From the NCBI RefSeq assembly GCF_014048475.1, contig NZ_NWUS01000002.1:1-64000 (forward strand): DNA of 64,000 nt, read 5' to 3'. This stretch comes from Bombella favorum. GTDB lineage: Bacteria > Pseudomonadota > Alphaproteobacteria > Acetobacterales > Acetobacteraceae. The notes under the pieces are model-generated. The model searched no databases and was not told where the DNA came from. It saw only the letters and a list, made by a program, of their open reading frames with translations. A program made the translations under genes and the position numbers. Below, piece after piece: positions 1-64,000 of this stretch (position 1 is the first letter of the stretch; each line of letters starts with the position of its first letter).

Positions 1-3000
1 AGAGCTCGTCCGAAACACGCCCCATCACCTCACCGACGATCTGCGTGCCGAGCTGGCTGGCCTGTATCTGATTCTGGAGTTTCTGCGCATCAAACCTGTT
101 CGTCAGCGCACCATTGGCATGGTCCACATCGCGACTGTATGCCCCCGTGACACGCCCCGCATTGACCGTGATGGTGTCACTGATAGCGGACTGGCTTTCA
201 CTGCTCTCATCATGCGAACGCCCACCACCAAGAAGACCCGCAGAGTTCGCCGCCATCCCCTTGCCGATACCTACAAGCGTCTGCGACAGAGAACCGGTGA
301 TCATGCCGCTCCCGGCACCCGCTTGGAAGCCCACACTCCGGCTCTTCCATGCAGAACTGTTCTCAAGGCTGTGGGCTTCCAGACTGCCCGTATTGAAGTG
401 GTTCTTCTCCCGGGACGCCGTGCTGGAGATCACCCCTGCTGTCAGGTTCGTATTGCCCGCAACGTCAATACCAATGCCCTGATCACCCGCATACAGGCCG
501 GAAAGCACCTTCCCCGTCGACGCAAAATGATCCGTTGTCTTCTGGTTCTGATAGCTCGCAGAGACACTGCCTGTGGATGCACCATAAAGCGGTATCTTCA
601 CCCCAGCCGTCGCCTGCATGAAAGTACTGCGATAATCTGACGTGTTCTGCGGGCTGGTGATCTCAAGCTCCGCCGCCTTTACATCAATCCGGTGCGCATT
701 GACCTCCGCCCCCTTCAACGTAGTCTTGCCGCCAGACGTCAGGCTGACGCTATTGGTCGCATTCAGGACCGTATCAGCCGCTGTCGCCTGATGGCTCTCC
801 ATGTTCGTCCGCTGCATCTGCCCGGAGGCAGACAGGCTGATACCAGCCCCGCTCGTGCCCACACTCGCTTCAACACCAACCGAAAGACCCTTCTGCGTGG
901 TGTGGCTCAGGGCACTCTGACGGTTCCAGCCCGCTTCAAGATCAATATTGTTCTTTGCATCAAGACTGATGTCCTTCGCAGCCAGCTGAGCCGCAATGGC
1001 ACTGATCGACCCGTCATCCGCCAGCCCCGGACGATCACCACGGGCCACGATGGAAAGCCGGTTGCCCGCTGCGGCTGTGCCGCCCAGAACCGTGCTCTGC
1101 TCCTGTTCGGAGTGGCTTTTGGTCTTCGACATGTCAAACGAGACCGACACACCGACAAGAGACCCACCACCACCATTGCTGCTGCCGTCACTTCCCCCAC
1201 TACTGGAATCCTGCGTACTGCTGGGCAGACTGAACAATTGCGAGAAACCAGTATCAACGGCTGTACTCAGCCCCGTACCCAGCTGATAGGCCCCCTGCAT
1301 GGCATTGAAGGTCCGCAACACGGTGCTGCCCTTGCCCTTGGCCTGGCTCGCCGCAAGAGCAGACTGCACCACGCTCCCAAGCACGGAATCCCCGGTAAGA
1401 CCACCGCTCACACCGTAATAGCTGGACATGCTGTCCTGCGTCTGTTTCAGGCTCTGTGCCACCGCCCTGAACACAACCGAGGCCGCATCAATACCTATAT
1501 CATGTCCGGCACTCAGGCTGGACCCGGTAATCGTGGCCGCACTCCCAGCCTTCAGGGTCAGGTCTCCCTTGCTGGCACTCACCGTGCTGGAAGTCCAGTT
1601 CGTCCCATCCCCTGTGTCAGTCTCACGGGACTTGCCATACCCAACCGAGGTCCGGCTCCCTATGTGGAATGACAGGCCACTTTTCTTCTTCTGGTAATAA
1701 GAATTCGTCGTATCTTTCAGGGCATCAATGCTCAGGGAGCCACCAGACGTCAGCGTCACATCCTGCCCGCCACTGACAGTGCCTTTCACGGACAGATCAC
1801 CGCCAGCACTCATCCGGATGTTGTCATTTGCACCGACAAGACTGCCTATTTCGGTCGTGCTGTCGTTGCTGGTGGTAATGGTCTTTTTCTTCAGGAACCC
1901 CTTCTTGACGACCCTGCTGTAACTGTGATCCTCATCCGTCATGGCCTTCAGGGCCAGATTTCCCTTGGCCTGAAGGAAAGCGTCCTTTCCTGCCATGACG
2001 CCAGACCCGGCAAGATTTATGTCACCTCCCAGAGCCGCCAGAGTGACCGTTCCATCACCCATGACGCTGGACCCGATGTTACGGACAAAGCTGCCCGTCT
2101 GTGTGAAGTGACGCCTGGACACTCCACCCGCCCCATGTGTCGAGAGGGCGTCAAGATTGATGTTCTGTCCGGCCACAAGGGTGGCGTCCCCACCAGCCTT
2201 GAGCGAAGCCCCCTTGAAGAGGATGTCCTTCGCAGCACTCAGCCGGGCATTGCCACTGGCCGTGATCGTACCCTGCTGGCCTAGTGTCTGCTGCGTCCCT
2301 CCGACAATCTGGTCTGTTCTCAGCTGGCTGTCATTCACGACAGACCCTGCAAGGCTGGCAAGGGTCACATCGCCACCCGAAATGCTCCCGCCATCATTCA
2401 CGAGATCACCCTGAGTGGCCACGAGATTCAGGGCCTTGCCGGATGCCATCGTTCCGCTGTTGCTTATGCTGCCCCCCTGAAGAGACAGGTCATTCCCTGC
2501 GGAAATGACGCCGCCATTGGCCAGCCTCACCTTGCCGGGAGCCAGATAAAGCTTCGGCACCAAAACCGTCTGTCCATTCACCGAGACGGGAACATACCAG
2601 ACGATGTTGTCCGTCAGCCTGGACTGCTCATCCGACGTCAGGGCCTGCCCGAAGGTCAGCCCCAGCTGCTCAGACTGCCGGGACGCATTGTCCAGCAGTG
2701 TCTGCATCTGCTCATTAGCTGCCTGATAGCTTCCACCCAGGAAGGTCTGGCCCGTGGCAGAGACAATCTGCTGCTGCACATACTGCGTATCGAACCCGCT
2801 ATCCCCCAGGAAACGGTAATCTCCCATGGAATGGCCCAGCCGCCCCAGCAGATAGTCCGACCCGTAAAGCCCCGCAAACGTCGCATAACGTGGGTTGGTC
2901 TCCAGCAGATAATGCACCGAAGGCGACGGGTTGGGCACTAAGAGCGTCCCACCACCCGGGATGGACGCTATGACCGCCTGCAGGCTGGCCGCAGGCACAT

Positions 3001-6000
3001 GAAGCACGGCTCGGCCCGACAGCTCCCCCGAGACAGCCCCTGATGTGAACGCTGCTCCTCCAGGCACCATAGATGGCGTAGACGGGCTCGCAAACTGTCC
3101 TGTCTTCTCTGTAGAAGCAGAGACGTTACCCGATAACACTCCATTCGTTATCATGAGCGATGTGGACGAGCCAGAGAGCTGTCCTGTTTCATTCCTCTGA
3201 TGCACAGATGCTGCTGACAAGGAACCTTCTTTGCCCGTCGGGACGAAAACACCGCTCATCAATGTCGAGTTGGACGAAGAGTGATCTGTTGGTTTCCACT
3301 CTGCAGTCGGTATACTGGGGGACGAAACCGCTACCGTAGCCCCGCTAAAACCGGGAAGAGACAAAGACTGTGCCTGCGATGAGGTCACCATTACAGGAGG
3401 CGTCTTATCTGGTTGCAATCCAGACAGGCCACCCGCTCTAGCTCCAGAAGAAACCGCAGCTACAAAAGAATCACCTGCCTGAGACTGTCCGCTCAGCCCT
3501 TCCGGTCGCCTTCCTGAGAAGGCCTCACCCGAATTACCTATAATTTTAGTCTTGCTATTAATATAACCACTGAAATTACCTACAATATTTCTTCCGGCAA
3601 TAATGGTTCCACTTATTCCAGGTAGGTAGAATGTCGCCCATTCATAGGGGGCAGACCTGTGACCTTTTTTGACGTAACCATCTGTATGGCTGAAACTTGG
3701 AAAGTTTGTTGACTCCGTCTTCCAGTCACATCCCATATGATCACTACATTTTAGGAAAAAGACCCGTTTATCGGTATAACCAACATTATCTAACGTACCA
3801 CCTAAAAGGGCTATATCCCTTCCTGCCGCAACGTGACCACCATCATTCACAACTCCACTACTTGTCACGAGATGCAAGTCCCGCCCTGCTGATATAAGTG
3901 GAGTAGCATTATTGGCTACAGTACGTGTTTCATCTTCAAGAACATGCGCTTCCCCACGATGATTCTTCACGCGGGTACTACGCAGGGTCATAGTCAAAAA
4001 CCCTGTACCCTGCTCTCCCTTTTCATTTAAAAAACCAACAGGAATAGGAATATAAGCTTTGACACCTCTATCCGGCTTCTGCCACTCTCCTCTATTCTGA
4101 TTCCAAATAGAGATATCCTTTGTAATTACCTGAGTAACCCCTCCGACAATATCATTCGTCAGTTTATTCGTGGCGATGTTTATATCACCCTCAGAACCCA
4201 CAGCCGTAATCTGGCCTGACTGGTTCAGCAGAGATGCCATGGCCCCACCATTCAGGCCGCTCAGAACCATACTGCCATTCCCCGTAAGAATGGCTCCCTT
4301 GTGATTGGTCAGCGTACCGGGCAGGGTCATGGCCAACCCTGTTGCACCATAAAACAGGCCAGTATTATAAATATCCCTGTCAGAATGAACGGTCAGGGTA
4401 CCGCCATTCGCCATCAGGGCTCCATCATTGCTAATGGAAGCTGCTTGCACTGTTGCATTGCGCCCAGCCAAAACACCAGCCCCAGTTGCAGTGTGATAGT
4501 CGCCCAGAATTGTTATGAAAGCGTCACGACCAGCCTGAAAGAACGCATCAACATCAGGCGTGTATGTCGTCACACTCAGATCCTGCGGCGCAATAAGAGC
4601 TCCGAGCCCATGCAGGCTATTCACTGCAAGACTCAGACTTCCTTTCGTCTGAATCGTACCAACGGACCCAGCAACCACATCAGCGAGCTTCCCTGCCCCT
4701 CCATCAATGCTCAGCACACCTGTTGCAGACTGCTGAAGAATTTTTCCGTCCGCATTGCTCAGGTGCTGCACGACAAGGTGGAGATCACCATTGGCCTGTA
4801 TGGTGCCGCCCTCATTATGGACAACATCCAGACCATTCCCACCGGGCACCGCAACATTTACTCCACCTGAAACCGCATTGATCAGGCCGCCCCGGCCGTT
4901 ATCAAGGCTCGAAGCTGTCAACTGTACACCCTGCTCCCCCTGAACCGTTCCACCCTGATTATTAAACGGCCGGGTCGTAGAAAGCTGTGCTACACTCTGC
5001 TTACTGAGGACTATCCCCTGCTGGCTGTTATCAAAAGACGCTGCGGTAATACTGACATTACCCAGACCCTGTATAAGACCCCCATGATTGCTGCCAACAT
5101 CAGCAAACTGCGCTGTCACAGTCCCGGCATCAGACAGGATACGCCCGGCATTATTCGCAAGGGACTGCCCCTGTATGGTCAGATCACCCCGGGAACTGAT
5201 TTCACCCCTCTGGTTATCAATACCAGCCCCAGACAGGAACTGGCCCCTCTGGCCATACATCTGACCAGCATTATGCACATCCCCTGCAAAGGTACTGTTC
5301 AGCCAGCCGGAAGACGCAATTTTCCCCTGGTTCATCAGGCTCTGCACCTGAATAGTCAGATCACCATCCAGTGCACCCACCGTGCCACCATTGACCAGCT
5401 GCCTCTGGCCAATCAGCCCCATACTCCCCGTTGACAGCAAGGTCCCATGATTCACGATATCGCCTTCCGACTGCACTGTCAGGCGGGCATCCTGCCCCTG
5501 CGCTTCAATCATGCCATGACTATCCAGGCCGTTTCCACCCAGCCCCAGAGCCAGCAAGCCGTTACCGGAAATAATCTGTCCACCAGAAGCAACAGTCAGA
5601 CCAGAAGACTGCAGATTTATACCCTGCCCTCCCATCAGTAGGCCATTCACCGTCAACGGAGTTTCACTTAAAAGTGAAATATGTTTTGATGCCGTTATAA
5701 TCGAACGAGCATCATCCTTCCAATTCAGAAGTCCCAACGCTACAGAACCGATGGCCTGTAGACTTCCACTAGCATTCTCAAGGTCAGTTACCTGCCCATC
5801 TGCAAGCCTTGGACTAAAATTATCTGTAGCATTATTAACTGTCAGATCACCACCAAGAGACAGAATCTTCCCGCTACTGTTGGTCAAACGTGCGGCGATA
5901 ACATTGAGATTCCGGCTTGCCTGCAAAATGCCCTGATCGTTATAAACCTGAGCCCCATGGCGGCCAAGAGACAGATCGCCGCCAGCCTGTATTACCCCGT

Positions 6001-9000
6001 TCTGGTTGGAAAGCAGATCACTCTGCAGCTGTACATCTGCTTCGGCAGCAATCTGTCCACTCCTGTTATCAACCTGCCCTGCCTGAAGAATCAGCCTGCC
6101 CCCTGTTGCCTGAATGGCACCAGATTCATTCACAACCCTCGCAACGGAAAGATGCGCATCACCACCACCGATCACGAACAGGCCATTGCTATTATCCAGC
6201 TGCTCGGCAATCTGCTCTACCAGTCCTCCTGCACCGTAAATCGTGCTTGAATTCACCACATCCTGCACATTCTTCAGAGCAATAATTCCTGCCGACAGCA
6301 GCGTCCCTCCGTTATTCAGAGATGCAGCCGACAGAGCCAGCTGTCCGGCAGGATTTCTTTCTTCTATGACCCCCTGATTCCTGATCGACCCCTGGGTCGC
6401 TGTCAGGGCTATATCACCTTGATTCGACAGAATATGACCCTGCACTCCATTCTGGATGGACGCAGCCCCCACAGTCAGCCCCGTGCCACTACCCAGCAGA
6501 CCATTATTCTCCAGCCCGTCTGACACAGACAGGGACATCACTTTCTGAGCCACTAGCCGAGACACCGCATCAGAGCTGTACTGGCCAAGAGCCCCCTGAA
6601 GATCACCAGCAGACTCTATGTTCCCGGACTCATTCCGCACAATATTGGCATTCAGGATCAGGTCGCCCTGACTGTTCAGAACGATACCTTTAGTATTGTA
6701 GAACTCTCCCACACTATTGAAGGTCATTCCCTTCACAGCTTGTAGGGTTCCACCCTGATTTGCCACCCTACCTGCAGTGACAGTCAGATCATCTGTCGAT
6801 GTGACCGTTCCGGCATTCACCAGAACAGGCGCTACAATATTCAGATATGCACCCGAACCCTGTCCCGGCAGATGCTGCGTCTGTATCGTCCCTGTATTCC
6901 GTAAACCACCCTGCCCTGTGACCCTAATCTCCAAAGGAGCACCCAGTCCAACGAGTATAGCCTGTGCTTCATTTTCCAAAGATGCAGCCTGTATATGCGC
7001 ACCTGCACCACCTCCCATCAGGCCAGCATTGCGTATATCTCCCCAAGCCTGAACATTAAGGTATTCCCGACTGCTCAGTACTGACGCGCCACTGGAAGCA
7101 TAGCTGCCTATCTGGGCCGTCAGCTGCCCTTGGGCCTGTGCCAGACCCCCTTCATTATGGAAATCCCCTACCGTCAGGCTAACATCGCCCTTGCTGCTCA
7201 GAAGGCTGCCCCCCTGATTGGACAGCTTCCCCGCCGTTAAGGTTAGATTATCCGAGGACTGGATCAGGCCATTCTGATTGGAAATATCCCCGCCATGAAG
7301 CTTCAAATCCAACAAGCCAGAAGCCGCAATCAGCTTGCCACCATCATTGGTGAAGCCAGCCCCATCGAGAGAGACCGCACCCTGCTGGGCCCCCATCTCC
7401 CCGCTATTCGACAGATGCCCTGTGCTGGTCAAGGTCAGACCCGACAAACCAATCAGTGACCCGCCATTCTGAAGACCACCATCACCCAGCTGCGCCGTAA
7501 CAGTCTGCCCCTGAAGCTGAGCCTTGGGCCCGCTACTCAGCTGAGCCGCATTCAGACTCAAATTGCCAAAAGACGCCAGAACACCTTCATTCTGCAGGAC
7601 ACCCGGAGAGGTCAGATGCAGATCATGCCCCGCTACAAGACTGGAGCCCTCACTGGAAGCATAGCTGCCTATCTGGGCCGTCAGCTGCCCTTGGGCCTGT
7701 GCCAGACCCCCTTCATTATGGAAATCCCCTACCGTCAGGCTAACATCGCCCTTGCTGCTCAGAAGGCTGCCCCCCTGATTGGACAGCTTCCCCGCCGTTA
7801 AGGTTAGATTATCCGAGGACTGGATCAGGCCATTCTGATTGGAAATATCCCCGCCATGAAGCTTCAAATCCAACAAGCCAGAAGCCGCAATCAGCTTGCC
7901 ACCATCATTGGTGAAGCCAGCCCCATCGAGAGAGACCGCACCCTGCTGGGCCCCCATCTCCCCGCTATTCGACAGATGGCCCTGTGAATGAACCGTAAGA
8001 GGACCAACATTAGTTACGGCATGGCCAGTATTCTCAATGGAACCATCTGCCGACAACTGCACCGTACCGCCGTAAGCATACATGGTACCCGCATTCGTAA
8101 TCGCCTTCCCAGATGCAACATCCAAGGCTTGCCCTGATTCCAATGAGCCTTGCTTACCTGTTCGTATATCTCCGTCAGCTCTTACATTCACCTGCCCCTG
8201 CGCAAGCATATGGCCATTCAGGACAAGATCACCTCGACTATCCAGATGCATGTCGCCAGCATTAGCCGCCATAGCGCCATCTACACGAACACCCGCCCCG
8301 GATTCATTAACAATCAGATAAATACTGTTGGCGTACAGCCCACCCATGGCAGCTGTATCCAATGCCAATTCAGGCTTTTTGCTTTTATCATCCGCTAGTG
8401 GTGTAGCTTCATTCGTTCCATAAACGATATGATTTCTACCCAGAACAAGATTGGCCTTCTGCGCACTGACGGGTCCTTCAATCTTGACGGAGCGTGACAG
8501 AATATCCAGCACAGGTACAGTTGCAAAATCTGCACCCCGCTGGCCAAACTGGACCGTCCCACCACTGACGGAAAAAGCCTGAACACCACCCTGTGCATTC
8601 AACTCAGGATGCCCAGTCGTCAGAGTAACACGGGATGTATTGATGAAACCGCATCCATTACAGGTCAAACCGTTTGGATTGGCAATAATGACAGCGGCCT
8701 GTTTTCCAGCAACCTCGGTATAACCCAAAATACGGCTGGGTAGTGGGCCTGTTACTTCATTCAGAATCGTTTCTGCAGCCCGACCATGCAAATTAGTGTT
8801 GCCTAATATAGCACCACCAATCTTTGTCTGCGCGTTATGTGTTGCGTTGTTTAGGATAATTCCACGTTCCGAAACATTGTAGTTTCGAAACATATTATGA
8901 GACACCCCCGCCCTATTCGGCGACACAATATTGATCTGGTCTATACCATTCTGAGTTTTGTCCAACTCAGGACGCAAACCATGAACAGAATTATCAACCA

Positions 9001-9130
9001 CAATCTGCGGAGGAGCTTGCTGTGCTACGGCCTGTGTAACAGTAGATGCCATTAACAGAACCACAGCGCAGAACAAATTAACTGCTTTCTGCACGACTGA
9101 AAAAGCTGTCTGGCGATTATGATGCATCAT
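1..9130 (-). CDS. TpsA/FhaB/CdiA-like filamentous hemagglutinin exoprotein, C-terminus outside window
   Basis: Very large secreted adhesin or contact-dependent toxin carrier of the two-partner secretion (TpsA) family, expected to be exported by the TpsB protein encoded immediately upstream. The frame is open from the ATG at 9130 to the left edge (3,043 codons) with no stop, so the C-terminus is missing. Residues 1-41 form a signal peptide ending TQAVA/QQ. The TPS secretion domain follows, with the diagnostic NPNGLTCNGCGF motif near residue 147. Residues about 280-2000 are degenerate filamentous-hemagglutinin beta-helix repeats (short units with SNxG and LxAxxLxNxGG patterns). Near residue 2070 a YLLETNPRYA...GSDYLLGRLG block matches the region between the two repeat zones of CdiA proteins. 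A second hemagglutinin-repeat zone continues to the edge, where SRDVDHANGAL and FDAQKLQNQ resemble the stretch just before CdiA pretoxin domains. The start at 9130 has GGAA six bases upstream; in-frame ATGs at 9142 and 9127 are alternatives. A perfect internal repeat lies at 7090-7417 and 7651-7978. Toxin identity cannot be judged here. Confidence 0.93.
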   Translation of the reverse strand, partial: MMHHNRQTAFSVVQKAVNLFCAVVLLMASTVTQAVAQQAPPQIVVDNSVHGLRPELDKTQNGIDQINIVSPNRAGVSHNMFRNYNVSERGIILNNATHNAQTKIGGAILGNTNLHGRAAETILNEVTGPLPSRILGYTEVAGKQAAVIIANPNGLTCNGCGFINTSRVTLTTGHPELNAQGGVQAFSVSGGTVQFGQRGADFATVPVLDILSRSVKIEGPVSAQKANLVLGRNHIVYGTNEATPLADDKSKKPELALDTAAMGGLYANSIYLIVNESGAGVRVDGAMAANAGDMHLDSRGDLVLNGHMLAQGQVNVRADGDIRTGKQGSLESGQALDVASGKAITNAGTMYAYGGTVQLSADGSIENTGHAVTNVGPLTVHSQGHLSNSGEMGAQQGAVSLDGAGFTNDGGKLIAASGLLDLKLHGGDISNQNGLIQSSDNLTLTAGKLSNQGGSLLSSKGDVSLTVGDFHNEGGLAQAQGQLTAQIGSYASSEGSSLVAGHDLHLTSPGVLQNEGVLASFGNLSLNAAQLSSGPKAQLQGQTVTAQLGDGGLQNGGSLIGLSGLTLTSTGHLSNSGEMGAQQGAVSLDGAGFTNDGGKLIAASGLLDLKLHGGDISNQNGLIQSSDNLTLTAGKLSNQGGSLLSSKGDVSLTVGDFHNEGGLAQAQGQLTAQIGSYASSGASVLSSREYLNVQAWGDIRNAGLMGGGAGAHIQAASLENEAQAILVGLGAPLEIRVTGQGGLRNTGTIQTQHLPGQGSGAYLNIVAPVLVNAGTVTSTDDLTVTAGRVANQGGTLQAVKGMTFNSVGEFYNTKGIVLNSQGDLILNANIVRNESGNIESAGDLQGALGQYSSDAVSRLVAQKVMSLSVSDGLENNGLLGSGTGLTVGAASIQNGVQGHILSNQGDIALTATQGSIRNQGVIEERNPAGQLALSAASLNNGGTLLSAGIIALKNVQDVVNSSTIYGAGGLVEQIAEQLDNSNGLFVIGGGDAHLSVARVVNESGAIQATGGRLILQAGQVDNRSGQIAAEADVQLQSDLLSNQNGVIQAGGDLSLGRHGAQVYNDQGILQASRNLNVIAARLTNSSGKILSLGGDLTVNNATDNFSPRLADGQVTDLENASGSLQAIGSVALGLLNWKDDARSIITASKHISLLSETPLTVNGLLMGGQGINLQSSGLTVASGGQIISGNGLLALGLGGNGLDSHGMIEAQGQDARLTVQSEGDIVNHGTLLSTGSMGLIGQRQLVNGGTVGALDGDLTIQVQSLMNQGKIASSGWLNSTFAGDVHNAGQMYGQRGQFLSGAGIDNQRGEISSRGDLTIQGQSLANNAGRILSDAGTVTAQFADVGSNHGGLIQGLGNVSITAASFDNSQQGIVLSKQSVAQLSTTRPFNNQGGTVQGEQGVQLTASSLDNGRGGLINAVSGGVNVAVPGGNGLDVVHNEGGTIQANGDLHLVVQHLSNADGKILQQSATGVLSIDGGAGKLADVVAGSVGTIQTKGSLSLAVNSLHGLGALIAPQDLSVTTYTPDVDAFFQAGRDAFITILGDYHTATGAGVLAGRNATVQAASISNDGALMANGGTLTVHSDRDIYNTGLFYGATGLAMTLPGTLTNHKGAILTGNGSMVLSGLNGGAMASLLNQSGQITAVGSEGDINIATNKLTNDIVGGVTQVITKDISIWNQNRGEWQKPDRGVKAYIPIPVGFLNEKGEQGTGFLTMTLRSTRVKNHRGEAHVLEDETRTVANNATPLISAGRDLHLVTSSGVVNDGGHVAAGRDIALLGGTLDNVGYTDKRVFFLKCSDHMGCDWKTESTNFPSFSHTDGYVKKGHRSAPYEWATFYLPGISGTIIAGRNIVGNFSGYINSKTKIIGNSGEAFSGRRPEGLSGQSQAGDSFVAAVSSGARAGGLSGLQPDKTPPVMVTSSQAQSLSLPGFSGATVAVSSPSIPTAEWKPTDHSSSNSTLMSGVFVPTGKEGSLSAASVHQRNETGQLSGSSTSLMITNGVLSGNVSASTEKTGQFASPSTPSMVPGGAAFTSGAVSGELSGRAVLHVPAASLQAVIASIPGGGTLLVPNPSPSVHYLLETNPRYATFAGLYGSDYLLGRLGHSMGDYRFLGDSGFDTQYVQQQIVSATGQTFLGGSYQAANEQMQTLLDNASRQSEQLGLTFGQALTSDEQSRLTDNIVWYVPVSVNGQTVLVPKLYLAPGKVRLANGGVISAGNDLSLQGGSISNSGTMASGKALNLVATQGDLVNDGGSISGGDVTLASLAGSVVNDSQLRTDQIVGGTQQTLGQQGTITASGNARLSAAKDILFKGASLKAGGDATLVAGQNINLDALSTHGAGGVSRRHFTQTGSFVRNIGSSVMGDGTVTLAALGGDINLAGSGVMAGKDAFLQAKGNLALKAMTDEDHSYSRVVKKGFLKKKTITTSNDSTTEIGSLVGANDNIRMSAGGDLSVKGTVSGGQDVTLTSGGSLSIDALKDTTNSYYQKKKSGLSFHIGSRTSVGYGKSRETDTGDGTNWTSSTVSASKGDLTLKAGSAATITGSSLSAGHDIGIDAASVVFRAVAQSLKQTQDSMSSYYGVSGGLTGDSVLGSVVQSALAASQAKGKGSTVLRTFNAMQGAYQLGTGLSTAVDTGFSQLFSLPSSTQDSSSGGSDGSSNGGGGSLVGVSVSFDMSKTKSHSEQEQSTVLGGTAAAGNRLSIVARGDRPGLADDGSISAIAAQLAAKDISLDAKNNIDLEAGWNRQSALSHTTQKGLSVGVEASVGTSGAGISLSASGQMQRTNMESHQATAADTVLNATNSVSLTSGGKTTLKGAEVNAHRIDVKAAELEITSPQNTSDYRSTFMQATAGVKIPLYGASTGSVSASYQNQKTTDHFASTGKVLSGLYAGDQGIGIDVAGNTNLTAGVISSTASREKNHFNTGSLEAHSLENSSAWKSRSVGFQAGAGSGMITGSLSQTLVGIGKGMAANSAGLLGGGRSHDESSESQSAISDTITVNAGRVTGAYSRDVDHANGALTNRFDAQKLQNQIQASQLGTQIVGEVMGRVSDEL
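7090..7417 (-). repeat. 328-bp perfect direct repeat inside tpsA, copy 1
   Basis: Bases 7090-7417 are identical by eye to 7651-7978, offset by 561 bp (187 codons), so both copies are read in the same frame. They encode about 109 residues of hemagglutinin repeat. Identity extends through silent codon positions and ends abruptly on both sides. Confidence 0.93.
7651..7978 (-). repeat. 328-bp perfect direct repeat inside tpsA, copy 2
   Basis: Second copy of the repeat at 7090-7417; 233 bp of unique repeat-type coding sequence separates the two. Because the copies are in frame, recombination between them would delete or add 187 codons without breaking the gene. Confidence 0.93.
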
Positions 9131-9147
9131 TGACCGTTCCATGCTGC

Positions 9148-10947
9148 TCACATCCGTACCCCTGCATTAAAGAACGTAATCAAGCCTTCTGCTGGCAAAG
9201 CCCCTCGGGCGAGGGCGTGGGTAAGGATCACATCCCAGAAGAGAATCCCCCCCGTCTTGCGGATACCCAGCCCCACACCAGCCATTTCTCCACCCTTCAG
9301 AACGGCTGGCGTTGCCCTTGACAGAAAACCGGCACGAACCACGCCGAAGTCCAGTGCCCCGTAAATCTGTACACCTTTTAGAAAAACCCTGCACGCCACA
9401 GTATAGGCGCCACATTTCATAGTATCCGTTGGCGGAGACCATGAAACGTCATTGCGCATGTAGCCACCATTATTGCCAATGAACTCCTGATCTAGAAATC
9501 CACGGACAGTATAGGGACCACCGACCTGCAATTCATTTGTCGGGTTCTGGTCATGGGAACTTATTTCCGCATGCATGGTCGTATGCCACAGCCAGCGGGG
9601 GGCGAAGGGAACGTATCCGTCAATATCCAGTGTCGGCTTTACATAGGCCGTGTGAGGCTCATCCCGGGCGGGGTTGGGGTAGTAGTTCCATGTACCGGCC
9701 CCATCAACGCCAATTTTTACGCCACCCGTAATGTACCAGCTACTGGCCAGTATCTTGAGTGATTCACTGATGCTGGCATTCACATAGGCCTGACGCCCGC
9801 TCTGGCTGAAAATGCTGGTGTGATTGACCTGAGACCCGAATGTCTTCCGTTCGAAAGAGACCTGTCCTGTCGTCACGCCAACGCTGTTACGCCAGAGCGT
9901 CCTGGAGAAGCCGACCTGCCAGTCGGTGCGTGAACCATTCAGGTGATATATTTCAGTCCCGGCCAGTAACGGATAGGCATCCTGCGACTGCCACCATGAC
10001 CCGAAGGCCGTCCAGTAGCCAAAAGGCACGGACCCATTAGCCGACAGAAAGGACGTTCCTCTGGCTCCATGATCTGGCCCCCGCAGAGAATGATCATATT
10101 CCACCGACCACATGTCCAGCAGACCCAATGGGTTCTCTGCCATCAGCAGAGCATGTCCTACTGTGCGACCCGTTACTTTCTGACCATTATTGTCTTCCCA
10201 GAACTGGCCATGCAGAATACCCTGTGCCGGGGCATTCACGACCACACGGGAGGCACCGGCTGCCGAGCCGGGCGTAATCTTCATCTGCGCACCGAAATGC
10301 GGCAGGCGGTTCATCTGCTCCACGCCCTGTTCAAGGTCCCGCAGATTAAGGATATAACCTTTCAGGCCGGGGAAAGCCATGTCCGGCACCAGCCGGCGGC
10401 TACGCCCCTGCATGTCTATGCCTCCCAGCCGCCCTTCCACTACAACAACAGAAAGCTCACCACTGCTCAGCTTCTGTTCCGGCAGGTAGGCCCGGGACGT
10501 GATATAGCCTTTGCGGACGTAAGCCTCATTTATCCTGTTGATCAGGCCATTCAGGTCACTGACGCCAAGACATCGCCCTTCATACCCTGCGGTCATATGT
10601 CGCAGCTTTCCCGCAGAAAGATGCGTCGCCCCACTGATGCTCACCTTACGGATGAACATGCAGGCTGGTGAGGCATCCTGCGGGGTCTGTTCAGGAGCAA
10701 CCTTTACATTGGCAGAGGGAGGCGGGAGAGAGTCCAGCTGCTGCTGATGCTGGCGGAACCGCTGGAACTGGTCCTGCGAAGACCCCGGCCCGGCACCCAG
10801 CCCCGGAATAATCGGCGGTGCAGAGGCCAGAGAGGGCGCAGCCTGCGCTCTCCCCACACAGGCTGCACCCATGGCCAGTGTCAGACCAAGACACCATGCC
10901 ACGACCATACGGACAGCCGCCCGCATACTCCCGATGAGTTCTGGCAT
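9148..10947 (-). CDS. TpsB/ShlB/FhaC-type outer-membrane transporter
   Basis: Outer-membrane partner of two-partner secretion; it should thread the TpsA protein encoded directly downstream across the outer membrane. A signal peptide ends near GRAQA. A proline- and glutamine-rich linker follows (the usual N-terminal plug helix region), then a POTRA domain starting at FIRKVSISGATHL and including RKGYITSRAYLPEQ and SGELSVVVVEGRLGGI. A long beta-barrel follows, with NNGQKVTGRT and the closing VGGPYTVRGF motif (the VRGF loop that reaches into the pore in FhaC). It ends in ...GVRM 17 bases before the tpsA start, so the pair is surely co-transcribed. The frame also allows a TTG start at 10971 and an ATG at 10926; none has a well-placed Shine-Dalgarno, so the start is uncertain. 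About 599 residues, normal for the family. Confidence 0.93.
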   Translation of the reverse strand: MPELIGSMRAAVRMVVAWCLGLTLAMGAACVGRAQAAPSLASAPPIIPGLGAGPGSSQDQFQRFRQHQQQLDSLPPPSANVKVAPEQTPQDASPACMFIRKVSISGATHLSAGKLRHMTAGYEGRCLGVSDLNGLINRINEAYVRKGYITSRAYLPEQKLSSGELSVVVVEGRLGGIDMQGRSRRLVPDMAFPGLKGYILNLRDLEQGVEQMNRLPHFGAQMKITPGSAAGASRVVVNAPAQGILHGQFWEDNNGQKVTGRTVGHALLMAENPLGLLDMWSVEYDHSLRGPDHGARGTSFLSANGSVPFGYWTAFGSWWQSQDAYPLLAGTEIYHLNGSRTDWQVGFSRTLWRNSVGVTTGQVSFERKTFGSQVNHTSIFSQSGRQAYVNASISESLKILASSWYITGGVKIGVDGAGTWNYYPNPARDEPHTAYVKPTLDIDGYVPFAPRWLWHTTMHAEISSHDQNPTNELQVGGPYTVRGFLDQEFIGNNGGYMRNDVSWSPPTDTMKCGAYTVACRVFLKGVQIYGALDFGVVRAGFLSRATPAVLKGGEMAGVGLGIRKTGGILFWDVILTHALARGALPAEGLITFFNAGVRM

Positions 10948-11009
10948 CAGAGCACGCCAGAAAGGTCGCAAGACCAGTCCATGATTGACCTGCCGCTTTT
11001 AAGATTTAA

Positions 11010-11615
11010 TCAGTGCCGAAAAGGCGAATGCTGTATCCAGCCATCAATCTGCTTCATCGCCGCATCAGCACCATCAAGCGCAAAATTGATTGTCAGGATG
11101 CCTGCCGACACCTTGTCCACCATAATGTGGCCCGTTTTCCCCCCGGCGAACTGCTCTGCCTGAGCGGAAGATATATCAGCCGACGCCATACAACCCGTTG
11201 AAATGCAGGACTGCCATTGCAAACGGATGGGGCTCTGCCCCTCCACGGCAATACGGGCATCCGTCCTCAGGGAAAGAGCAAGCGGAACCATTGCCGTTAC
11301 ACGCCACGGACGCTTCGCAATCGGTTCTTTATCCACATCCTCTGTGGCACGAGCCATTATGACAGCCCCCAGAGGCTCTGCCTTGCCGCCTTCACCTTGC
11401 ATCATGAGACTCTGCTGCATCAGACAGAACTGAGGCCCCTTTGTCGGGTTGTTCGGTGGGAATACGCAACGATACCCCCACTCTCCCGCAGTGCCAGACA
11501 TGACAACTGGTGAGGTCTGAGCCGTATCAGCTGCCCGGACGACAGAAGCTCCTGCTACAGTCAACACTGAAAACGCCACAATACCCAGCATCTGCTTCAT
11601 TATCCGACCAGCCAT
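11010..11615 (-). CDS. IalB-family (invasion-associated locus B) periplasmic protein
   Basis: Small exported protein of the invasion-associated locus B family, named from a Bartonella protein linked to red-cell invasion; its biochemical role is unknown. A signal peptide is clear (MAGRIMKQMLGIVAFSVLTV...VRA). The mature part shows the family pattern: GEWGYRCVFPP, then QFCLMQQSL, a conserved middle strand (RVTAMVPLALSLRTDARI), and paired cysteines in WQSCISTGCMAS. The start at 11615 is chosen because GGGAG sits six bases upstream; the open frame extends 38 codons further but without signal-peptide logic. It lies about 60 bases upstream of tpsB on the same strand and probably shares its transcript, which is an unusual partner for a two-partner secretion pair. 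Family assignment is by motif reading. Confidence 0.8.
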   Translation of the reverse strand: MAGRIMKQMLGIVAFSVLTVAGASVVRAADTAQTSPVVMSGTAGEWGYRCVFPPNNPTKGPQFCLMQQSLMMQGEGGKAEPLGAVIMARATEDVDKEPIAKRPWRVTAMVPLALSLRTDARIAVEGQSPIRLQWQSCISTGCMASADISSAQAEQFAGGKTGHIMVDKVSAGILTINFALDGADAAMKQIDGWIQHSPFRH

Positions 11616-11852
11616 TGCGCGCTCCCTGCTATTCTCGTGCCGTACAGAATCCAATCGAAACGATTTATACACTACTATGACATTATTATGAAATGTTTTT
11701 GTAACGTTATCGAAAGCCACATGCAGCAAACAAGCCAGCGATCAAAAGTCAATTTTTGTTCAAAACTGTTTATTTCAATAAAGCCATCCCTAATAAGGCA
11801 GGCATAATCACCTGCACCATCAAGCCCATCTCCCAGATCGAACAGAAACAAC

Positions 11853-11881
11853 TTGGCACGCCCCTTAGTAGGGCCTATATT
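11853..11881 (+). promoter_or_regulatory. sigma-70-type promoter of nadABC
   Basis: TTGGCA (11853-11858), 17 bases, TATATT (11876-11881), with an expected transcription start near 11888 and the nadA ATG at 11921 after AAGGA. The spacing is ideal and it is the only good match in the gap. Confidence 0.6.
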
Positions 11882-11900
11882 ATGCTCATAGTGAGTATAA
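11880..11900. promoter_or_regulatory. 21-bp palindromic operator overlapping the nadA promoter
   Basis: TTAT-N-CTCA-NNN-TGAG-N-ATAA, sixteen of 21 positions symmetric, covering the end of the -10 box and the expected start site. A repressor here would block initiation. NadQ-type regulators are described upstream of nadABC in alphaproteobacteria, so this is a candidate NadQ site; that link is from memory and inference. Confidence 0.55.
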
Positions 11901-11920
11901 ACCTTGATAAGGACCTCTCC

Positions 11921-12910
11921 ATGATGCAGGGCATCGCCACCTCTCCGTCCCGTGCGGCATTATACAGCCCCGTGGCCTCTCTTATGGCCCGGCAGGACTG
12001 GGAGCGGCTTTTTGCAGATGACATCGAGGCCATTCTTGAGCTGAAGCGCAAACATAACGCTGTCATCCTTGCCCATAACTATCAGACACCGGAAATCTTC
12101 CATTGCGTGTCCGACATCCGAGGGGACAGTCTTGCTCTCGCCCGTGAAGCCCAAAATCTGGAGCAGGATGTCATTATCATGGCGGGCGTCCATTTCATGG
12201 CCGAGACAGTCAAACTGCTGAACCCCACCAAAACCGTTCTCATCCCCGACGCTCTGGCTGGCTGCTCTCTGGCTGAAGGCATTACGGCAGAGAATGTCCG
12301 TACCCTGCGGGAACGCCACCCCGGTGTGCCAGTTGTCACCTATGTGAACAGCTCTGCGGCCGTAAAGGCCGAAACGGATGTCTGCTGCACCTCTGGCAAT
12401 GCCCGCCGTGTCGTGGAAAGCCTCGGCGTACCAGAAGTCATCATGATCCCCGATGAATTCCTTGCCCGGAACATCGAACGGGAAACAGGCATCAAAATGC
12501 ATACATGGTCGGCCCGCTGCGAAGTTCATGAACGGTTCACGCCGCAGGAAATCCGCCAGTATCGGCGTATGCATGGCCCGCTGCATATCATTGCTCATCC
12601 AGAATGCTCACCCGATGTCGTGGCAGAAGCCGACCATGCCGGGTCCACAGCCAGCATGATGGACTATATCGCCGAGCATAAGCCCGAAAAGGTCATGCTC
12701 ATCACGGAATGTTCCATGAGCGACAATCTCGCCGTCATGCATCCCAAGGTTGACTTCATCCGCCCCTGCAATCTCTGCCCGCATATGAAGCGCATCACCC
12801 TGAAGAACATCCGTCAGGCTCTGGAAACCATGAGCACGGAAGTCACCATCCCGGCTGAACTTCAGGAACCGGCCCGCCGCTCTGTCGAGCGGATGCTGGC
12901 CATTAAGTGA
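11921..12910 (+). CDS. nadA: quinolinate synthase
   Basis: Condenses iminoaspartate with dihydroxyacetone phosphate to quinolinate, the second step of de novo NAD synthesis; a cytoplasmic [4Fe-4S] enzyme. Visible family signatures are ILAHNYQTPEI, GDSLALAREAQ, GVHFMAETVKLL, and the three iron-sulfur cysteine regions: AGCSLAEG, VCCTSGNA and NLCPHMKRI. The HPECSPDV and STASMMDYI blocks are also standard. The start is set at the ATG at 11921 (MMQGIATS...), with AAGGA seven bases upstream; a longer open frame reaches 11756 but would include the promoter. 329 residues, normal for the family. The stop codon overlaps the region just before nadB, so nadA-nadB-nadC form one operon in pathway order apart from NadB acting first. 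Confidence 0.96.
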   Translation: MMQGIATSPSRAALYSPVASLMARQDWERLFADDIEAILELKRKHNAVILAHNYQTPEIFHCVSDIRGDSLALAREAQNLEQDVIIMAGVHFMAETVKLLNPTKTVLIPDALAGCSLAEGITAENVRTLRERHPGVPVVTYVNSSAAVKAETDVCCTSGNARRVVESLGVPEVIMIPDEFLARNIERETGIKMHTWSARCEVHERFTPQEIRQYRRMHGPLHIIAHPECSPDVVAEADHAGSTASMMDYIAEHKPEKVMLITECSMSDNLAVMHPKVDFIRPCNLCPHMKRITLKNIRQALETMSTEVTIPAELQEPARRSVERMLAIK

Positions 12911-12921
12911 AGGACCGTCCC

Positions 12922-14385
12922 ATGCAGGGACATATCCTTTCCCGCTATGCGGGCTGGCCCGTCATCGTTGGGGCCGGGCTGGCCGGGCTTATGGCGGCTC
13001 TGGAGCTGGACGGCCCCTGCGTACTGCTTGCTCCTTCCTTCACAGGAGAAGGGACATCCAGCACCCTCGCCCAAGGGGGTATGGCTGCGGCTGTCGGCCT
13101 TGATGACAGCCCCGCTAGCCATGCCGAAGATACGCTCAAGGCTGGGGCCGGGTTATGCGACCCCGCCATCGTACAACGTATCACCGAGGCGGGACCTCAG
13201 GCTGTCGAAACCCTTCTACGGCTCGGCGTCCCTTTAGCCCGTGATGAAAACGGCCGGCTTGCCCTCCATCTGGAAGCCGCCCACAGCCATAACCGAATTA
13301 TCTTTGCCGGTGGCGACCGAAGCGGGCAGGTCATTCTGCAGCATATTCTTCAACAGGCTCAAAAAAAGAAGAATATCCACTGGCTACAAGCCACGCTGGA
13401 AGGGTTCCATGCCCCTGATGGGACAATGCAGGGCCTATGGTCATCTGCCGGGTTCATCCCCACACGACACTGCATTCTGGCCAGTGGAGGTTGTGGCGGG
13501 CTGTATCAACACACCACCAGCCCGCTCGCCAACCGGGGCATGACGCTCGCTCTGGCAGCGCAGGCAGGAGCCACAGTACGGGACATGGAGTTCACGCAGT
13601 TCCATCCCACAGCTCTCGTCACGCCGGACCAAACCAGCCGCCTCTCACTCATCAGTGAAGCCGTGCGAGGGGCCGGGGCCGTGCTACGGCTAGATGATGG
13701 CCAACGCTTCACGGAAGAACTTGCCCCCCGTGATGTCGTCAGCCGGGCCATTGCTGCCCAGCTACGGGCGGGCCGCACCGTCTTTCTAGATGGCCGCTCC
13801 CTACCGGGCGAACCTTTCAGCACACGCTTCCCCGGCATCACGCAAGCCTGCCGAAAGGCCGGTCTTAATCCGGATACTCAGCTTCTGCCCGTTCAACCCG
13901 CCATGCACTACCATATGGGCGGGCTGAAAGTGGACCAGACAGGCCGTACCACCCTCAAGGGGCTATGGGCCTGCGGAGAAGTCGCCTGCACTGGCCTGCA
14001 TGGGGCCAACAGGCTCGCCAGTAATTCCCTGCTGGAGGCTCTGGTCTGCGGACAATGGGCGGGGCAGGATGTCAACGCCCATCAGGATACAGCCCGCTCG
14101 CTCATCACCACGGCACCAGAACGCCCCACCTTCACGACGGACTGGCCTTTCCGGGCTGAAATGCAGCAGCATCTTGGCATTCTCCGTACCCGTAAGGGAT
14201 TGGAAGAGTTCTTAGGCCGTACCCTGCCTCTGGCCCGCCAGAATCTCTGTGCTCTAACAGCCTCCTTCATCGGCTGGGCCGCTCTGCATCGCCCGGAACA
14301 GAGGGGCGCACACTGGCGGGAAGATACACCCGGCCTGCAACCACCCCGTCATCTCGACCTGCACATCAACGACCTGCCCCTGTAA
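12922..14385 (+). CDS. nadB: L-aspartate oxidase
   Basis: FAD enzyme that oxidises L-aspartate to iminoaspartate, the substrate of NadA. The N-terminal dinucleotide fold is IVGAGLAGLMAAL, followed by STLAQGGMAAAVG (flavin contact), the substrate/active-site helices HSHNRIIFAGGDRSG and EFTQFHPTAL, then RDVVSRAIAAQ, MHYHMGGLKVD and the C-terminal FAD-binding GLHGANRLASNSLLEALV. 487 residues, slightly shorter than the roughly 540 of the E. coli enzyme because the C-terminal helical region is reduced. The ATG at 12922 has AAGGA eight bases upstream; a GTG at 12907 overlapping the nadA stop is less likely. Eleven bases separate it from nadA. Confidence 0.96.
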   Translation: MQGHILSRYAGWPVIVGAGLAGLMAALELDGPCVLLAPSFTGEGTSSTLAQGGMAAAVGLDDSPASHAEDTLKAGAGLCDPAIVQRITEAGPQAVETLLRLGVPLARDENGRLALHLEAAHSHNRIIFAGGDRSGQVILQHILQQAQKKKNIHWLQATLEGFHAPDGTMQGLWSSAGFIPTRHCILASGGCGGLYQHTTSPLANRGMTLALAAQAGATVRDMEFTQFHPTALVTPDQTSRLSLISEAVRGAGAVLRLDDGQRFTEELAPRDVVSRAIAAQLRAGRTVFLDGRSLPGEPFSTRFPGITQACRKAGLNPDTQLLPVQPAMHYHMGGLKVDQTGRTTLKGLWACGEVACTGLHGANRLASNSLLEALVCGQWAGQDVNAHQDTARSLITTAPERPTFTTDWPFRAEMQQHLGILRTRKGLEEFLGRTLPLARQNLCALTASFIGWAALHRPEQRGAHWREDTPGLQPPRHLDLHINDLPL

Positions 14386-14422
14386 CCCCCTCCTGCCCTC
14401 CATTTTTCAGGACATTATCATC

Positions 14423-15292
14423 ATGGCCCTCGATACGCTTTTCCTGCCCGACCTACTCTGGGAACCAGTCATCACCAACGCCCTGCGGGAGGATTTCGGC
14501 ACGGGTGGGGACGTCACCACGCAAGCACTCATGCAAGGCAAACCCATATTGAGGGCTTCCTTCGTCGCCCGACAGGATGGACGACTAGCCGGGCTGCCCG
14601 GTGCCCGTCTGGCCTTCACCCTGCTGGATGGCAGCACACGCTTTACAGCCTTCAAGCAGGATGGTGACGGCATCACCCGTGGGGATATTCTGGCCGAAGT
14701 GGAAGGCCCAGCCAGTGCCGTTCTTGGTGGGGAGCGTGTGGCCCTCAATCTGCTATCCCACCTTAGCGGGATCGCCACCACAACGGGCCAGATCGTGGAC
14801 TCTGTAGAAGGCACGGGGGTAAGCATCTGCTGCACCCGCAAGACACTCCCGGGCCTGCGGGCCCTGCAGAAATATGCCGTCCGAGCCGGTGGTGGCAGCA
14901 ATCACCGCCACAGGCTGGATGATGCCATCATGCTCAAGGACAATCATCTGGCCCTGTTTGGCAGCAACATCCCCGCTGCTCTGGCTGCTGCCCGCCAGCG
15001 GGCCGGACACCTCATGAAAATCGAACTGGAGGTAGACTCACTCACCCAGCTTGCCGAGGCCCTGCAATGCCCTGATGGACCAGATGCCTACCTGCTGGAC
15101 AACATGACACCGGCCATGCTGCGGGAAGCTGTAAACATGATTGAAGGCCGTGCCATTGCCGAGGCCTCGGGCGGCATCACCCCCGCCACCGCCCGCAGCA
15201 TTGCGGAAAGTGGCGTGGATATCCTCTCACTCGGCTGGCTGACCCATAGCGTGAAAGCTCTGGATATCGGGCTGGATATCCGTACCGCCTAA
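14423..15292 (+). CDS. nadC: nicotinate-nucleotide pyrophosphorylase (carboxylating)
   Basis: Converts quinolinate and phosphoribosyl pyrophosphate to nicotinate mononucleotide, completing the nadABC branch. Family signatures: LREDFGTGGDVTTQAL at the N-terminus, LNLLSHLSGIATTT, the active-site RKTLPGLRALQKYAV, GGSNHRHRLDDAIMLKDNH, the ELEVDSLTQLAEAL strand, and ASGGITPATARSIAESGVD near the end. 289 residues, the usual size. It is 37 bases after nadB and ends 8 bases before the convergent gloB stop, leaving no room for a separate terminator. Confidence 0.97.
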   Translation: MALDTLFLPDLLWEPVITNALREDFGTGGDVTTQALMQGKPILRASFVARQDGRLAGLPGARLAFTLLDGSTRFTAFKQDGDGITRGDILAEVEGPASAVLGGERVALNLLSHLSGIATTTGQIVDSVEGTGVSICCTRKTLPGLRALQKYAVRAGGGSNHRHRLDDAIMLKDNHLALFGSNIPAALAAARQRAGHLMKIELEVDSLTQLAEALQCPDGPDAYLLDNMTPAMLREAVNMIEGRAIAEASGGITPATARSIAESGVDILSLGWLTHSVKALDIGLDIRTA

Positions 15293-15300
15293 ACAACGGG

Positions 15301-16008
15301 TTAGAACTGGTCTTTCTGCTTCCGCAGACGGGCCAGTTCTTCCGGCGTCTTAGCCATCAGGAAAGGATTGGTCTGCCGCTCCACACCCAGCGGAACAGGT
15401 ACGGAAGGCTGCCCCTCCTCCCTCAGTGCCGCCACCTCTGCCATGCGGGCCTCAAGGGCTGGTGTCTTCCTCCCCAGTGAAGCGATGAATTTCAGGTTCC
15501 CCTGTGTGTATTCATGGCCGGGGCAAAGCAGGGTCTTGTCCAGCAAATCATCAAACTGACGGAAGCTCGCAAAAAGCTGTTCCGCACTGCCCTCGAATAA
15601 ACGACCACTCCCACCGCTGAACAACGTATCACCGCTGAACAAGGCAGGCGTCTGCCCATCCAGCGCATAGCAGAGATGGTCCAGCGTATGGCCTGGCGTG
15701 GCTAGGACACGAAATGTCAGCCCCGCAAGAGAAACCTCATCACCACCCTTTAACGGGTGATCGACTCCCGCCACATCAGACGGCCCATAAACAGGCACAT
15801 CATAACGCTGCTTCAAGGCAGCGACACCGCCGACATGGTCACCATGATGGTGCGTCAACAAAATAGCCGCCGGAGCCTCGTCCCCCAGAGCTGCCTCCGC
15901 CGGTCCAGCCTCACCGGGATCAATAACCACCCACGGGCCACCATTCCTACGAACAAACCAGATGTAATTATCCTGAAACGCCAGAACGGGCTTTATTTCC
16001 ACACTCAT
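15301..16008 (-). CDS. gloB: hydroxyacylglutathione hydrolase (glyoxalase II)
   Basis: Metallo-beta-lactamase fold thioesterase that hydrolyses S-D-lactoylglutathione to D-lactate and glutathione in methylglyoxal detoxification. The two-metal motif LTHHHGDHVGG, the downstream histidine in ATPGHTLDHLCY, the bridging aspartate in FSGDTLFSGGSGRLFEG and the CPGHEYTQGNLKF substrate loop are all present, and the C-terminal NPFLMAKTPEEL is typical. About 235 residues. The ATG at 16008 gives MSVEIKPVLAFQDNY with GAGAGG just upstream; a GTG five codons earlier is possible. Convergent with nadC. Confidence 0.95.
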   Translation of the reverse strand: MSVEIKPVLAFQDNYIWFVRRNGGPWVVIDPGEAGPAEAALGDEAPAAILLTHHHGDHVGGVAALKQRYDVPVYGPSDVAGVDHPLKGGDEVSLAGLTFRVLATPGHTLDHLCYALDGQTPALFSGDTLFSGGSGRLFEGSAEQLFASFRQFDDLLDKTLLCPGHEYTQGNLKFIASLGRKTPALEARMAEVAALREEGQPSVPVPLGVERQTNPFLMAKTPEELARLRKQKDQF

Positions 16009-16170
16009 GAAACCTCTCTTCACGCAGGGTTATCCCGCAAGAAGGCAGGATAACAAGAGCCAGACCCCCAAGATGGGACGTACTGCTCACCCCTGCAACC
16101 ACGAGGCCCGCCGCCATCATCCTGTAACTATCCCCTCAACGAAATACTTGACCCATCCGGTAGGTGACGT

Positions 16171-16860
16171 ATGAGTAATCCCATGTCACTGATCAAATCT
16201 TTCAAACTCGTCCTTGCTCCGCCGCATCGTGCAGCAACTCCCTTCCTCGGCATCGGCCTGCTGACTGGTGTTTTCGGGCGGGCCACGCCGTGGCGGCTGA
16301 CACGGGCGCTGGGTACGGCAGGTTTTGCCTTCACCGGCTTCTGCCTTTACTTCTTCCGCAACCCAAAGCGGACCTCCCCACAGGGTGACAACCTTGTTCT
16401 CTCCAGTGCAGATGGCCGTGTAACGGGTATCTCCATGGTCCCGCCGCCGCCAGCGTTGGAGATGGGCAATGAGCCAGTTTGGCGGGTTTCGACCTTCCTC
16501 TCCGTGCTGGATGTGCATGTAAACCGTATGCCCGTGAGCGGGACAATCACCAAAATTGCCTACCATGCAGGCAAGTTCCTTAATGCCAGTTTGGACAAAG
16601 CTTCCGAGCATAACGAGCGCAACGAACTTCGTGTAACCCTCAAGGATGGCCGTCAGGTTGCTGTTGTGCAGATCGCCGGGCTTGTCGCCCGTCGCATTCT
16701 CTGCGATGTGCAGGAGGGTGAGCACGTCCAAGCTGGGGAGCTTTTCGGCCTCATCCGCTTTGGTTCCCGCACGGATATCTATCTGCCACCGGGCGTCACC
16801 CCCGACGTTCTGGAAGGCCAGACCATGATCGGAGGCGAGACGGTCATAGCGAAGCTCTGA
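16171..16860 (+). CDS. psd: phosphatidylserine decarboxylase (short alphaproteobacterial type)
   Basis: Makes phosphatidylethanolamine from phosphatidylserine at the inner membrane. It is made as a proenzyme that self-cleaves to form a pyruvoyl group; the expected cleavage motif is GSRTD, seen in IRFGSRTDIYLPPGV, with the serine becoming the pyruvoyl. Two hydrophobic N-terminal segments anchor it (FLGIGLLTGVFG and ALGTAGFAFTGFCLYFFRNP). LSVLDVHVNRMPVSG is the family core. At 229 residues it is the short form, as in many alphaproteobacteria. It is followed after 10 bases by pssA, so substrate-making and substrate-using enzymes are co-transcribed. Confidence 0.96.
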   Translation: MSNPMSLIKSFKLVLAPPHRAATPFLGIGLLTGVFGRATPWRLTRALGTAGFAFTGFCLYFFRNPKRTSPQGDNLVLSSADGRVTGISMVPPPPALEMGNEPVWRVSTFLSVLDVHVNRMPVSGTITKIAYHAGKFLNASLDKASEHNERNELRVTLKDGRQVAVVQIAGLVARRILCDVQEGEHVQAGELFGLIRFGSRTDIYLPPGVTPDVLEGQTMIGGETVIAKL

Positions 16861-16870
16861 GGATCCGTAC

Positions 16871-17737
16871 ATGCAGAAGCCATCTTCTAAAACGACCATG
16901 ATACATAGATACCGGCGCAAGCGGCGCAGGGTCCGTGGGCTGTCCTTCAACCGGCTTGTCCCCAATATTCTAACAATGCTTGGCCTGTGCGCAGGGCTGA
17001 GTGCCATCAAATTTTCCATGACAGGCCATTTTACTCACGCCGCCGGGGCTCTGCTGATCTCCGCCTGCATGGATGGGCTGGACGGACGTATCGCTCGACT
17101 ACTGAAGGGGACATCCCGCTTCGGGGCTGAATTTGATAGTCTTTCGGACTTTGTCTGCTTCGGTGTTGTGCCTCCCTTTATCCTTATGCTGTGGGCTTTG
17201 CCCGCTACACAGCGTTTGTCCTTCATCCCTTTCATTCTCTTTACGGTCTGCATGGCTCTACGGCTGGCTCGCTTCAACTCCGCATTGGATGATGATACGA
17301 CGCCGGAATACGCTGCTAATTTCTTCTCTGGCGTACCTGCACCGGCAGGGGCTGGGCTTGCGCTTTTCCCGGTCTTTCTGGGGCTGGAAGCCAAGCGCAA
17401 CAACCTGACAGGGCTCGAGCATTTTGCTCACTCCCCTTGGTTGTCCGCTAGCTGCCTGATCGTCACCGCTTTGCTGCTGGTCTCTACCTTGCCGATCTGG
17501 TCCTTTAAAAACTTTAAGGTACCAGCACGCTATATTCTGCCTATGCTGGTTGGTGTCGGTGCCTATGCTGCCATTCTGGTAGCAGAGCCTTGGGGCGCGC
17601 TGGCTGCGGCCGGTGTTCTCTACCTCGTCATGATCCCACTATCCCGCCGGTCTTACTGGCGGCTACGCCGTGAGGCTGAAGAAGCTTGGGAACTGGTAGA
17701 AGACAGACCCCCCTCTGCTAGCTCGACCAACGCCTGA
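16871..17737 (+). CDS. pssA: CDP-diacylglycerol-serine O-phosphatidyltransferase
   Basis: Integral inner-membrane CDP-alcohol phosphatidyltransferase that makes phosphatidylserine, the substrate of Psd upstream. The family signature is complete: DGLDGRIARLL, nine residues on GAEFDSLSD, i.e. the DGxxAR...G...D...D pattern carrying the metal aspartates. An arginine-rich N-terminus (HRYRRKRRRVRG) precedes several membrane helices, with a further run of helices to the C-terminus (LPMLVGVGAYAAILV). 288 residues. Its last 85 bases overlap the 3' end of the convergent small-subunit gene at 17653-18171. Confidence 0.96.
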   Translation: MQKPSSKTTMIHRYRRKRRRVRGLSFNRLVPNILTMLGLCAGLSAIKFSMTGHFTHAAGALLISACMDGLDGRIARLLKGTSRFGAEFDSLSDFVCFGVVPPFILMLWALPATQRLSFIPFILFTVCMALRLARFNSALDDDTTPEYAANFFSGVPAPAGAGLALFPVFLGLEAKRNNLTGLEHFAHSPWLSASCLIVTALLLVSTLPIWSFKNFKVPARYILPMLVGVGAYAAILVAEPWGALAAAGVLYLVMIPLSRRSYWRLRREAEEAWELVEDRPPSASSTNA

Positions 17738-18171
17738 AGAATAGCAGCCGGGGATGGTGGACAGCCGGGGATAGAACCATATACCCGGCTGAGCGCATGA
17801 AGACCGCCCAGCGTGGCATATGTATTCTTCCACATACCGCCATCATGGGCGCAGTCTCCCACTGCTACAAGGCTGCGGCCAGCGGGCATGGCCTCCCACG
17901 CACTAGCCAATGCCCCCGCACAAGACCGTGTCACAGACCCGGTAACCAGAAGCCAGTCTGCATCCTCTGGATGCCGAACGGACTGAAAGCCACTCCCCTC
18001 CAGCGGATAAGCACTGCTCCCCAGAGACAGCAGCTCCATCGCACACCCCTCGCAACTTCCTGTCTCCAGCGAGAACAGCCGTATCCGCCGCCCCTGCCGC
18101 CTCATAGGCTGGGGACGCCATTTCTGCACGTCCAGAAAAGCGAGCATCATGGTCAAGGGGGCTGGTTGCAT
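17653..18171 (-). CDS. NuoB/HycG-like [4Fe-4S] small subunit of a complex-I-like (Ehr-type) module
   Basis: Peripheral iron-sulfur subunit related to NADH dehydrogenase NuoB and formate-hydrogenlyase HycG/HyfI. It keeps the four expected cluster ligands: two in SCEGCAME (CxxC as in group 4 hydrogenases rather than the NuoB CC pair), one in AVGDCAHDGG and one in the PGCPPSPAAI motif; LVTGSVTRS is also typical. 172 residues. It has no neighbours of its own complex: the large subunit and membrane subunits are 4 kb away at 22158-27532 on the same strand, with a TonB receptor gene and an opposite-strand lipid kinase gene between. Its 3' end overlaps pssA by 85 bases. The start at 18171 has GAGG about ten bases upstream. 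Function as a partner of the distant subunits is inferred. Confidence 0.85.
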   Translation of the reverse strand: MQPAPLTMMLAFLDVQKWRPQPMRRQGRRIRLFSLETGSCEGCAMELLSLGSSAYPLEGSGFQSVRHPEDADWLLVTGSVTRSCAGALASAWEAMPAGRSLVAVGDCAHDGGMWKNTYATLGGLHALSRVYGSIPGCPPSPAAILQALVELAEGGLSSTSSQASSASRRSRQ

Positions 18172-18279
18172 GACAAGTGATCCTCACAAAAACAAAAGAC
18201 TGACAAGAACCCGCATCAGAGGTTCCATGCCGGGCACTATATAGCGTCCCACCCCAGAGTGAAGTACCGTTGCCCTACT

Positions 18280-19248
18280 ATGCCCCTATCACCATCCCCA
18301 CGGAGACCCGGCCATCGCAAAGCCCTGCTCATCGTCAATCCAACTGCTGGACATTATTCCCCCCGCAGGCTGAAAGACTTTGTGCGCCATTTGGAACAAG
18401 CTGGACTGAACATGCAGGTTGCCGTAACCCGCTACCGGGGCCATGCTGGTAAGATCGTCCCAACCCATCTGCCTGAAACAGACCTCATCCTTGCTGGAGG
18501 TGGTGACGGCACAATTGCTGAAATCGCCCATGCCATGCTGGGCAGCTCCTGCCATCTCGCCCTCTGGCCGGTCGGGTCCGCTAATGTGCTCGCACTGGAG
18601 CTCAACATCCCCTTTTCTGATGCCCGCAACGCTGCTCTGATTGCCAGCGGGCAAACCCAAACCCTTTGGCCGGGATGGCTCACCACGAATGGCCAGCCCC
18701 AACCAACCCTGTTCCTCCAGATGGTGGGTATCGGACCAGATGGATGGGTGGTGCAGCAGCTTTCCTCTACCCTCAAGAAACATATCGGACGATTGGCCTA
18801 TCTGCTCACTGCCTTGCGTCTACCGCTTGCGTACCCCTTCCATACTTTTGAAACCTGCGTGGATGGCCGCACCTACCAATCCCGGTTTACCATTATCTCC
18901 AAAGGGCGGCTCTATGGCGGTCCTTTCAAGCTATTCCCCCATAATCATCATAAGCAGCCGTCCTTTTCCGTCTTCATGCTGCACCGGCTGAACCCTCTAG
19001 CTCTACTAGGGCAGGCCCGAGCCTTCTTCTGCCGAAAGCCGTGCCCCGCTCCCGCTTTTACCCTTATTAAAGGGCAGACCATCACCAGCTCCAACCGTCA
19101 TCCCGTACCGGTGCAGAGTGATGGTGACTTCCAAGGCACAACGCCACTGCACGTCACCGCTGCGCCTTCTCCCTTGGTGGTTATCTGCCCTCCGTTAGAA
19201 ATCAGCCCCCACCTGAAGGAAGAAACTTCTTCCAGCGATATAACCTGA
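18280..19248 (+). CDS. diacylglycerol kinase-family lipid kinase
   Basis: Soluble lipid kinase of the DagK/YegS/LCB5 family, probably phosphorylating diacylglycerol or a related lipid. The N-terminal ALLIVNPTAGHYSP and the nucleotide-binding LILAGGGDGTIAEIAHAM are the family hallmarks, and ALWPVGSANVLALEL follows as the usual GTGNDF-like element. PVQSDGDFQGTTPLHV near the C-terminus is the second conserved DGE-like motif with D in place of E at its end. About 322 residues. The start is uncertain: ATG at 18280 or GTG at 18259, neither with a good ribosome site. The last 54 bases overlap the 3' end of the opposite TonB receptor gene. Substrate cannot be fixed from sequence. Confidence 0.88.
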   Translation: MPLSPSPRRPGHRKALLIVNPTAGHYSPRRLKDFVRHLEQAGLNMQVAVTRYRGHAGKIVPTHLPETDLILAGGGDGTIAEIAHAMLGSSCHLALWPVGSANVLALELNIPFSDARNAALIASGQTQTLWPGWLTTNGQPQPTLFLQMVGIGPDGWVVQQLSSTLKKHIGRLAYLLTALRLPLAYPFHTFETCVDGRTYQSRFTIISKGRLYGGPFKLFPHNHHKQPSFSVFMLHRLNPLALLGQARAFFCRKPCPAPAFTLIKGQTITSSNRHPVPVQSDGDFQGTTPLHVTAAPSPLVVICPPLEISPHLKEETSSSDIT

Positions 19249-22065
19249 ATATTGAGAAAAGGCGGTATTGAAGGCCCCATCCGGCGCGAATGGCGGGTGG
19301 CGATTGAAAAGATTACTGATACCGCCCATGAGTTGAAACTGATGCCACTTTCCCGCCACCGTTACATCATGCAGGATCGTTCCACCAACATGGGTCCGCC
19401 CGGATGTGGCTGGGTCAAGGTCTCGATGCCCGTCATTCATCCTCATACCGCTGATGATACGGGTCATCCAGATCAGGCTAACATGGTCATGCCGCCATGT
19501 CGTGCTGATGTAATGCTGCTCCCGTGGTCGCCCGCTGCCATTCAAATAAAGCAGACGGCCCGTATAATTCTGCCAGTTGCCATTACGGGTTAACTTCTGC
19601 CTGTAATTTAGAAGATACTGAGTGTTCTCATAAAAACTCAGCTGGTCCCGGTCACTCAAGGACAGGCTGTAACGCAGGCTGAAATCCAAACCATCTGTCT
19701 TCAAGGCACCGATATTCTGCGGTAGGGCCTCAATAGCTGTGAGTTGCCCGCTATTGGAGCGGGGCAGAATCGCACTACAAAAATCAGGCTCGCTCCCCGT
19801 ATAACACCCATCCAGCAGCGTCTGAGTGCTAAGGGTCGAGATCATATCTCGCAGGCTATAATGCCAGTACTCCACGGAAAGCTGTAATGACCTGACCGCT
19901 TTGGGCGTAATGTCCATCCCCACCGTTGCCGTGCGCCCATATTCCGGCCCCAGCCGGGAATTACCACCCGAAAGAGTCGGCAGCTGCCCTACTAGTGAGG
20001 AGGTGAAACTGGCCGGATTAATCCCTTCCTTCTGGCACCGTGCCCGTACCACCCCCGCATTACTGCCATAGCTGCTAACATGGGCGCAGGGATCGGACGC
20101 AGAAGCATAGCTTAATGTCTGCCCACCATAGACATCATACAAACCCGGCTGCCGGAACGATGTGCCCAACGTCCCCCGAAATGCCACATCCTGCACCGGC
20201 GCCCAGTGCAGGCCGGTCTTCCAGTTCAGCGGTGTTCCGTAATGATTGTACGAAGAAACACGCCCTTGAAGATCAACCGTCAAATCCCGTGCGAGGAAGG
20301 CACGCTTCAATAGAGGAAGCTGGATTTCTCCATAACCTTCCGAGACGGTAAAGCCCCCACCTGTATAAGCCCCCGCCGCCCCTGTGGAGGCACCTTGCGC
20401 CACAAGAGCATCAGGATGATAGCTGAGCTGCTCGCCCCTATGCTCCATCCCAATCGCCAACCCGACCTCCCCCGCATGACGCCACGGCAGAGTAAAAAGA
20501 TGCGGGTTCCGCAGACGCAGCATCGTATCCCGCAGCTGATAAGTGGCTCGGTCCTTCTGGGTAAAGCGGATATAATCCTTCGCCTGCTGGCTATAAGGGG
20601 CAAAAGGGTTCTGCAACACACAGCCCTGCGCTACCTGACACATACCCGGGTCATAGACCACGGCACTACGAGGGTTGGTTGTATCAAGCTGCCTCGTGCC
20701 GGTCGTCTCCAGCAGGTTACGGTAATTGATCATATCCTGCGTATGGGATGACAGACGGCTCCGCCCATAAGTGTAGGAGGCATCGTAATCCCACCCGCCC
20801 CCAATCTGGCCTTTCAACCCTGGTAGGAACGTCCATGTATCAGTGTTGATGGTGTTCCGCCGTGGCCCGACATCCTCCGCCCTTTTGATGACAGGCGCAT
20901 CCATACCCCATGGATTATAAGGGCTAGCAGCAGGTAATATCCATGAAGATGGCAACGTAGACGGCGGAACACTCCCCTGTACCGGGGCTGGCGACTGGGT
21001 ACGGCTCACCAGCGTATGGCTGTAGCGTATGGTGCTATAGAGCGTCACGAAACGAGAAAAGCGTTCATGAGCATCAATAGAGGCCGTCCCGTCATCATGA
21101 CGGTTCATGATCGTGGAATAACGGGCGAAATTATAGAGGTCACTCCCCGTGAAGCGGCGGAATCCTCCCTGCCCGTCCGGGACCATTTTCTGTCCCGTCT
21201 GCGGGTTTATTAAAACGCCCGACGGAATAATAGATGACCCGTAACTGGGGCTGCCCGTGGCCGGGTTGTCATTCTGCGGCAAGGCCGCCCAGCCCCTATC
21301 CCGGTTATAAATGGGCCCGGTCGTGCTGTAGCTGCCTGCCAGCGTGACATTGCCATGCCCGCCATCAAAATTCATGCCATGATAGGCAGAAATTTCACCG
21401 CCCCGGGCATCTCCCACCTGCGTGATGCTCCCCCGCATGGTGATGTTACTCCCCGTCAGGTCATGCCGTAGATGGATGTTGATAACACCTGCTACAGCAT
21501 CCGCCCCATAAAGACCGGACCCACCATCCTTGAGAATTTCTACCTTTTCGATCTGCTGCAACGGGATAGTATTGAGGTCCACACATTCGGACCCGGCATT
21601 GAGCGGTGCCCGATGCCCATCGATCAGCACAAGCACCCGCCCCTGGCCCAGATTTCGCAAATCCGTGCAGGAGGCACCTTTACCGCCGTTAGTCATGCTA
21701 TTGGGTGAACCAGATGACCCGATGGAAGGCATACGTTGCAGATAATCCCCCAGAGAGGTCACGGCACTACGCTGTATGTCCTTCCCCGTAATGGTCTGCA
21801 CAGCATTAGGCGAATTCTTCCGTCCGCCCTGAAGGAAAGAGCCCGTAACCGTCAACTGCTCAACAGGCGAAGCACCAGTCCGAACCGCCTGAAGTGGCCG
21901 CCTATCTACTGGTTTCTTAGGGGGCTTCCTATCGTGAGTGGTCAGAACTGCCTTTACTGGCACCCGCTGCGCCACCGGCTCTGCCTGAAGCGGACAGACC
22001 AGCAAAGCCGGACAGACCAAGCCCCCACCCAGCATGAGGGCAATTCCCCGTCTGATTAGCCGCAC
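19195..22065 (-). CDS. TonB-dependent outer-membrane receptor
   Basis: Energy-coupled outer-membrane transporter, about 956 residues. The signal peptide starts from a GTG (MRLIRRGIALML...PLQA). EQLTVTGS may be the TonB box. The plug domain runs from NAVQTITGKDIQR through the SLGDYLQRMPSIG, QGRVLVLIDGHR, IPLQQIEKVEILKDGGSGLYG and DAVAGVINI motifs. The rest is a beta-barrel ending in the aromatic residue of ...FLQVGADF. Paired cysteines (CTDLRNLG...SECVDL) flank a plug loop, a pattern seen in a subgroup of these receptors that often lacks a clear iron-siderophore assignment. GAGGGG lies a few bases before the GTG; an ATG at 22035 would cut the signal peptide. An AT-rich palindrome lies upstream. 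Ligand not determinable; neighbours give no substrate clue. Confidence 0.95.
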   Translation of the reverse strand: MRLIRRGIALMLGGGLVCPALLVCPLQAEPVAQRVPVKAVLTTHDRKPPKKPVDRRPLQAVRTGASPVEQLTVTGSFLQGGRKNSPNAVQTITGKDIQRSAVTSLGDYLQRMPSIGSSGSPNSMTNGGKGASCTDLRNLGQGRVLVLIDGHRAPLNAGSECVDLNTIPLQQIEKVEILKDGGSGLYGADAVAGVINIHLRHDLTGSNITMRGSITQVGDARGGEISAYHGMNFDGGHGNVTLAGSYSTTGPIYNRDRGWAALPQNDNPATGSPSYGSSIIPSGVLINPQTGQKMVPDGQGGFRRFTGSDLYNFARYSTIMNRHDDGTASIDAHERFSRFVTLYSTIRYSHTLVSRTQSPAPVQGSVPPSTLPSSWILPAASPYNPWGMDAPVIKRAEDVGPRRNTINTDTWTFLPGLKGQIGGGWDYDASYTYGRSRLSSHTQDMINYRNLLETTGTRQLDTTNPRSAVVYDPGMCQVAQGCVLQNPFAPYSQQAKDYIRFTQKDRATYQLRDTMLRLRNPHLFTLPWRHAGEVGLAIGMEHRGEQLSYHPDALVAQGASTGAAGAYTGGGFTVSEGYGEIQLPLLKRAFLARDLTVDLQGRVSSYNHYGTPLNWKTGLHWAPVQDVAFRGTLGTSFRQPGLYDVYGGQTLSYASASDPCAHVSSYGSNAGVVRARCQKEGINPASFTSSLVGQLPTLSGGNSRLGPEYGRTATVGMDITPKAVRSLQLSVEYWHYSLRDMISTLSTQTLLDGCYTGSEPDFCSAILPRSNSGQLTAIEALPQNIGALKTDGLDFSLRYSLSLSDRDQLSFYENTQYLLNYRQKLTRNGNWQNYTGRLLYLNGSGRPREQHYISTTWRHDHVSLIWMTRIISGMRMNDGHRDLDPATSGRTHVGGTILHDVTVAGKWHQFQLMGGISNLFNRHPPFAPDGAFNTAFSQYSGYIAGRSFFLQVGADF

Positions 22066-22104
22066 AACCCCTCACACAGCATATGTAATATTAAACTATA
22101 TTTT

Positions 22105-22125
22105 ATATGTTATAATATAACATAT
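22105..22125. promoter_or_regulatory. perfect 21-bp palindrome upstream of the TonB receptor
   Basis: Ten-base arms ATATGTTATA and TATAACATAT around one central A, inside a roughly 50-bp almost pure AT stretch (22079-22125) just upstream of the receptor start. It could be an operator or promoter element. It does not resemble the classical Fur box by eye. Confidence 0.45.
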
Positions 22126-22157
22126 TGCTGAGAGCCAGCTCTTTCACACAAGCACCA

Positions 22158-23594
22158 TCACAAGGCCACACCTGCTGGCGATAAGCCCAAAGAGGCCAGA
22201 GCAAGGCTTAACCCCTCCGGTTCTTGCCCTTCTAAAACAAGGCCCAGAACGGCCAGAAGTGGCATCAATGGGTCCCGTATCTGCACACTAGCCAGCCGCC
22301 CCTCTTTCAGAACGACATGATACCAGACATCCCCTCGTGCTCCTTCGGCTACACCCAGTCCTTCATCCGTACGTGGCACGGCTTGCTGTTCACTCTCCTG
22401 CCCGTAGCCAGCCGTTATACATTCCAGAATCCTCAAAGATTCCTCACTTTCAACCAGACGCTGCCGGTTGCGAGCCCATGCATCGCCTTCATGCCGCCCT
22501 GCACTCTTCATCGCCTGCGGGCGGACCCCTTCATCCATGTACCGCATGTCCAAATACCGCCCACTGGCCCGCCCGGTTACCCCGCCCAGCGCATAATCCC
22601 ACGCTAGTTCTGTCGGCACGGTGGCCATGTTCTTCAGGCGTCCCTCAAAAAGGCGGGCAAGCTGTTTTATCTGCTCCAGCCGTGGAGACAACTCCTGAAC
22701 AACAGCCTGCGCAAAAGGAATAATGGCCTCCACACCACTGTGCCCCTCCAGGCTGATACTGTCTGTCAAACGTCGTGACAGGCCATGATCCATACAACGC
22801 TTAGCCAGACACTCCCGCGCATGGTCGCACAAGCTCGCCAACAAACCGGCCCCAGCCCGATGGGCTGTCTGTGCCAGATCAAACAAATGCAACCCCAACC
22901 GCTCCACCTCCAGCAGGATAAGCCGTCTGTCCCGCTCTCGTGGGTCTATTCGGCGACTCTCGGCCTGTTCCAACGCCCGGACAAAGGCTAACGGATGGGC
23001 AACAAATCCACCTGCCGAAATACGAGCCACAAGCGGCATAGCCTCCTGCGGGGTCAACCCAATCAGGCGGGACAGGACACCCCGATGACCAGCAGATATC
23101 TGCACATCGACCTGCTGCATCACTCCCTCTGCCAGCACATAGTCTATACCAAGCAGACCCGGCACAGATGTACGAGAAGGTTCGACCCTGCACCGAGGTA
23201 ATGGTTGTCCTCCCCCCTCACTAACGGGCAAAGGATTGGCAGACAGTGGTGCCGTTAACGACCAGCTGCCATCATCCAATGCCGGGCTATCATCCAGCGC
23301 AGACCAAGCCTCTACCCCCCAGAGGTCTCTAGCCATGCGCTCCCCCCACTGGGCCGCTGGGAAATAATGCGAAACCGCCTGATACCGCCCTTGCACCACC
23401 GCCGTGCTGAGAAGCAAAGGCTGCTCCCCTTTCAGCAGGAACAGGGCTGTTGCCCATTCTTCATCTGCCCAAAAGGCTAATAGTGCCATCGTGCGCACAT
23501 TCTGCTGCAAGAGGCTCTGCCAGCCCTCCGCCGTCACACGATAATGGAACAGCCCGACACGCTCCCCCTCAAAGAGGGCTGATTCTTCCATCAT
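22158..23594 (-). CDS. group-4-hydrogenase-like large subunit without NiFe ligands (Ehr type)
   Basis: Related to HycE/HyfG and to NuoC-NuoD. The N-terminal third is a NuoC-like domain (FPAAQWGERMARDLWGV matches the conserved ER...DLFG helix). The C-terminal part is NuoD/hydrogenase-like: ISAGHRGVL, then LVARISAGGFVAHPLAFVRA where active hydrogenases have R-x-C-G-x-C; here serine, alanine and glycines replace both cysteines. At the C-terminus, IRDPLMPLL replaces the DPCxxC motif. All four nickel ligands are therefore absent, which fits the energy-converting-hydrogenase-related (Ehr) complexes rather than a hydrogenase. 478 residues. The ATG at 23594 is 2 bases after the HyfF-like stop, with AAGGA nine bases upstream. 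Last gene of a tightly coupled operon. Confidence 0.85.
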   Translation of the reverse strand: MMEESALFEGERVGLFHYRVTAEGWQSLLQQNVRTMALLAFWADEEWATALFLLKGEQPLLLSTAVVQGRYQAVSHYFPAAQWGERMARDLWGVEAWSALDDSPALDDGSWSLTAPLSANPLPVSEGGGQPLPRCRVEPSRTSVPGLLGIDYVLAEGVMQQVDVQISAGHRGVLSRLIGLTPQEAMPLVARISAGGFVAHPLAFVRALEQAESRRIDPRERDRRLILLEVERLGLHLFDLAQTAHRAGAGLLASLCDHARECLAKRCMDHGLSRRLTDSISLEGHSGVEAIIPFAQAVVQELSPRLEQIKQLARLFEGRLKNMATVPTELAWDYALGGVTGRASGRYLDMRYMDEGVRPQAMKSAGRHEGDAWARNRQRLVESEESLRILECITAGYGQESEQQAVPRTDEGLGVAEGARGDVWYHVVLKEGRLASVQIRDPLMPLLAVLGLVLEGQEPEGLSLALASLGLSPAGVAL

Positions 23595-23596
23595 CG

Positions 23597-24802
23597 TCAG
23601 TGTCCTTTCAGAGCAGGCAGCGGCTGAACCGATAGGACACCCCATGCCAGCAGGGTAGCAACCAGCAAGTCCAGCAGAATGAGCAGGAACAGAAGGCCCC
23701 GCATTAGGCCCCCACCCCGCTGCCAGACCGTAAGAACATTCCTCGGTAGGGTCTCAAGCCCTAACTGCCGAAAACCCAACATCACACAGACCAAAAGCCC
23801 CGCCAGAGCAACCCAGCCCAACAACGGTGCCAACACCGCCAATACAATTATGATGACGGGTAGCACCATCTGCACAGGTAAAACTGATGCTCCCGCTGGG
23901 AAGAAATCCTCACATCCCAAACGCAGAGCCATAGCCAGGAGAGCCACCCCATAAAGCAGCAGGAGACACGGTATCTGCCCCGTTCCTGCAGCCAATATTC
24001 CTAGCCCGGTCATCCATGACAGCATCGGCGGTGTTCCCTGCCGCCGCACGATCATGCCCACCATAGCAAGCAGGCCAGCAATGACCATGAGATGCTGCAT
24101 AAAGGGTGTCCCAGCCAGCAGCGTCATAAGAAAGAGTGGAATAAAACGCAGCCCCACATCCAACAGGACCAATTCTGCCCGACTAGAAGCCACACTGCCC
24201 AGCCCCGCCATCATGCACAGCCCCGCCAACGCCAGCACCTGACCAACCTGCGCCGCACTGTCGTTGCTGGAGAAAACACTCCCGCCCTGCATCACCACCA
24301 GCCCAAGCCCAGCCAGAATCACGCCGCTCAACCGTAGGCGAACAGCCTCCCAAGCAGGCATGGCCCGTCGGGTTGCCCGTCCATCCCACCAAGCCAGCAG
24401 GACCGTTCCAGCACCATCAAAAAACAGAGCCGCTAGCGGGGGACGCAGCAACAAACCCATAAAGATACAGCCCGTCACCAAAAACGGCAGATAAATGCCC
24501 ATCCCTTCCCGGAAGGACGCTTTCTCTCTCACCGGCTCTGCCCCTCGCCGCAGTAAGAAGAGCGATGCCGGGACACAAGCCTCCATCCCTAAGCAGAACG
24601 CCTGCCCCCATGCCATACCAGAGGAGCAGCCCAACAAGGCCAGACCACTCAGGATCATCCCCAGCCGTGCCATAAAGCTGGCCTGGCCGGGCCGCCGTGA
24701 TGCCCACAGAACCCAGACCACCAAAAACGGCCAGCAGAGCAACCCGAACAGGACAGGTGAAGCAAAAAGGCCGGGTGAGAAAGACGCTTCCGCCAGTATC
24801 AT
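23597..24802 (-). CDS. HyfF-like antiporter-type membrane subunit, shortened and diverged
   Basis: Hydrophobic protein of about 401 residues, nearly all membrane helices, in the place where HyfF (about 520 residues) sits in hydrogenase-4-type operons. Assignment rests mainly on gene order and topology. The most conserved family block, GTKxGLxPMHTWLPDAHSEAP, is not recognisable; the best counterpart is AGLGSVASSRAE, without the lysine, histidine and proline residues. Proton pumping by the usual mechanism is therefore doubtful. The start at 24802 is in a TGATG overlap with the upstream HyfE-like gene; the frame extends further upstream only as a shadow. Unsure family call; it could be annotated as a hypothetical membrane protein. 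Confidence 0.65.
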   Translation of the reverse strand: MILAEASFSPGLFASPVLFGLLCWPFLVVWVLWASRRPGQASFMARLGMILSGLALLGCSSGMAWGQAFCLGMEACVPASLFLLRRGAEPVREKASFREGMGIYLPFLVTGCIFMGLLLRPPLAALFFDGAGTVLLAWWDGRATRRAMPAWEAVRLRLSGVILAGLGLVVMQGGSVFSSNDSAAQVGQVLALAGLCMMAGLGSVASSRAELVLLDVGLRFIPLFLMTLLAGTPFMQHLMVIAGLLAMVGMIVRRQGTPPMLSWMTGLGILAAGTGQIPCLLLLYGVALLAMALRLGCEDFFPAGASVLPVQMVLPVIIIVLAVLAPLLGWVALAGLLVCVMLGFRQLGLETLPRNVLTVWQRGGGLMRGLLFLLILLDLLVATLLAWGVLSVQPLPALKGH

Positions 24803-25338
24803 CAATCTTCCTCCACCCGTAGCCAGGCCAGCCGGGGCAGAAGCACAAAAGCGAGAAACACCATAACTGCCCAAAGTGCCACCGCTGTAATAAACAACCC
24901 CCATGACGGCAGAATAGCAGCCACGACCATAAGCCCATCCACAGCCATGATCAGCCCGCAGAACTGTGCGAGAGCCACACCACAGGCAGCTGAACACAAA
25001 CCTGCCAACACAAGCCCGATGCCAAAGGTCGGCACCAGCCCGAGCCCGGCCCCAAAGAAAGCAAGCACGAACTGTAGCAGCAATGTCATCACGACAGGCA
25101 AAAGGCCCCGCCCACTGGCGAGAAACCGCCCCTGCTGACCAACTGCAAAATGCCGAACAATACCCCAGAGCAGCAGATTAAATACTGGCAGCAAAAGAGC
25201 GCAGAAAACCGCAAGCACCCCCGTACCAGACGTACCCGCAATAGCCGCACAGAGCAGCCCATAAAGCGGCAGCCAACGTCCATCCCGGCCCAGACGCAGC
25301 AGCACCAGCACCAACGCACAGGCAAAACCGGCCATCAT
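24802..25338 (-). CDS. HyfE-like (NuoK-related) membrane subunit
   Basis: About 178 residues with roughly five to six membrane helices, matching the size and position of HyfE, the NuoK-like subunit of hydrogenase-4-type complexes. GIGLVLAGLCSAACGVALAQ resembles the small-residue-rich helix of that family. Overlaps its neighbours at both ends by ATGA/TGATG arrangements, showing translational coupling with the HyfC-like and HyfF-like genes. The assignment uses context more than motifs. Confidence 0.65.
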   Translation of the reverse strand: MMAGFACALVLVLLRLGRDGRWLPLYGLLCAAIAGTSGTGVLAVFCALLLPVFNLLLWGIVRHFAVGQQGRFLASGRGLLPVVMTLLLQFVLAFFGAGLGLVPTFGIGLVLAGLCSAACGVALAQFCGLIMAVDGLMVVAAILPSWGLFITAVALWAVMVFLAFVLLPRLAWLRVEED

Positions 25339-26207
25339 ACGGCGAACCTCCCGGCAAGGGCCATCAGTCCGGCCAGCCCTAGCAGGAGGGCAACAAAACG
25401 GCCATGCCGGTTCATACCCGTCAACCGCCCTGACGCCACAAGCAAGCTGCCTCCCACAAACCTAACCACCAACCCTACAATGCCTCCCAGCCCTTCCAGA
25501 CCGAACAAGACGGGCAGGAGCAGGTCCCCCAGAAGCAACGCCCAGCCAACATGATACATCCCTACTATCACCTGCCTTTGGTCTCGGGCGGACCGGCCAG
25601 CGGGATACCCCCTCATCACCATATCATCAGCCAGTGCCTGACGGTCAGGCAGGGATGTTGTCAGTGCCAATGCCACGGCACAACAAAGGGACGTTCCGGC
25701 AAGGCTGGACCCCGGAGATGCCAGCAAAAGCCGTTGTACACCTTGCAACCCGGTCACCCCCGGAGCCGCCAGCACAATGAAACATTCCGTCAGACATAGA
25801 ACGAGACAACAGCGGCCATGCGCCCCTCGGGATAATCCCGGCACGGCCCAGAACGCACCAACCAGCAGAATACCCCCCATCAACAACGGGTCCGCCAGCC
25901 AAGCCCCCATCACAGAGCTAGTCTCCGGCATAACAAGGGAAAGGCCAGCAAGACAGAGCAACACCAAAAGCGCTAGAGCCAGCATCAACCCATCATCTGC
26001 CGGCAAGCCATGCCGCAGGGTTAGCCGCCAGAATGTACCGAAGCGTGCATACCGTTCCCGCAAGGGAGATACAGCCCTGCCAACCAGCAGGGCTGGTACG
26101 TCCTCTTTCAACCAGAACATCACGGGCAGAAGCAGCAATATCACTCCCAATTGGAGGCCCAACTCCAAAAGAACCCGAACCACGGAAAGCAAAAATGCCG
26201 CCATCAT
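25335..26207 (-). CDS. HyfC/HycD-like (NuoH-related) membrane subunit
   Basis: About 290 residues with around eight helices, the size of HyfC/HycD, the NuoH-related subunit that in complex I forms the interface between the iron-sulfur arm and the membrane arm. Features consistent with the family are the cytoplasmic loop DMVMRGYPAGRSARD and ALADDMV (family: E-G-x-E-L-x-S-G-Y type loop, here diverged) and the charged TECFIVLAAPG helix. Overlaps the HyfB-like stop and the HyfE-like start by four bases each. Diverged but the best supported of the membrane subunits. Confidence 0.7.
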   Translation of the reverse strand: MMAAFLLSVVRVLLELGLQLGVILLLLPVMFWLKEDVPALLVGRAVSPLRERYARFGTFWRLTLRHGLPADDGLMLALALLVLLCLAGLSLVMPETSSVMGAWLADPLLMGGILLVGAFWAVPGLSRGAHGRCCLVLCLTECFIVLAAPGVTGLQGVQRLLLASPGSSLAGTSLCCAVALALTTSLPDRQALADDMVMRGYPAGRSARDQRQVIVGMYHVGWALLLGDLLLPVLFGLEGLGGIVGLVVRFVGGSLLVASGRLTGMNRHGRFVALLLGLAGLMALAGRFAV

Positions 26208-27532
26208 TGTGCCAACCCCATGACGACCAGTACCCCCCCAAGAAAGACTAGCCAGAACACAGATTCCGGTTCCTGCACTGGCGCAAGGGACAGAAGCTCC
26301 GTCACAGAAAGCCGGAGGCTCCGGGCCTGTCGTTGCCCCCGCATCAACAATCGCCTCACACCACGAGGGCGGACAGGCTGCGCTTGCATATAGTCATGGA
26401 GAACATCCAGACCATTCCGCTCACCATCCTCTAGCGGTAGATCCACATCCTGCACGTCTCCTCGCTCTCTACGGGAGAGGCAGCACCAGAGAAGCAGTAG
26501 AATTGCCCAGAAAATCGGTAGAGCCACCATGCTGCCATCACCACCGGAGAGGCGATAGAACCACCCTGCCCACGCTGCCCCATGGCCCGTCAACCAACCC
26601 GCCACTATGCCACAGCCCGACGGCAGCCCCATGGCCAGCAGAAGAACCCACACCAAAAGCCGACGACGCCCGGCCCACAAAGGCAGTGCCGCTTCACCAA
26701 GCACAACCAAACCATCACCGCATGAAAGCCCCATGATGGCCACTCCTAACAAGCAGCCAACCACGGTCCATCCCTCTGTGCTACTGCTCAGCCCCAGAGC
26801 CGCATGAAGACCAACCCACCCCACAACAAACCCCGGCAAAGGTGGAGCAGGAAGCAACAACAAGGCGGCACGAGGCCAGATCACCGCAAGAGATTGGCAG
26901 GCGAGGTCCAGCAAGAGAGCAAAAAGGGCTCCTTCCACGCCAAGAAGCATACCCTGCTGGCGGGAGACCTCTATAACACCCAGCAAAAACACAGGCCGTA
27001 CTAAGCGGCAATACCGGTACAGGGACAGCCGATCCGGCCACGGCCCAGCCATCATACATAGCCCCGCTAGTACGGCCCCACCTGATACCCACCACAACGG
27101 ATGTAGGGCCGCCATGCCACGCCCCAGCCCCAACATCAGCAACAACGCCACCAGTCGGGCGGCCCCGTCACTGCCTGCTCTGCCGGCAGCCCAGAAACAG
27201 ACCGCCATCAAACCCAGCCCACCGAGCCCATCCGGCAACAGGCCATAGCCAATCAGGGCCGGAATCCCCCATACGGGCTGAAATGCCGCCCCGCCTCCCA
27301 TCAAGATGAGCGCAATAGCTACCAGACAGGACACCGCCCCAGCATGAGGAGACAAGGTCAGAGCCAACATAGCCACGACCATACCGGCCATATGGCAGCC
27401 CCCTCGCCGCCAACGAACCAGTGGCACAGAACGCCAAAGGCCACTGACGAAAACACGGACCTCCCCTTCTCCGCAAAGCAGGGCAACCAGAACGACCAGC
27501 AGACAGGCCATGAAAGGGTCATGAAACGGCAT
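26204..27532 (-). CDS. HyfB-like antiporter-type membrane subunit, shortened and diverged
   Basis: About 442 residues of membrane helices with a cytoplasmic loop (RRERGDVQDVDLPLED) before a last helix; HyfB is normally near 670. APPLPGFVVGWVGL corresponds to the family's PPLNGFVSKWL segment, which anchors the alignment. The region before it has no PKxPLxGLxxWLPDAH block and no equivalent buried lysine, so the N-terminal half of the channel seems lost or strongly altered. First gene of the cluster, starting 9 bases after the holC stop with AAGGA seven bases before the ATG. Together with the next four genes it forms an uninterrupted operon. Confidence 0.65.
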   Translation of the reverse strand: MPFHDPFMACLLVVLVALLCGEGEVRVFVSGLWRSVPLVRWRRGGCHMAGMVVAMLALTLSPHAGAVSCLVAIALILMGGGAAFQPVWGIPALIGYGLLPDGLGGLGLMAVCFWAAGRAGSDGAARLVALLLMLGLGRGMAALHPLWWVSGGAVLAGLCMMAGPWPDRLSLYRYCRLVRPVFLLGVIEVSRQQGMLLGVEGALFALLLDLACQSLAVIWPRAALLLLPAPPLPGFVVGWVGLHAALGLSSSTEGWTVVGCLLGVAIMGLSCGDGLVVLGEAALPLWAGRRRLLVWVLLLAMGLPSGCGIVAGWLTGHGAAWAGWFYRLSGGDGSMVALPIFWAILLLLWCCLSRRERGDVQDVDLPLEDGERNGLDVLHDYMQAQPVRPRGVRRLLMRGQRQARSLRLSVTELLSLAPVQEPESVFWLVFLGGVLVVMGLAQ

Positions 27533-27541
27533 AGCCTGTCC

Positions 27542-28036
27542 TTATCTTTTGGCCCAGCCTTTGGCCTTCTGCTGCCAATATGCCATGCGGTATCCAGCTT
27601 GTTTCATCTTTTGCCAGCGCAGGCGAGCGTGCTGAACAGCCTCATCATTATGCCCATCAAAGAGGTCAAATATCCTCGTAAAGCCTGTCAGCTCACCATC
27701 CCACGCCCCATTTATGCGGAACAGAAACGCCGCACCGTTGGGCGATTCATCGCATGCTGTCAACCAAATGGGCTGCCTATCTGCATGCCCCATCGCCTGA
27801 CTGCCATGAGGCAGCCAAACACCAGGAGGGGTAGCCCACAAAGCATCATCCAATGCCGAAACCTGCCCACTATCCTGACAACGAATCACCGCTCGCTCGC
27901 CCGTTTCAAGGGTACGTTCCAGCAATGTCGGCAAGGCTGCCTCGAAGGAGGTGCGTGTCAGATGATAGAACCCCACCTGTACATCCTGCGGCTGATGAAC
28001 CGCTGCCGTGACCTGCCCTTCAGACTGCTCCTGCAT
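27542..28036 (-). CDS. holC: DNA polymerase III subunit chi
   Basis: Clamp-loader accessory subunit that contacts single-stranded-DNA-binding protein. Family features: VGFYHLTRTSFEAALPTLLERTLETGERAVIRC at the N-terminus (here quoted in parts: FYHLTRT, LPTLLERTL), the ALDDALWATPPGVWLPHG block and the C-terminal ARLRWQKMKQAGYRMAYWQQ helix. 164 residues, a usual alphaproteobacterial size with an 18-residue N-terminal extension. AGAGG lies six bases before the ATG. It sits between pepA and the Ehr-like operon on the same strand; pepA-holC is a common alphaproteobacterial pair. Confidence 0.93.
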   Translation of the reverse strand: MQEQSEGQVTAAVHQPQDVQVGFYHLTRTSFEAALPTLLERTLETGERAVIRCQDSGQVSALDDALWATPPGVWLPHGSQAMGHADRQPIWLTACDESPNGAAFLFRINGAWDGELTGFTRIFDLFDGHNDEAVQHARLRWQKMKQAGYRMAYWQQKAKGWAKR

Positions 28037-28146
28037 ACTGTGCCTCTTTCACGAAAGCCCCTGCCAGCCTGCCCCCATAAGGGAGGAAGCCAGCAGGGGC
28101 CAGTCTAGCCATCCCCCATAACGGGGGCGGCCCACTCCTTATCCGA

Positions 28147-29664
28147 TCAGTGCCGGGACGGCCCAGCTTGATGCAGCCGGACGAACTGATCCAGCAGACG
28201 TACGCCAAAACCGCTAGCCCCCTTCGGGGTAATGGCAGTAGCCTTTTCTGCCCATGCCGTGCCAGCGATATCCAGATGTGCCCAAGGCGTATCCCCTACA
28301 AAACGCTTGAGGAATTCTGCTGCCAGAATGGAGCTACCCGGCCGCCCCCCGATATTCTTCATATCGGCAATATCGGAATCAATCCGGCGATTATAGGCCG
28401 CACCCATCGGCATACGCCACAGAGCTTCACCCGTCTCCTCACCAGCCTGCGTCAGCGCATCGGCCAATGTGTCATCATTGCTGAACAGCCCTGCATAATC
28501 GCTGCCCAGTGCTACAACGATGGCTCCCGTCAATGTGGCCAGATTGACCATCAGAGCAGGCTTAAAGGTCTGCCGTGTATAGGAGAGCAGATCTGCCAGC
28601 ACGAGGCGGCCTTCCGCATCGGTGTTCAGCACCTCGATGGTCTGGCCGCTGTGGCTTTTTACAATGTCACCCGGACGCTGCGCTGCGCCGGACACCATGT
28701 TCTCCACCAAACCAACGACACCTACGGCATTAACCGGTGCCTTACGGCGGGCAAGAGCACTCATCACGCCAACAACGGCGGCGGCCCCACCCATATCCAT
28801 CTTCATCTCATCCATGCCAGCGGCTGGCTTGATGGAAATGCCACCGGAATCAAAAGTCACGCCCTTACCGATAAAGGCCAGCGGTGCGCTGTCGGCCTTT
28901 GCAGCCCCTTTATGCCGCATAATAACGGTGAAAGGCGGCTGCTCGCTGCCCTGCGCCACACCGAGAAGAGCACCAAAACCCAGTGCCTCCATCTGGGCAC
29001 GATCCAACACCTCAATCTCCAGCCCCAGAGATTCCAGAGCCTTGATACGCCGTGTGAACTCTTCCGGGAACAGCACATTGGCAGGTTCATTGACGAGGTC
29101 TCGTGTCAGGAAAACACTCTCGCCCAGCCCTTCTAGCTCTTTCCAGGCTGTCTGGGCGGCATCCACCTGTCCGGCCTCTGGCAAGACAATATGGAGGGCC
29201 TTCAGGGCCGGTGTTTTGCTGGTCACTGTTTTGTAACGGTCAAAACGATACCCACCCAGCCGGGCGCCCAGCGCAATCTCTGTGGCCAGGGATGCTTGAT
29301 CAGCCTCCAGCAACAGGGCAGCATCCTGCGCCTCAACAGCACTGGCCTTTAGCAGCTTTACGGCTTCACCACCGGCAGTCCGGGCAGCCGTGCCAGCACT
29401 CTGCGGCTCATCATCCGCTGGAGCACAACCCAAAAGATGGAACTGCGCCACCGGGCCAGCCGGGGCTATCAGGCTGAGGGCCTGCCCTGCCTTACCGGAA
29501 AAGTCCCGCAGAGCCGCAGCCCGGGACAAAGCACCGCCGAGGGCTTCATCATACCGGCGGAACACAGCCCCTTTAGCAAACTCCGCCCCACGACAGAACA
29601 GCACAGCTGAAAGGCCATTCTCACCTTGCGGGTGGGTCTCTACAACAAAAGAAATATCAATCAT
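28147..29664 (-). CDS. pepA: leucyl aminopeptidase (M17)
   Basis: Two-metal cytoplasmic aminopeptidase removing N-terminal residues from peptides. The catalytic core is intact: GKGVTFDSGGISIKPA with the first metal aspartate and lysine, MKMDMGGAAAV, and the signature NTDAEGRLVLAD with the remaining ligands. ITPKGASGFGVRLL closes the protein as in other members. The N-terminal regulatory domain (residues 1-160) is diverged, as usual. 505 residues. In some bacteria PepA also binds DNA and regulates carAB; nothing in the sequence shows that here. 110 bases of GC-rich hairpin-forming sequence separate it from holC. Confidence 0.96.
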   Translation of the reverse strand: MIDISFVVETHPQGENGLSAVLFCRGAEFAKGAVFRRYDEALGGALSRAAALRDFSGKAGQALSLIAPAGPVAQFHLLGCAPADDEPQSAGTAARTAGGEAVKLLKASAVEAQDAALLLEADQASLATEIALGARLGGYRFDRYKTVTSKTPALKALHIVLPEAGQVDAAQTAWKELEGLGESVFLTRDLVNEPANVLFPEEFTRRIKALESLGLEIEVLDRAQMEALGFGALLGVAQGSEQPPFTVIMRHKGAAKADSAPLAFIGKGVTFDSGGISIKPAAGMDEMKMDMGGAAAVVGVMSALARRKAPVNAVGVVGLVENMVSGAAQRPGDIVKSHSGQTIEVLNTDAEGRLVLADLLSYTRQTFKPALMVNLATLTGAIVVALGSDYAGLFSNDDTLADALTQAGEETGEALWRMPMGAAYNRRIDSDIADMKNIGGRPGSSILAAEFLKRFVGDTPWAHLDIAGTAWAEKATAITPKGASGFGVRLLDQFVRLHQAGPSRH

Positions 29665-29880
29665 ATCAAACCTGTTTCATTCTTCCGGTGGGTTGCCTTC
29701 ACCTTTCGGCGTGGCGGCCACTCATCTGTAAAGGCCATTCCTCGCCGCCTGCCCCGGCTAATCAATAACGATGCAGCCTCACATAAGCGTGACGATGGAA
29801 GACGCCCTCTTTTCAGTCCGCCCACCATAGCAGAGAAGAGGAGAAGTGACGAATGCTCCATAATGCGGTAACCTGTTATC

Positions 29881-30672
29881 ATGAATCTTTCCCCCGACAC
29901 CGCCCCGCAAGACCGTGAACTGCTGATGCTGGCTCTGAAAATCGCCACCGAAGCCGCCGGGATCGTGCGGGAAATCCGTAACCGTGGCTTCCGAACCGAA
30001 ATCAAGGCCGATTCCTCCCCCGTGACAGAAGCGGACAAGGCATCAGAACACCACATTCTCGCCCGCCTGCGGGACGCCTGCCCGGATATCCCCGCCATTG
30101 CCGAGGAGGAACATGCTGCAGGCATCCATATCCCAGCGGGAAACAGCTACTGGCTGATTGATCCACTGGATGGCACACGAGGCTTTGCGGAAGGGGGAGA
30201 AGATTTCACCATCAATATCGGGCTGGTCCGCAATAACAGGCCCGTGTTGGGGGCCGTGGCCCTGCCTGCTAGACGGGGCGTATATGGTGGGGGCATCGGA
30301 CAGGGAGCCTTCCAGGTGATTGATGGACAGCACCTCCCCATCCGTACGGCAGAGCCCGGGCCGGATGGCCTACGGGTCATGACGTCTTCTCACCACACAT
30401 CGGAACCACTGCTGAAAAAATGGCTGGCCGGACGACGTGTCCAGTCCGTCACACGCATGGGCTCCGCCGCCAAGATCATCCTCATTGCCGAGGGCAAGGC
30501 CGATTTCTACCCTCGCTTCGGCCCGACCATGGAGTGGGACACCGCCGCCCCGCAAGCCATTCTAGAAGCCGCAGGCGGGCACCTTCTGGATGATAACGGC
30601 CATACACTGCGCTACGGCAAAACAGGCTGGCTCAATCCGCCCTTCTTCTGCACTGGCTATTCGCAAGACTGA
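29881..30672 (+). CDS. cysQ: 3'(2'),5'-bisphosphate nucleotidase
   Basis: Inositol-monophosphatase-fold phosphatase that recycles PAP formed in sulfur assimilation. The lithium-sensitive metal site is visible: SSPVTEADKASE, AEEEHAAG, the IDPLDGTRGF core and the C-terminal MEWDTAAPQAILEAAGG with its metal aspartate. 263 residues. CysQ is preferred to inositol monophosphatase or HisN because of the KADSSPVTEAD and GGGHL/WDTAAP patterns, but substrate preference within this fold is hard to read. First gene of a plus-strand run, diverging from pepA across 216 bases; 53 bases before the Sua5-type gene. Confidence 0.88.
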   Translation: MNLSPDTAPQDRELLMLALKIATEAAGIVREIRNRGFRTEIKADSSPVTEADKASEHHILARLRDACPDIPAIAEEEHAAGIHIPAGNSYWLIDPLDGTRGFAEGGEDFTINIGLVRNNRPVLGAVALPARRGVYGGGIGQGAFQVIDGQHLPIRTAEPGPDGLRVMTSSHHTSEPLLKKWLAGRRVQSVTRMGSAAKIILIAEGKADFYPRFGPTMEWDTAAPQAILEAAGGHLLDDNGHTLRYGKTGWLNPPFFCTGYSQD

Positions 30673-30725
30673 CGTTCCGCTCCTGTTCTGCCCTCTTTCC
30701 ATTTCATAATCCCGGTCTCATCACT

Positions 30726-31778
30726 ATGCCTCACCCTGCCCCTTCCCATCACCGCACAGAACGGCTTGACCAGGACCATGACGGCATCCGGCGGGCCGCA
30801 CGGCTGCTCCGTCAGGGGGGGCTAATCGCTTTCGGGACAGAAACAGTCTACGGGCTGGGTGGGCTGGCCACATCGCAACGGACGGTAGAGCGCATCTTCC
30901 AAGCCAAGGGGCGGCCCTCCTTCAATCCCCTCATCAGCCATTTTGCTTCTGCCGAGGCCGCCTTTGCCGAAGCCAACATGACCATTCCCCTGCGGGACAT
31001 GGCGCACGCTCTCGCCCGAAAGTTCTGGCCCGGCCCATTGACGCTCATCCTGCCGCGCCATGCCGAAAGCCGCATCTCCCAAGCTGTTACGGCAGGGCTA
31101 GAAACGATCGCCGTACGTGTGCCTAAAGGCCGTGCGGTGGAAGAGCTGCTCCGCCTGACGGGGGAACCCATCGCTGCCCCTTCCGCTAATCGGTCCGGTC
31201 GGGTTAGTCCCTCCACCGCACGCCACGTTCTGGACGAGCTGGAAGGCCGGATTGATGCCGTGCTGGATACAGGCCCCTGCACAGTCGGGCTAGAAAGCAC
31301 CGTGCTGGACCTGACAGGCCCCCACCCCATACTTCGCCGCCCAGGAGGGGTAACGCTGGAAGAACTGCACGATATCTGCGGCTCTACCATCGTTGTAGAG
31401 CAGGGGGCAGCAGATGGCAGCACGCCCCGCCCCAATGCGCCGGGGCAGCTATCCTCCCATTATGCACCCTCTCTGCCCGTCCGGCTGGATGCTACCCATA
31501 TTCAACCCGGCGAAGCCTTCCTAACCTTCGGAACCCAACAGACCGAAGGCCCGCAGCCCGACCTTACCCTCAATCTCAGCCCCGATGGCAATGTGGAAGA
31601 AGCCGCCCGCCGCCTGTTTGCAAGCCTACGCCAGCTAGATCAGGCCGCCAACAGGCAAGGGTTGACCGGTATCGCCGTGGCTCCCCTGCCAGAAGCTGGG
31701 CTGGGCCGTGCGCTGAAAGACCGGCTACGACGTGCAGCGGCTCCTCGTCCAGCAGATCAGACATCCCCCCCGGCCTGA
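30726..31778 (+). CDS. L-threonylcarbamoyladenylate synthase, Sua5 type
   Basis: Makes threonylcarbamoyl-AMP for the t6A modification of ANN-decoding tRNAs. The YrdC domain (residues about 20-200) shows FGTETVYGLGGLA, KGRPSFNPLISH, FWPGPLTLIL, the lysine in RVPKGRAVEELL and APSANRSGRVSPS. ILRRPGGVTLEEL and the SSHYAPSLPVRL linker lead to the C-terminal Sua5 domain, so this is the long form (350 residues), as in most alphaproteobacteria. It ends one base before the lptF start, so it is probably co-transcribed with the lipopolysaccharide transport genes. Confidence 0.95.
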   Translation: MPHPAPSHHRTERLDQDHDGIRRAARLLRQGGLIAFGTETVYGLGGLATSQRTVERIFQAKGRPSFNPLISHFASAEAAFAEANMTIPLRDMAHALARKFWPGPLTLILPRHAESRISQAVTAGLETIAVRVPKGRAVEELLRLTGEPIAAPSANRSGRVSPSTARHVLDELEGRIDAVLDTGPCTVGLESTVLDLTGPHPILRRPGGVTLEELHDICGSTIVVEQGAADGSTPRPNAPGQLSSHYAPSLPVRLDATHIQPGEAFLTFGTQQTEGPQPDLTLNLSPDGNVEEAARRLFASLRQLDQAANRQGLTGIAVAPLPEAGLGRALKDRLRRAAAPRPADQTSPPA

Positions 31779-31779
31779 C

Positions 31780-32955
31780 ATGGCCCGGCAGCACGTCCCC
31801 AGAACCGAACATACCAACAGGCTGGATAAGCTTTTTCCCCTGCGGGACCGTTACATCCTCCTACACCTTCTTTTAGGGCTAGCCGCCCTAACAGGGGGAG
31901 CCACCGCTCTGATATGGCTGACCCAGTCGCTGCACTTCATCAGCATGATCGTTCAGCATGGCCTTTCTCTGCTGGCTTTCCTGCATCTAACCCTGCTGAT
32001 GCTGCCATCCTTCATCACTGTCATTCTGCCCGTAACCTGTTTTCTCATTATCCTATGGGTGTATCAGCGACTGGATAATGACCGGGAGCTAACCATCCTT
32101 CAGGCAACAGGACTATCCCCCCTGCGGCTGGCTTGCCCCGGCCTTCTCTGTGCCAGCCTTGCCACCCTGATAAGCTATGGGCTGAGCCTGTGGGGCGCCC
32201 CGCTCGCCTATCATCACTTCCACCGTTATGAGCTAGAAATTCGTAACAGGGCTGCCGCCTTTTTGTTGGAAGAAGGTGTTTTCACGCCCATCTCAAAATC
32301 CATGACCGTTTATATCCGTGAGCGGCGCAGTGATGATAGTTTCGGCGGCATCATGATTGAGGATAATCGGGTTCCGGCCTCCCCTGTTACCATCCTTGCC
32401 GAAGATGGGCTGACAGAACCACACGGCGACATGTTGCGCCTGATCCTGCATAACGGCTCCCGCCAGACCCTCAACCGCCAGACTGGCGAATTGAGTACGC
32501 TGCTCTTTCAGCTTGAAACGCTGGATTTCGGCTCTCCTCATGGTCAGGCCCTTAGCCCGGATGTGGCCGAACTCACCATGACCCAGCTTTTCCACCCTCA
32601 AAACGACCTCCCCATCCACACACGCAACAAGCTGCTCATTGAGGGCTGGACACGCCTGACCGGCCCGCTCGCCTGCCTTGCCTATGGCATGATCGGGCTG
32701 CTCTGCGTCTTGCGGGGGCGGTTTAGCCGTCATGGTAGTATCGTCCGCCCAACAGTGGCCGTTCTGAGCGTTGTCGGGCTGATGATCCTCTCCTTAATGC
32801 TCAAAAATCTGACTGAACGGAACCCTGCCCTTGTGCCCCTTCTATGGCTAGAAGTTGTGTTGCCCATCGTAGCGGGAGGTGGCCTTTTCCTACGGGATGC
32901 CACCCGCCATTACAGGCTATCTGCTTCTCCCACTTCTTCCCCGGCCTCCCGCTAG
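31780..32955 (+). CDS. lptF: LPS export permease LptF
   Basis: Inner-membrane half of the LptB2FG extractor that pulls lipopolysaccharide from the inner membrane. Three N-terminal helices (RYILLHLLLGLAAL, LTLLMLPSFITVILPVT, GLLCASLATLISYGLSL), a periplasmic beta-jellyroll domain (about residues 130-270: GIMIEDNR, LRLILHNGSRQ), then three C-terminal helices ending in LWLEVVLPIVAGGGLF. YQRLDNDRELTILQATGLSP is the cytoplasmic coupling loop. The ATG at 31780 directly follows the upstream stop; an open frame upstream of it is a shadow of the Sua5-type gene. 391 residues. Confidence 0.95.
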   Translation: MARQHVPRTEHTNRLDKLFPLRDRYILLHLLLGLAALTGGATALIWLTQSLHFISMIVQHGLSLLAFLHLTLLMLPSFITVILPVTCFLIILWVYQRLDNDRELTILQATGLSPLRLACPGLLCASLATLISYGLSLWGAPLAYHHFHRYELEIRNRAAAFLLEEGVFTPISKSMTVYIRERRSDDSFGGIMIEDNRVPASPVTILAEDGLTEPHGDMLRLILHNGSRQTLNRQTGELSTLLFQLETLDFGSPHGQALSPDVAELTMTQLFHPQNDLPIHTRNKLLIEGWTRLTGPLACLAYGMIGLLCVLRGRFSRHGSIVRPTVAVLSVVGLMILSLMLKNLTERNPALVPLLWLEVVLPIVAGGGLFLRDATRHYRLSASPTSSPASR

Positions 32956-32984
32956 CCCCGGTACGACAGAGAGGTCTCTCCCGT

Positions 32985-34103
32985 ATGGCTCATTCCGGTT
33001 TTTCCTTCACTCTGGCCCGCTATGTCGGCCGCCGGTTCGTCCTGACAACATGCCTGACTCTACTAGCCCTGACCGGACTCATCTCCCTGTTCGATTTCAT
33101 CGACCTCCTTCGCCGGGCCGCCGCACACCCGGAGGCCGGTCTTTCCCTCGTGCTTGAAATCGCTGCCCTGCATGTCCCCTATTATGTGACCTATATTCTG
33201 CCCTTCGCCATTCTGCTTGGCGGGATCATCTGCTTTTCCCGTCTGGCCCGTTCCTCCGAACTGGTCGTGACCCGGGCTATGGGCATATCCGCATGGCAGG
33301 TACTGATCAGCCCTGCCCTTTGTGCGACCCTGATGGGGGCGGTAGTCAGTGCCGGGCTGTCACCTCTCTCCTCCTACAGCTACGGGCGGGCCGTACAGCT
33401 AGATGAAACATGGCTGCGAGGCCAGCATAACCATGATGCAAATCGATTTTCTGACCTCTGGATAAGGGACGCTGGCAATTCGGCAACTGGGGGAGACATC
33501 ATCTTCCATATTGGCCTGCTGGAACAGCAAGGCCATCTTCTGAAGGGGCAGAATATCACCATCTTCCAACTAAACCGGAACATGACCCTTCAGAACCGGA
33601 TGGAGGTCTCTGATGGACTGCTTTCAGAAGGCTTATGGAGACTCCACAATGTGCTTATTCTTTCCGATGGCCATCCCCCGCAAAGAAAAAATAACTATCT
33701 CTTACCCTCTGGAATCACTACGGAAACCTTAAAACAACGCACCCTCCCCGCTGATGCCCTATCCCTCTGGGCACTACCTGACGTGATTAAACTGTTGCGT
33801 CATTCCGGTTTTTCCACGATACCTTATCGTCTCCACTTTCAGGGGCTATTGGCCCTTCCTATGCTTGCTGTCACCATGACGCTCGTTTCTGCCGGTTTTT
33901 CCATGCGTCCAGCCGGACGGGGGGGAATCGTGCGTATGCTGGGTATTGGCATTGCCGCTGGCTTCGCCCTTTTTGCGGTTTGCAAAATAGCCGAGCAGCT
34001 AGGAAAGTCTGGAGCTTTACCCCCGTTCCCCGCTGCATGGGGGCCGGCGGGGGCCGGTTTGTGTCTCGCTGCGGCGCTGCTGCTGCATTTGGAGGATGGC
34101 TGA
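32985..34103 (+). CDS. lptG: LPS export permease LptG
   Basis: Partner of LptF. TLARYVGRRFVLTT opens the first helix, followed by LSLVLEIAALHVPYYVTYILPF and the coupling loop RLARSSELVVTRAMGISAWQ. The periplasmic jellyroll spans roughly residues 125-260, and three helices end the protein (PMLAVTMTLVSAGFSM). The ATG at 32985 has GAGAGG upstream and gives MAHSGFSF; a longer frame from 32844 is not supported. 372 residues. The stop overlaps the lptD start in TGATG, so lptF, lptG and lptD are translationally linked. Confidence 0.95.
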   Translation: MAHSGFSFTLARYVGRRFVLTTCLTLLALTGLISLFDFIDLLRRAAAHPEAGLSLVLEIAALHVPYYVTYILPFAILLGGIICFSRLARSSELVVTRAMGISAWQVLISPALCATLMGAVVSAGLSPLSSYSYGRAVQLDETWLRGQHNHDANRFSDLWIRDAGNSATGGDIIFHIGLLEQQGHLLKGQNITIFQLNRNMTLQNRMEVSDGLLSEGLWRLHNVLILSDGHPPQRKNNYLLPSGITTETLKQRTLPADALSLWALPDVIKLLRHSGFSTIPYRLHFQGLLALPMLAVTMTLVSAGFSMRPAGRGGIVRMLGIGIAAGFALFAVCKIAEQLGKSGALPPFPAAWGPAGAGLCLAAALLLHLEDG

Positions 34104-36526
34104 TGCCACTGTCTGCTGACTTTCCATTCCGCCTTGGAAAGCCCCGGTCACTGCTTAGCCAAACCCTTACGGGGACGGCTCTGGGCGCCCTGTTGCAGGT
34201 TATCCCTGCCTCTGCCCAACCTACTGCTACGCAGGCAAGCCCGGACAATGCGGCAGCCGTAGCAGGTACACCCCCCCGGACAAAAGCACCACAGAACGCT
34301 CGTACTCTTCCCCCCAGCCCGAAGACAAACAGCTCTGCTGACGGCCGTGTCTCCAACTCGGACCCAGTGACCTATCTTGCCGACCATGAGAGCTACGACA
34401 AAACCGGCTTGTTCATCCTCGAGGGCAATGTCCGCCTCTGGCAAGATGAGCAGACCCTACGAGCAGATACAGTCACCTACGACCGCGCCGCTGGCATTAT
34501 CAGGGCGTCCCATCATGTAGCGCTAACACAGCCTGACGGCTCTACCGCCTATGCCGATCATGTCGAGCTGGCACATGGCATGAAAGATGCCGTTAGCTCC
34601 TCCATGTATGTCCGCATGCCCAGTGAGGCCAAACTCTCCAGCAGTGGCATGCGTCGGGTCAATGGCCGTGTGACGGATTTTGCCAATCCCGTTTATACGG
34701 CTTGCCCTGTTTGTGCGGCCCACCCCGACCAGCGCCCTTTCTGGGACATCAAGGCCCACGGGATGACGCAGGACAAGGACAATCAGAATATTGAGTTCGA
34801 CAGAGCATGGTTGCATGTTCTTGGCGTACCGGTCTTCTATTTCCCTTACCTACCTGTCACAGACCCCAGCTCAGAACGTCATAGTGGCCTGCTGAACTTT
34901 AATGCCAAACCACATGACCATTATCTAGGAACGGTTTTCAGCCTCCCTTATTACTGGGTCATTGACGGCCATCAGGATGCTACTTTTACTCCGCAGGTTT
35001 CCACTAAATCTGGCCCGCAACTTTCCACTATCTATCGCAACCGCCTGAATAACGGATATCTCTACTTTGAGGGTGGTGTAGCAGACGATACCCTACATGG
35101 GCGGCCCTTTTACAACGCCTTCGGTGAGATCAGCGATGGTGGTAAAGAGCACGGTGCGCAGGCCTACATAAACAGCCGTGGCGAGTTCAACCTCTCCCCA
35201 CATTGGCGGGTTGGGTTCCATGCCAACCGGGCCACTTCCGCCAACTATATGCGTGACTACAGCCTGTCCGGCTATGGTAATGACACGCTAAACTCCAATG
35301 CCTATCTGGAAGGTTTTGGGGTTGGTTCCTATTTGCGGCTGGATGCACAGGTCTATCAGGGGCTGAACCAGGGGCTCATCAACAACAAGGACCTCCCCTA
35401 CTCCCTGCCCCGCTTCACCTACGACTTTCAAGGAGAGCCGGACCAGCTCGGCGGGCGGCTGAGCGTCCATACAACCGACTTTGTCGTCCTGCGTGAGCGC
35501 GGTGCCAATGACCAGAGAGGGGAGCTTGCCCTCCAGTGGGACCGCCCATGGACCAACAAATGGGGCCAGCAATGGCTTCTTACTGCCCGTGTTGATTCCA
35601 TGCTCTACCACGCCACTCATATGCAGGAGCAGCCCCTCTATGAGAATGCCGGCTCCCGTGTGCGGGGGCAGGTCCAACCTACGGTGGCTGTTAAGATCAA
35701 CTGGCCGTTCCTCCGTTCCTTCGCCAAAGGGCATGGAACGCAGATCTTCGAACCTATTGTGCAGTTTATTGCGGCTCCCAATACCGGCAATGCCTTGCAC
35801 CGGCAGCTCCCCAATGAGGATAGCTTCGCCTACGAGTTCAATGACACAACGCTTTTTGCGCTCAACCGCTATATGGGTACAGACCGGCTTGATGGCGGCC
35901 TGCGGGCCAATATCGGCCTGCACCAGAACTGGAGCTGGAACGGTCGCTCCATTGACATGCTGATCGGTGAAAGCTTCATGCAGCACCCCACTCGTGGGGG
36001 GCCAGCCTATCTGGCTTATTCTGGCGTGCAGCACACATTCTCCGACCCAGTCGGGCGCATCCAGATGACGCCCTCGCGCTATTTCGACTTAACAGCCCGT
36101 GGGCGCTTCAACCCCTATACCAAGAGCTTCGATTACGGGGAGGGTCTTGTCTCGGCGGGGGTGCCTTTCCTGCGTGTCTCGGCTGGTTATATTTATGAGC
36201 CTATAACGCCCTATTACTATTATTATACACCGCATTACGAACGCTTGAATTCAGAAGTGCTGAGAAATCCCTATCTCAGCAAGACAAGCGAGATCAGCGG
36301 TAGTGTTACAGGGCGGTGGAAGCATGTCCACTTCACCTATTACACACGGCGTAGTCTCTCTCGTAAGGAATTTGTGGCGAATGGTGGGGTAATCGGCTAC
36401 TCTAATGATTGCTTCACACTAAACGTCTACGTTAGCCGTCAAAACACCCGCATCGGTGGACGGCGTCCTAGAGCGACTGTCGGCTTCAGCGTTTCACTCA
36501 GATCTCTCGGTACGTTCGGAAACTGA
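34103..36526 (+). CDS. lptD: LPS-assembly protein LptD
   Basis: Outer-membrane barrel that inserts lipopolysaccharide into the outer leaflet, together with LptE. A signal peptide (LGALLQVIPASA) is followed by a proline- and alanine-rich stretch and the OstA jellyroll domain (TYLADHESYDKTGLFILEGN, DEQTLRADTVTYDR, YADHVEL). The alphaproteobacterial cysteine motif TACPVCAAHPDQRPFW and VLGVPVFYFPYLPVTDPS mark the plug/barrel start; the barrel runs to ...VSLRSLGTFGN. 807 residues. GGAGG lies upstream of the ATG inside the lptG end. Co-expression with the chaperone SurA downstream makes sense because SurA helps fold LptD. Confidence 0.96.
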   Translation: MPLSADFPFRLGKPRSLLSQTLTGTALGALLQVIPASAQPTATQASPDNAAAVAGTPPRTKAPQNARTLPPSPKTNSSADGRVSNSDPVTYLADHESYDKTGLFILEGNVRLWQDEQTLRADTVTYDRAAGIIRASHHVALTQPDGSTAYADHVELAHGMKDAVSSSMYVRMPSEAKLSSSGMRRVNGRVTDFANPVYTACPVCAAHPDQRPFWDIKAHGMTQDKDNQNIEFDRAWLHVLGVPVFYFPYLPVTDPSSERHSGLLNFNAKPHDHYLGTVFSLPYYWVIDGHQDATFTPQVSTKSGPQLSTIYRNRLNNGYLYFEGGVADDTLHGRPFYNAFGEISDGGKEHGAQAYINSRGEFNLSPHWRVGFHANRATSANYMRDYSLSGYGNDTLNSNAYLEGFGVGSYLRLDAQVYQGLNQGLINNKDLPYSLPRFTYDFQGEPDQLGGRLSVHTTDFVVLRERGANDQRGELALQWDRPWTNKWGQQWLLTARVDSMLYHATHMQEQPLYENAGSRVRGQVQPTVAVKINWPFLRSFAKGHGTQIFEPIVQFIAAPNTGNALHRQLPNEDSFAYEFNDTTLFALNRYMGTDRLDGGLRANIGLHQNWSWNGRSIDMLIGESFMQHPTRGGPAYLAYSGVQHTFSDPVGRIQMTPSRYFDLTARGRFNPYTKSFDYGEGLVSAGVPFLRVSAGYIYEPITPYYYYYTPHYERLNSEVLRNPYLSKTSEISGSVTGRWKHVHFTYYTRRSLSRKEFVANGGVIGYSNDCFTLNVYVSRQNTRIGGRRPRATVGFSVSLRSLGTFGN

Positions 36527-36534
36527 TCTTGACC

Positions 36535-37923
36535 ATGCCTTTCTACTCACGTCTCTTCCGTTCCACTCTACTGCCTCTGACAGCCTGCGCAGCCCTCATG
36601 GCGAGCGGGACTGCCCTAGCGGCCCATCACCGGCAGGCTGCAGACAAGCAAAAGTCAGCAATTGCACCCTCTACCCAAGCGGACTCCTCATCCGTTCTGA
36701 CTGAGGATCAGATCATTGCGATCGTGAACGGACAGATCCTCACACAACGTGATGTGGAAGACCGGGCCCGCTTGTTTGCTGTATCTACTGGCCTGCCTCT
36801 CACCACCGAGATCATGACCCGTATGCGTAGCCAGCTTATCAATCAGCTCATTGATGAGCGGCTGAAGATGCAGGAGATCCTTAGCCGGCATATTAATGTT
36901 GAACCCGAACAGATTGCCGAGGCCATACACTCCATCGAAGTCCGCAACGGGATGCCGGAAAATGCCCTGCGAAACCGCCTGAAAGCGGATGGTATTTCCC
37001 TGACAACCCTGATCGACCAGCTGCGTGTACAGATTGGCTGGATGCAGGTTCTACGAGAGAACCTTGGTATCCGTAGCCGTGTCACCCCGCTACAGATCAC
37101 TCAGCGTGAAGAGGCACTACAGAACGAATCAGGGCGCCCACAGTATTTCATGAGTGAAATCTTTATTCCTGTGGTTGACCCCCGCCATGATGAGACGGAG
37201 CTATCCTTCGTCAAGACGATCATTACCCAGCTTCGCAATGGTGCTCCTTTCCCCATCGTGGCAGCCCAGTTCTCGCAAGATCAGTCCGCTCTGCAGGGGG
37301 GCTCCCGTGGGTGGATGCAGGAAGATAATATCGAGCCAGAAGTACTGTCCGTCATCAAACAGATGCCGGAAAATGCCATTTCCAATCCCATCAAAGTGCC
37401 CGGTGGTTATGAGATCGTCACCGTTCATGCCCGCCGGACCATCGGCAAGCAAATGGGAACGCTCCTCAATATGAGGCAGGCTTTCTTCCCCTTCAGCTCC
37501 CAACTAAATCCAGCTGAACCAACAGACCAGCAGAAACTTTCGCTCCAGAAGGCCCTGCATGCTTCCCAGACTATTAAAAGCTGTAATGAGATGGAAGCGT
37601 TGAATGCCTCGCTAGGCAACACCCGCCCCAGCAATCCGGGCCTACAGATTGCCGAGCGTCTTGCCCCTCAAATGAAGCAGGTTGTAGACAAAATCCCCAC
37701 GGGCCATGTTTCCCGCCCTCTCGTGGCCCCAGATGGCATTGCCCTCATCATGATCTGCTCCCGCGATCAACGTAACTTGGCCCAGCAGACACCCGGACAG
37801 ATCGCTGACCAGCTGATGAATGAGCGTGTCGAGCAGGCATCTCAGCAGCTGCAGCGTTCTCTGCGCCGTCATGCCATTATCAAGCTCCGTCCGGCCGCCA
37901 AGACGGTACTGTCCCACGAATGA
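36535..37923 (+). CDS. surA: periplasmic chaperone/peptidyl-prolyl isomerase SurA
   Basis: Outer-membrane-protein chaperone. Signal peptide ending GTALA; SurA N-terminal domain (EDQIIAIVNGQILTQRDVEDRARL, LINQLIDERLKMQE, GISLTTLIDQLRVQIGW). A parvulin domain follows at about residues 200-310 (YFMSEIFIPV, AQFSQDQSALQGGSRGWMQE, PGGYEIVTVHARR), then a C-terminal region with a weaker second parvulin-like segment (HVSRPLVAPDGIALIMIC). 462 residues. The start is ATG 36535, eight bases after lptD. The stop overlaps the rsmA start in ATGA. In E. coli and many proteobacteria pdxA lies between surA and rsmA; it is absent here. Confidence 0.95.
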   Translation: MPFYSRLFRSTLLPLTACAALMASGTALAAHHRQAADKQKSAIAPSTQADSSSVLTEDQIIAIVNGQILTQRDVEDRARLFAVSTGLPLTTEIMTRMRSQLINQLIDERLKMQEILSRHINVEPEQIAEAIHSIEVRNGMPENALRNRLKADGISLTTLIDQLRVQIGWMQVLRENLGIRSRVTPLQITQREEALQNESGRPQYFMSEIFIPVVDPRHDETELSFVKTIITQLRNGAPFPIVAAQFSQDQSALQGGSRGWMQEDNIEPEVLSVIKQMPENAISNPIKVPGGYEIVTVHARRTIGKQMGTLLNMRQAFFPFSSQLNPAEPTDQQKLSLQKALHASQTIKSCNEMEALNASLGNTRPSNPGLQIAERLAPQMKQVVDKIPTGHVSRPLVAPDGIALIMICSRDQRNLAQQTPGQIADQLMNERVEQASQQLQRSLRRHAIIKLRPAAKTVLSHE

Positions 37924-38765
37924 GTTCTACTATGGCGCCGCCGGCCCTTCCCTCGTTACGGGAGAGCATCCGCACGCATGGGCTGGATGCTCTCAAGGCA
38001 CTTGGGCAGCACTTTCTATTAGATCCAACCCTGTGTATGCGCATCGCCGCACTTGGTGGCAATCTGGCAGATTACCATGTAGTAGAGGTTGGCCCCGGTC
38101 CGGGAGGGTTAACCCGGGCCCTGCTGCAGTCCGGTGCTAAAAGCGTGCAGGCTGTCGAAATTGACAGACGAGCATGGCCGCTTTTGGAAGAGCTACAAGC
38201 GCATTATCCGGATCAACTCCATATCATCCGAGAGGATGCACTGAAGCTAGATGCGGCCCAGCTAACCCCCGCCCCCCGACAAATCATTGCCAATCTGCCT
38301 TATAATGTCGCTACCCCCCTGCTCGTTGGCTGGCTACGGCAGGCGGGGCAATGGTCCCGCATGGCTCTGATGTTTCAGAAGGAAGTAGCAGAGCGGGTCT
38401 GCGCTGCGCCTGGAACGCCCGCCTATGGGCGACTGGCTGTTTTGTCTCAATGGTGTGCTGATTGTTCCATCGCCCTGACCCTTCCACCGGGTGCCTTCTC
38501 TCCTCCCCCTAAGGTGCACTCTGCGGTAGCCCTCATCATTCCTCATACTGAACAGCCCTCACAGGCTCTTTTTAAAGCTATGGAACAGGTAACTGCTGCA
38601 GCCTTCGGGCAGCGCCGCAAAATGCTCCGTGCTGCGCTCAAGCCCATCAAGGGCAACATCCTATTGGAAGAAACCGGCATAGACCCAACCAGACGGGCGG
38701 AGACCCTCTCCATTGCCGAATTTGACAGCTTGGCCCGCTGCCATCTCAATCAAAAATCATCCTAA
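37920..38765 (+). CDS. rsmA: 16S rRNA (adenine1518/1519-N6) dimethyltransferase
   Basis: RsmA (KsgA) dimethylates two adjacent adenines in the 3' hairpin of 16S rRNA late in 30S assembly. LKALGQHFLLDP at the N-terminus, the SAM-binding VVEVGPGPGGLTRALL, the acidic AVEIDRRAW, REDALKLD and the catalytic IANLPYNVATPLL are all present; PPPKVHSAV and FGQRRKMLRAALK are the C-terminal family blocks. 281 residues. ATGA overlap with surA; a second in-frame ATG lies four codons in. Ends before a strong hairpin at 38776-38801. Confidence 0.96.
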   Translation: MSSTMAPPALPSLRESIRTHGLDALKALGQHFLLDPTLCMRIAALGGNLADYHVVEVGPGPGGLTRALLQSGAKSVQAVEIDRRAWPLLEELQAHYPDQLHIIREDALKLDAAQLTPAPRQIIANLPYNVATPLLVGWLRQAGQWSRMALMFQKEVAERVCAAPGTPAYGRLAVLSQWCADCSIALTLPPGAFSPPPKVHSAVALIIPHTEQPSQALFKAMEQVTAAAFGQRRKMLRAALKPIKGNILLEETGIDPTRRAETLSIAEFDSLARCHLNQKSS

Positions 38766-38775
38766 CAAAGGCAAT

Positions 38776-38801
38776 CCCCGAATAGCGCAAACTATTCGGG
38801 G
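38776..38801. terminator. hairpin between convergent rsmA and cfa
   Basis: Perfect 10-bp stem CCCCGAATAG / CTATTCGGGG with a six-base loop, midway in the 51-bp gap between two convergent genes. There is no strong T-run on either side, but position and symmetry suggest a shared terminator. Confidence 0.65.
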
Positions 38802-38816
38802 ACGTATTCTCAAGAG

Positions 38817-40052
38817 CTAGGCTTTTTTCTCATCCTTTGCTCGCTGAGTATTTTCAGCATCAAACATATAATCACGGGTCAACGGTACGCCTTCAATATC
38901 CCGAGTGATCTGAAGCTGAAAGTTCATATGGCCCTGAATACGGAAGGCAAGCTCACTCGCAACCAGATACAGCTCAAACATCCGCACAAAGCGATCATCA
39001 TACAGGGCTCGTACTTTTTCCTTATTCGCCTCGAACCGTACCCGCCAATGAGCCAACGTCTTGGCGTAGTGCAGACGCCACACCTCACAATCTGTCAGCC
39101 ATAGGCCCGTCTGTTCCAAAGCGGCCAGTGTCTCACTAAGAGCCGGTGAATATCCACCGGGGAAAATATATTTAGAGATCCACGGGTTCGTCATTCCCGG
39201 CCCATCCATTCGGCCAATAGAATGAATAACCGCCACACCATCTTGCTTCAAAAGCCGTTTAACGTGGTTAAAGAAGGTCTCATACTGCCGCACCCCAACA
39301 TGTTCGAACATGCCAACGGACACGATGCGATCGAATTGCCTCTGTAAGGTTCGATAATCAAGCAACTCGAATGAAACAAGATGATCGAGCCCCTCTTCCT
39401 TTGCCCTTTTCTGCGCAACCTGAAGCTGCTCGACCGACAGAGTAATACCCGTCACTTTTGCCCCATAGTCACGGGCAAGGGTTAAGGCCATCCCCCCCCA
39501 ACCACAGCCAATATCCAGCACCTCAAGGCCTGGGCGATCGAGCTTCAGCTTAGCAGCGATATGCCGTTTCTTCGCTACCTGCGCATCATCGAGTGACATA
39601 TCGTCATGCTCGAAATAAGCACAAGAATACTGCCTGTCCTTATCCAAAAACAGCTCATAAAGGCTGCCATTAAGGTCGTAATGATGGGCTACATTGCTAC
39701 GGGAGCGTTTCAGAGAATTCAGAGGACGTAGCACACGGCTAACATAGCGCAGCTTCCCACTGATATCCTCGCTCAGCAGGCCGCCACGTTCCACATTGGG
39801 GATGACAACCCACAGCACATCCTCCAGCGAGCAGCCATCTGGCACGACTGTGCCATCCATATATTCCTCACCAAAGGCAAGAGCCGGCTTGAGTGCCAAA
39901 GCCCGCTCCGCCGCGGTTGTTAGAATACGGACGGCAGCCTTATGCCCTGGCCTCTCCCCCTGATACTGCCGCACTGTCCCATCACTATAGGTTACTGACA
40001 GGGTACCAAAATAAATGAAGCGCTTCAGCAGAGCGTCGAGAACCGATTTCAT
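38817..40052 (-). CDS. cfa: cyclopropane-fatty-acyl-phospholipid synthase
   Basis: SAM-dependent enzyme that converts unsaturated acyl chains of membrane phospholipids into cyclopropane chains, usually in stress or stationary phase and in acid tolerance. VAHHYDLNGSLYELFLD, YSCAYFEHDDMSLDDAQ, the SAM site VLDIGCGWGGMALTLA, GITLSVEQLQVAQKRA and FDRIVSVGMFEHVG are family signatures, and FPGGYSPAL and WRLHYAKTLAHWR follow. The N-terminal lipid-binding domain covers about residues 1-110. 411 residues. Convergent with rsmA; 206 bases downstream of rplI, holding the rplI terminator. Confidence 0.95.
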   Translation of the reverse strand: MKSVLDALLKRFIYFGTLSVTYSDGTVRQYQGERPGHKAAVRILTTAAERALALKPALAFGEEYMDGTVVPDGCSLEDVLWVVIPNVERGGLLSEDISGKLRYVSRVLRPLNSLKRSRSNVAHHYDLNGSLYELFLDKDRQYSCAYFEHDDMSLDDAQVAKKRHIAAKLKLDRPGLEVLDIGCGWGGMALTLARDYGAKVTGITLSVEQLQVAQKRAKEEGLDHLVSFELLDYRTLQRQFDRIVSVGMFEHVGVRQYETFFNHVKRLLKQDGVAVIHSIGRMDGPGMTNPWISKYIFPGGYSPALSETLAALEQTGLWLTDCEVWRLHYAKTLAHWRVRFEANKEKVRALYDDRFVRMFELYLVASELAFRIQGHMNFQLQITRDIEGVPLTRDYMFDAENTQRAKDEKKA

Positions 40053-40190
40053 GCGTTATTCCATCCTGACTCGGAATGAAACAGGTCTGTTGCCAGCAAC
40101 CCCCTGCTTCAACTGCTTTCCTAGACTTTGGCACAGTCCAGAAATATGACAAGCCCCCACGCATCATGAAGAACAACAGTTCTAGGCAAG

Positions 40191-40223
40191 AAAAAACCCG
40201 GCAAGCACAAAGCCTGCCGGGTT
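40191..40223 (-). terminator. rho-independent terminator of rpsF-rpsR-rplI
   Basis: On the minus strand AACCCGGCA pairs with TGCCGGGTT around a short loop and is followed directly by a T-rich run (TTTTTTCTT). It lies 36 bases after the rplI stop. Confidence 0.85.
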
Positions 40224-40258
40224 CTTCCGGGCAATACCCGAACGGGATGATCCTGAGA

Positions 40259-40879
40259 TCAGCCCTCGTGGCCAGCGCCTTCAGCCACTTCGCCTTCAGC
40301 TGCCAGAGCGGCAGCCTCAGCAGCGGCTTCTTCAGCAGCCTGCTCGGCATGAAGCTCACCGAGGATGTTATCCTCTTCTTCTTCCTGACCGACAACCTCA
40401 CCACGGGCCTGACGCTCAGCTTCTTCCTCAGAACGAGCCACATTGACCGTGATCTGGATGGAAACTTCCGGATGCAGGACGATGCGAGCTTCCACAAGGC
40501 CAAGAACCTTGATCGGCTCATCCAGGATGACCTGCTGACGGGCCACTGTCAGGCCAGCTGCAGTAGCAGCAGCAGCAATGTCACGCGGTGTTACGGAGCC
40601 ATAGAGGCTACCGCTGTCACCGGCCTGACGGATCAGCGTCACGCTCAGGCCGTGCATACGCTCGGAGAGACGCTCGGCCTCTTCACGCTTGCGGATGTTC
40701 AGGGCTTCCAGCTGGGCACGCTCATTGTCGAAACGGGCACGGTTAGCAGCCGTAGCACGCAGAGCCTTACCCTTAGGCAGCAGGAAGTTGCGGGCATAAC
40801 CCGGCTTCACACGGACGATATCGCCCATCTGGCCAAGGTTTTCCACGCGCTGAAGCAGAATCAGTGATGTCTGGGACAT
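40259..40879 (-). CDS. rplI: 50S ribosomal protein bL9 with acidic tail
   Basis: Large-subunit protein at the base of the L1 stalk. The N-terminal domain shows [30 protein letters not shown] (blocks [19 protein letters not shown]), the long connecting helix and the C-terminal domain with [13 protein letters not shown]. 206 residues against about 149 in E. coli: after residue 150 comes a glutamate- and alanine-rich extension ([23 protein letters not shown]), a feature seen in many alphaproteobacterial bL9 proteins. Last gene of the rpsF operon, 10 bases after rpsR. Confidence 0.97.
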
Positions 40880-40889
40880 GTCGTGCTCC

Positions 40890-41174
40890 TCAGTTTACAA
40901 CGTAAGGGAGCAGGGCGAGGAAGCGGGCGCGCTTAATCGCCTGCGCCAGTTCACGCTGCTTTTTTGCCGACACTGCCGTGATGCGGCTAGGAACAATCTT
41001 GCCACGCTCGGACAGGAAGCGGCTCAGAAGGCGCACATCCTTATAGTCGATCTTCGGAGCGTTAGCACCGGAGAACGGGCAGGATTTCCGACGGCGATAG
41101 AAGGGACGGCGTGCCCCAACAGCCAGACGGCGGGAAGCAGGGCTAACTGCCGGTGTCGTGTTTGTGTCTGACAT
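40890..41174 (-). CDS. rpsR: 30S ribosomal protein bS18
   Basis: Small-subunit platform protein that pairs with bS6. [34 protein letters not shown] and [30 protein letters not shown] (in parts: [22 protein letters not shown]) are the full family pattern. 94 residues with an alphaproteobacterial-type N-terminal extension. Six bases downstream of rpsF. Confidence 0.97.
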
Positions 41175-41180
41175 GGTTTC

Positions 41181-41630
41181 TTACTCCGCTGCAGCCGCGT
41201 TGTGATCGCGCGTCTCTGAGGACTCGTTATGGCGGCGGCCACCACGGCCACTCTCATAACGTCCGCCACTGCGGGAACCACCACGGGACCCACGGTCACC
41301 ACGGTCATCCTTGCGGGACAGGATAGGAGACGGTGTCTCGTCAATCTCGTCAACACGGAGTGTCAGCAGACGCAGAACATCGTCATGCAGACCCATCTGA
41401 CGGCTCATCTCATTCATGGCCTCAACCGGAGCTTCGATCCCCAGCAGGACATAATGACCCTTGCGGTTCTTCTTAATACGATAAGCAAGGGTGCGCAGAC
41501 CCCAGAACTCACGCTTGCGGATGGTACCGCCGTGCTCGCCAAGAATACCAGAGATGTTCTCGACCAGGGTTTCAACCTGAGCCTGAGAGACATCATTACG
41601 TGCAATCAGCACGGTCTCATAAAGTGGCAT
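41181..41630 (-). CDS. rpsF: 30S ribosomal protein bS6
   Basis: Binds bS18 on the 30S platform. MPLYETVLIARNDVS, EHGGTIRKREFWGLRTLAYRI (in parts: GGTIRKREFWG, LRTLAYRI) and HYVLLGIEAP are typical, followed by a disordered glycine-, serine- and arginine-rich tail (GDRGSRGGSRSGGRYESG). 149 residues. First gene of the operon rpsF-rpsR-rplI; a hairpin-rich leader precedes it. Confidence 0.97.
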   Translation of the reverse strand: MPLYETVLIARNDVSQAQVETLVENISGILGEHGGTIRKREFWGLRTLAYRIKKNRKGHYVLLGIEAPVEAMNEMSRQMGLHDDVLRLLTLRVDEIDETPSPILSRKDDRGDRGSRGGSRSGGRYESGRGGRRHNESSETRDHNAAAAE

Positions 41631-41779
41631 GAAAACTCCCTTCGGATAAGGTCAACCCGGACCAACCCAGTGCTGGCCTGAACGCACCACCCCAATGGGG
41701 CCGTGCCGGGTATAGCCGTTGCGCCGCCATAGCGCACGGCAGGGAAAGCGGCCTTTAAGCACGAAAGCGGCTTAAAGGC
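41631..41779 (-). promoter_or_regulatory. structured 5' leader of rpsF, possible S6:S18 autoregulatory element
   Basis: Three hairpins can be drawn on the minus strand: GCCTTTAAGC/GCTTAAAGGC (41751-41779), GCCGTGCGC/GCGCAACGGC (41715-41740) and CCCCATTGGGG followed by TGGTG (about 41690). S6:S18 autoregulation through a leader hairpin is known in many bacteria; whether the last element matches its CCG/GGUG consensus is a guess. Confidence 0.35.
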
Positions 41780-41787
41780 AAGGAAAA

Positions 41788-41812
41788 CTGGTAGGGCCTT
41801 AGGCCCTACCAG
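41788..41812 (-). terminator. rho-independent terminator of rpoD
   Basis: Perfect 11-bp stem CTGGTAGGGCC / GGCCCTACCAG with a three-base loop, followed on the minus strand by TTTTCCTT. It lies nine bases after the rpoD stop. Confidence 0.9.
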
Positions 41813-41821
41813 TAAACTGAA

Positions 41822-43768
41822 TCAATCATCCAAAAAGGAGCGCAACTTGCGGCTGCGGCTCGGATGCTTGAGCTTGCGAAGAGCCTTAGCCTCGATCTGA
41901 CGGATACGCTCACGGGTCACGTTGAACTGCTGACCAACTTCTTCCAGCGTGTGATCGGTGTTCATACCGATACCAAAGCGCATACGCAGCACACGCTCCT
42001 CACGAGGTGTCAGGGACGCCAGAACACGGGTTGTTGCCTCACGCAAATTCGTCTGAATAGCAGCATCCAGAGGAATGACGGCGGTCTTATCCTCGATGAA
42101 GTCGCCGAGGTGGCTATCTTCCTCATCACCGATTGGGGTCTCGAGAGAAATCGGCTCCTTGGCGATCTTAAGGACCTTGCGGACCTTCTCCAGCGGCATA
42201 CCCAGCTTCTCGGCCAGCTCTTCCGGGGCAGGCTCACGGCCAATTTCATGCAGCATCTGCCGGGATGTCCGCACCAGCTTGTTGATCGTTTCGATCATAT
42301 GAACAGGGATACGGATCGTCTTAGCCTGGTCGGCAATGGAACGAGTAATTGCCTGACGGATCCACCATGTCGCATAAGTGGAGAACTTGTAGCCACGGCG
42401 ATATTCAAATTTATCCACCGCCTTCATCAGGCCGATATTGCCCTCCTGAATCAGGTCGAGGAACTGAAGACCACGATTGGTATATTTCTTGGCAATGGAG
42501 ATCACCAGCCGCAGGTTGGCCTCGATCATCTCCTTCTTGGCACGGGTGGAATCACGTTCCCCGCGGGAAATTGTCTGATAGACCAGGCGGAACTCATCCA
42601 CTGGCAGGCCGGTTTCCTTAGCCAGAGCGGCAACCTCATCCCGCATTTTCTCAAGAGCAGGCAGATGCTTGCTTGTCAGGGTCTTCCAGCCCTTGCCGGG
42701 AAGCTGGCAGATACCTTCAATCCAGTCCGGTGCCAATTCCTGATGGCGATACCGGTCCATGAAATCTTCCCGAGGAATCTTACATTTCTCGGCCAGACGC
42801 AGCATCCGCCCTTCAACGGCGTTCAGCTTCTGCACATGGGCCTTCAAGGACTGAACCAGCTCTTCAATACGGTTGTTATGCAGGCGCATCCGTTCAACAA
42901 GAGCAACCAACTCGGTCCGCAGCTTGTTATACTTCTTCTCGTCTGCATCGGTCGGGGCTCGCCCTTCCAGCAGGACCTTGAGCCGCTGGCTCTGCATCCT
43001 AATCAGCTTCTGATAAAGTGGCTCGAAGGCCTCGAAGAGCAGCATAATGTCCGGGCGGAGCTTCTCCTCCAGTGCGGAAAGGGACAAACCACTCCCCTCG
43101 CCGCCATTTCCTTCGCCATCGCCGTCTTCTGCATCATCATCCGGCTCGTTTTCTTCCTCGGATGCAAGGTCCTCCATCTCTTCGGGCGATTCCGGGTCGC
43201 TCTGGCTAGCCTCCAGGTCGATCACCTCACGCAGAAGCAGCGTCTCGTTCTTAAGCTGCTCGTACCATCCTAGAATAGACTGGAAGGTCAGTGGGCTGCG
43301 GCACAGGCCACCAATCATCTCGCCACGACCGGCCTCAATACGCTTAGCAATGGCGATTTCGCCCTCACGAGAGAGAAGCTCTACCGCTCCCATTTCCCGG
43401 AGATACATACGGACAGGGTCATCCGTACGGCTGGCAGCAACAGCATCCACATTACCGCCATTTGCCTCATCTTCTGATGAGTCATCATTGCTGGCACGGG
43501 GCTCGTTGCTGGCTGTGTCGTCCTCTTCCCTGTCGGCACTCTCGACAACCTGAATTCCCATTTCGGAGAGGGCAGCCATGACGTCTTCAATCTGCTCGGA
43601 AGACATCTTGTCCTGCGGGAGGATGGCGTTCAGCTCATCAAACGTAATGTGCCCGGCAGCCCTCCCCTTGGCAATCAGCTTCTTGACGGCCGAGGACTGC
43701 ACATCAAGCGGAGAGCTGTCCTGCTCTGGTGCATTCCGGTCTGATCCAGATGCTGATTTTGTGGCCAT
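41822..43768 (-). CDS. rpoD: RNA polymerase primary sigma factor (RpoD)
   Basis: Housekeeping sigma-70. Region 1.1 is [19 protein letters not shown]; region 1.2 includes [21 protein letters not shown]; a long acidic non-conserved insert ([17 protein letters not shown]) follows; region 2 includes [27 protein letters not shown] (blocks [27 protein letters not shown]) and [19 protein letters not shown]; region 3 has [13 protein letters not shown]; region 4 has [16 protein letters not shown] and [19 protein letters not shown]. 648 residues. GGAGAG is five to six bases before the ATG. Downstream of dnaG in the conserved dnaG-rpoD order. Confidence 0.98.
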
Positions 43769-43911
43769 GCGTCTCTCCGTCCTCTACTCGAAAGCCAGTA
43801 ATGGGGCAGCTTGGAATTGGTTAATCCGGCCCTCCAAGTCAAGGACCGGGGCACCAGAAAGTTGCGATTACGTGTTTTATCCTAATCAACGCAGCGACTT
43901 CCTCCAATAGT

Positions 43912-45765
43912 TCAGCCATCTTCCGGCTCCAGCTCCGGACTTTCCCCGCGGCGGAGGGCAAACAATACGTTCTGCTTAGCCTGCATAGCGGCAAGCAGTG
44001 CCCGCTTCGTTGCCTCATCCGATTCGGAAGAAGATTTCAAGAGCCGTTCCACCGTCCGGCGTACCTCCTCCTCTACCGTTTCCTGCAATGTTCTGAGATT
44101 TTCCAAGGCGTAGAAATGCCACCAGAGCTTCATGACCGCCTGCATACGGTCGTCGCCATCCTCTAACTGAACCTGCCGAGGCATAGGGCTGCTACACAGC
44201 TCTTTGACCGCATCTGCCAATCCCTGTTCAGCCATCCAGCCCTGGCAGCTTTCTGCCGTTAGTGCCCCAGTGCATTCATCAGCCCAGCTCAACAGGGCTG
44301 TACGGATGCCAGCAAGAGTATCAGGCAGGGAAAGCGCATTATATTCTTGGTCGATACCCGGCAATATCTCCGGATACTGTAAGAGAATGGCCGTGAGGAT
44401 ATTCAACCTCTCACTGCTACCCTCTTCTACCCTCCGCTCACCAGAAACGGGGATAACAGATGCGGCCATGCCACCTTGCTGCCCACGGAACCCCCGGCCT
44501 GTTTTCTGGCGGCGATACCGGGCGAAGAACATGTCGCCCAGCGTACTACGATATTCACTGGCTAACAGTTTATCCGGGATCATCCGGGCCAGAGCGTAGA
44601 GTTTTTCCCGCAAAGCCGCACGCCGCTCGGGTGTAGGGTCACGCTCCTGTGCTGTCAGCAGGCTAAAAAGCTCCTCCTCCATCGGCCGAGCACTGGAGAG
44701 ACGGCTTTCCAGACCTTGTGGGCCTTCTCGCCGGATGAGGGAATCCGGGTCATCTCCACCGTCTAAACGGCAAAAGCGCAAGCTCCGCCCAACCTTCAGC
44801 AACGGCAAGGCCACTTCGCAGGAACGTAAAGCGGCCCGCTGACCAGCGCCGTCTCCATCGAAACAGATAATAGGCGTATCTGTCATCCGCCAAAGAAGTT
44901 CTAGCTGTTCATCCCCCAAAGCTGTGCCCAACGGTGCTACAGCTCCCCCAAAGCCCGCCTGCACCATAGCGATGACATCCATGTAGCCTTCCACCACAAC
45001 AGCCTTTGCCCCTTTGTGGATGGCCTGCCGTGCGAGGTCGATATTGAAGAGTGTCCGCCTTTTGGAAAATATCTCCGTCTCTGGTCCATTCAGATATTTT
45101 GGCTGACCATCTCCCAGAACACGCCCGCCGAAAGAGATGATCCGCCCCTTCCTATCCCGGATCGGAAACATGACACGGTTGAAGAACAGCTCGCCCCTAG
45201 GCCGTCCGTCCTCATCAGTCCGCATCAACCCAACTTGGACCAGCGTCTCCGCTGTAATGTTTTTCCCTTCCAACGCCTTCAGCAATGAGCGTCCATCACC
45301 GGACCACCCAAGCCCGAAACGCTCCAGCGTTTCCTCCGTTAGGCCCCGCTTCTGGAGGTAGTCCAGCCCTGCACGTCCCTCCGGCTGGTAAAGCCTGCTG
45401 CGATAGATGGCCTGTACCTCATCCATGACATCATACAGGGTCTGGCGGACACGGGCTTTCTCGACCTGTTGGGGGTCATCTGCGGGAACCTCCATCCCCG
45501 CTTCTGCCGCCAGACGCTCCACAGCCTCACGAAAACCCGCCCCCTCACTCTGCATGACGTAGCTGATGGCATCCCCATGCACACCACAGCCGAAACAGTG
45601 ATAATGATCATCGTAGATGTACAGTGAAGGTGTCTTTTCTCCATGGAAAGGGCAACAGACCTTCCAGTTTCGCCCGGACCGGACAAGTTTGTTCCGACGA
45701 CCGAACAAGGATGTTAAGGATGTGCGCTGCCGCAGCTCATCAAGAAATGCTGTATCTATGGCCAT
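43912..45765 (-). CDS. dnaG: DNA primase
   Basis: Synthesises RNA primers at the replication fork. The N-terminal CHC2 zinc motif is VCCPFHGEKTPS...HCFGCGVHGD; the catalytic core has GLGWSGDGRSLL and FRDR-like IRDRKGRIISFGGRVL; the TOPRIM domain has AVVVEGYMDVIAM, GTALGDEQLELL and ICFDGDGAGQRAALRS with the metal acids. A C-terminal helicase-binding domain extends to the end. The ATG at 45765 (MAIDTAFLDELRQR) is the conserved N-terminus; the frame continues upstream without family sequence. About 617 residues. Followed 143 bases later by rpoD. Confidence 0.97.
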   Translation of the reverse strand: MAIDTAFLDELRQRTSLTSLFGRRNKLVRSGRNWKVCCPFHGEKTPSLYIYDDHYHCFGCGVHGDAISYVMQSEGAGFREAVERLAAEAGMEVPADDPQQVEKARVRQTLYDVMDEVQAIYRSRLYQPEGRAGLDYLQKRGLTEETLERFGLGWSGDGRSLLKALEGKNITAETLVQVGLMRTDEDGRPRGELFFNRVMFPIRDRKGRIISFGGRVLGDGQPKYLNGPETEIFSKRRTLFNIDLARQAIHKGAKAVVVEGYMDVIAMVQAGFGGAVAPLGTALGDEQLELLWRMTDTPIICFDGDGAGQRAALRSCEVALPLLKVGRSLRFCRLDGGDDPDSLIRREGPQGLESRLSSARPMEEELFSLLTAQERDPTPERRAALREKLYALARMIPDKLLASEYRSTLGDMFFARYRRQKTGRGFRGQQGGMAASVIPVSGERRVEEGSSERLNILTAILLQYPEILPGIDQEYNALSLPDTLAGIRTALLSWADECTGALTAESCQGWMAEQGLADAVKELCSSPMPRQVQLEDGDDRMQAVMKLWWHFYALENLRTLQETVEEEVRRTVERLLKSSSESDEATKRALLAAMQAKQNVLFALRRGESPELEPEDG

Positions 45766-45815
45766 AGCGACAATGTGGCACTCCCCTCCCCAAAAAGGAA
45801 GATGACGCTTTCCCC

Positions 45816-45844
45816 TTGACGAAACCGTCCTGAACCTCAACACA
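45816..45844 (+). promoter_or_regulatory. candidate promoter of the first EamA transporter
   Basis: TTGACG, 17 bases, AACACA. The -10 element is poor alone, but the same TTGACG-N17-AACACA arrangement occurs before the second, paralogous gene, 47-53 bases from each ATG. Confidence 0.35.
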
Positions 45845-45891
45845 CATGAGGGGTCACCCTACCACACCACAAAGCAGAGAGCGGGCCTTTC

Positions 45892-46833
45892 ATGACACGT
45901 TCCACCATCACCGGCATTGCATGTGGCGCCGCAGCTGGCGCCCTATGGGGACTGTCCCTTCTTGCCCCAGAACTGATCAGCCCCTTTGCTCCCCTGCAAC
46001 TGGCCTCTGTTCGATTTGTCACCTATGGGGTCATCGCCCTGTTACTGCTTGCTCCCCGGCTGAAGAAAATCCTACCCCATCTTGGCGCTGCCGAATGGTG
46101 GGGGCTGCTAGGGCTTAGCCTGATGGGCAACATCATCTATTACAGCCTGCTTAGTGCGGCAGTTCAACTTTGCGGTGTGGCGATGCCCTCCCTGATCGTA
46201 GGCTTTATCCCTGTGACGGTCACAGTCGTGGGGGCTTTGCGACATGATTCAACGGTGCGTCTCCGCCGACTTGCGCCATCCATGTTGCTAAGTGCCGGTG
46301 GGATTGTCTGTATTGCGTGGCAGAACTTCCATAATGCTGACCATTCACAACATCACAGTAGCCTGCTCCTGCAGGTCGCCGGCCTCATCATGGCCGCCTG
46401 TGCCCTACTGAGCTGGACAGGATTTGTTGTCAAGAACGCCAACTGGTTAAGACGGCTGGAGCATCTCTCCAACAATGATTGGAACCTATTGACCGGCCTT
46501 GTTACCGGTGGGCTAGCCCTACTGATGCTACCTCTGGCCTTCCTACTACCCCAGCATCTGCCTGCCACAGGCTGGGCGCATTTCCTCATGATTGCCTGCG
46601 GGATCGGCCTGATGGCCTCGGTCGTTGCTAATGCGTTCTGGAACACCATGACACGCCTCCTGCCGCTGACAATGGTCGGACAGATGATCCTGTTCGAAAC
46701 GCTCTTTTCCCTGTTCTATGGCTTCCTATGGGAACAACGTTTCCCCACCTTGCTAGAAGGCTGCGCCATTGCTCTGGCTATTAGCGGTGTTATCTCCTGC
46801 GTCAAGGCTCACGGCCCAGCAAAGCACAGCTGA
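45892..46833 (+). CDS. DMT-superfamily (EamA) transporter, copy 1
   Basis: Inner-membrane protein of the drug/metabolite transporter superfamily with about ten helices in two EamA repeats; substrate unknown. ACGAAAGALWGLSLLAPELI opens the first repeat, and SALLS-like boundaries separate the halves; NAFWNTMTRLLPLTMVGQM and LFETLFSLFYGFLWEQR close it. It is strongly similar along its whole length to the next gene (46918-47871), for example MTRSTITG/MTRSILIG, GVAMPSLIVGFIPVTVT/GVAMPSLIIGFIPVTVT and GQMILFETLFSL in both, so the two arose by tandem duplication. The pair lies on the opposite strand between dnaG and yqeY, splitting a common alphaproteobacterial neighbourhood. 313 residues. Confidence 0.9.
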   Translation: MTRSTITGIACGAAAGALWGLSLLAPELISPFAPLQLASVRFVTYGVIALLLLAPRLKKILPHLGAAEWWGLLGLSLMGNIIYYSLLSAAVQLCGVAMPSLIVGFIPVTVTVVGALRHDSTVRLRRLAPSMLLSAGGIVCIAWQNFHNADHSQHHSSLLLQVAGLIMAACALLSWTGFVVKNANWLRRLEHLSNNDWNLLTGLVTGGLALLMLPLAFLLPQHLPATGWAHFLMIACGIGLMASVVANAFWNTMTRLLPLTMVGQMILFETLFSLFYGFLWEQRFPTLLEGCAIALAISGVISCVKAHGPAKHS

Positions 46834-46847
46834 ACCAGCCCTCCCCC

Positions 46848-46876
46848 TTGACGAGAGACGTTTTACCGACAACACA
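46848..46876 (+). promoter_or_regulatory. candidate promoter of the second EamA transporter
   Basis: TTGACG, 17 bases, AACACA, the same arrangement and sequence boxes as before the first copy; CCCCTTGACGA is common to both. Confidence 0.35.
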
Positions 46877-46917
46877 GGCCATGATCATATAAATTAACAA
46901 CCAAAAAACGAGCCTGC

Positions 46918-47871
46918 ATGACACGGTCCATCCTTATTGGCACCGCTTATGGTGCCATGGCGGGAGCTTTCTGGGGTATTACCTTCCTTGCCCCGGAGCT
47001 TGTCGCTCCCTTCACGCCTTTTCAGCTTGCAACACTACGCTATCTGACCTTCGGGGTCGTCTCCCTACTCATCCTTCTTCCCCGATTGAAGACGCTACTG
47101 CCACGCATCTCCTTCAAGGCGTTCCGAGCCCTTGTGCTGCTCGCCATACTAGGTAGCGTGGGCTATTATAGCATGATGGGTGTTGCCATCCAGCTAAGCG
47201 GCGTGGCCATGCCATCCCTCATCATCGGCTTTATCCCCGTCACAGTGACACTAGCCGGTATCTGCCGCCATAATGCGGTCGTCACGCTACGTCAGCTCAT
47301 CCCGTCCATCCTGCTCAGCACGGCAGGTATTCTCTGCATCTCATGGCAGAACTTCTTCGTTGGCTCCGCCCTGCACCATACTGGTCCCCTCCTACAGGCA
47401 GTCGGCCTGCTGATGGCCATTGGCTCCCTGTTGGGCTGGACGCTCTTCAATGTCATCAATTCCGACTGGCTAAAGAAGCTGGACCATATCACAAGTGATG
47501 AATGGAACCTGCTGACAGGCGTCATGGCGGGTATCCTGTCTCTGGTCATTCTCCTGCCTGCCGCTTTTTTCTGGCCTGCCCATCTACCTACCACAGGGTG
47601 GACACGTTTCTTTCTCATTTCCTGCGGTGTGGGGCTGTTCTCCTCTACAATCGCTAATGCGTTCTGGAACCGCATGACCCATCTGCTACCTCTGACGATG
47701 GTCGGACAGATGATCCTGTTCGAGACGCTATTTTCACTGATCTATGGTTTCCTCTGGGAACAGCGCCTACCCACCATCTGGGAAGCTGCCGCCTTCCTGC
47801 TTTCTGTCAGCGGGGTGCTGGCCTGTGTCCGTGCCCATAAGAATAGCGAAGCCTCACACTCCTATCACTGA
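46918..47871 (+). CDS. DMT-superfamily (EamA) transporter, copy 2
   Basis: Paralogue of the preceding transporter with the same ten-helix, two-repeat plan; 317 residues. YGAMAGAFWGITFLAPELV, RYLTFGVVSLLILLPRLKTLL, GVAMPSLIIGFIPVTVT, LIPSILLSTAGILCISWQNFF and NRMTHLLPLTMVGQM line up with copy 1. The copies differ most in the middle loops, so they may have different substrates. It has its own upstream sequence of 84 bases and is followed immediately by a strong terminator shared with the convergent yqeY. Confidence 0.9.
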   Translation: MTRSILIGTAYGAMAGAFWGITFLAPELVAPFTPFQLATLRYLTFGVVSLLILLPRLKTLLPRISFKAFRALVLLAILGSVGYYSMMGVAIQLSGVAMPSLIIGFIPVTVTLAGICRHNAVVTLRQLIPSILLSTAGILCISWQNFFVGSALHHTGPLLQAVGLLMAIGSLLGWTLFNVINSDWLKKLDHITSDEWNLLTGVMAGILSLVILLPAAFFWPAHLPTTGWTRFFLISCGVGLFSSTIANAFWNRMTHLLPLTMVGQMILFETLFSLIYGFLWEQRLPTIWEAAAFLLSVSGVLACVRAHKNSEASHSYH

Positions 47872-47875
47872 CACG

Positions 47876-47911
47876 AAAAACCCCGCCCAAACATAACCGG
47901 GCGGGGTTTTT
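47876..47911. terminator. bidirectional terminator between EamA copy 2 and yqeY
   Basis: AAAAACCCCGCCC pairs with GGGCGGGGTTTTT (13-bp stem, ten-base loop), with a T-run on both strands. Confidence 0.92.
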
Positions 47912-47941
47912 CATAACTCAGCACGAAAGCTGAAAAACCGA

Positions 47942-48394
47942 TCAGCTAAGGTGAGCCTTAACAAGACCACTGGCCCGACCAGCATCCAAAGCCGCACCGA
48001 AACGTCCCTTCAGCACGCCCATCACCTTACCCATGTCCTTCATGCCTTCTGCGCCTGTTTCCTTCACAGCCTCGGCGATAGCTTCCTTAAGGGCTTCCTC
48101 GGAGAGTTCAGCCGGAAGATAGGCACGGATGGTCTCAATCTCTGCCTCTTCCTTAGCGGCCAGCTCGGGGCGGTTGCCCTGATGGTACATGGCCGCAGAC
48201 TCCGTGCGGGTCTTGATCATGGAGCGCAAAGCCAGAAGGATATCATCCTCGCTCACCTCACCGCTCTTAGCACGGGCGGCAACATCAAGGTCCTTAATCT
48301 TGGCAGAAATGGCACGAATCTGCGCCACACGGTCAGACTGACCGGCCTTCATGGCGGCCTTGAGATCATCCATGATACGGGTACGGAGCGACAT
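47942..48394 (-). CDS. GatB/YqeY domain protein
   Basis: Small all-helical protein of the YqeY family, similar to the tail domain of the amidotransferase subunit GatB; its role is not established, possibly in tRNA-linked processes. MSLRTRIMDDLKAAMKAGQ, RVAQIRAISAKIKDLD, DDILLALRSMIKTRTESA, EEAEIETIRAYLPAELSEE and GAEGMKDMGKVMGVLKGRF are family blocks. 150 residues, full length. GAGAGG is upstream of the ATG. It diverges from carA; yqeY beside carA and dnaG is a common alphaproteobacterial arrangement. Confidence 0.93.
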   Translation of the reverse strand: MSLRTRIMDDLKAAMKAGQSDRVAQIRAISAKIKDLDVAARAKSGEVSEDDILLALRSMIKTRTESAAMYHQGNRPELAAKEEAEIETIRAYLPAELSEEALKEAIAEAVKETGAEGMKDMGKVMGVLKGRFGAALDAGRASGLVKAHLS

Positions 48395-48504
48395 GTTGGT
48401 CCTCTCTTAATTATAGGTTTATAATCTCTATATGGGAGCGTAAGAGGTATCAGCACAGTTCCCTCCTGTCGATAAGGGCCATTTTCATGGGTGGACTATC
48501 CATA

Positions 48505-48521
48505 TGGGAAGAAATTTCCCA
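48505..48521. promoter_or_regulatory. inverted repeat upstream of carA, site 1
   Basis: TGGGAA, five bases, TTCCCA, preceded by CATA. Identical in arms and spacing to the site at 48555-48571, centre to centre exactly 50 bp. A lone half-site ATATGGGA occurs at 48430-48437 on the yqeY side. Confidence 0.65.
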
Positions 48522-48554
48522 CTCCCCCTTGCACTTCACGCCCTGCCCCTCATA

Positions 48555-48571
48555 TGGGAAAAAACTTCCCA
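48555..48571. promoter_or_regulatory. inverted repeat upstream of carA, site 2
   Basis: TGGGAA, five bases, TTCCCA, again preceded by CATA; 80 bases before the ATG of the helix-turn-helix segment. Likely a dimeric regulator site given the repeated format. Confidence 0.65.
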
Positions 48572-48650
48572 TTAAACCCTTGCTGCTTTATGAAGATAAA
48601 AGCCTGAACAGACGGAAAACAGACAGGGCGTGGAGCGGAGCAACAGACGC

Positions 48651-50030
48651 ATGAACATCGATTCACTAATCAGGAAAGCGGGCGGTGCGGCTGAAATCGC
48701 CCAGCTGACCGGGGTCACGACCGAAGCCGTGCGCAAATGGCGTCAGGCTGGTATGGTACCCACTAAACACTGGCCTGCCCTGCTTCACGTGCCGGGAATC
48801 ACCCTGGCCGACCTGAACGAGACGTCAGAGGAGACATCTGCCATGACCCACCCTACAGATGACATGCCCCCCAAAGGCGCAACAGCCGTCCTCGTGCTGG
48901 CGGATGGTACCCACTTCTGGGGCCGTGGTTTTGGTGCCTTCAATGAAGGTGCCGTGGGTGAACTCTGCTTCTCCACCGGCATGACAGGTTATCAGGAAAC
49001 ACTGACAGACCCCTCCTTCGCCGGGCAGATCATCACCTTTACTTTCCCCCACATCGGCAACGTCGGCACCAACGGTGATGATGACGAAGCCCCTACAATG
49101 GCCGCCCTCGGCCTCGTGGTGAAAGAGGATGTCACCGCCCCGGCCAACTGGCGGTCCGTCCAGCCACTTCAAGACTGGTTGAAAGCCCATAAGCGGGCTG
49201 GCATCAGCGGTGTGGACACACGCGGTATCACCCGCTTGCTGCGGGACAAAGGGCCGCAGAACGCTCTGCTCTTCTACCCTAAAGATGGCCGTTTCGATCT
49301 CGCCGCCCTGCGCAAAAAAGCCGCAGAATGGCCCGGTCTGGAAGGGATGGACCTCGTCAAAGAAGTTGCTCAGCCCGCCCGTAACTGGACGAAAACCACA
49401 TGGCACAACACCCGCCCCGAGCGGGCTGTGAAACGCCGTGTCGTGGCTCTGGATTACGGAGCAAAGGATAACATCCTCCGTAGCCTCGTTGCCGCTGGTT
49501 GTGAGGTGCATGTCCTCCCCGGCACCGCCACAGGGGAAGAAATCCTCGCCCTGAAGCCGGAAGGCGTCTTCCTCTCCAACGGTCCAGCAGACCCTGCCGC
49601 TACGGCTGTCTATGCTGTCCCGGCCATTCAGGCCGTCATGGAAGCAGACATCCCTGTCTTCGGCATCTGCCTCGGCCATCAGCTTCTGGCCCGGGCACTG
49701 GGGGGCACGACCTACAAGCTGGACCGTGGCCATCGTGGTGCCAACCAGCCGGTGAAGGACCTCACGACAGGCCGGGTGGAAATCACCAGCCAGAATCACG
49801 GTTTCGCCGTGGATGAGAAGTCCCTGCCCGATACCGTCAAAGTGACACATGTCAGCCTGTTTGACGGCTCTAATGAAGGGCTTGCCTCCACCGTGAAGGA
49901 GGCCTTCTCCGTTCAGTATCACCCGGAAGCCAGCCCCGGCCCGACCGATAGTTTCTACCTCTTCGAGCGGTTTGTTGCCGTCATGGACCGCCGCGCCGAG
50001 GCCCGCACAACCAGCAAGGCAGGAGCCTGA
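48651..50030 (+). CDS. carA: carbamoyl-phosphate synthase small subunit with N-terminal HTH segment
   Basis: Glutamine amidotransferase subunit supplying ammonia to CarB for arginine and pyrimidine synthesis. From residue 65 on it is a normal CarA (about 395 residues): ATAVLVLADGTHFWGRG, FSTGMTGYQETLTDPSF, FPHIGNVGTN, GISGVDTRGITRLLRDKG, the nucleophile region VFGICLGHQLLARALGG, NHGFAVDE and YHPEASPGPTDS. The first 64 codons from ATG 48651 encode something else: GGAAEIAQLTGVTTEAVRKW is a Cro/YdaS-like helix-turn-helix, with VPTKHWPALLHVPGI after it. No stop separates them. A Shine-Dalgarno AGAGGAG nine bases before the in-frame ATG at 48843 suggests CarA alone is also made. I recall an NCBI family name 'carph-isopro' for such short domains in alphaproteobacteria, not checked. 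A GTG at 48630 is a further possible start. Confidence 0.9.
   Translation: MNIDSLIRKAGGAAEIAQLTGVTTEAVRKWRQAGMVPTKHWPALLHVPGITLADLNETSEETSAMTHPTDDMPPKGATAVLVLADGTHFWGRGFGAFNEGAVGELCFSTGMTGYQETLTDPSFAGQIITFTFPHIGNVGTNGDDDEAPTMAALGLVVKEDVTAPANWRSVQPLQDWLKAHKRAGISGVDTRGITRLLRDKGPQNALLFYPKDGRFDLAALRKKAAEWPGLEGMDLVKEVAQPARNWTKTTWHNTRPERAVKRRVVALDYGAKDNILRSLVAAGCEVHVLPGTATGEEILALKPEGVFLSNGPADPAATAVYAVPAIQAVMEADIPVFGICLGHQLLARALGGTTYKLDRGHRGANQPVKDLTTGRVEITSQNHGFAVDEKSLPDTVKVTHVSLFDGSNEGLASTVKEAFSVQYHPEASPGPTDSFYLFERFVAVMDRRAEARTTSKAGA
48827..48845 (+). promoter_or_regulatory. internal ribosome binding site and start for HTH-less CarA
   Basis: AGAGGAG at 48827-48833, nine bases, then ATG at 48843, in frame with the longer product and exactly where ordinary CarA proteins begin. 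It is a better site than that before the ATG at 48651 (GGAG ten bases upstream). Confidence 0.65.
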
Positions 50031-50033
50031 ACC

Positions 50034-53000
50034 ATGCCCAAACGCACAGATATCCGCTCCATCCTCATCATCGGTGCTGGCCCCATCGTCATCGGGCAGG
50101 CCTGCGAGTTCGACTATTCCGGTGCACAGGCCTGTAAGGCCCTGAAGGAAGAAGGCTACCGGGTCATCCTTCTGAACTCCAACCCGGCCACCATCATGAC
50201 CGACCCCGGTCTGGCCGATGCGACATACATCGAGCCCATCACGCCGGAATTTGTCGAGCGCATCATCCTCAAGGAAAAGCCCGACGCCGTCCTGCCGACC
50301 ATGGGGGGCCAGACAGCCCTGAACGCCGCCATGGCATTGGATAAGTCCGGCTTCCTCAAAAAGCACGGCGTGGAGCTGATCGGCGCACGTGCTGACGTGA
50401 TCGACCGTGCCGAGGACCGCCTGAAGTTCCGTGAAGCGATGGATGCCATCGGTGTGGAAAGCCCCCGCAGTGCCATCGCCCATACGCTGGACGAGGCCCG
50501 CACGGCTCTGGAACATATCGGCCTCCCCGCCATCATCCGTCCTTCCTTCACCATGGGCGGCTCTGGCGGCGGTATTGCCTATAATCGGGAAGAATTCTCC
50601 CAGATTGTTGCCAGCGGTCTGGATGCCTCCCCCACCACCGAGGTGCTCATCGAAGAATCCGTTATCGGCTGGAAAGAGTACGAGATGGAAGTGGTCCGTG
50701 ACGTGGCGGATAACTGCATCATCGTCTGCTCCATCGAGAATATCGACCCGATGGGCGTCCATACCGGGGATTCCATCACCGTAGCCCCGGCCATGACGCT
50801 GACAGACAAAGAATATCAGCGGATGCGTGATGTCTCCATCGCCTGCCTACGGGCTATCGGCGTGGAGACGGGGGGCTCCAACGTGCAGTTCGGCGTGAAT
50901 CCGAAAGATGGCCGTATGGTCGTCATCGAGATGAACCCCCGTGTATCCCGCTCCTCCGCTCTGGCCTCCAAGGCCACTGGCTTCCCGATCGCCAAGATCG
51001 CTGCCAAGCTGGCCGTGGGCTACACGCTGGATGAGCTGACAAACGACATCACTGGCAATATTCCTGCTAGCTTCGAGCCGACCATTGATTATGTCGTCAC
51101 GAAGATTCCTCGCTTCACCTTCGAGAAATTCCCCAGTACACCGGCCCTGCTCTCCACCTCCATGAAATCCGTTGGTGAGGCCATGGCCGTGGGCCGCAGC
51201 TTCGCTGAATCCCTCCAGAAGGGCCTGCGCTCTATGGAAACCGGCCTGACGGGTCTGGACCCTGTGGAAGCCCCCGGTGATGGCTCCCCGGATGCCTACC
51301 GTGCCGCCCTCTCCGAGCCACGGCCGGAACGTATCCTCATGGCCGCACAAGCCTTCCGTGCTGGTCTGTCTCTGGAAGATATTCAGGAGGCTTGCCACTT
51401 CGAGCCGTGGTTCCTGCGTCAGCTGGAAGCTATCATCGCCACCGAGCGCGAGATCGAAGCGAACGGCCTGCCGGATGATGCCATCAGCCTGCGCCAGATC
51501 AAGGCGCAGGGCTTCTCCGACCAGCAGCTTGCCCGCCTGAGCGGTAAAAACGTGAAGGACGTTGTTGCCCTGCGCACGAAGCTGAATGTTGTGCCTGCCT
51601 ATCGCCGGATTGATACCTGTGCGGCTGAATTCTCATCCGACACGCCGTATCTGTACTCCACCTACGAAGGGGGCTTCGGCATCCCAGATTGTGAGAGCCG
51701 CCCGACAGATAAGAAAAAGGTCGTCATCCTCGGTGGTGGTCCCAACCGTATCGGTCAGGGTATCGAGTTCGACTATTGCTGCGTCCATGCCGCCTACGCC
51801 CTACGTGAAGCCGGTTTTGAGACCATCATGGTCAACTGTAACCCGGAAACAGTATCCACCGACTATGATACGTCCGACCGTCTCTATTTCGAGCCGCTAA
51901 CGGCTGAAGACGTCATCAGCCTTGTAAAGAAGGAAATGACGAACGGTACCGTTCTGGGCTGCATCGTGCAGTATGGTGGCCAGACCCCGCTTAAGCTCTC
52001 CCGTGCGCTGGAGGAAGCAGGCATCACCCTGCTGGGCACCCCGGCCGATGCCATCGACCGTGCCGAGGACCGGGAACGCTTCCAGGCCATGCTGCGCAAG
52101 CTGGGCCTGCGTCAGCCCCGCAACGGCATTGCCCGTAACCCAGATGAAGCTCTGAAGATTGCCGAAGAGGTTGGCTATCCGGTCGTGGCCCGTCCGTCCT
52201 ATGTGCTGGGTGGCCGTGCTATGGAGATCGTCTATGACAAGGCTGGCCTGTCCAACTATCTCAACACTGTTCTACGTGCGGCTGGTGAGGAAGTGGCAAC
52301 AGGGCCAGTCCTGCTGGACCACTACCTAAATGAGGCCATCGAAGCTGACGTAGACTGCATTGCCGATGGTCATGATGTCTATGTCGCCGGGGTGATGGAG
52401 CATATTGAGGAAGCCGGTATTCATTCCGGGGACTCTGCCTGCTCCCTGCCGCCTTACACGCTCTCCCCAGCTCTGGTGACTGAGCTAAAGGCGCAGACCG
52501 AAGCCATGGCCCGTGAACTGGGCATCCGTGGCCTGATGAACGTACAGTTTGCCATCAAGGATGACGAAGTGTTCGTTCTGGAGGTCAATCCCCGTGCCTC
52601 CCGTACGGTGCCGTTCGTAGCTAAGGCAACAGGTGTGCCGGTTGCCAAGATCGGTGCCCGCATCATGGCTGGTGCCAAACTGTCCGACTTCCCGCTAGAG
52701 GGCCGGTCTGTAGCCCCGCATGTGGCTGTTAAGGAAGCCGTCTTCCCCTTCAACCGCTTCTCTGGCGTTGATACGATCCTTGGGCCAGAAATGCGCTCCA
52801 CTGGTGAAGTAATGGGGCTGGATGCCAACTTCGAGATGGCCTTTGCTAAGTCCCAGCTAGCAGCAGGTGTGAAGCTCCCTCGGGAAGGCACCGTCTTCCT
52901 CTCCGTGCGGGAAAGCGATAAGGCCCATGTGCAGCCTCTAGCCCGCAAGCTAGTGGAAATGGGCTTCACCATCCTTGCTACTCGTGGCACGGCCGAACGG

Positions 53001-53288
53001 CTGAAGGAAGCCGGCATCCCTGTGACCCGTGTCAATAAGGTGCTGGAAGGTCGCCCGCATTGCGTGGATGCTATCCGCTCCAACGAGGTGCAGATGGTCA
53101 TCAACACAGCGCAGGGGGGACAGTCTGCTCGAGACAGCTTTGACATCCGCCGCTCTGCCCTGACGATGAACGTGCCGCATTACACGACCATCGCCGGTGC
53201 CCGGGCTGTTACCTATGCCATTTCTGTCCTGAAGCAGAAAGAACCGGATGTGGCCCCGCTGCAATCCTATTTCCACGGTTCTTTCTGA
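50034..53288 (+). CDS. carB: carbamoyl-phosphate synthase large subunit
   Basis: Synthesises carbamoyl phosphate from bicarbonate, ATP and ammonia delivered by CarA. Two homologous ATP-grasp halves are visible. First half: [79 protein letters not shown]. Second half: [78 protein letters not shown]-terminal MGS-like allosteric domain ([14 protein letters not shown]...[10 protein letters not shown]) ends it. 1,084 residues, full length. Three bases after carA, so translationally coupled. Confidence 0.98.
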
Positions 53289-53344
53289 TCGCAAGAGAAG
53301 ACTTGCAGCACACATAGTGCGCTGTCTATCCTGTCCGCCACAGC

Positions 53345-53397
53345 GTATGCCGCCCCGCCCTTTTCTGCTCCATGCGGAAGGGGGCGGGGCGGTATGC
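53345..53397 (+). terminator. long GC-rich hairpin between carB and greA
   Basis: Sixteen-base-pair stem (GCCCCGCCC core, two G-T wobbles) with a 21-base loop in the 144-bp gap. It lacks a T-run, so it may terminate only partly or serve as an mRNA end-stabiliser; greA starts 36 bases later. Confidence 0.5.
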
Positions 53398-53432
53398 CAT
53401 TCACCTCTTTTACCAGTGTGAGGATACCCTCC

Positions 53433-53906
53433 ATGCAGAAAAGCCCCATGACTGCCCAAGGACTAAAACGCCTTGAGGATGAGCTGCGCCAGCTCAAATC
53501 AGAGGAGCGCCCCGCCGTCATCCGGGCCATTGCCGAAGCCCGCTCCCACGGCGACCTCTCCGAGAACGCCGAATACCACGCCGCCCGGGAGCGTCAGTCC
53601 TTTATCGAAGGGCGTGTGCTGGAGCTGGAAAGCCTGATCTCCACAGCCGAAGTGATCGACCCCACGACTCTCTCTGGTAATCGCATCCAGTTCGGGGCCA
53701 CAGTCGAGCTGGTGGATGAAGAAACCGACAAGGAAAGCACCTACCAGATTGTCGGTGCTCACGAAGCTGACATCAAACAGCATCGCATTTCCATCTCCTC
53801 CCCCCTTGCCAAAGCACTCATCGGGAAGGAGATTGGGGACAGCGTCTCCGTTCCGGCACCGGGCGGGGATCGTACCTATGAAGTTCTGAAAGTGATCTAT
53901 AAATAA
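53433..53906 (+). CDS. greA: transcription elongation factor GreA
   Basis: Rescues backtracked RNA polymerase by stimulating transcript cleavage. The N-terminal coiled coil has [40 protein letters not shown] with the acidic tip residues (blocks [13 protein letters not shown]) and [13 protein letters not shown]; the C-terminal FKBP-like domain has [28 protein letters not shown] and YEVLKV. 157 residues from the ATG at 53433, which has GAGGA nine bases upstream; the longer frame from 53394 is unlikely. Stop and ilvA start overlap in TAATG. Confidence 0.97.
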
Positions 53907-55126
53907 TGCCGGACTCTGCTTCCACAACCAGCCTGACCTTCAACGACGTCAAAGACGCTCAGAAGCGCATTGCCGCCACCATTGCCCGCACTCCCACGAT
54001 CAGCAATGTGGCCCTTTCCCGGCTGACGGAAGCAGAGATTATTATTAAGCTTGAAAATCTTCAGGCGATTGGCTCCTTCAAGGAACGTGGGGCCGCCAAC
54101 CGTATGGCCCTACTCACGCCTGAAGAACGTAAGCATGGTGTCATCACTGTTTCGGCAGGTAATCATGCACAGGGTGTAGCACGACAGGGCAGCCTGCTGG
54201 GCGTAGAGGCCACTATCGTAATGCCCCGCTTTACCCCCGCCACCAAGGTGGCCGCCACCCAAAGCTGGGGCGCACGGGTTGTTCTGGCCGGTGAGAACTT
54301 TGACGAAGCCGTACAGACAGCAGAAAAAATCCGCAAGGAAGAAGGCCAGACCCTCATCCATCCTTTCAATGACCCCGCCGTTATTGCCGGTCAGGGGACT
54401 TGCGCCCTCGAGATGATCGAAGATGCGCCCGATCTGGACGCCATTGTGGTGCCAATCGGCGGTGGTGGCCTCATGGCGGGTTTTGTCACCGTGCTGAAAG
54501 AACTCAGCCCGAAAACAAAACTCTATGGTGTGCAGGTAGAAAACTACTCCCCACTCGGCACCTATCCTGAACCACTCCGCACCGTTCCCGGTGGCTCAAC
54601 AATTGCTGAAGGCATTGCCGTTGTACAGCCGGGCAATCACTGTTTGGATGTCATCGGGAAGAACCTTGATGGCGTGTTTGTCGTCAACGAACTTCAGGTC
54701 GAAGGTGCCATTACAACACTGGCCGAGAAAGCCCGTCAGGTAGGCGAAGGCGCTGGGGCAACACCACTTGCGGCTATTCTGGCTCATCATGATTTCTTCA
54801 AAGGTAAGAAGGTGGGTTTCCCCATCTCTGGCGGCAACATCAATGCCCGCATTCTTGCTCATGTCATTCTCCGCTCCCTGCTGCGGGACGGACGCATCCT
54901 ACGGCTGATCTTCCAGATTCCCGACCGCCCCGGCCTGCTGGCAGCCATTTCCGAGAAAATTGGCAGCTATGGTGGCAACATCATCGAGGTGTCCCATCAC
55001 CGCCTCTTCGCTGCTCCTTCTGTACAAACAGCTGAACTGGTCGTGATGATCGAGGCCCGTGACACAGAACATGCTCTTGAGATTGAGCGTGAACTCTCCC
55101 GTCATTATCACGTCGAGCGGGACTGA
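53906..55126 (+). CDS. ilvA: threonine ammonia-lyase with C-terminal ACT domain
   Basis: Pyridoxal-phosphate enzyme making 2-oxobutanoate from threonine, the first step to isoleucine. The PLP lysine is in IGSFKERGAANRM; SAGNHAQGVAR, VVPIGGGGLMAGF and the phosphate-binding glycine loop follow. A single ACT domain closes it (RLIFQIPDRPGLLAAISEKIG, VMIEARDTEHALEI). With 406 residues and an ACT rather than the two longer regulatory repeats of E. coli IlvA (514 residues), it is the TdcB-like/short form, which in bacteria of this type usually serves isoleucine synthesis. One-base overlap with greA. Allosteric effector not determinable. Confidence 0.93.
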   Translation: MPDSASTTSLTFNDVKDAQKRIAATIARTPTISNVALSRLTEAEIIIKLENLQAIGSFKERGAANRMALLTPEERKHGVITVSAGNHAQGVARQGSLLGVEATIVMPRFTPATKVAATQSWGARVVLAGENFDEAVQTAEKIRKEEGQTLIHPFNDPAVIAGQGTCALEMIEDAPDLDAIVVPIGGGGLMAGFVTVLKELSPKTKLYGVQVENYSPLGTYPEPLRTVPGGSTIAEGIAVVQPGNHCLDVIGKNLDGVFVVNELQVEGAITTLAEKARQVGEGAGATPLAAILAHHDFFKGKKVGFPISGGNINARILAHVILRSLLRDGRILRLIFQIPDRPGLLAAISEKIGSYGGNIIEVSHHRLFAAPSVQTAELVVMIEARDTEHALEIERELSRHYHVERD

Positions 55127-55146
55127 CCTTCACGCCATACCGTAAC

Positions 55147-55188
55147 AAAGGAGAGGCTCTGCCCCATACGGGCAAGGCCTCTCCTTTT
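55147..55188. terminator. bidirectional terminator between ilvA and msrB
   Basis: AAAGGAGAGGC pairs with GCCTCTCCTTT (inner GCCC/GGGC pairs extend the stem), followed by TTTTCT on the plus strand; it lies between the convergent stops. Confidence 0.9.
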
Positions 55189-55193
55189 CTGTA

Positions 55194-55601
55194 TCAGGCC
55201 GTTTCTTCGTCTGGCACAAAGTGTAGGGCCAGACCATTGGTGCAATAACGCAGCCCGGTCGGTGGCGGCCCGTCTGGGAAAACATGGCCCAAATGGCCAT
55301 GGCACCCCGCGCAATGGATCTCCACCCGCACCATGCCAAGGCTGCGGTCTTCACGCTCACCAACGGCTCCCGGCACAGCCCGGAAGAAGGACGGCCAGCC
55401 GGACCCGCTCTCATATTTAGCTGCAGAGCTAAACAGCCTCTTCCCACATCCAGCACAATCATAATGGCCGGGACGCTTCTCATCATTCAACGGACTGGAC
55501 CCCGGAGGCTCAGTACCGTGGCCATGTAAGATACGCTTCTGCTCCTCACTCAACGGGCCACAGCCACAATGCGGCACCTTCTCAGATGGTTGGTCGTGCA
55601 T
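55194..55601 (-). CDS. msrB: peptide-methionine (R)-S-oxide reductase
   Basis: Repairs methionine-R-sulfoxide in proteins. The zinc-binding cysteine pairs are YDCAGCGKRLF and IHCAGCHGHLGHVF; SGSGWPSFF and the catalytic cysteine in LRYCTNGLALHF are present. The ATG at 55601 has GGAGGAA eight bases before it, better than the longer frame. 135 residues, no signal peptide, so cytoplasmic. The resolving cysteine position used in some MsrBs (near the first third) is not obvious. Confidence 0.96.
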   Translation of the reverse strand: MHDQPSEKVPHCGCGPLSEEQKRILHGHGTEPPGSSPLNDEKRPGHYDCAGCGKRLFSSAAKYESGSGWPSFFRAVPGAVGEREDRSLGMVRVEIHCAGCHGHLGHVFPDGPPPTGLRYCTNGLALHFVPDEETA

Positions 55602-55812
55602 AAACAGTTCCTCCCCCCCCAAAAAAACCTTTCCGGGCCCCGGCTAGACAGGCCCCCTATTCTCCGCCACAAAAGGCCTATGGGAATAGATCGCCGCATC
55701 ACCCCGTACACCTCGTCACTGAACTCAATCTCGCCTGACTGATCTCATGCTGTCAGATGTGTTTTTCAAGCCCCATACGACACCATCCAGAAAGGGATTT
55801 TCAGGCAACCCC

Positions 55813-57129
55813 ATGGTTCTGAAGCGGTCCCGCACAGGTACATTCCGCCACTGGCTCTTCCCTTACTTGATGGTAGCACCCCTTGTTTGGGGGCAGGCTG
55901 CTGGTCATACCACCCCTCCCCAGACAACAGGGCCTGCCCCACTCTGGGAATCCAACGCCCCCCTTCCCACCTCAGAGGCTGGAATCCGCAAAGCACGGGC
56001 GGCTCGGCTAAATCTCCAAAAGTTGCTGGCTCAGAAAGCCCAGCTACTCCAGCAAAAAGAAGAAGAAACCCGCAAAGCGGAAGCACAGGCACATCTTAGC
56101 GCTCGCCAACTGGCCCTCCTCCGCCAGAAACAAGCCCAGCTGGCCCAACAACATGAGCTTGTTGAGGCTCATCTGGCCAAAATTTCTAATCAGCTGGAAC
56201 AGCTCAACGCTGGTAGCAGCCAGCTCACCAAAAAGGAAAATACCGTCCTGCTGGATGAAGCGTCACGCCTTCCTGCCCTCTTACAGCTTGATTCATCACC
56301 CGAACTGGCATTGCTCATGCCGCCGGACAATCCGACCATCAGCGCGGCTCTTCCCTTCTCCCTGCTGGCTCTTCGCCATCAACAGAATCAGCAGGCTATG
56401 CAGCAAACCCTCCGCCAACAAGACCACCTACGCAAGGAACAGAACCGGCTGACAGGCCAGAGCCTCACCATCGCTGCGCAGGAGAGCCGCCTCCAGACCC
56501 GTCAAAACGAGGCGGAAAACCGAGCCGAGCAAGCTGCCATACAATCAGAACAGGCTCAGCAAACCCTTCTGAAGCAACAAGCCCTTCTGACACAAGCCCG
56601 CCAGAGTACAGAGGCTCTGACCGCCATCATCACGGTTCTAGCCAAGCAGGAAGCTGAGACCCGCCGCCATTTGCGGGCACAAAAAGCCCGGTTCCACAAA
56701 CTACACCAGCACCATAAAGAGCAGGAGATTGACGAGCAGGATCGTAGCTTTAATCCGGGTAGAGGGATCACAAAAGGCTCGGCCCGGGCCCCCGTGCAGG
56801 GGCGCATCGTGACGCATTGGGCACAACCTACGGAGGCTGGGCCTGCCACGGGGCTAACTTACCAGACAGCACCCGCTGCCCCTGTCACAGCCCCCTGCAC
56901 GGGCCGTCTGCTTTTCAGCGGGACATTCCGCTCCTTTGGCCTCATGGTAATTCTGGATTGCGGGCAGAAGCAGCGGCTCGTTCTGGCAGGGTTGGGTTCG
57001 CTCCAGCTTCAGAGTGGCCAGTCCGTCCGTCAAGGAGGATTGATTGGCCAAATGCCCGGTCAGAACCCGCTTCTTTTCGTGCAGCTCCGTCAAGGTACGA
57101 AGCTCATGGACCCGGCCCGCTTCTTCTGA
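55813..57129 (+). CDS. EnvC-like murein hydrolase activator with degenerate LytM domain
   Basis: Periplasmic coiled-coil protein with a C-terminal LytM/M23 fold, expected to activate amidases during cell separation. Signal peptide LFPYLMVAPLVWGQAAG; then about 280 residues of glutamine-, alanine- and lysine-rich coiled coil (QLAQQHELVEAHLAKIS). The LytM domain runs from ARAPVQGRIVTHW to LLFVQLRQGTKLMDPARFF. The zinc ligands of active M23 peptidases are missing: GLTYQTA replaces the HxxxD segment and FVQLR the final HxH-type motif, as in EnvC. First gene of envC-ctpA-rppH. The start is uncertain: ATG 55813 or 55747, neither with a clear Shine-Dalgarno. Confidence 0.88.
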   Translation: MVLKRSRTGTFRHWLFPYLMVAPLVWGQAAGHTTPPQTTGPAPLWESNAPLPTSEAGIRKARAARLNLQKLLAQKAQLLQQKEEETRKAEAQAHLSARQLALLRQKQAQLAQQHELVEAHLAKISNQLEQLNAGSSQLTKKENTVLLDEASRLPALLQLDSSPELALLMPPDNPTISAALPFSLLALRHQQNQQAMQQTLRQQDHLRKEQNRLTGQSLTIAAQESRLQTRQNEAENRAEQAAIQSEQAQQTLLKQQALLTQARQSTEALTAIITVLAKQEAETRRHLRAQKARFHKLHQHHKEQEIDEQDRSFNPGRGITKGSARAPVQGRIVTHWAQPTEAGPATGLTYQTAPAAPVTAPCTGRLLFSGTFRSFGLMVILDCGQKQRLVLAGLGSLQLQSGQSVRQGGLIGQMPGQNPLLFVQLRQGTKLMDPARFF

Positions 57130-57268
57130 AACCAGCCTAAAGCCCCTAGGGAGTTTCACCTATGCCGAAAACACTGTAAGCTAGTTGCATTATATTTCTG
57201 GGCCCGGGCCCTGTAATACCGCCCACGGCGGAACGCCTGCCTTCTAAATGTTAAGGAATAGACCGACC

Positions 57269-58777
57269 ATGAACTTCCGCACTGGCCTGATGCTGGGTCT
57301 TGCCTGTTCAGCAATGGGTGTTGCCTCTGGTACCTTCATGACCAGCCGCCCGGCCTTCATTTCCACCGCCTGGGCGCAGGAAGCCACAAACAAGGACAGT
57401 AACAGCACTCCGGCCAACAGCAACGACAGTAACAATGCTGAGACTGTCCGTATGCTGACACTTCTCGGCACGGTGATGGATATTGCTCACTCGGAATATG
57501 TTTCTCCCCTGCCCAACAAGAAGCTCATCCGCAATGCTATTGACGGGATGATCAGTAATCTGGACCCCCATTCCTCCTTCATGGATGCTCAGCAGCTCAA
57601 GGACATGCAGGATGAAATGTCCGGCCAGTTTGGCGGGCTGGGGTTGCAGGTCCAAGGTGAGGCTGGCCATGTCCGGGTCATCTCCCCTATTGATGGCACA
57701 CCAGCAGCCCGTGCGGGCATCCAGTCCGGTGATGTCATCACCATGGTGGACAATAAAAGCATTGCCGACCTCACGTTGGATCAGGCCGTCCGCAAAATGC
57801 GCGGCAAGCCGGGAACGCAGATCATCCTGACCATCCTGCGCCCCAAGACCGGCAAACAGCAGAATTACACCCTCATACGGGAGATCATCCATGTGCAGAT
57901 CGTCCGTTCGGCCCTCTATGGGCAAACAGGCTATATCCGCCTCAGCGAATTTGATGATACCCTTGAGAAAGAAATGCGCAAGGCTTACGGCAAGCTTGTT
58001 CAATCTGTTGCCAAGACGCCCTATAAAACCCTGAACGGCCTTGTGCTAGACCTCCGTTCCGACCCGGGCGGAAAGCTGGACCAGGCCATTGCCGTGGCTC
58101 GTGACTTCATCAAGAACGGTGAGATCGTCTCCATCCGTGGCCGTCACCCGGAAGGTAACCAGCACTGGGATGGTGTCGATAAGGACATCACCCACGGCCT
58201 GCCCATTGTCGTGCTGACCAACGCGGGGTCGGCTTCCGCCAGTGAAATTGTGGCCGGTGCGCTGAAGGACCATCGCCGTGCCGTCATCATGGGGGATCGG
58301 ACCTTCGGCAAAGGGTCCGTCCAGACGATTATCCCCATCGCCGACCAAGGGGCTATCCGGCTGACAACGGCCCGCTATTACACACCTTCTGGCCGGTCCA
58401 TCCAGGGGCTGGGCATCACGCCGGATGTGCCCGTACTAGCAAGCCGGGATGATGACAGCCTCTTTACATACCATGAGGCCGATCTCGCCCACACCATCAC
58501 CAACACAGATGGCAAGCTACCCAAGGAAGCCCCTCGGACAGACCTGCCCGCTTTTGCCAAAACCGTAGAGCGTCTTCCCCCGGCCAAATGGCCCACTTTC
58601 GACCCCACGAAGCCGGAAACCGACTTCCAGCTTCAGCAGGCTCTACATTTCATCAACGCACAGGCTGGCGGGCCTGATGCTGCCCATGAGGCCACCCTGC
58701 TCGCCCATCCGCAGCTCCCCCATGACGCTACCCCTAGCGAAAACAAAGACGATGCTGCGACAAAGGCAAAGAAGTAA
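57269..58777 (+). CDS. carboxy-terminal processing protease (S41)
   Basis: Periplasmic CtpA-type protease that trims C-termini of envelope proteins, in several bacteria controlling peptidoglycan hydrolases. Signal peptide LMLGLACSAMGVASG; PDZ domain (GGLGLQVQGEAGHVRVISPI in parts: GGLGLQV, VISPIDGTPAARAGIQSGD); protease domain with GLVLDLRSDPGGKLDQA, the serine in NAGSASASEIVAGAL and the lysine in GDRTFGKGSVQT. An alanine- and lysine-rich tail ends it. 502 residues. ATG 57269 has AAGGA ten bases upstream; ATG 57248 is also possible. Four bases before rppH. Confidence 0.95.
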   Translation: MNFRTGLMLGLACSAMGVASGTFMTSRPAFISTAWAQEATNKDSNSTPANSNDSNNAETVRMLTLLGTVMDIAHSEYVSPLPNKKLIRNAIDGMISNLDPHSSFMDAQQLKDMQDEMSGQFGGLGLQVQGEAGHVRVISPIDGTPAARAGIQSGDVITMVDNKSIADLTLDQAVRKMRGKPGTQIILTILRPKTGKQQNYTLIREIIHVQIVRSALYGQTGYIRLSEFDDTLEKEMRKAYGKLVQSVAKTPYKTLNGLVLDLRSDPGGKLDQAIAVARDFIKNGEIVSIRGRHPEGNQHWDGVDKDITHGLPIVVLTNAGSASASEIVAGALKDHRRAVIMGDRTFGKGSVQTIIPIADQGAIRLTTARYYTPSGRSIQGLGITPDVPVLASRDDDSLFTYHEADLAHTITNTDGKLPKEAPRTDLPAFAKTVERLPPAKWPTFDPTKPETDFQLQQALHFINAQAGGPDAAHEATLLAHPQLPHDATPSENKDDAATKAKK

Positions 58778-58781
58778 GACC

Positions 58782-59279
58782 ATGACCTTGCGTGAAACAC
58801 TGGCTTACCGCCCCAATGTCGGCATTGTCCTCTTCAACGGGAAAGGCGAAATCTTCATGGCCCGCAGAGCAGACCTGCCAGGTGATATCTGGCAGTTCCC
58901 TCAAGGTGGCATTGATGAAGGTGAAGAGCCGGAACAGGCTGTCTGGCGGGAAATGAAAGAGGAAATCGGCACGAATAATGCCGCCATGATCGGCAAACGT
59001 GACGGCTGGTTTCTTTACGACCTCCCGGACCACCTCATCGGCAAGGCCCTGCACGGAAAGTATCGAGGGCAAAAGCAACAATGGTTCCTCTTCCGCTTTA
59101 CCGGCCAAGACAGCGACATCAAGCTGGATACGTTTGAGGAAATTGAGTTCACTACATGGCGTTGGGTGCCGCCGGAGGATGTCCTCAGCGGCAAGTATAA
59201 TCTAGGCTTCAAGAAAGAGGTTTATGAACGGCTCTTGCCGGACATCCTTGCCCTCTATCAAGCAGCTTCCAAGGCCTGA
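58782..59279 (+). CDS. rppH: RNA 5'-pyrophosphohydrolase
   Basis: Nudix hydrolase that removes pyrophosphate from mRNA 5' ends and so triggers decay. The Nudix box is GGIDEGEEPEQAVWREMKEEIG (key residues E-x7-R-E-x2-E-E-x-G). YRPNVGIVLFNGKGEIFMAR, DIWQFPQGG, KYRGQKQQWFLFRF and VYERLLPDI are RppH blocks. 165 residues. The frame extends upstream but only inside ctpA. Convergent with the ABC transporter gene, overlapping by 22 bases. Confidence 0.95.
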   Translation: MTLRETLAYRPNVGIVLFNGKGEIFMARRADLPGDIWQFPQGGIDEGEEPEQAVWREMKEEIGTNNAAMIGKRDGWFLYDLPDHLIGKALHGKYRGQKQQWFLFRFTGQDSDIKLDTFEEIEFTTWRWVPPEDVLSGKYNLGFKKEVYERLLPDILALYQAASKA

Positions 59280-61036
59280 GCCTTCACCAGCCGGGCATAA
59301 AGCCCGGCTTTGGCCATGAGTTGGGCATGAGTACCCATCTCGACAATCTGGCCCTGATCCAGCACTACAATATGATCGGCACTCTGTACGGTGGAAAGCC
59401 GATGGGCCACAATGAGCGTCGTGCGCCCTTGCCGCAGCTGGGTCAGAGCTTCCTGCACACGGGCTTCATTCTCTGAATCCAGCGCACTAGTGGCTTCATC
59501 TAGCAGGAGCAGACGAGGATTACGCAGCAGGGCACGGGCCAGCATGATGCGTTGCCTCTGCCCGCCAGAAAGCCGCTGCCCACCGGGGCCGATGACTGTC
59601 TCCAATCCCTCCGGCAGATCATGCACAAAATCCAGTGCTGCCATGTGGCAGAGCGCATCCACTTCTGCCCGTGTTGCGGAAGGACGGCCAAGCTGGATAT
59701 TCTCCCGCACACTCATGTCGAACAAGGCCGTTTCCTGGCTAACATAGGCCAAATGATCCCTCAGGCTGGCCAGTGTAAGGGAGCGTATATCTACTCCCTC
59801 CAGCGTGATCGCCCCTTCCGTCACGTCAAACAGGCGAGGGATCAGGGCCAGCATGGTGGACTTCCCCGCTCCGCTCGGCCCGACCAGAGCCACACTCTGC
59901 CCCGGCTTCACCTCCAGCGTGAGATGCCGCACCCCGTAATGGCCATCTTCATAACGGTAAGACACATTTTTAAAAACGAGATGCCCCGTCCCTTCTGGCA
60001 GAGGGCGGGCATCTGGATAGTCCTTTACGGTTGCTGGTTCATCCATGACGGCAAAAATGCGTCCCAAACCGGCTAGCCCTTCCTGCATGGAGGTATTCAG
60101 CGACCCCAAGGCCCGCAATGGCCGAGACGCCGCAAATAGGGCCGCAATAAACGCCGTGAAGTCACCCAACGTAGCCCCGCCCATCGCTGCCCGCCAGCCA
60201 GCAAAGCCCAGCACGAAAGCAATCGCCACCCCGCCGATAACTTCCAGCATTGGGTCCAGACGGGCACGATTGCTTGCAATGCGGAAGAACATATCATGCA
60301 GACGATCCAATGCAGAACCAATGCGTTGGTGCTCATGCGCCTCCATGCGGTAAATGCGTATCTGCCGGGATAGAGAAAAACTTTCCGTCAGCAGAGCGGA
60401 GGCTTCACCCACCTGCTCCTGCATCCCACCAGAGGCCCGCCGTACCCGCCGCCCCAGCTTTTGCACGGGGATGATGGCCAGCGGGTAGAGCACGACCGCA
60501 ATCAGGCTCAGTTCCCAGTCTGTCCAGATCATAGACGCCACAAGCCCAATGATGGTAATGACATCACCCAACGCATTGACCGAGCGGGTCAATGCCTCTC
60601 GCATGGCGAGGGCATCGGTCGTAAAGCGAGCAGCCCAGCGGGCGGGGGCTTCCTTCTCGATCCGGGCGACATCAGCTTGCAGCGCATGGGTGAACATACG
60701 CTCTTGAAGACGCCGCACGACCTGAAGAACCAATGCCTGCACACTGACATTCTGCCCGTACTGCGCCAAAGCCTTAGCCCCCGTCACCGCCACTACCAGC
60801 ATGGGAATCTGGTACAAGATGCGGGGATCATGCGCTGTGAACATGTCGATCGCCCGTTTGATGACAAGCGGATAAGCCGCTGTCAGCAGGGCCATGACAA
60901 CCGTCAACATGATTATGACCAGCAGACGGAGCCGATTATGGGCGATGTCTTCCCGCCAGAGCCGCCGCATCAAAGAGAAGGTGGTATCATGCGCAGCCCC
61001 ATCAGCGGGAAGCTGCCTATCTGTCTGCTGTGCCAT
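59258..61036 (-). CDS. MsbA-like ABC transporter, fused membrane and ATPase domains
   Basis: Half-transporter exporter that works as a homodimer, probably for a lipid or lipophilic substrate. An ABC exporter membrane domain with six helices (LVIIMLTVVMALLTAAYPLV, VITIIGLVASMIW, LEVIGGVAIAFVLGF) is followed by an ATPase domain: Walker A VGPSGAGKST, Q-loop VSQETALFD, signature RLSGGQRQRIMLARALL, Walker B LLLLDEATSALD, and the H-loop VAHRLSTV. 592 residues, the size of MsbA. AAGG lies six bases before the ATG. It follows cca by 21 bases on the same strand. MsbA proper is not proven by sequence. Confidence 0.92.
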   Translation of the reverse strand: MAQQTDRQLPADGAAHDTTFSLMRRLWREDIAHNRLRLLVIIMLTVVMALLTAAYPLVIKRAIDMFTAHDPRILYQIPMLVVAVTGAKALAQYGQNVSVQALVLQVVRRLQERMFTHALQADVARIEKEAPARWAARFTTDALAMREALTRSVNALGDVITIIGLVASMIWTDWELSLIAVVLYPLAIIPVQKLGRRVRRASGGMQEQVGEASALLTESFSLSRQIRIYRMEAHEHQRIGSALDRLHDMFFRIASNRARLDPMLEVIGGVAIAFVLGFAGWRAAMGGATLGDFTAFIAALFAASRPLRALGSLNTSMQEGLAGLGRIFAVMDEPATVKDYPDARPLPEGTGHLVFKNVSYRYEDGHYGVRHLTLEVKPGQSVALVGPSGAGKSTMLALIPRLFDVTEGAITLEGVDIRSLTLASLRDHLAYVSQETALFDMSVRENIQLGRPSATRAEVDALCHMAALDFVHDLPEGLETVIGPGGQRLSGGQRQRIMLARALLRNPRLLLLDEATSALDSENEARVQEALTQLRQGRTTLIVAHRLSTVQSADHIVVLDQGQIVEMGTHAQLMAKAGLYARLVKAQALEAA

Positions 61037-61057
61037 GTAAGCCTTCTATCAGGCTCC

Positions 61058-62296
61058 TTACCGAGGTGAAAGCTGCCTACCCAGCCACTCCCGACAGGCT
61101 ACAGCATCCGGGCGACAGCCCCGCTCCAACCACCAATGCTGCGCTTGCTTCAACCGCTGTCCCATTTCCGGCCCCGGCGTCACGCCAAGCGCAATCAGGT
61201 CCCGCCCTGCCAGAGGGAATACCGGTTGCTCCAGCATCGCCAGACGATGCCGCAACTCATCCCAGCCGGTGTCAGGCCGCCCAAGCTCCTGCGCCTGCAC
61301 CAACCAGCTCCGCAGCAACAAAATGGACCTATCTTGCTGGAAAAGAACCCGCCTCAAAGCGTCATCCTCCAACGTGGCCACCAGCTTTGGCTCCGGCTTT
61401 GCAAAAGCGGTTAACATGGCCCGGCTCTCGTTGGAGAGTTTCAAATAAGCACCGATCTCGGCCACGCCCTGCCCACCTACACCACCGGGCGGATATAGCA
61501 CTGCTAGCCTATGCAATGGCTCGGGGGGATCATCACAAGCCAGCAGACGTTCCAGATCAGACAAAGGCGCATGATGGGGCAGAAGCACAGCAAGGCTACC
61601 GGTCTCCTCCATCAGCCCCAACGTCCGCAGAAGCTGTGGACCTGACAGAATCTTCAACAACTCCATCGCTACACGTTCGACCGAAAGACGGGCCATCATA
61701 TCTTTTAGATGAGCGATGGCCTGACAGGCTTCTTCATCCGGCTGGCCTCGGCCATACCGGGCAAAGAACCGAAAAAAACGCAGACACCGCAGGGCGTCTT
61801 CCTCAATGCGCTGGGCAGCCTTACCCACAAAGCGCACCCGCCCCGCCCGGAGATCATCCACCCCTCCGAAATAATCGTAAAGCTGCCCTTCTTGATCCAA
61901 CGACATGGCGTTGATCGTAAAATCTCGCCGTTGGGCGTCTTCCTGCCAATCATCTGTCCACGCCACGACAGCATGACGGCCATCGGTGCTGACGTCACGC
62001 CGCAGGGTGGTAATTTCATACGGATGATGGTCGATCACCGCTGTGACGGTGCCATGCTCAAGACCAGTTGGAATCACCTTGGCCCCAACCTGTTCAAGCC
62101 GCCTCTGCGCCTCCTCTGGCGGGAACGGGCTAGCCAGATCAAGGTCATGCACCTCACGCCCGCAAAGGAGGTCTCGCACGCAGCCCCCCACCAACCGGGC
62201 TTGTGGCAGAGCCTCCCAAATGCGGCTCAATCCAGCATAACCGGGCACGGTAGAGAGAGCGGCCCGAAGAACTTCAGACGTTGGGCTCAAGGCCAT
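61058..62296 (-). CDS. CCA tRNA nucleotidyltransferase / poly(A) polymerase family
   Basis: Class II nucleotidyltransferase, most likely the enzyme adding or repairing the 3' CCA end of tRNAs. ARLVGGCVRDLLCGREVHDLDLA with the metal aspartates (blocks GGCVRDLL, HDLDLA), the DAQRRDFTINAMSLD motif, YDYFGGVDDL and RIEEDALRCLRFFRFFARYG are present; the C-terminal domain is shorter and diverged (412 residues), as in other alphaproteobacterial members. Poly(A) polymerase cannot be excluded. Start TGATG overlap with the DUF1285 stop, so the two are coupled. Confidence 0.92.
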   Translation of the reverse strand: MALSPTSEVLRAALSTVPGYAGLSRIWEALPQARLVGGCVRDLLCGREVHDLDLASPFPPEEAQRRLEQVGAKVIPTGLEHGTVTAVIDHHPYEITTLRRDVSTDGRHAVVAWTDDWQEDAQRRDFTINAMSLDQEGQLYDYFGGVDDLRAGRVRFVGKAAQRIEEDALRCLRFFRFFARYGRGQPDEEACQAIAHLKDMMARLSVERVAMELLKILSGPQLLRTLGLMEETGSLAVLLPHHAPLSDLERLLACDDPPEPLHRLAVLYPPGGVGGQGVAEIGAYLKLSNESRAMLTAFAKPEPKLVATLEDDALRRVLFQQDRSILLLRSWLVQAQELGRPDTGWDELRHRLAMLEQPVFPLAGRDLIALGVTPGPEMGQRLKQAQHWWLERGCRPDAVACREWLGRQLSPR

Positions 62297-62904
62297 CACA
62301 AACAGGACTCCTCAACATCATCCACAGTCTCATCTGGCAAACGGGAGAGAGGAAAGAATATCCCTCGGCTCCAGACGCCCAGACAGGGCTCTCCTTCCAC
62401 ACAACCCGGCACAGCTAGAGCGGCAAGCTCGAACAGCACAGCACGGCTTATGCGGGCTAGAATGGGCTGGCCTCCGGCTCCGGTTCGCATGTGGATGTAG
62501 GGTACGGTCGCTCCATCAGCCGGGCGGTCCCAGTCACAGAGGAGAGGATGTTCTGCATCTACACAAACAATCTCATCCAGATTAGTCCGCAGACAGAGCG
62601 TCTGCGTCTTCTCCGAACATCCCCGGAAATCCAGCTCCACAGCTAGAAAAGGGACATCATCCACCTGAATGACCCCCGCCTCTGTCGGTGTCCGCAGCCA
62701 ATAACGACCTTTATGGTCTCGATCGAGACAGGACGCAAACAGGCACAGCATGGCCTTACGACGAATGGGCGTCCCCCGATACAGCCATGCCCCATCCCGC
62801 CGAATGTGAAAAGGCAGATGAAGGACCATATCATCCTCGGACATCACGGCTTCATCCGGCCCCTCAAGAACGGGTATAGGCCTTTCATAAGGCTTGATGC
62901 TCAT
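62296..62904 (-). CDS. DUF1285 domain protein
   Basis: Cytoplasmic protein of unknown function found mainly in alphaproteobacteria. MVLHLPFHIRRDGAWLYRGTPIRRKAMLCLFA, YWLRTPTEAGVIQVDDVPF and LCLRTNLDEIV (shown in parts: DGAWLYRGTPI, TPTEAGVIQVDDVPF, LRTNLDEIV) are the domain's conserved stretches. 202 residues. AAGGAGG precedes the ATG. It diverges from the moxR gene across 199 bases and is coupled to cca downstream; DUF1285-cca next to moxR is a recurrent alphaproteobacterial arrangement. Confidence 0.9.
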   Translation of the reverse strand: MSIKPYERPIPVLEGPDEAVMSEDDMVLHLPFHIRRDGAWLYRGTPIRRKAMLCLFASCLDRDHKGRYWLRTPTEAGVIQVDDVPFLAVELDFRGCSEKTQTLCLRTNLDEIVCVDAEHPLLCDWDRPADGATVPYIHMRTGAGGQPILARISRAVLFELAALAVPGCVEGEPCLGVWSRGIFFPLSRLPDETVDDVEESCL

Positions 62905-63103
62905 GATTGCCTCCTTACTCCCTCATCACAACCCGTCACCATGCCATCCTTCCATCACGATGAACCCCTATGATGGTCCACCACTTTCCTGCGGCACTCC
63001 CTTTTTAAAGAGCCCCCTTACATGGTAGCTTACCGTCTGCTCCAGAGTTGGGAATGATCCCGGCCTGTTAAAACCCCCCTACCCTCTGGTTTCCGAATCT
63101 GTA

Positions 63104-64000
63104 ATGACCCAGCATCCTCCCATTACCAGCTCACCCTCCGCCCCACAGGGAAAAACGCCTCACCCTGACGATACCGTGCGTGCCTTTGACGGGCTGGCCC
63201 CCCGGCTGAAAAAACTCACGCAGGAAATCGGCCGAATCGTCCTCGGGCAGGAAACAGTCATCCAGAATGTGCTGACAACCCTGCTTGGCGGTGGCCATGC
63301 GCTGCTGCTTGGTGCGCCCGGGCTGGGCAAGACACTGCTGGTGAATAGCTGCGCTCACGTTCTAGGGCTGGAGGATAGCCGCATCCAGTTTACGCCCGAC
63401 CTCATGCCCTCGGACATTACCGGGGCGGAGATTCTGGAGCAGGATGAACAGGGCAAACGGCATTTCCGGTTTCTACCGGGGCCCCTTTTCGGGCAACTGG
63501 TTCTAGCTGATGAAATTAACCGAGCTAGCCCCCGCACTCAGTCGGCCCTGCTACAAGCCATGGCGGAAGGGCATGTCACGCAGGGAGGCAAGACATGGGC
63601 TCTGCCAAAGCCCTTCCATGTTCTGGCCACCCAGAATCCCATCGAGCAAGAGGGGACTTACCCCCTACCAGAAGCCCAGCTAGACCGTTTCATGATGCGT
63701 ATTCCGCTGGACTTCCCCGCTCGGGACGCCGAACGGCGGATGCTGCTCCAAACCACAGGTGCCACAAAACGGAAAGCCGAGTGTCTATTCTCCACAGCCG
63801 ACCTGCTCGCTACACAGAAGCTCGTGCGTACATTGCCTGTTGGGGAAACAATCGTGGAGGCCATCCTCACCCTTGTGCGGGGTCTGCGCCCGCAAGATGA
63901 GACTGCTAGTGATGACGTCCGCAATGCGCTGGATTATGGCCCCGGCCCCCGTGCCGCCCAGTCCCTCATGATCGCCAGCCGAGCACGGGCCATGCTGCAT
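63104..64000 (+). CDS. MoxR-family AAA+ ATPase, partial (cut by window end)
   Basis: Chaperone-like AAA+ ATPase, usually the first gene of an operon with DUF58 and von Willebrand-type proteins. Walker A LLGAPGLGKTLLVN, FTPDLMPSDITGAEI, Walker B LVLADEINRASPRTQSALL and the sensor region ATQNPIEQEGTYPLPEAQ are typical; 299 codons are visible, frame open to the edge. The ATG at 63104 has no good Shine-Dalgarno, so the start is provisional. Confidence 0.93.
   Translation, partial: MTQHPPITSSPSAPQGKTPHPDDTVRAFDGLAPRLKKLTQEIGRIVLGQETVIQNVLTTLLGGGHALLLGAPGLGKTLLVNSCAHVLGLEDSRIQFTPDLMPSDITGAEILEQDEQGKRHFRFLPGPLFGQLVLADEINRASPRTQSALLQAMAEGHVTQGGKTWALPKPFHVLATQNPIEQEGTYPLPEAQLDRFMMRIPLDFPARDAERRMLLQTTGATKRKAECLFSTADLLATQKLVRTLPVGETIVEAILTLVRGLRPQDETASDDVRNALDYGPGPRAAQSLMIASRARAMLH

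Follow-up and report, generated by a model that had tools for sequence, protein, structure and literature searches.

We describe here a carA gene of Bombella favorum, which lies within the 64,000-nucleotide stretch of DNA that was analysed (the window) and whose features are collected in Table 1. The reading frame is free of stops from GTG 48630 or ATG 48651 to the stop codon at 50028-50030, with in-frame stops upstream at 48591 and 48597, and it joins a helix-turn-helix (HTH) domain, a linker, and the small subunit of carbamoyl-phosphate synthase, CarA, in a single chain. The initial annotation had placed the HTH and CarA in one frame with no stop between them, and this is borne out, with both parts scoring above their profile cut-offs. 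The first 64 codons (48651-48842) match the NCBIfam model NF046037, the "carph-isopro domain", at 67.4 bits against a cut-off of 38, the match spanning residues 3-56, and residues 79-446 match TIGR01368 at 426 bits (curated cut-off 307.35). Because the HTH match begins at residue 3 of the reading from ATG 48651, this codon looks the better candidate for the long start than GTG 48630. Three residues that we take to be the amidotransferase Cys, His, and Glu (C340, H424, and E426) are invariant in 35 aligned HTH-CarA fusions. HTH-CarA is the single CarA above the TIGR01368 cut-off in this genome, a search that found no second, HTH-free CarA. The carB gene begins 3 nt past the carA stop and is predicted to share an operon with carA. 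Beyond the divergent yqeY gene, two EamA-like transporter genes of 313 and 317 residues lie in tandem at 45892-47871, an apparent duplication.

Table 1. Features of the HTH-carA locus, by position in the window.
Feature	Position	Strand	Remark
YqeY-like protein gene, divergent neighbour, outside the system	47942..48394	-	Pfam YqeY 142.6 bits
Distal operator TGGGAAGAAATTTCCCA	48505..48521		exact; one of two in the genome
Proximal operator TGGGAAAAAACTTCCCA	48555..48571		exact; right arm TTCCCA (48566-48571) predicted to double as -35 box
Predicted -10 box (TATGAA), separated from the proximal operator by exactly 17 bp	48589..48594	+	TA at +17 in 24/45 loci of this type
HTH-CarA, long form, 459 aa: Cro-like HTH, linker, and carbamoyl-phosphate synthase small subunit	48651..50030	+	
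Cro-like HTH domain, residues 1-56, recognition helix TEAVRKWRQ	48651..48818	+	NF046037 67.4 bits; AlphaFold2; nearest solved structures are Cro
Linker, residues 57-78	48819..48884	+	AlphaFold2 pLDDT <50 within it
AGAGGAG, Shine-Dalgarno of the internal CarA start	48827..48833	+	duplex energy -9.0
Predicted short form without HTH, CarA from ATG 48843	48843..50030	+	putative product
carB, carbamoyl-phosphate synthase large subunit	50034..53288	+	TIGR01369 1470 bits, cut-off 1027

The HTH had been likened to both Cro and YdaS, and it is the Cro part of this description that holds. A PDB profile search with the domain returns the Cro proteins 5w8y, 3bd1, and 2hin (E 0.0006-0.0013), and an AlphaFold2 model built as a single chain from 30 alignment rows has five helices at a mean pLDDT of 88, with Xfaso1 Cro (3bd1) as its nearest Foldseek match (probability 1.00, TM 0.74, best E a weak 0.013). 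The fold is thus nearer to phage Cro, and membership of the YdaS toxins is ruled out by a score of 27.3 bits to YdaS_toxin (PF15943), under its gathering cut-off of 30; P22_Cro (PF14549) also falls short, at 21.9 bits against 30.2. In a single-chain model of the full HTH-CarA (mean pLDDT 78), linker residues 58-68 are under pLDDT 50. Within the recognition helix, 25 diverse members all share E25, A26, R28, K29, and W30, and a rare K appears at R28 and R31 over all of the 147 fused loci considered below. Over 59 residues the HTH of the window and the one of Bombella intestini do not differ. Across 12 pairs of relatives the HTH codons have dN values of 0-0.075 against dS values of 0.075-0.80; by this comparison they are under purifying selection, and hence the HTH is made, and selected for, as a protein.

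The fusion is not peculiar to the window, and the comparison of relatives that had been proposed for the N-terminal extension finds it throughout the Acetobacteraceae. NF046037 scores above its cut-off in 189 of the 200 genomes sampled from this family, and among 150 loci examined the HTH is recognised by a profile of our own in 149 and CarA follows in the HTH frame in 147. Named loci, of which 80 were kept of 345, are fused in 78 cases (Bombella, Saccharibacter, Gluconobacter, Asaia, Acetobacter, Komagataeibacter, Rhodopila, and others), and the 20 relatives in which CarA was found, of 26 chosen, have one CarA each. A stop between the two parts in close relatives had been named as evidence that would count against the fusion; such a break is seen at one of the 150 loci and in two Asaia drafts, the rest being without one. 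At the former (L157, genome G088) CarA lies in another frame than the HTH on a contig of 5.5 Mb, the break falling in the linker and representing either a sequencing error or a natural split, and in the drafts of Asaia prunellae and Asaia platycodi (L262 and L263) the frame is broken downstream of the HTH. The contig of L164 stops ahead of CarA. At L185 there is a weaker, additional HTH without CarA; its genome (G038) also has a fused copy. Chance read-through or a missed stop is ruled out by the 147 fused loci of 150 together with the purifying selection on the HTH. In a sample of the class, 58 of 289 genomes have NF046037 above cut-off, at least five of these being from Acetobacteraceae itself; no CarA was found in the HTH frame at 28 loci read outside the family, nor in any frame in 20 stretches around weaker NF046037 matches there. 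In a plasmid search with the whole protein, all of the 10 matches listed begin at residue 59 or later and so have no HTH.

Upstream of HTH-carA in the window are two copies of a 17-bp palindrome, CATATGGGAAGAAATTTCCCA and CATATGGGAAAAAACTTCCCA, and these are the only two occurrences of TGGGAA-N5-TTCCCA in the genome; one-mismatch versions elsewhere in it number seven, at the level of a reversed-pattern control (six). The best palindrome within 250 nt upstream has no mismatches in 92 of the 147 fused loci, one in 37, two in six, three in five, and four in seven, such that 129 loci have a site with at most one mismatch, whereas controls using reversed arms or a coding window give none of 147 at two mismatches or fewer, and single-base shuffles lead one to expect about 0.2 of 147 at one mismatch. 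No spacer length other than N5 stands out among these loci. At the one-mismatch threshold there are two sites in 68 loci, one in 61, and none in 18. The distance between paired sites is mostly 38-39 bp, and 50 bp in the genus of the window. The consensus of the chosen sites is TGGGAA-RWWWY-TTCCCA, in which the near-fixed arms are due in part to the selection of sites at one mismatch or fewer and the spacer bias is independent of it. Eight of the 18 loci without such a site have the variant CGGAA..TTCCG, and the others have weaker sites. For the named loci the search covered 200 nt and gave a site at 76 of 80.

The palindrome also tracks the HTH at the level of whole genomes. Exact copies are present in 126 of the 200 Acetobacteraceae genomes and in 19 of 192 genomes of the class sample, or 16 of 189 outside the family once three family members are removed. 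For 62 of the 75 exact sites listed the place of the HTH is known, and 56 of these are within 420 nt of it, with six elsewhere. In one Acetobacteraceae genome, G072, TGGGAANNNNNTTCCCA occurs exactly 11 times without mismatch, a number well above that in any other of the 200. The name of the HTH domain was known already; the palindrome upstream of HTH-carA, its placement in the promoter, and its tie to the HTH are new here.

The position of the operator suggests that it is built into the carA promoter, with two layouts to consider. Of the 129 loci that have a site, 86 show an in-frame start 9-16 nt (mostly 12-13) behind one, and at 69 of these TTG stands directly before the site and a -10 box with A as its second base directly after it, against a background for TTG of 0.009 per position. 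In the 53 loci whose site lies at -31 to -28, the three bases of TTG are present at 98, 92, and 94%, and the -10 A at 91%. For these loci we predict that the operator is itself the 17-bp spacer of the promoter, and that transcription would start at the initiation codon itself. In this leaderless type 67 of 68 representatives use ATG as the long start, and a Shine-Dalgarno sequence precedes it in 3% of them, as expected for leaderless genes, whereas the long start reaches Shine-Dalgarno energy in 45% of the other 44 representatives. We note that a preference for ATG at leaderless genes of G. oxydans is reported in PMC5756330, the main text of which has no occurrence of carA.

The remaining type, to which the window belongs, appears to use the same operator differently. 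Among the 45 loci, the window included, that fall to this type when a stricter start distance (11-14 nt) is applied, TA is found exactly 17 nt after the site in 24, with counts of 0 to 9 at the other offsets between 0 and 27. The right arm TTCCCA is thereby predicted to serve as the -35 box, although about half of the window-type loci do not fit this layout. Since in both layouts the one operator would cover contacts of the polymerase, its position argues for repression rather than activation.

The HTH and the operator also tend to vary together, and in one genus both are absent. In genus g30, represented by two genomes (G029 and G116, loci L076 and L077), an ordinary carA start follows GGAGAATT and there is no HTH at carA; the exact palindrome is found nowhere in either genome, and the best upstream matches have four and five mismatches, with both carA and the divergent yqeY kept. 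The CarA of this genus nests among fused CarA (SH-aLRT 90 in an 11-row set and 98 in a 20-row set), with a long branch and odd composition to be borne in mind for this placement. By this comparison HTH and operator have been lost together in g30. The single NF046037 match in G116 is an 82-codon frame beside phage-like genes and away from carA.

A further association is seen at the residue two positions after W30 (W+2). It is Q in 134 loci, with GGGAA-N5-TTCCC in 120 and CGGAA-N5-TTCCG in one, and it differs from Q in 13, with the GGGAA form in two and the CGGAA form in seven. Seven loci have S at this position, and six of them, drawn from three genera (L013, L014, L133, L177, L199, and L215), have CGGAA-N5-TTCCG, in CCGGAA- or GCGGAA-type operators that replace TGGGAA. 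Fisher tests of residue against operator form give 2e-8 and 5e-8 with kinship ignored. A tree of 146 loci implies six changes at this residue, four of the CGG form, and 16 losses of the GGG form. It has three well supported independent pairs, too few for significance. When the residue is set against the CGG form none of 200 pairings runs in the opposite direction; when it is set against loss of the GGG form, a few do. Altered recognition helices thus tend to go with altered operators in these alignments.

We consider it highly probable that HTH-CarA is a single-gene autorepressor enzyme of carA-carB, because the operator is placed in the predicted promoter, because HTH and operator were lost together, and because altered helices accompany altered operators. 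The Cro-type HTHs of two CarA chains would bind the palindrome TGGGAA-RWWWY-TTCCCA at the carA promoter, the bound protein would exclude RNA polymerase, and more HTH-CarA would therefore mean less transcription of carA-carB. A signal would presumably alter binding, and the state of assembly of CarA with CarB and its ligands seems the most likely one. In many lineages, that of the window included, an internal ATG led by a Shine-Dalgarno sequence probably yields HTH-free CarA as well, which would partly uncouple the supply of enzyme from the supply of repressor. The initial annotation had suggested that the enzyme senses its own pathway and controls its own promoter; comparison among relatives lends strong support to the control of the promoter, while binding to the operator, repression by binding, and the change of binding with a signal are steps that we infer.

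What the sequences themselves show is the HTH joined to CarA, an operator positioned in the predicted promoter, and the link between operator and HTH; two other explanations of the palindrome have to be weighed against these. It could be the operator of another, unlinked regulator, acting for example on the divergent yqeY, with the HTH of CarA doing something else, such as making protein-protein contacts. The arrangement allows for this, in that yqeY is divergent from carA in 130 of the 145 relatives with enough upstream DNA, and the site therefore sits between two genes. However, at the 15 loci where no yqeY was detected the site is nonetheless present in 11, and genus g30 keeps yqeY with neither the HTH at carA nor the site; moreover, site variants tend to accompany recognition-helix variants, and the site forms an integral part of the carA promoter as predicted. 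We regard an unlinked regulator as quite improbable. A third, operator-type half-site, TCTATATGGGA, is seen at 48427-48437 near the yqeY start, and the regulator could touch yqeY too. The palindrome could instead act as RNA, as a hairpin in the carA leader that serves as an attenuator or translational switch; it is a perfect inverted repeat near the start codon, and in the CGGAA..TTCCG variant the two arms change in concert, which would also be the case for a hairpin. We give this very little credence, since in the leaderless type the site coincides with the predicted -35/-10 spacer and would lie outside the transcript, and in the window type it covers the predicted -35 box. The near-fixed consensus of the operator has no bearing on the hairpin, the sites having been preselected at one mismatch or fewer.

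Returning to the autorepressor enzyme, the proposal that one gene yields both HTH-CarA and plain CarA finds partial support, better in some lineages than in others. In the window the AGAGGAG ribosome site and in-frame ATG described ahead of CarA are both present, the ATG (48843-48845) lying 9 nt after the site, and AGAGGAG or CGAGGAG is found in all 10 rows of the window's own group (L221-L230). More widely, an in-frame linker ATG is present in 99 of 147 genes, and 76 of these 99 have an anti-Shine-Dalgarno energy of -4.5 or lower, compared with 6% for the remaining codons of those linkers; among 112 representatives the figures are 47 of 69 linker ATGs and again 6%. A linker ATG and a Shine-Dalgarno sequence are thus combined in 76 of 147 genes, about half, and 48 have no linker ATG. 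In those 48, GTG or TTG occurs in 19, with a Shine-Dalgarno sequence in 10, and 22% of codons reach Shine-Dalgarno energy, which represents a higher background. Gluconobacter linkers are without Met in 21 of 21 rows among the named loci, and the four inspected have a purine-rich run ahead of a GTG. The short HTH-free CarA is therefore a likely product in the genus of the window, and its occurrence elsewhere appears to depend on lineage.

The genes with no linker ATG, with the few GTG or TTG substitutes among them, and the Met-free linkers of Gluconobacter are also what might be expected if only the long HTH-CarA were made, and the linker ATG and its Shine-Dalgarno were an unused relic of an unfused carA start. 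We think this unlikely, given the excess of Shine-Dalgarno sequences at linker ATGs over other codons of the same linkers, and given that these sequences are varied and would hardly be retained by a relic. More tentatively, and with somewhat more doubt than confidence, we can envisage that the autorepressor gene constitutes a whole feedback controller of its pathway, in which a leaderless start free of a Shine-Dalgarno sequence would give HTH-CarA acting on the spacer of its own promoter, the internal start would give plain enzyme, the choice of start by ribosomes would set the ratio, and the presence of CarA in CarAB would govern binding, with assembly as the signal.

Carbamoyl-phosphate synthase stands at the junction of arginine and pyrimidine synthesis, and the Acetobacteraceae include members that are industrially used and insect-associated. 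PutA, BirA, and NadR are enzymes in which catalytic and DNA-binding parts share one polypeptide and act on promoters of their own pathway. HTH-CarA shares this plan, with an enzyme and a predicted DNA-binding domain in one chain and a conserved operator in its own predicted promoter, although those are other enzymes with other DNA-binding folds, and HTH-CarA adds an operator in the spacer of a leaderless promoter and an internal start, both predicted. We know of no carbamoyl-phosphate synthase among autoregulatory enzymes with a DNA-binding domain. Phage Cro repressors are small HTH proteins that bind palindromes as dimers, and although Xfaso1 Cro (3bd1), N15 Cro (2hin and 6on0), and P22 Cro (1rzs) are the closest solved sequences and folds, the HTH described here differs in being fused to a metabolic enzyme and in scoring above the domain cut-off in nearly all genomes sampled from a bacterial family (189 of 200).

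The carAB operon of E. coli offers an instructive comparison, as it is controlled by many separate regulators, and PMC6245113 describes regulation of its transcription by the trigger enzymes PepA and PyrH together with ArgR, PurR, and others. There is a likeness in that PepA and PyrH are metabolic enzymes that also regulate carAB (PMC6245113), but in E. coli these regulators are other enzymes, whereas in Acetobacteraceae it is CarA itself that has the HTH, with DNA binding predicted. The Acetobacteraceae enzyme thus seems to bear its regulator on its own chain and to have a defined operator, and it would offer a ready test of a promoter that reads the state of an enzyme, a compact natural feedback part, and, in the leaderless promoter with the operator as its spacer, a clean object of study. 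It would also give a function to a domain that NCBI merely names, the NF046037 model having, to our knowledge, no operator, promoter, target, or mechanism attached to it. In open-licence PMC papers we found no literature on an HTH-CarA and no use of the name "carph-isopro".

The same domain has other partners outside the Acetobacteraceae. The CarA operator was not found within two mismatches in up to 300 nt upstream of any of 28 Mitofilin-type loci, and these alphaproteobacterial Mitofilin-family proteins, which have NF046037 at the N-terminus in three of three scanned, differ from HTH-CarA in their recognition helix as well as in their partner. Four of five proteins scanned from outside the family (L035, L040, L047, and L059) combine the NF046037 HTH with a match to Pfam Mitofilin (PF09731), and these fusions possibly place a DNA-binding domain on a family of membrane proteins.
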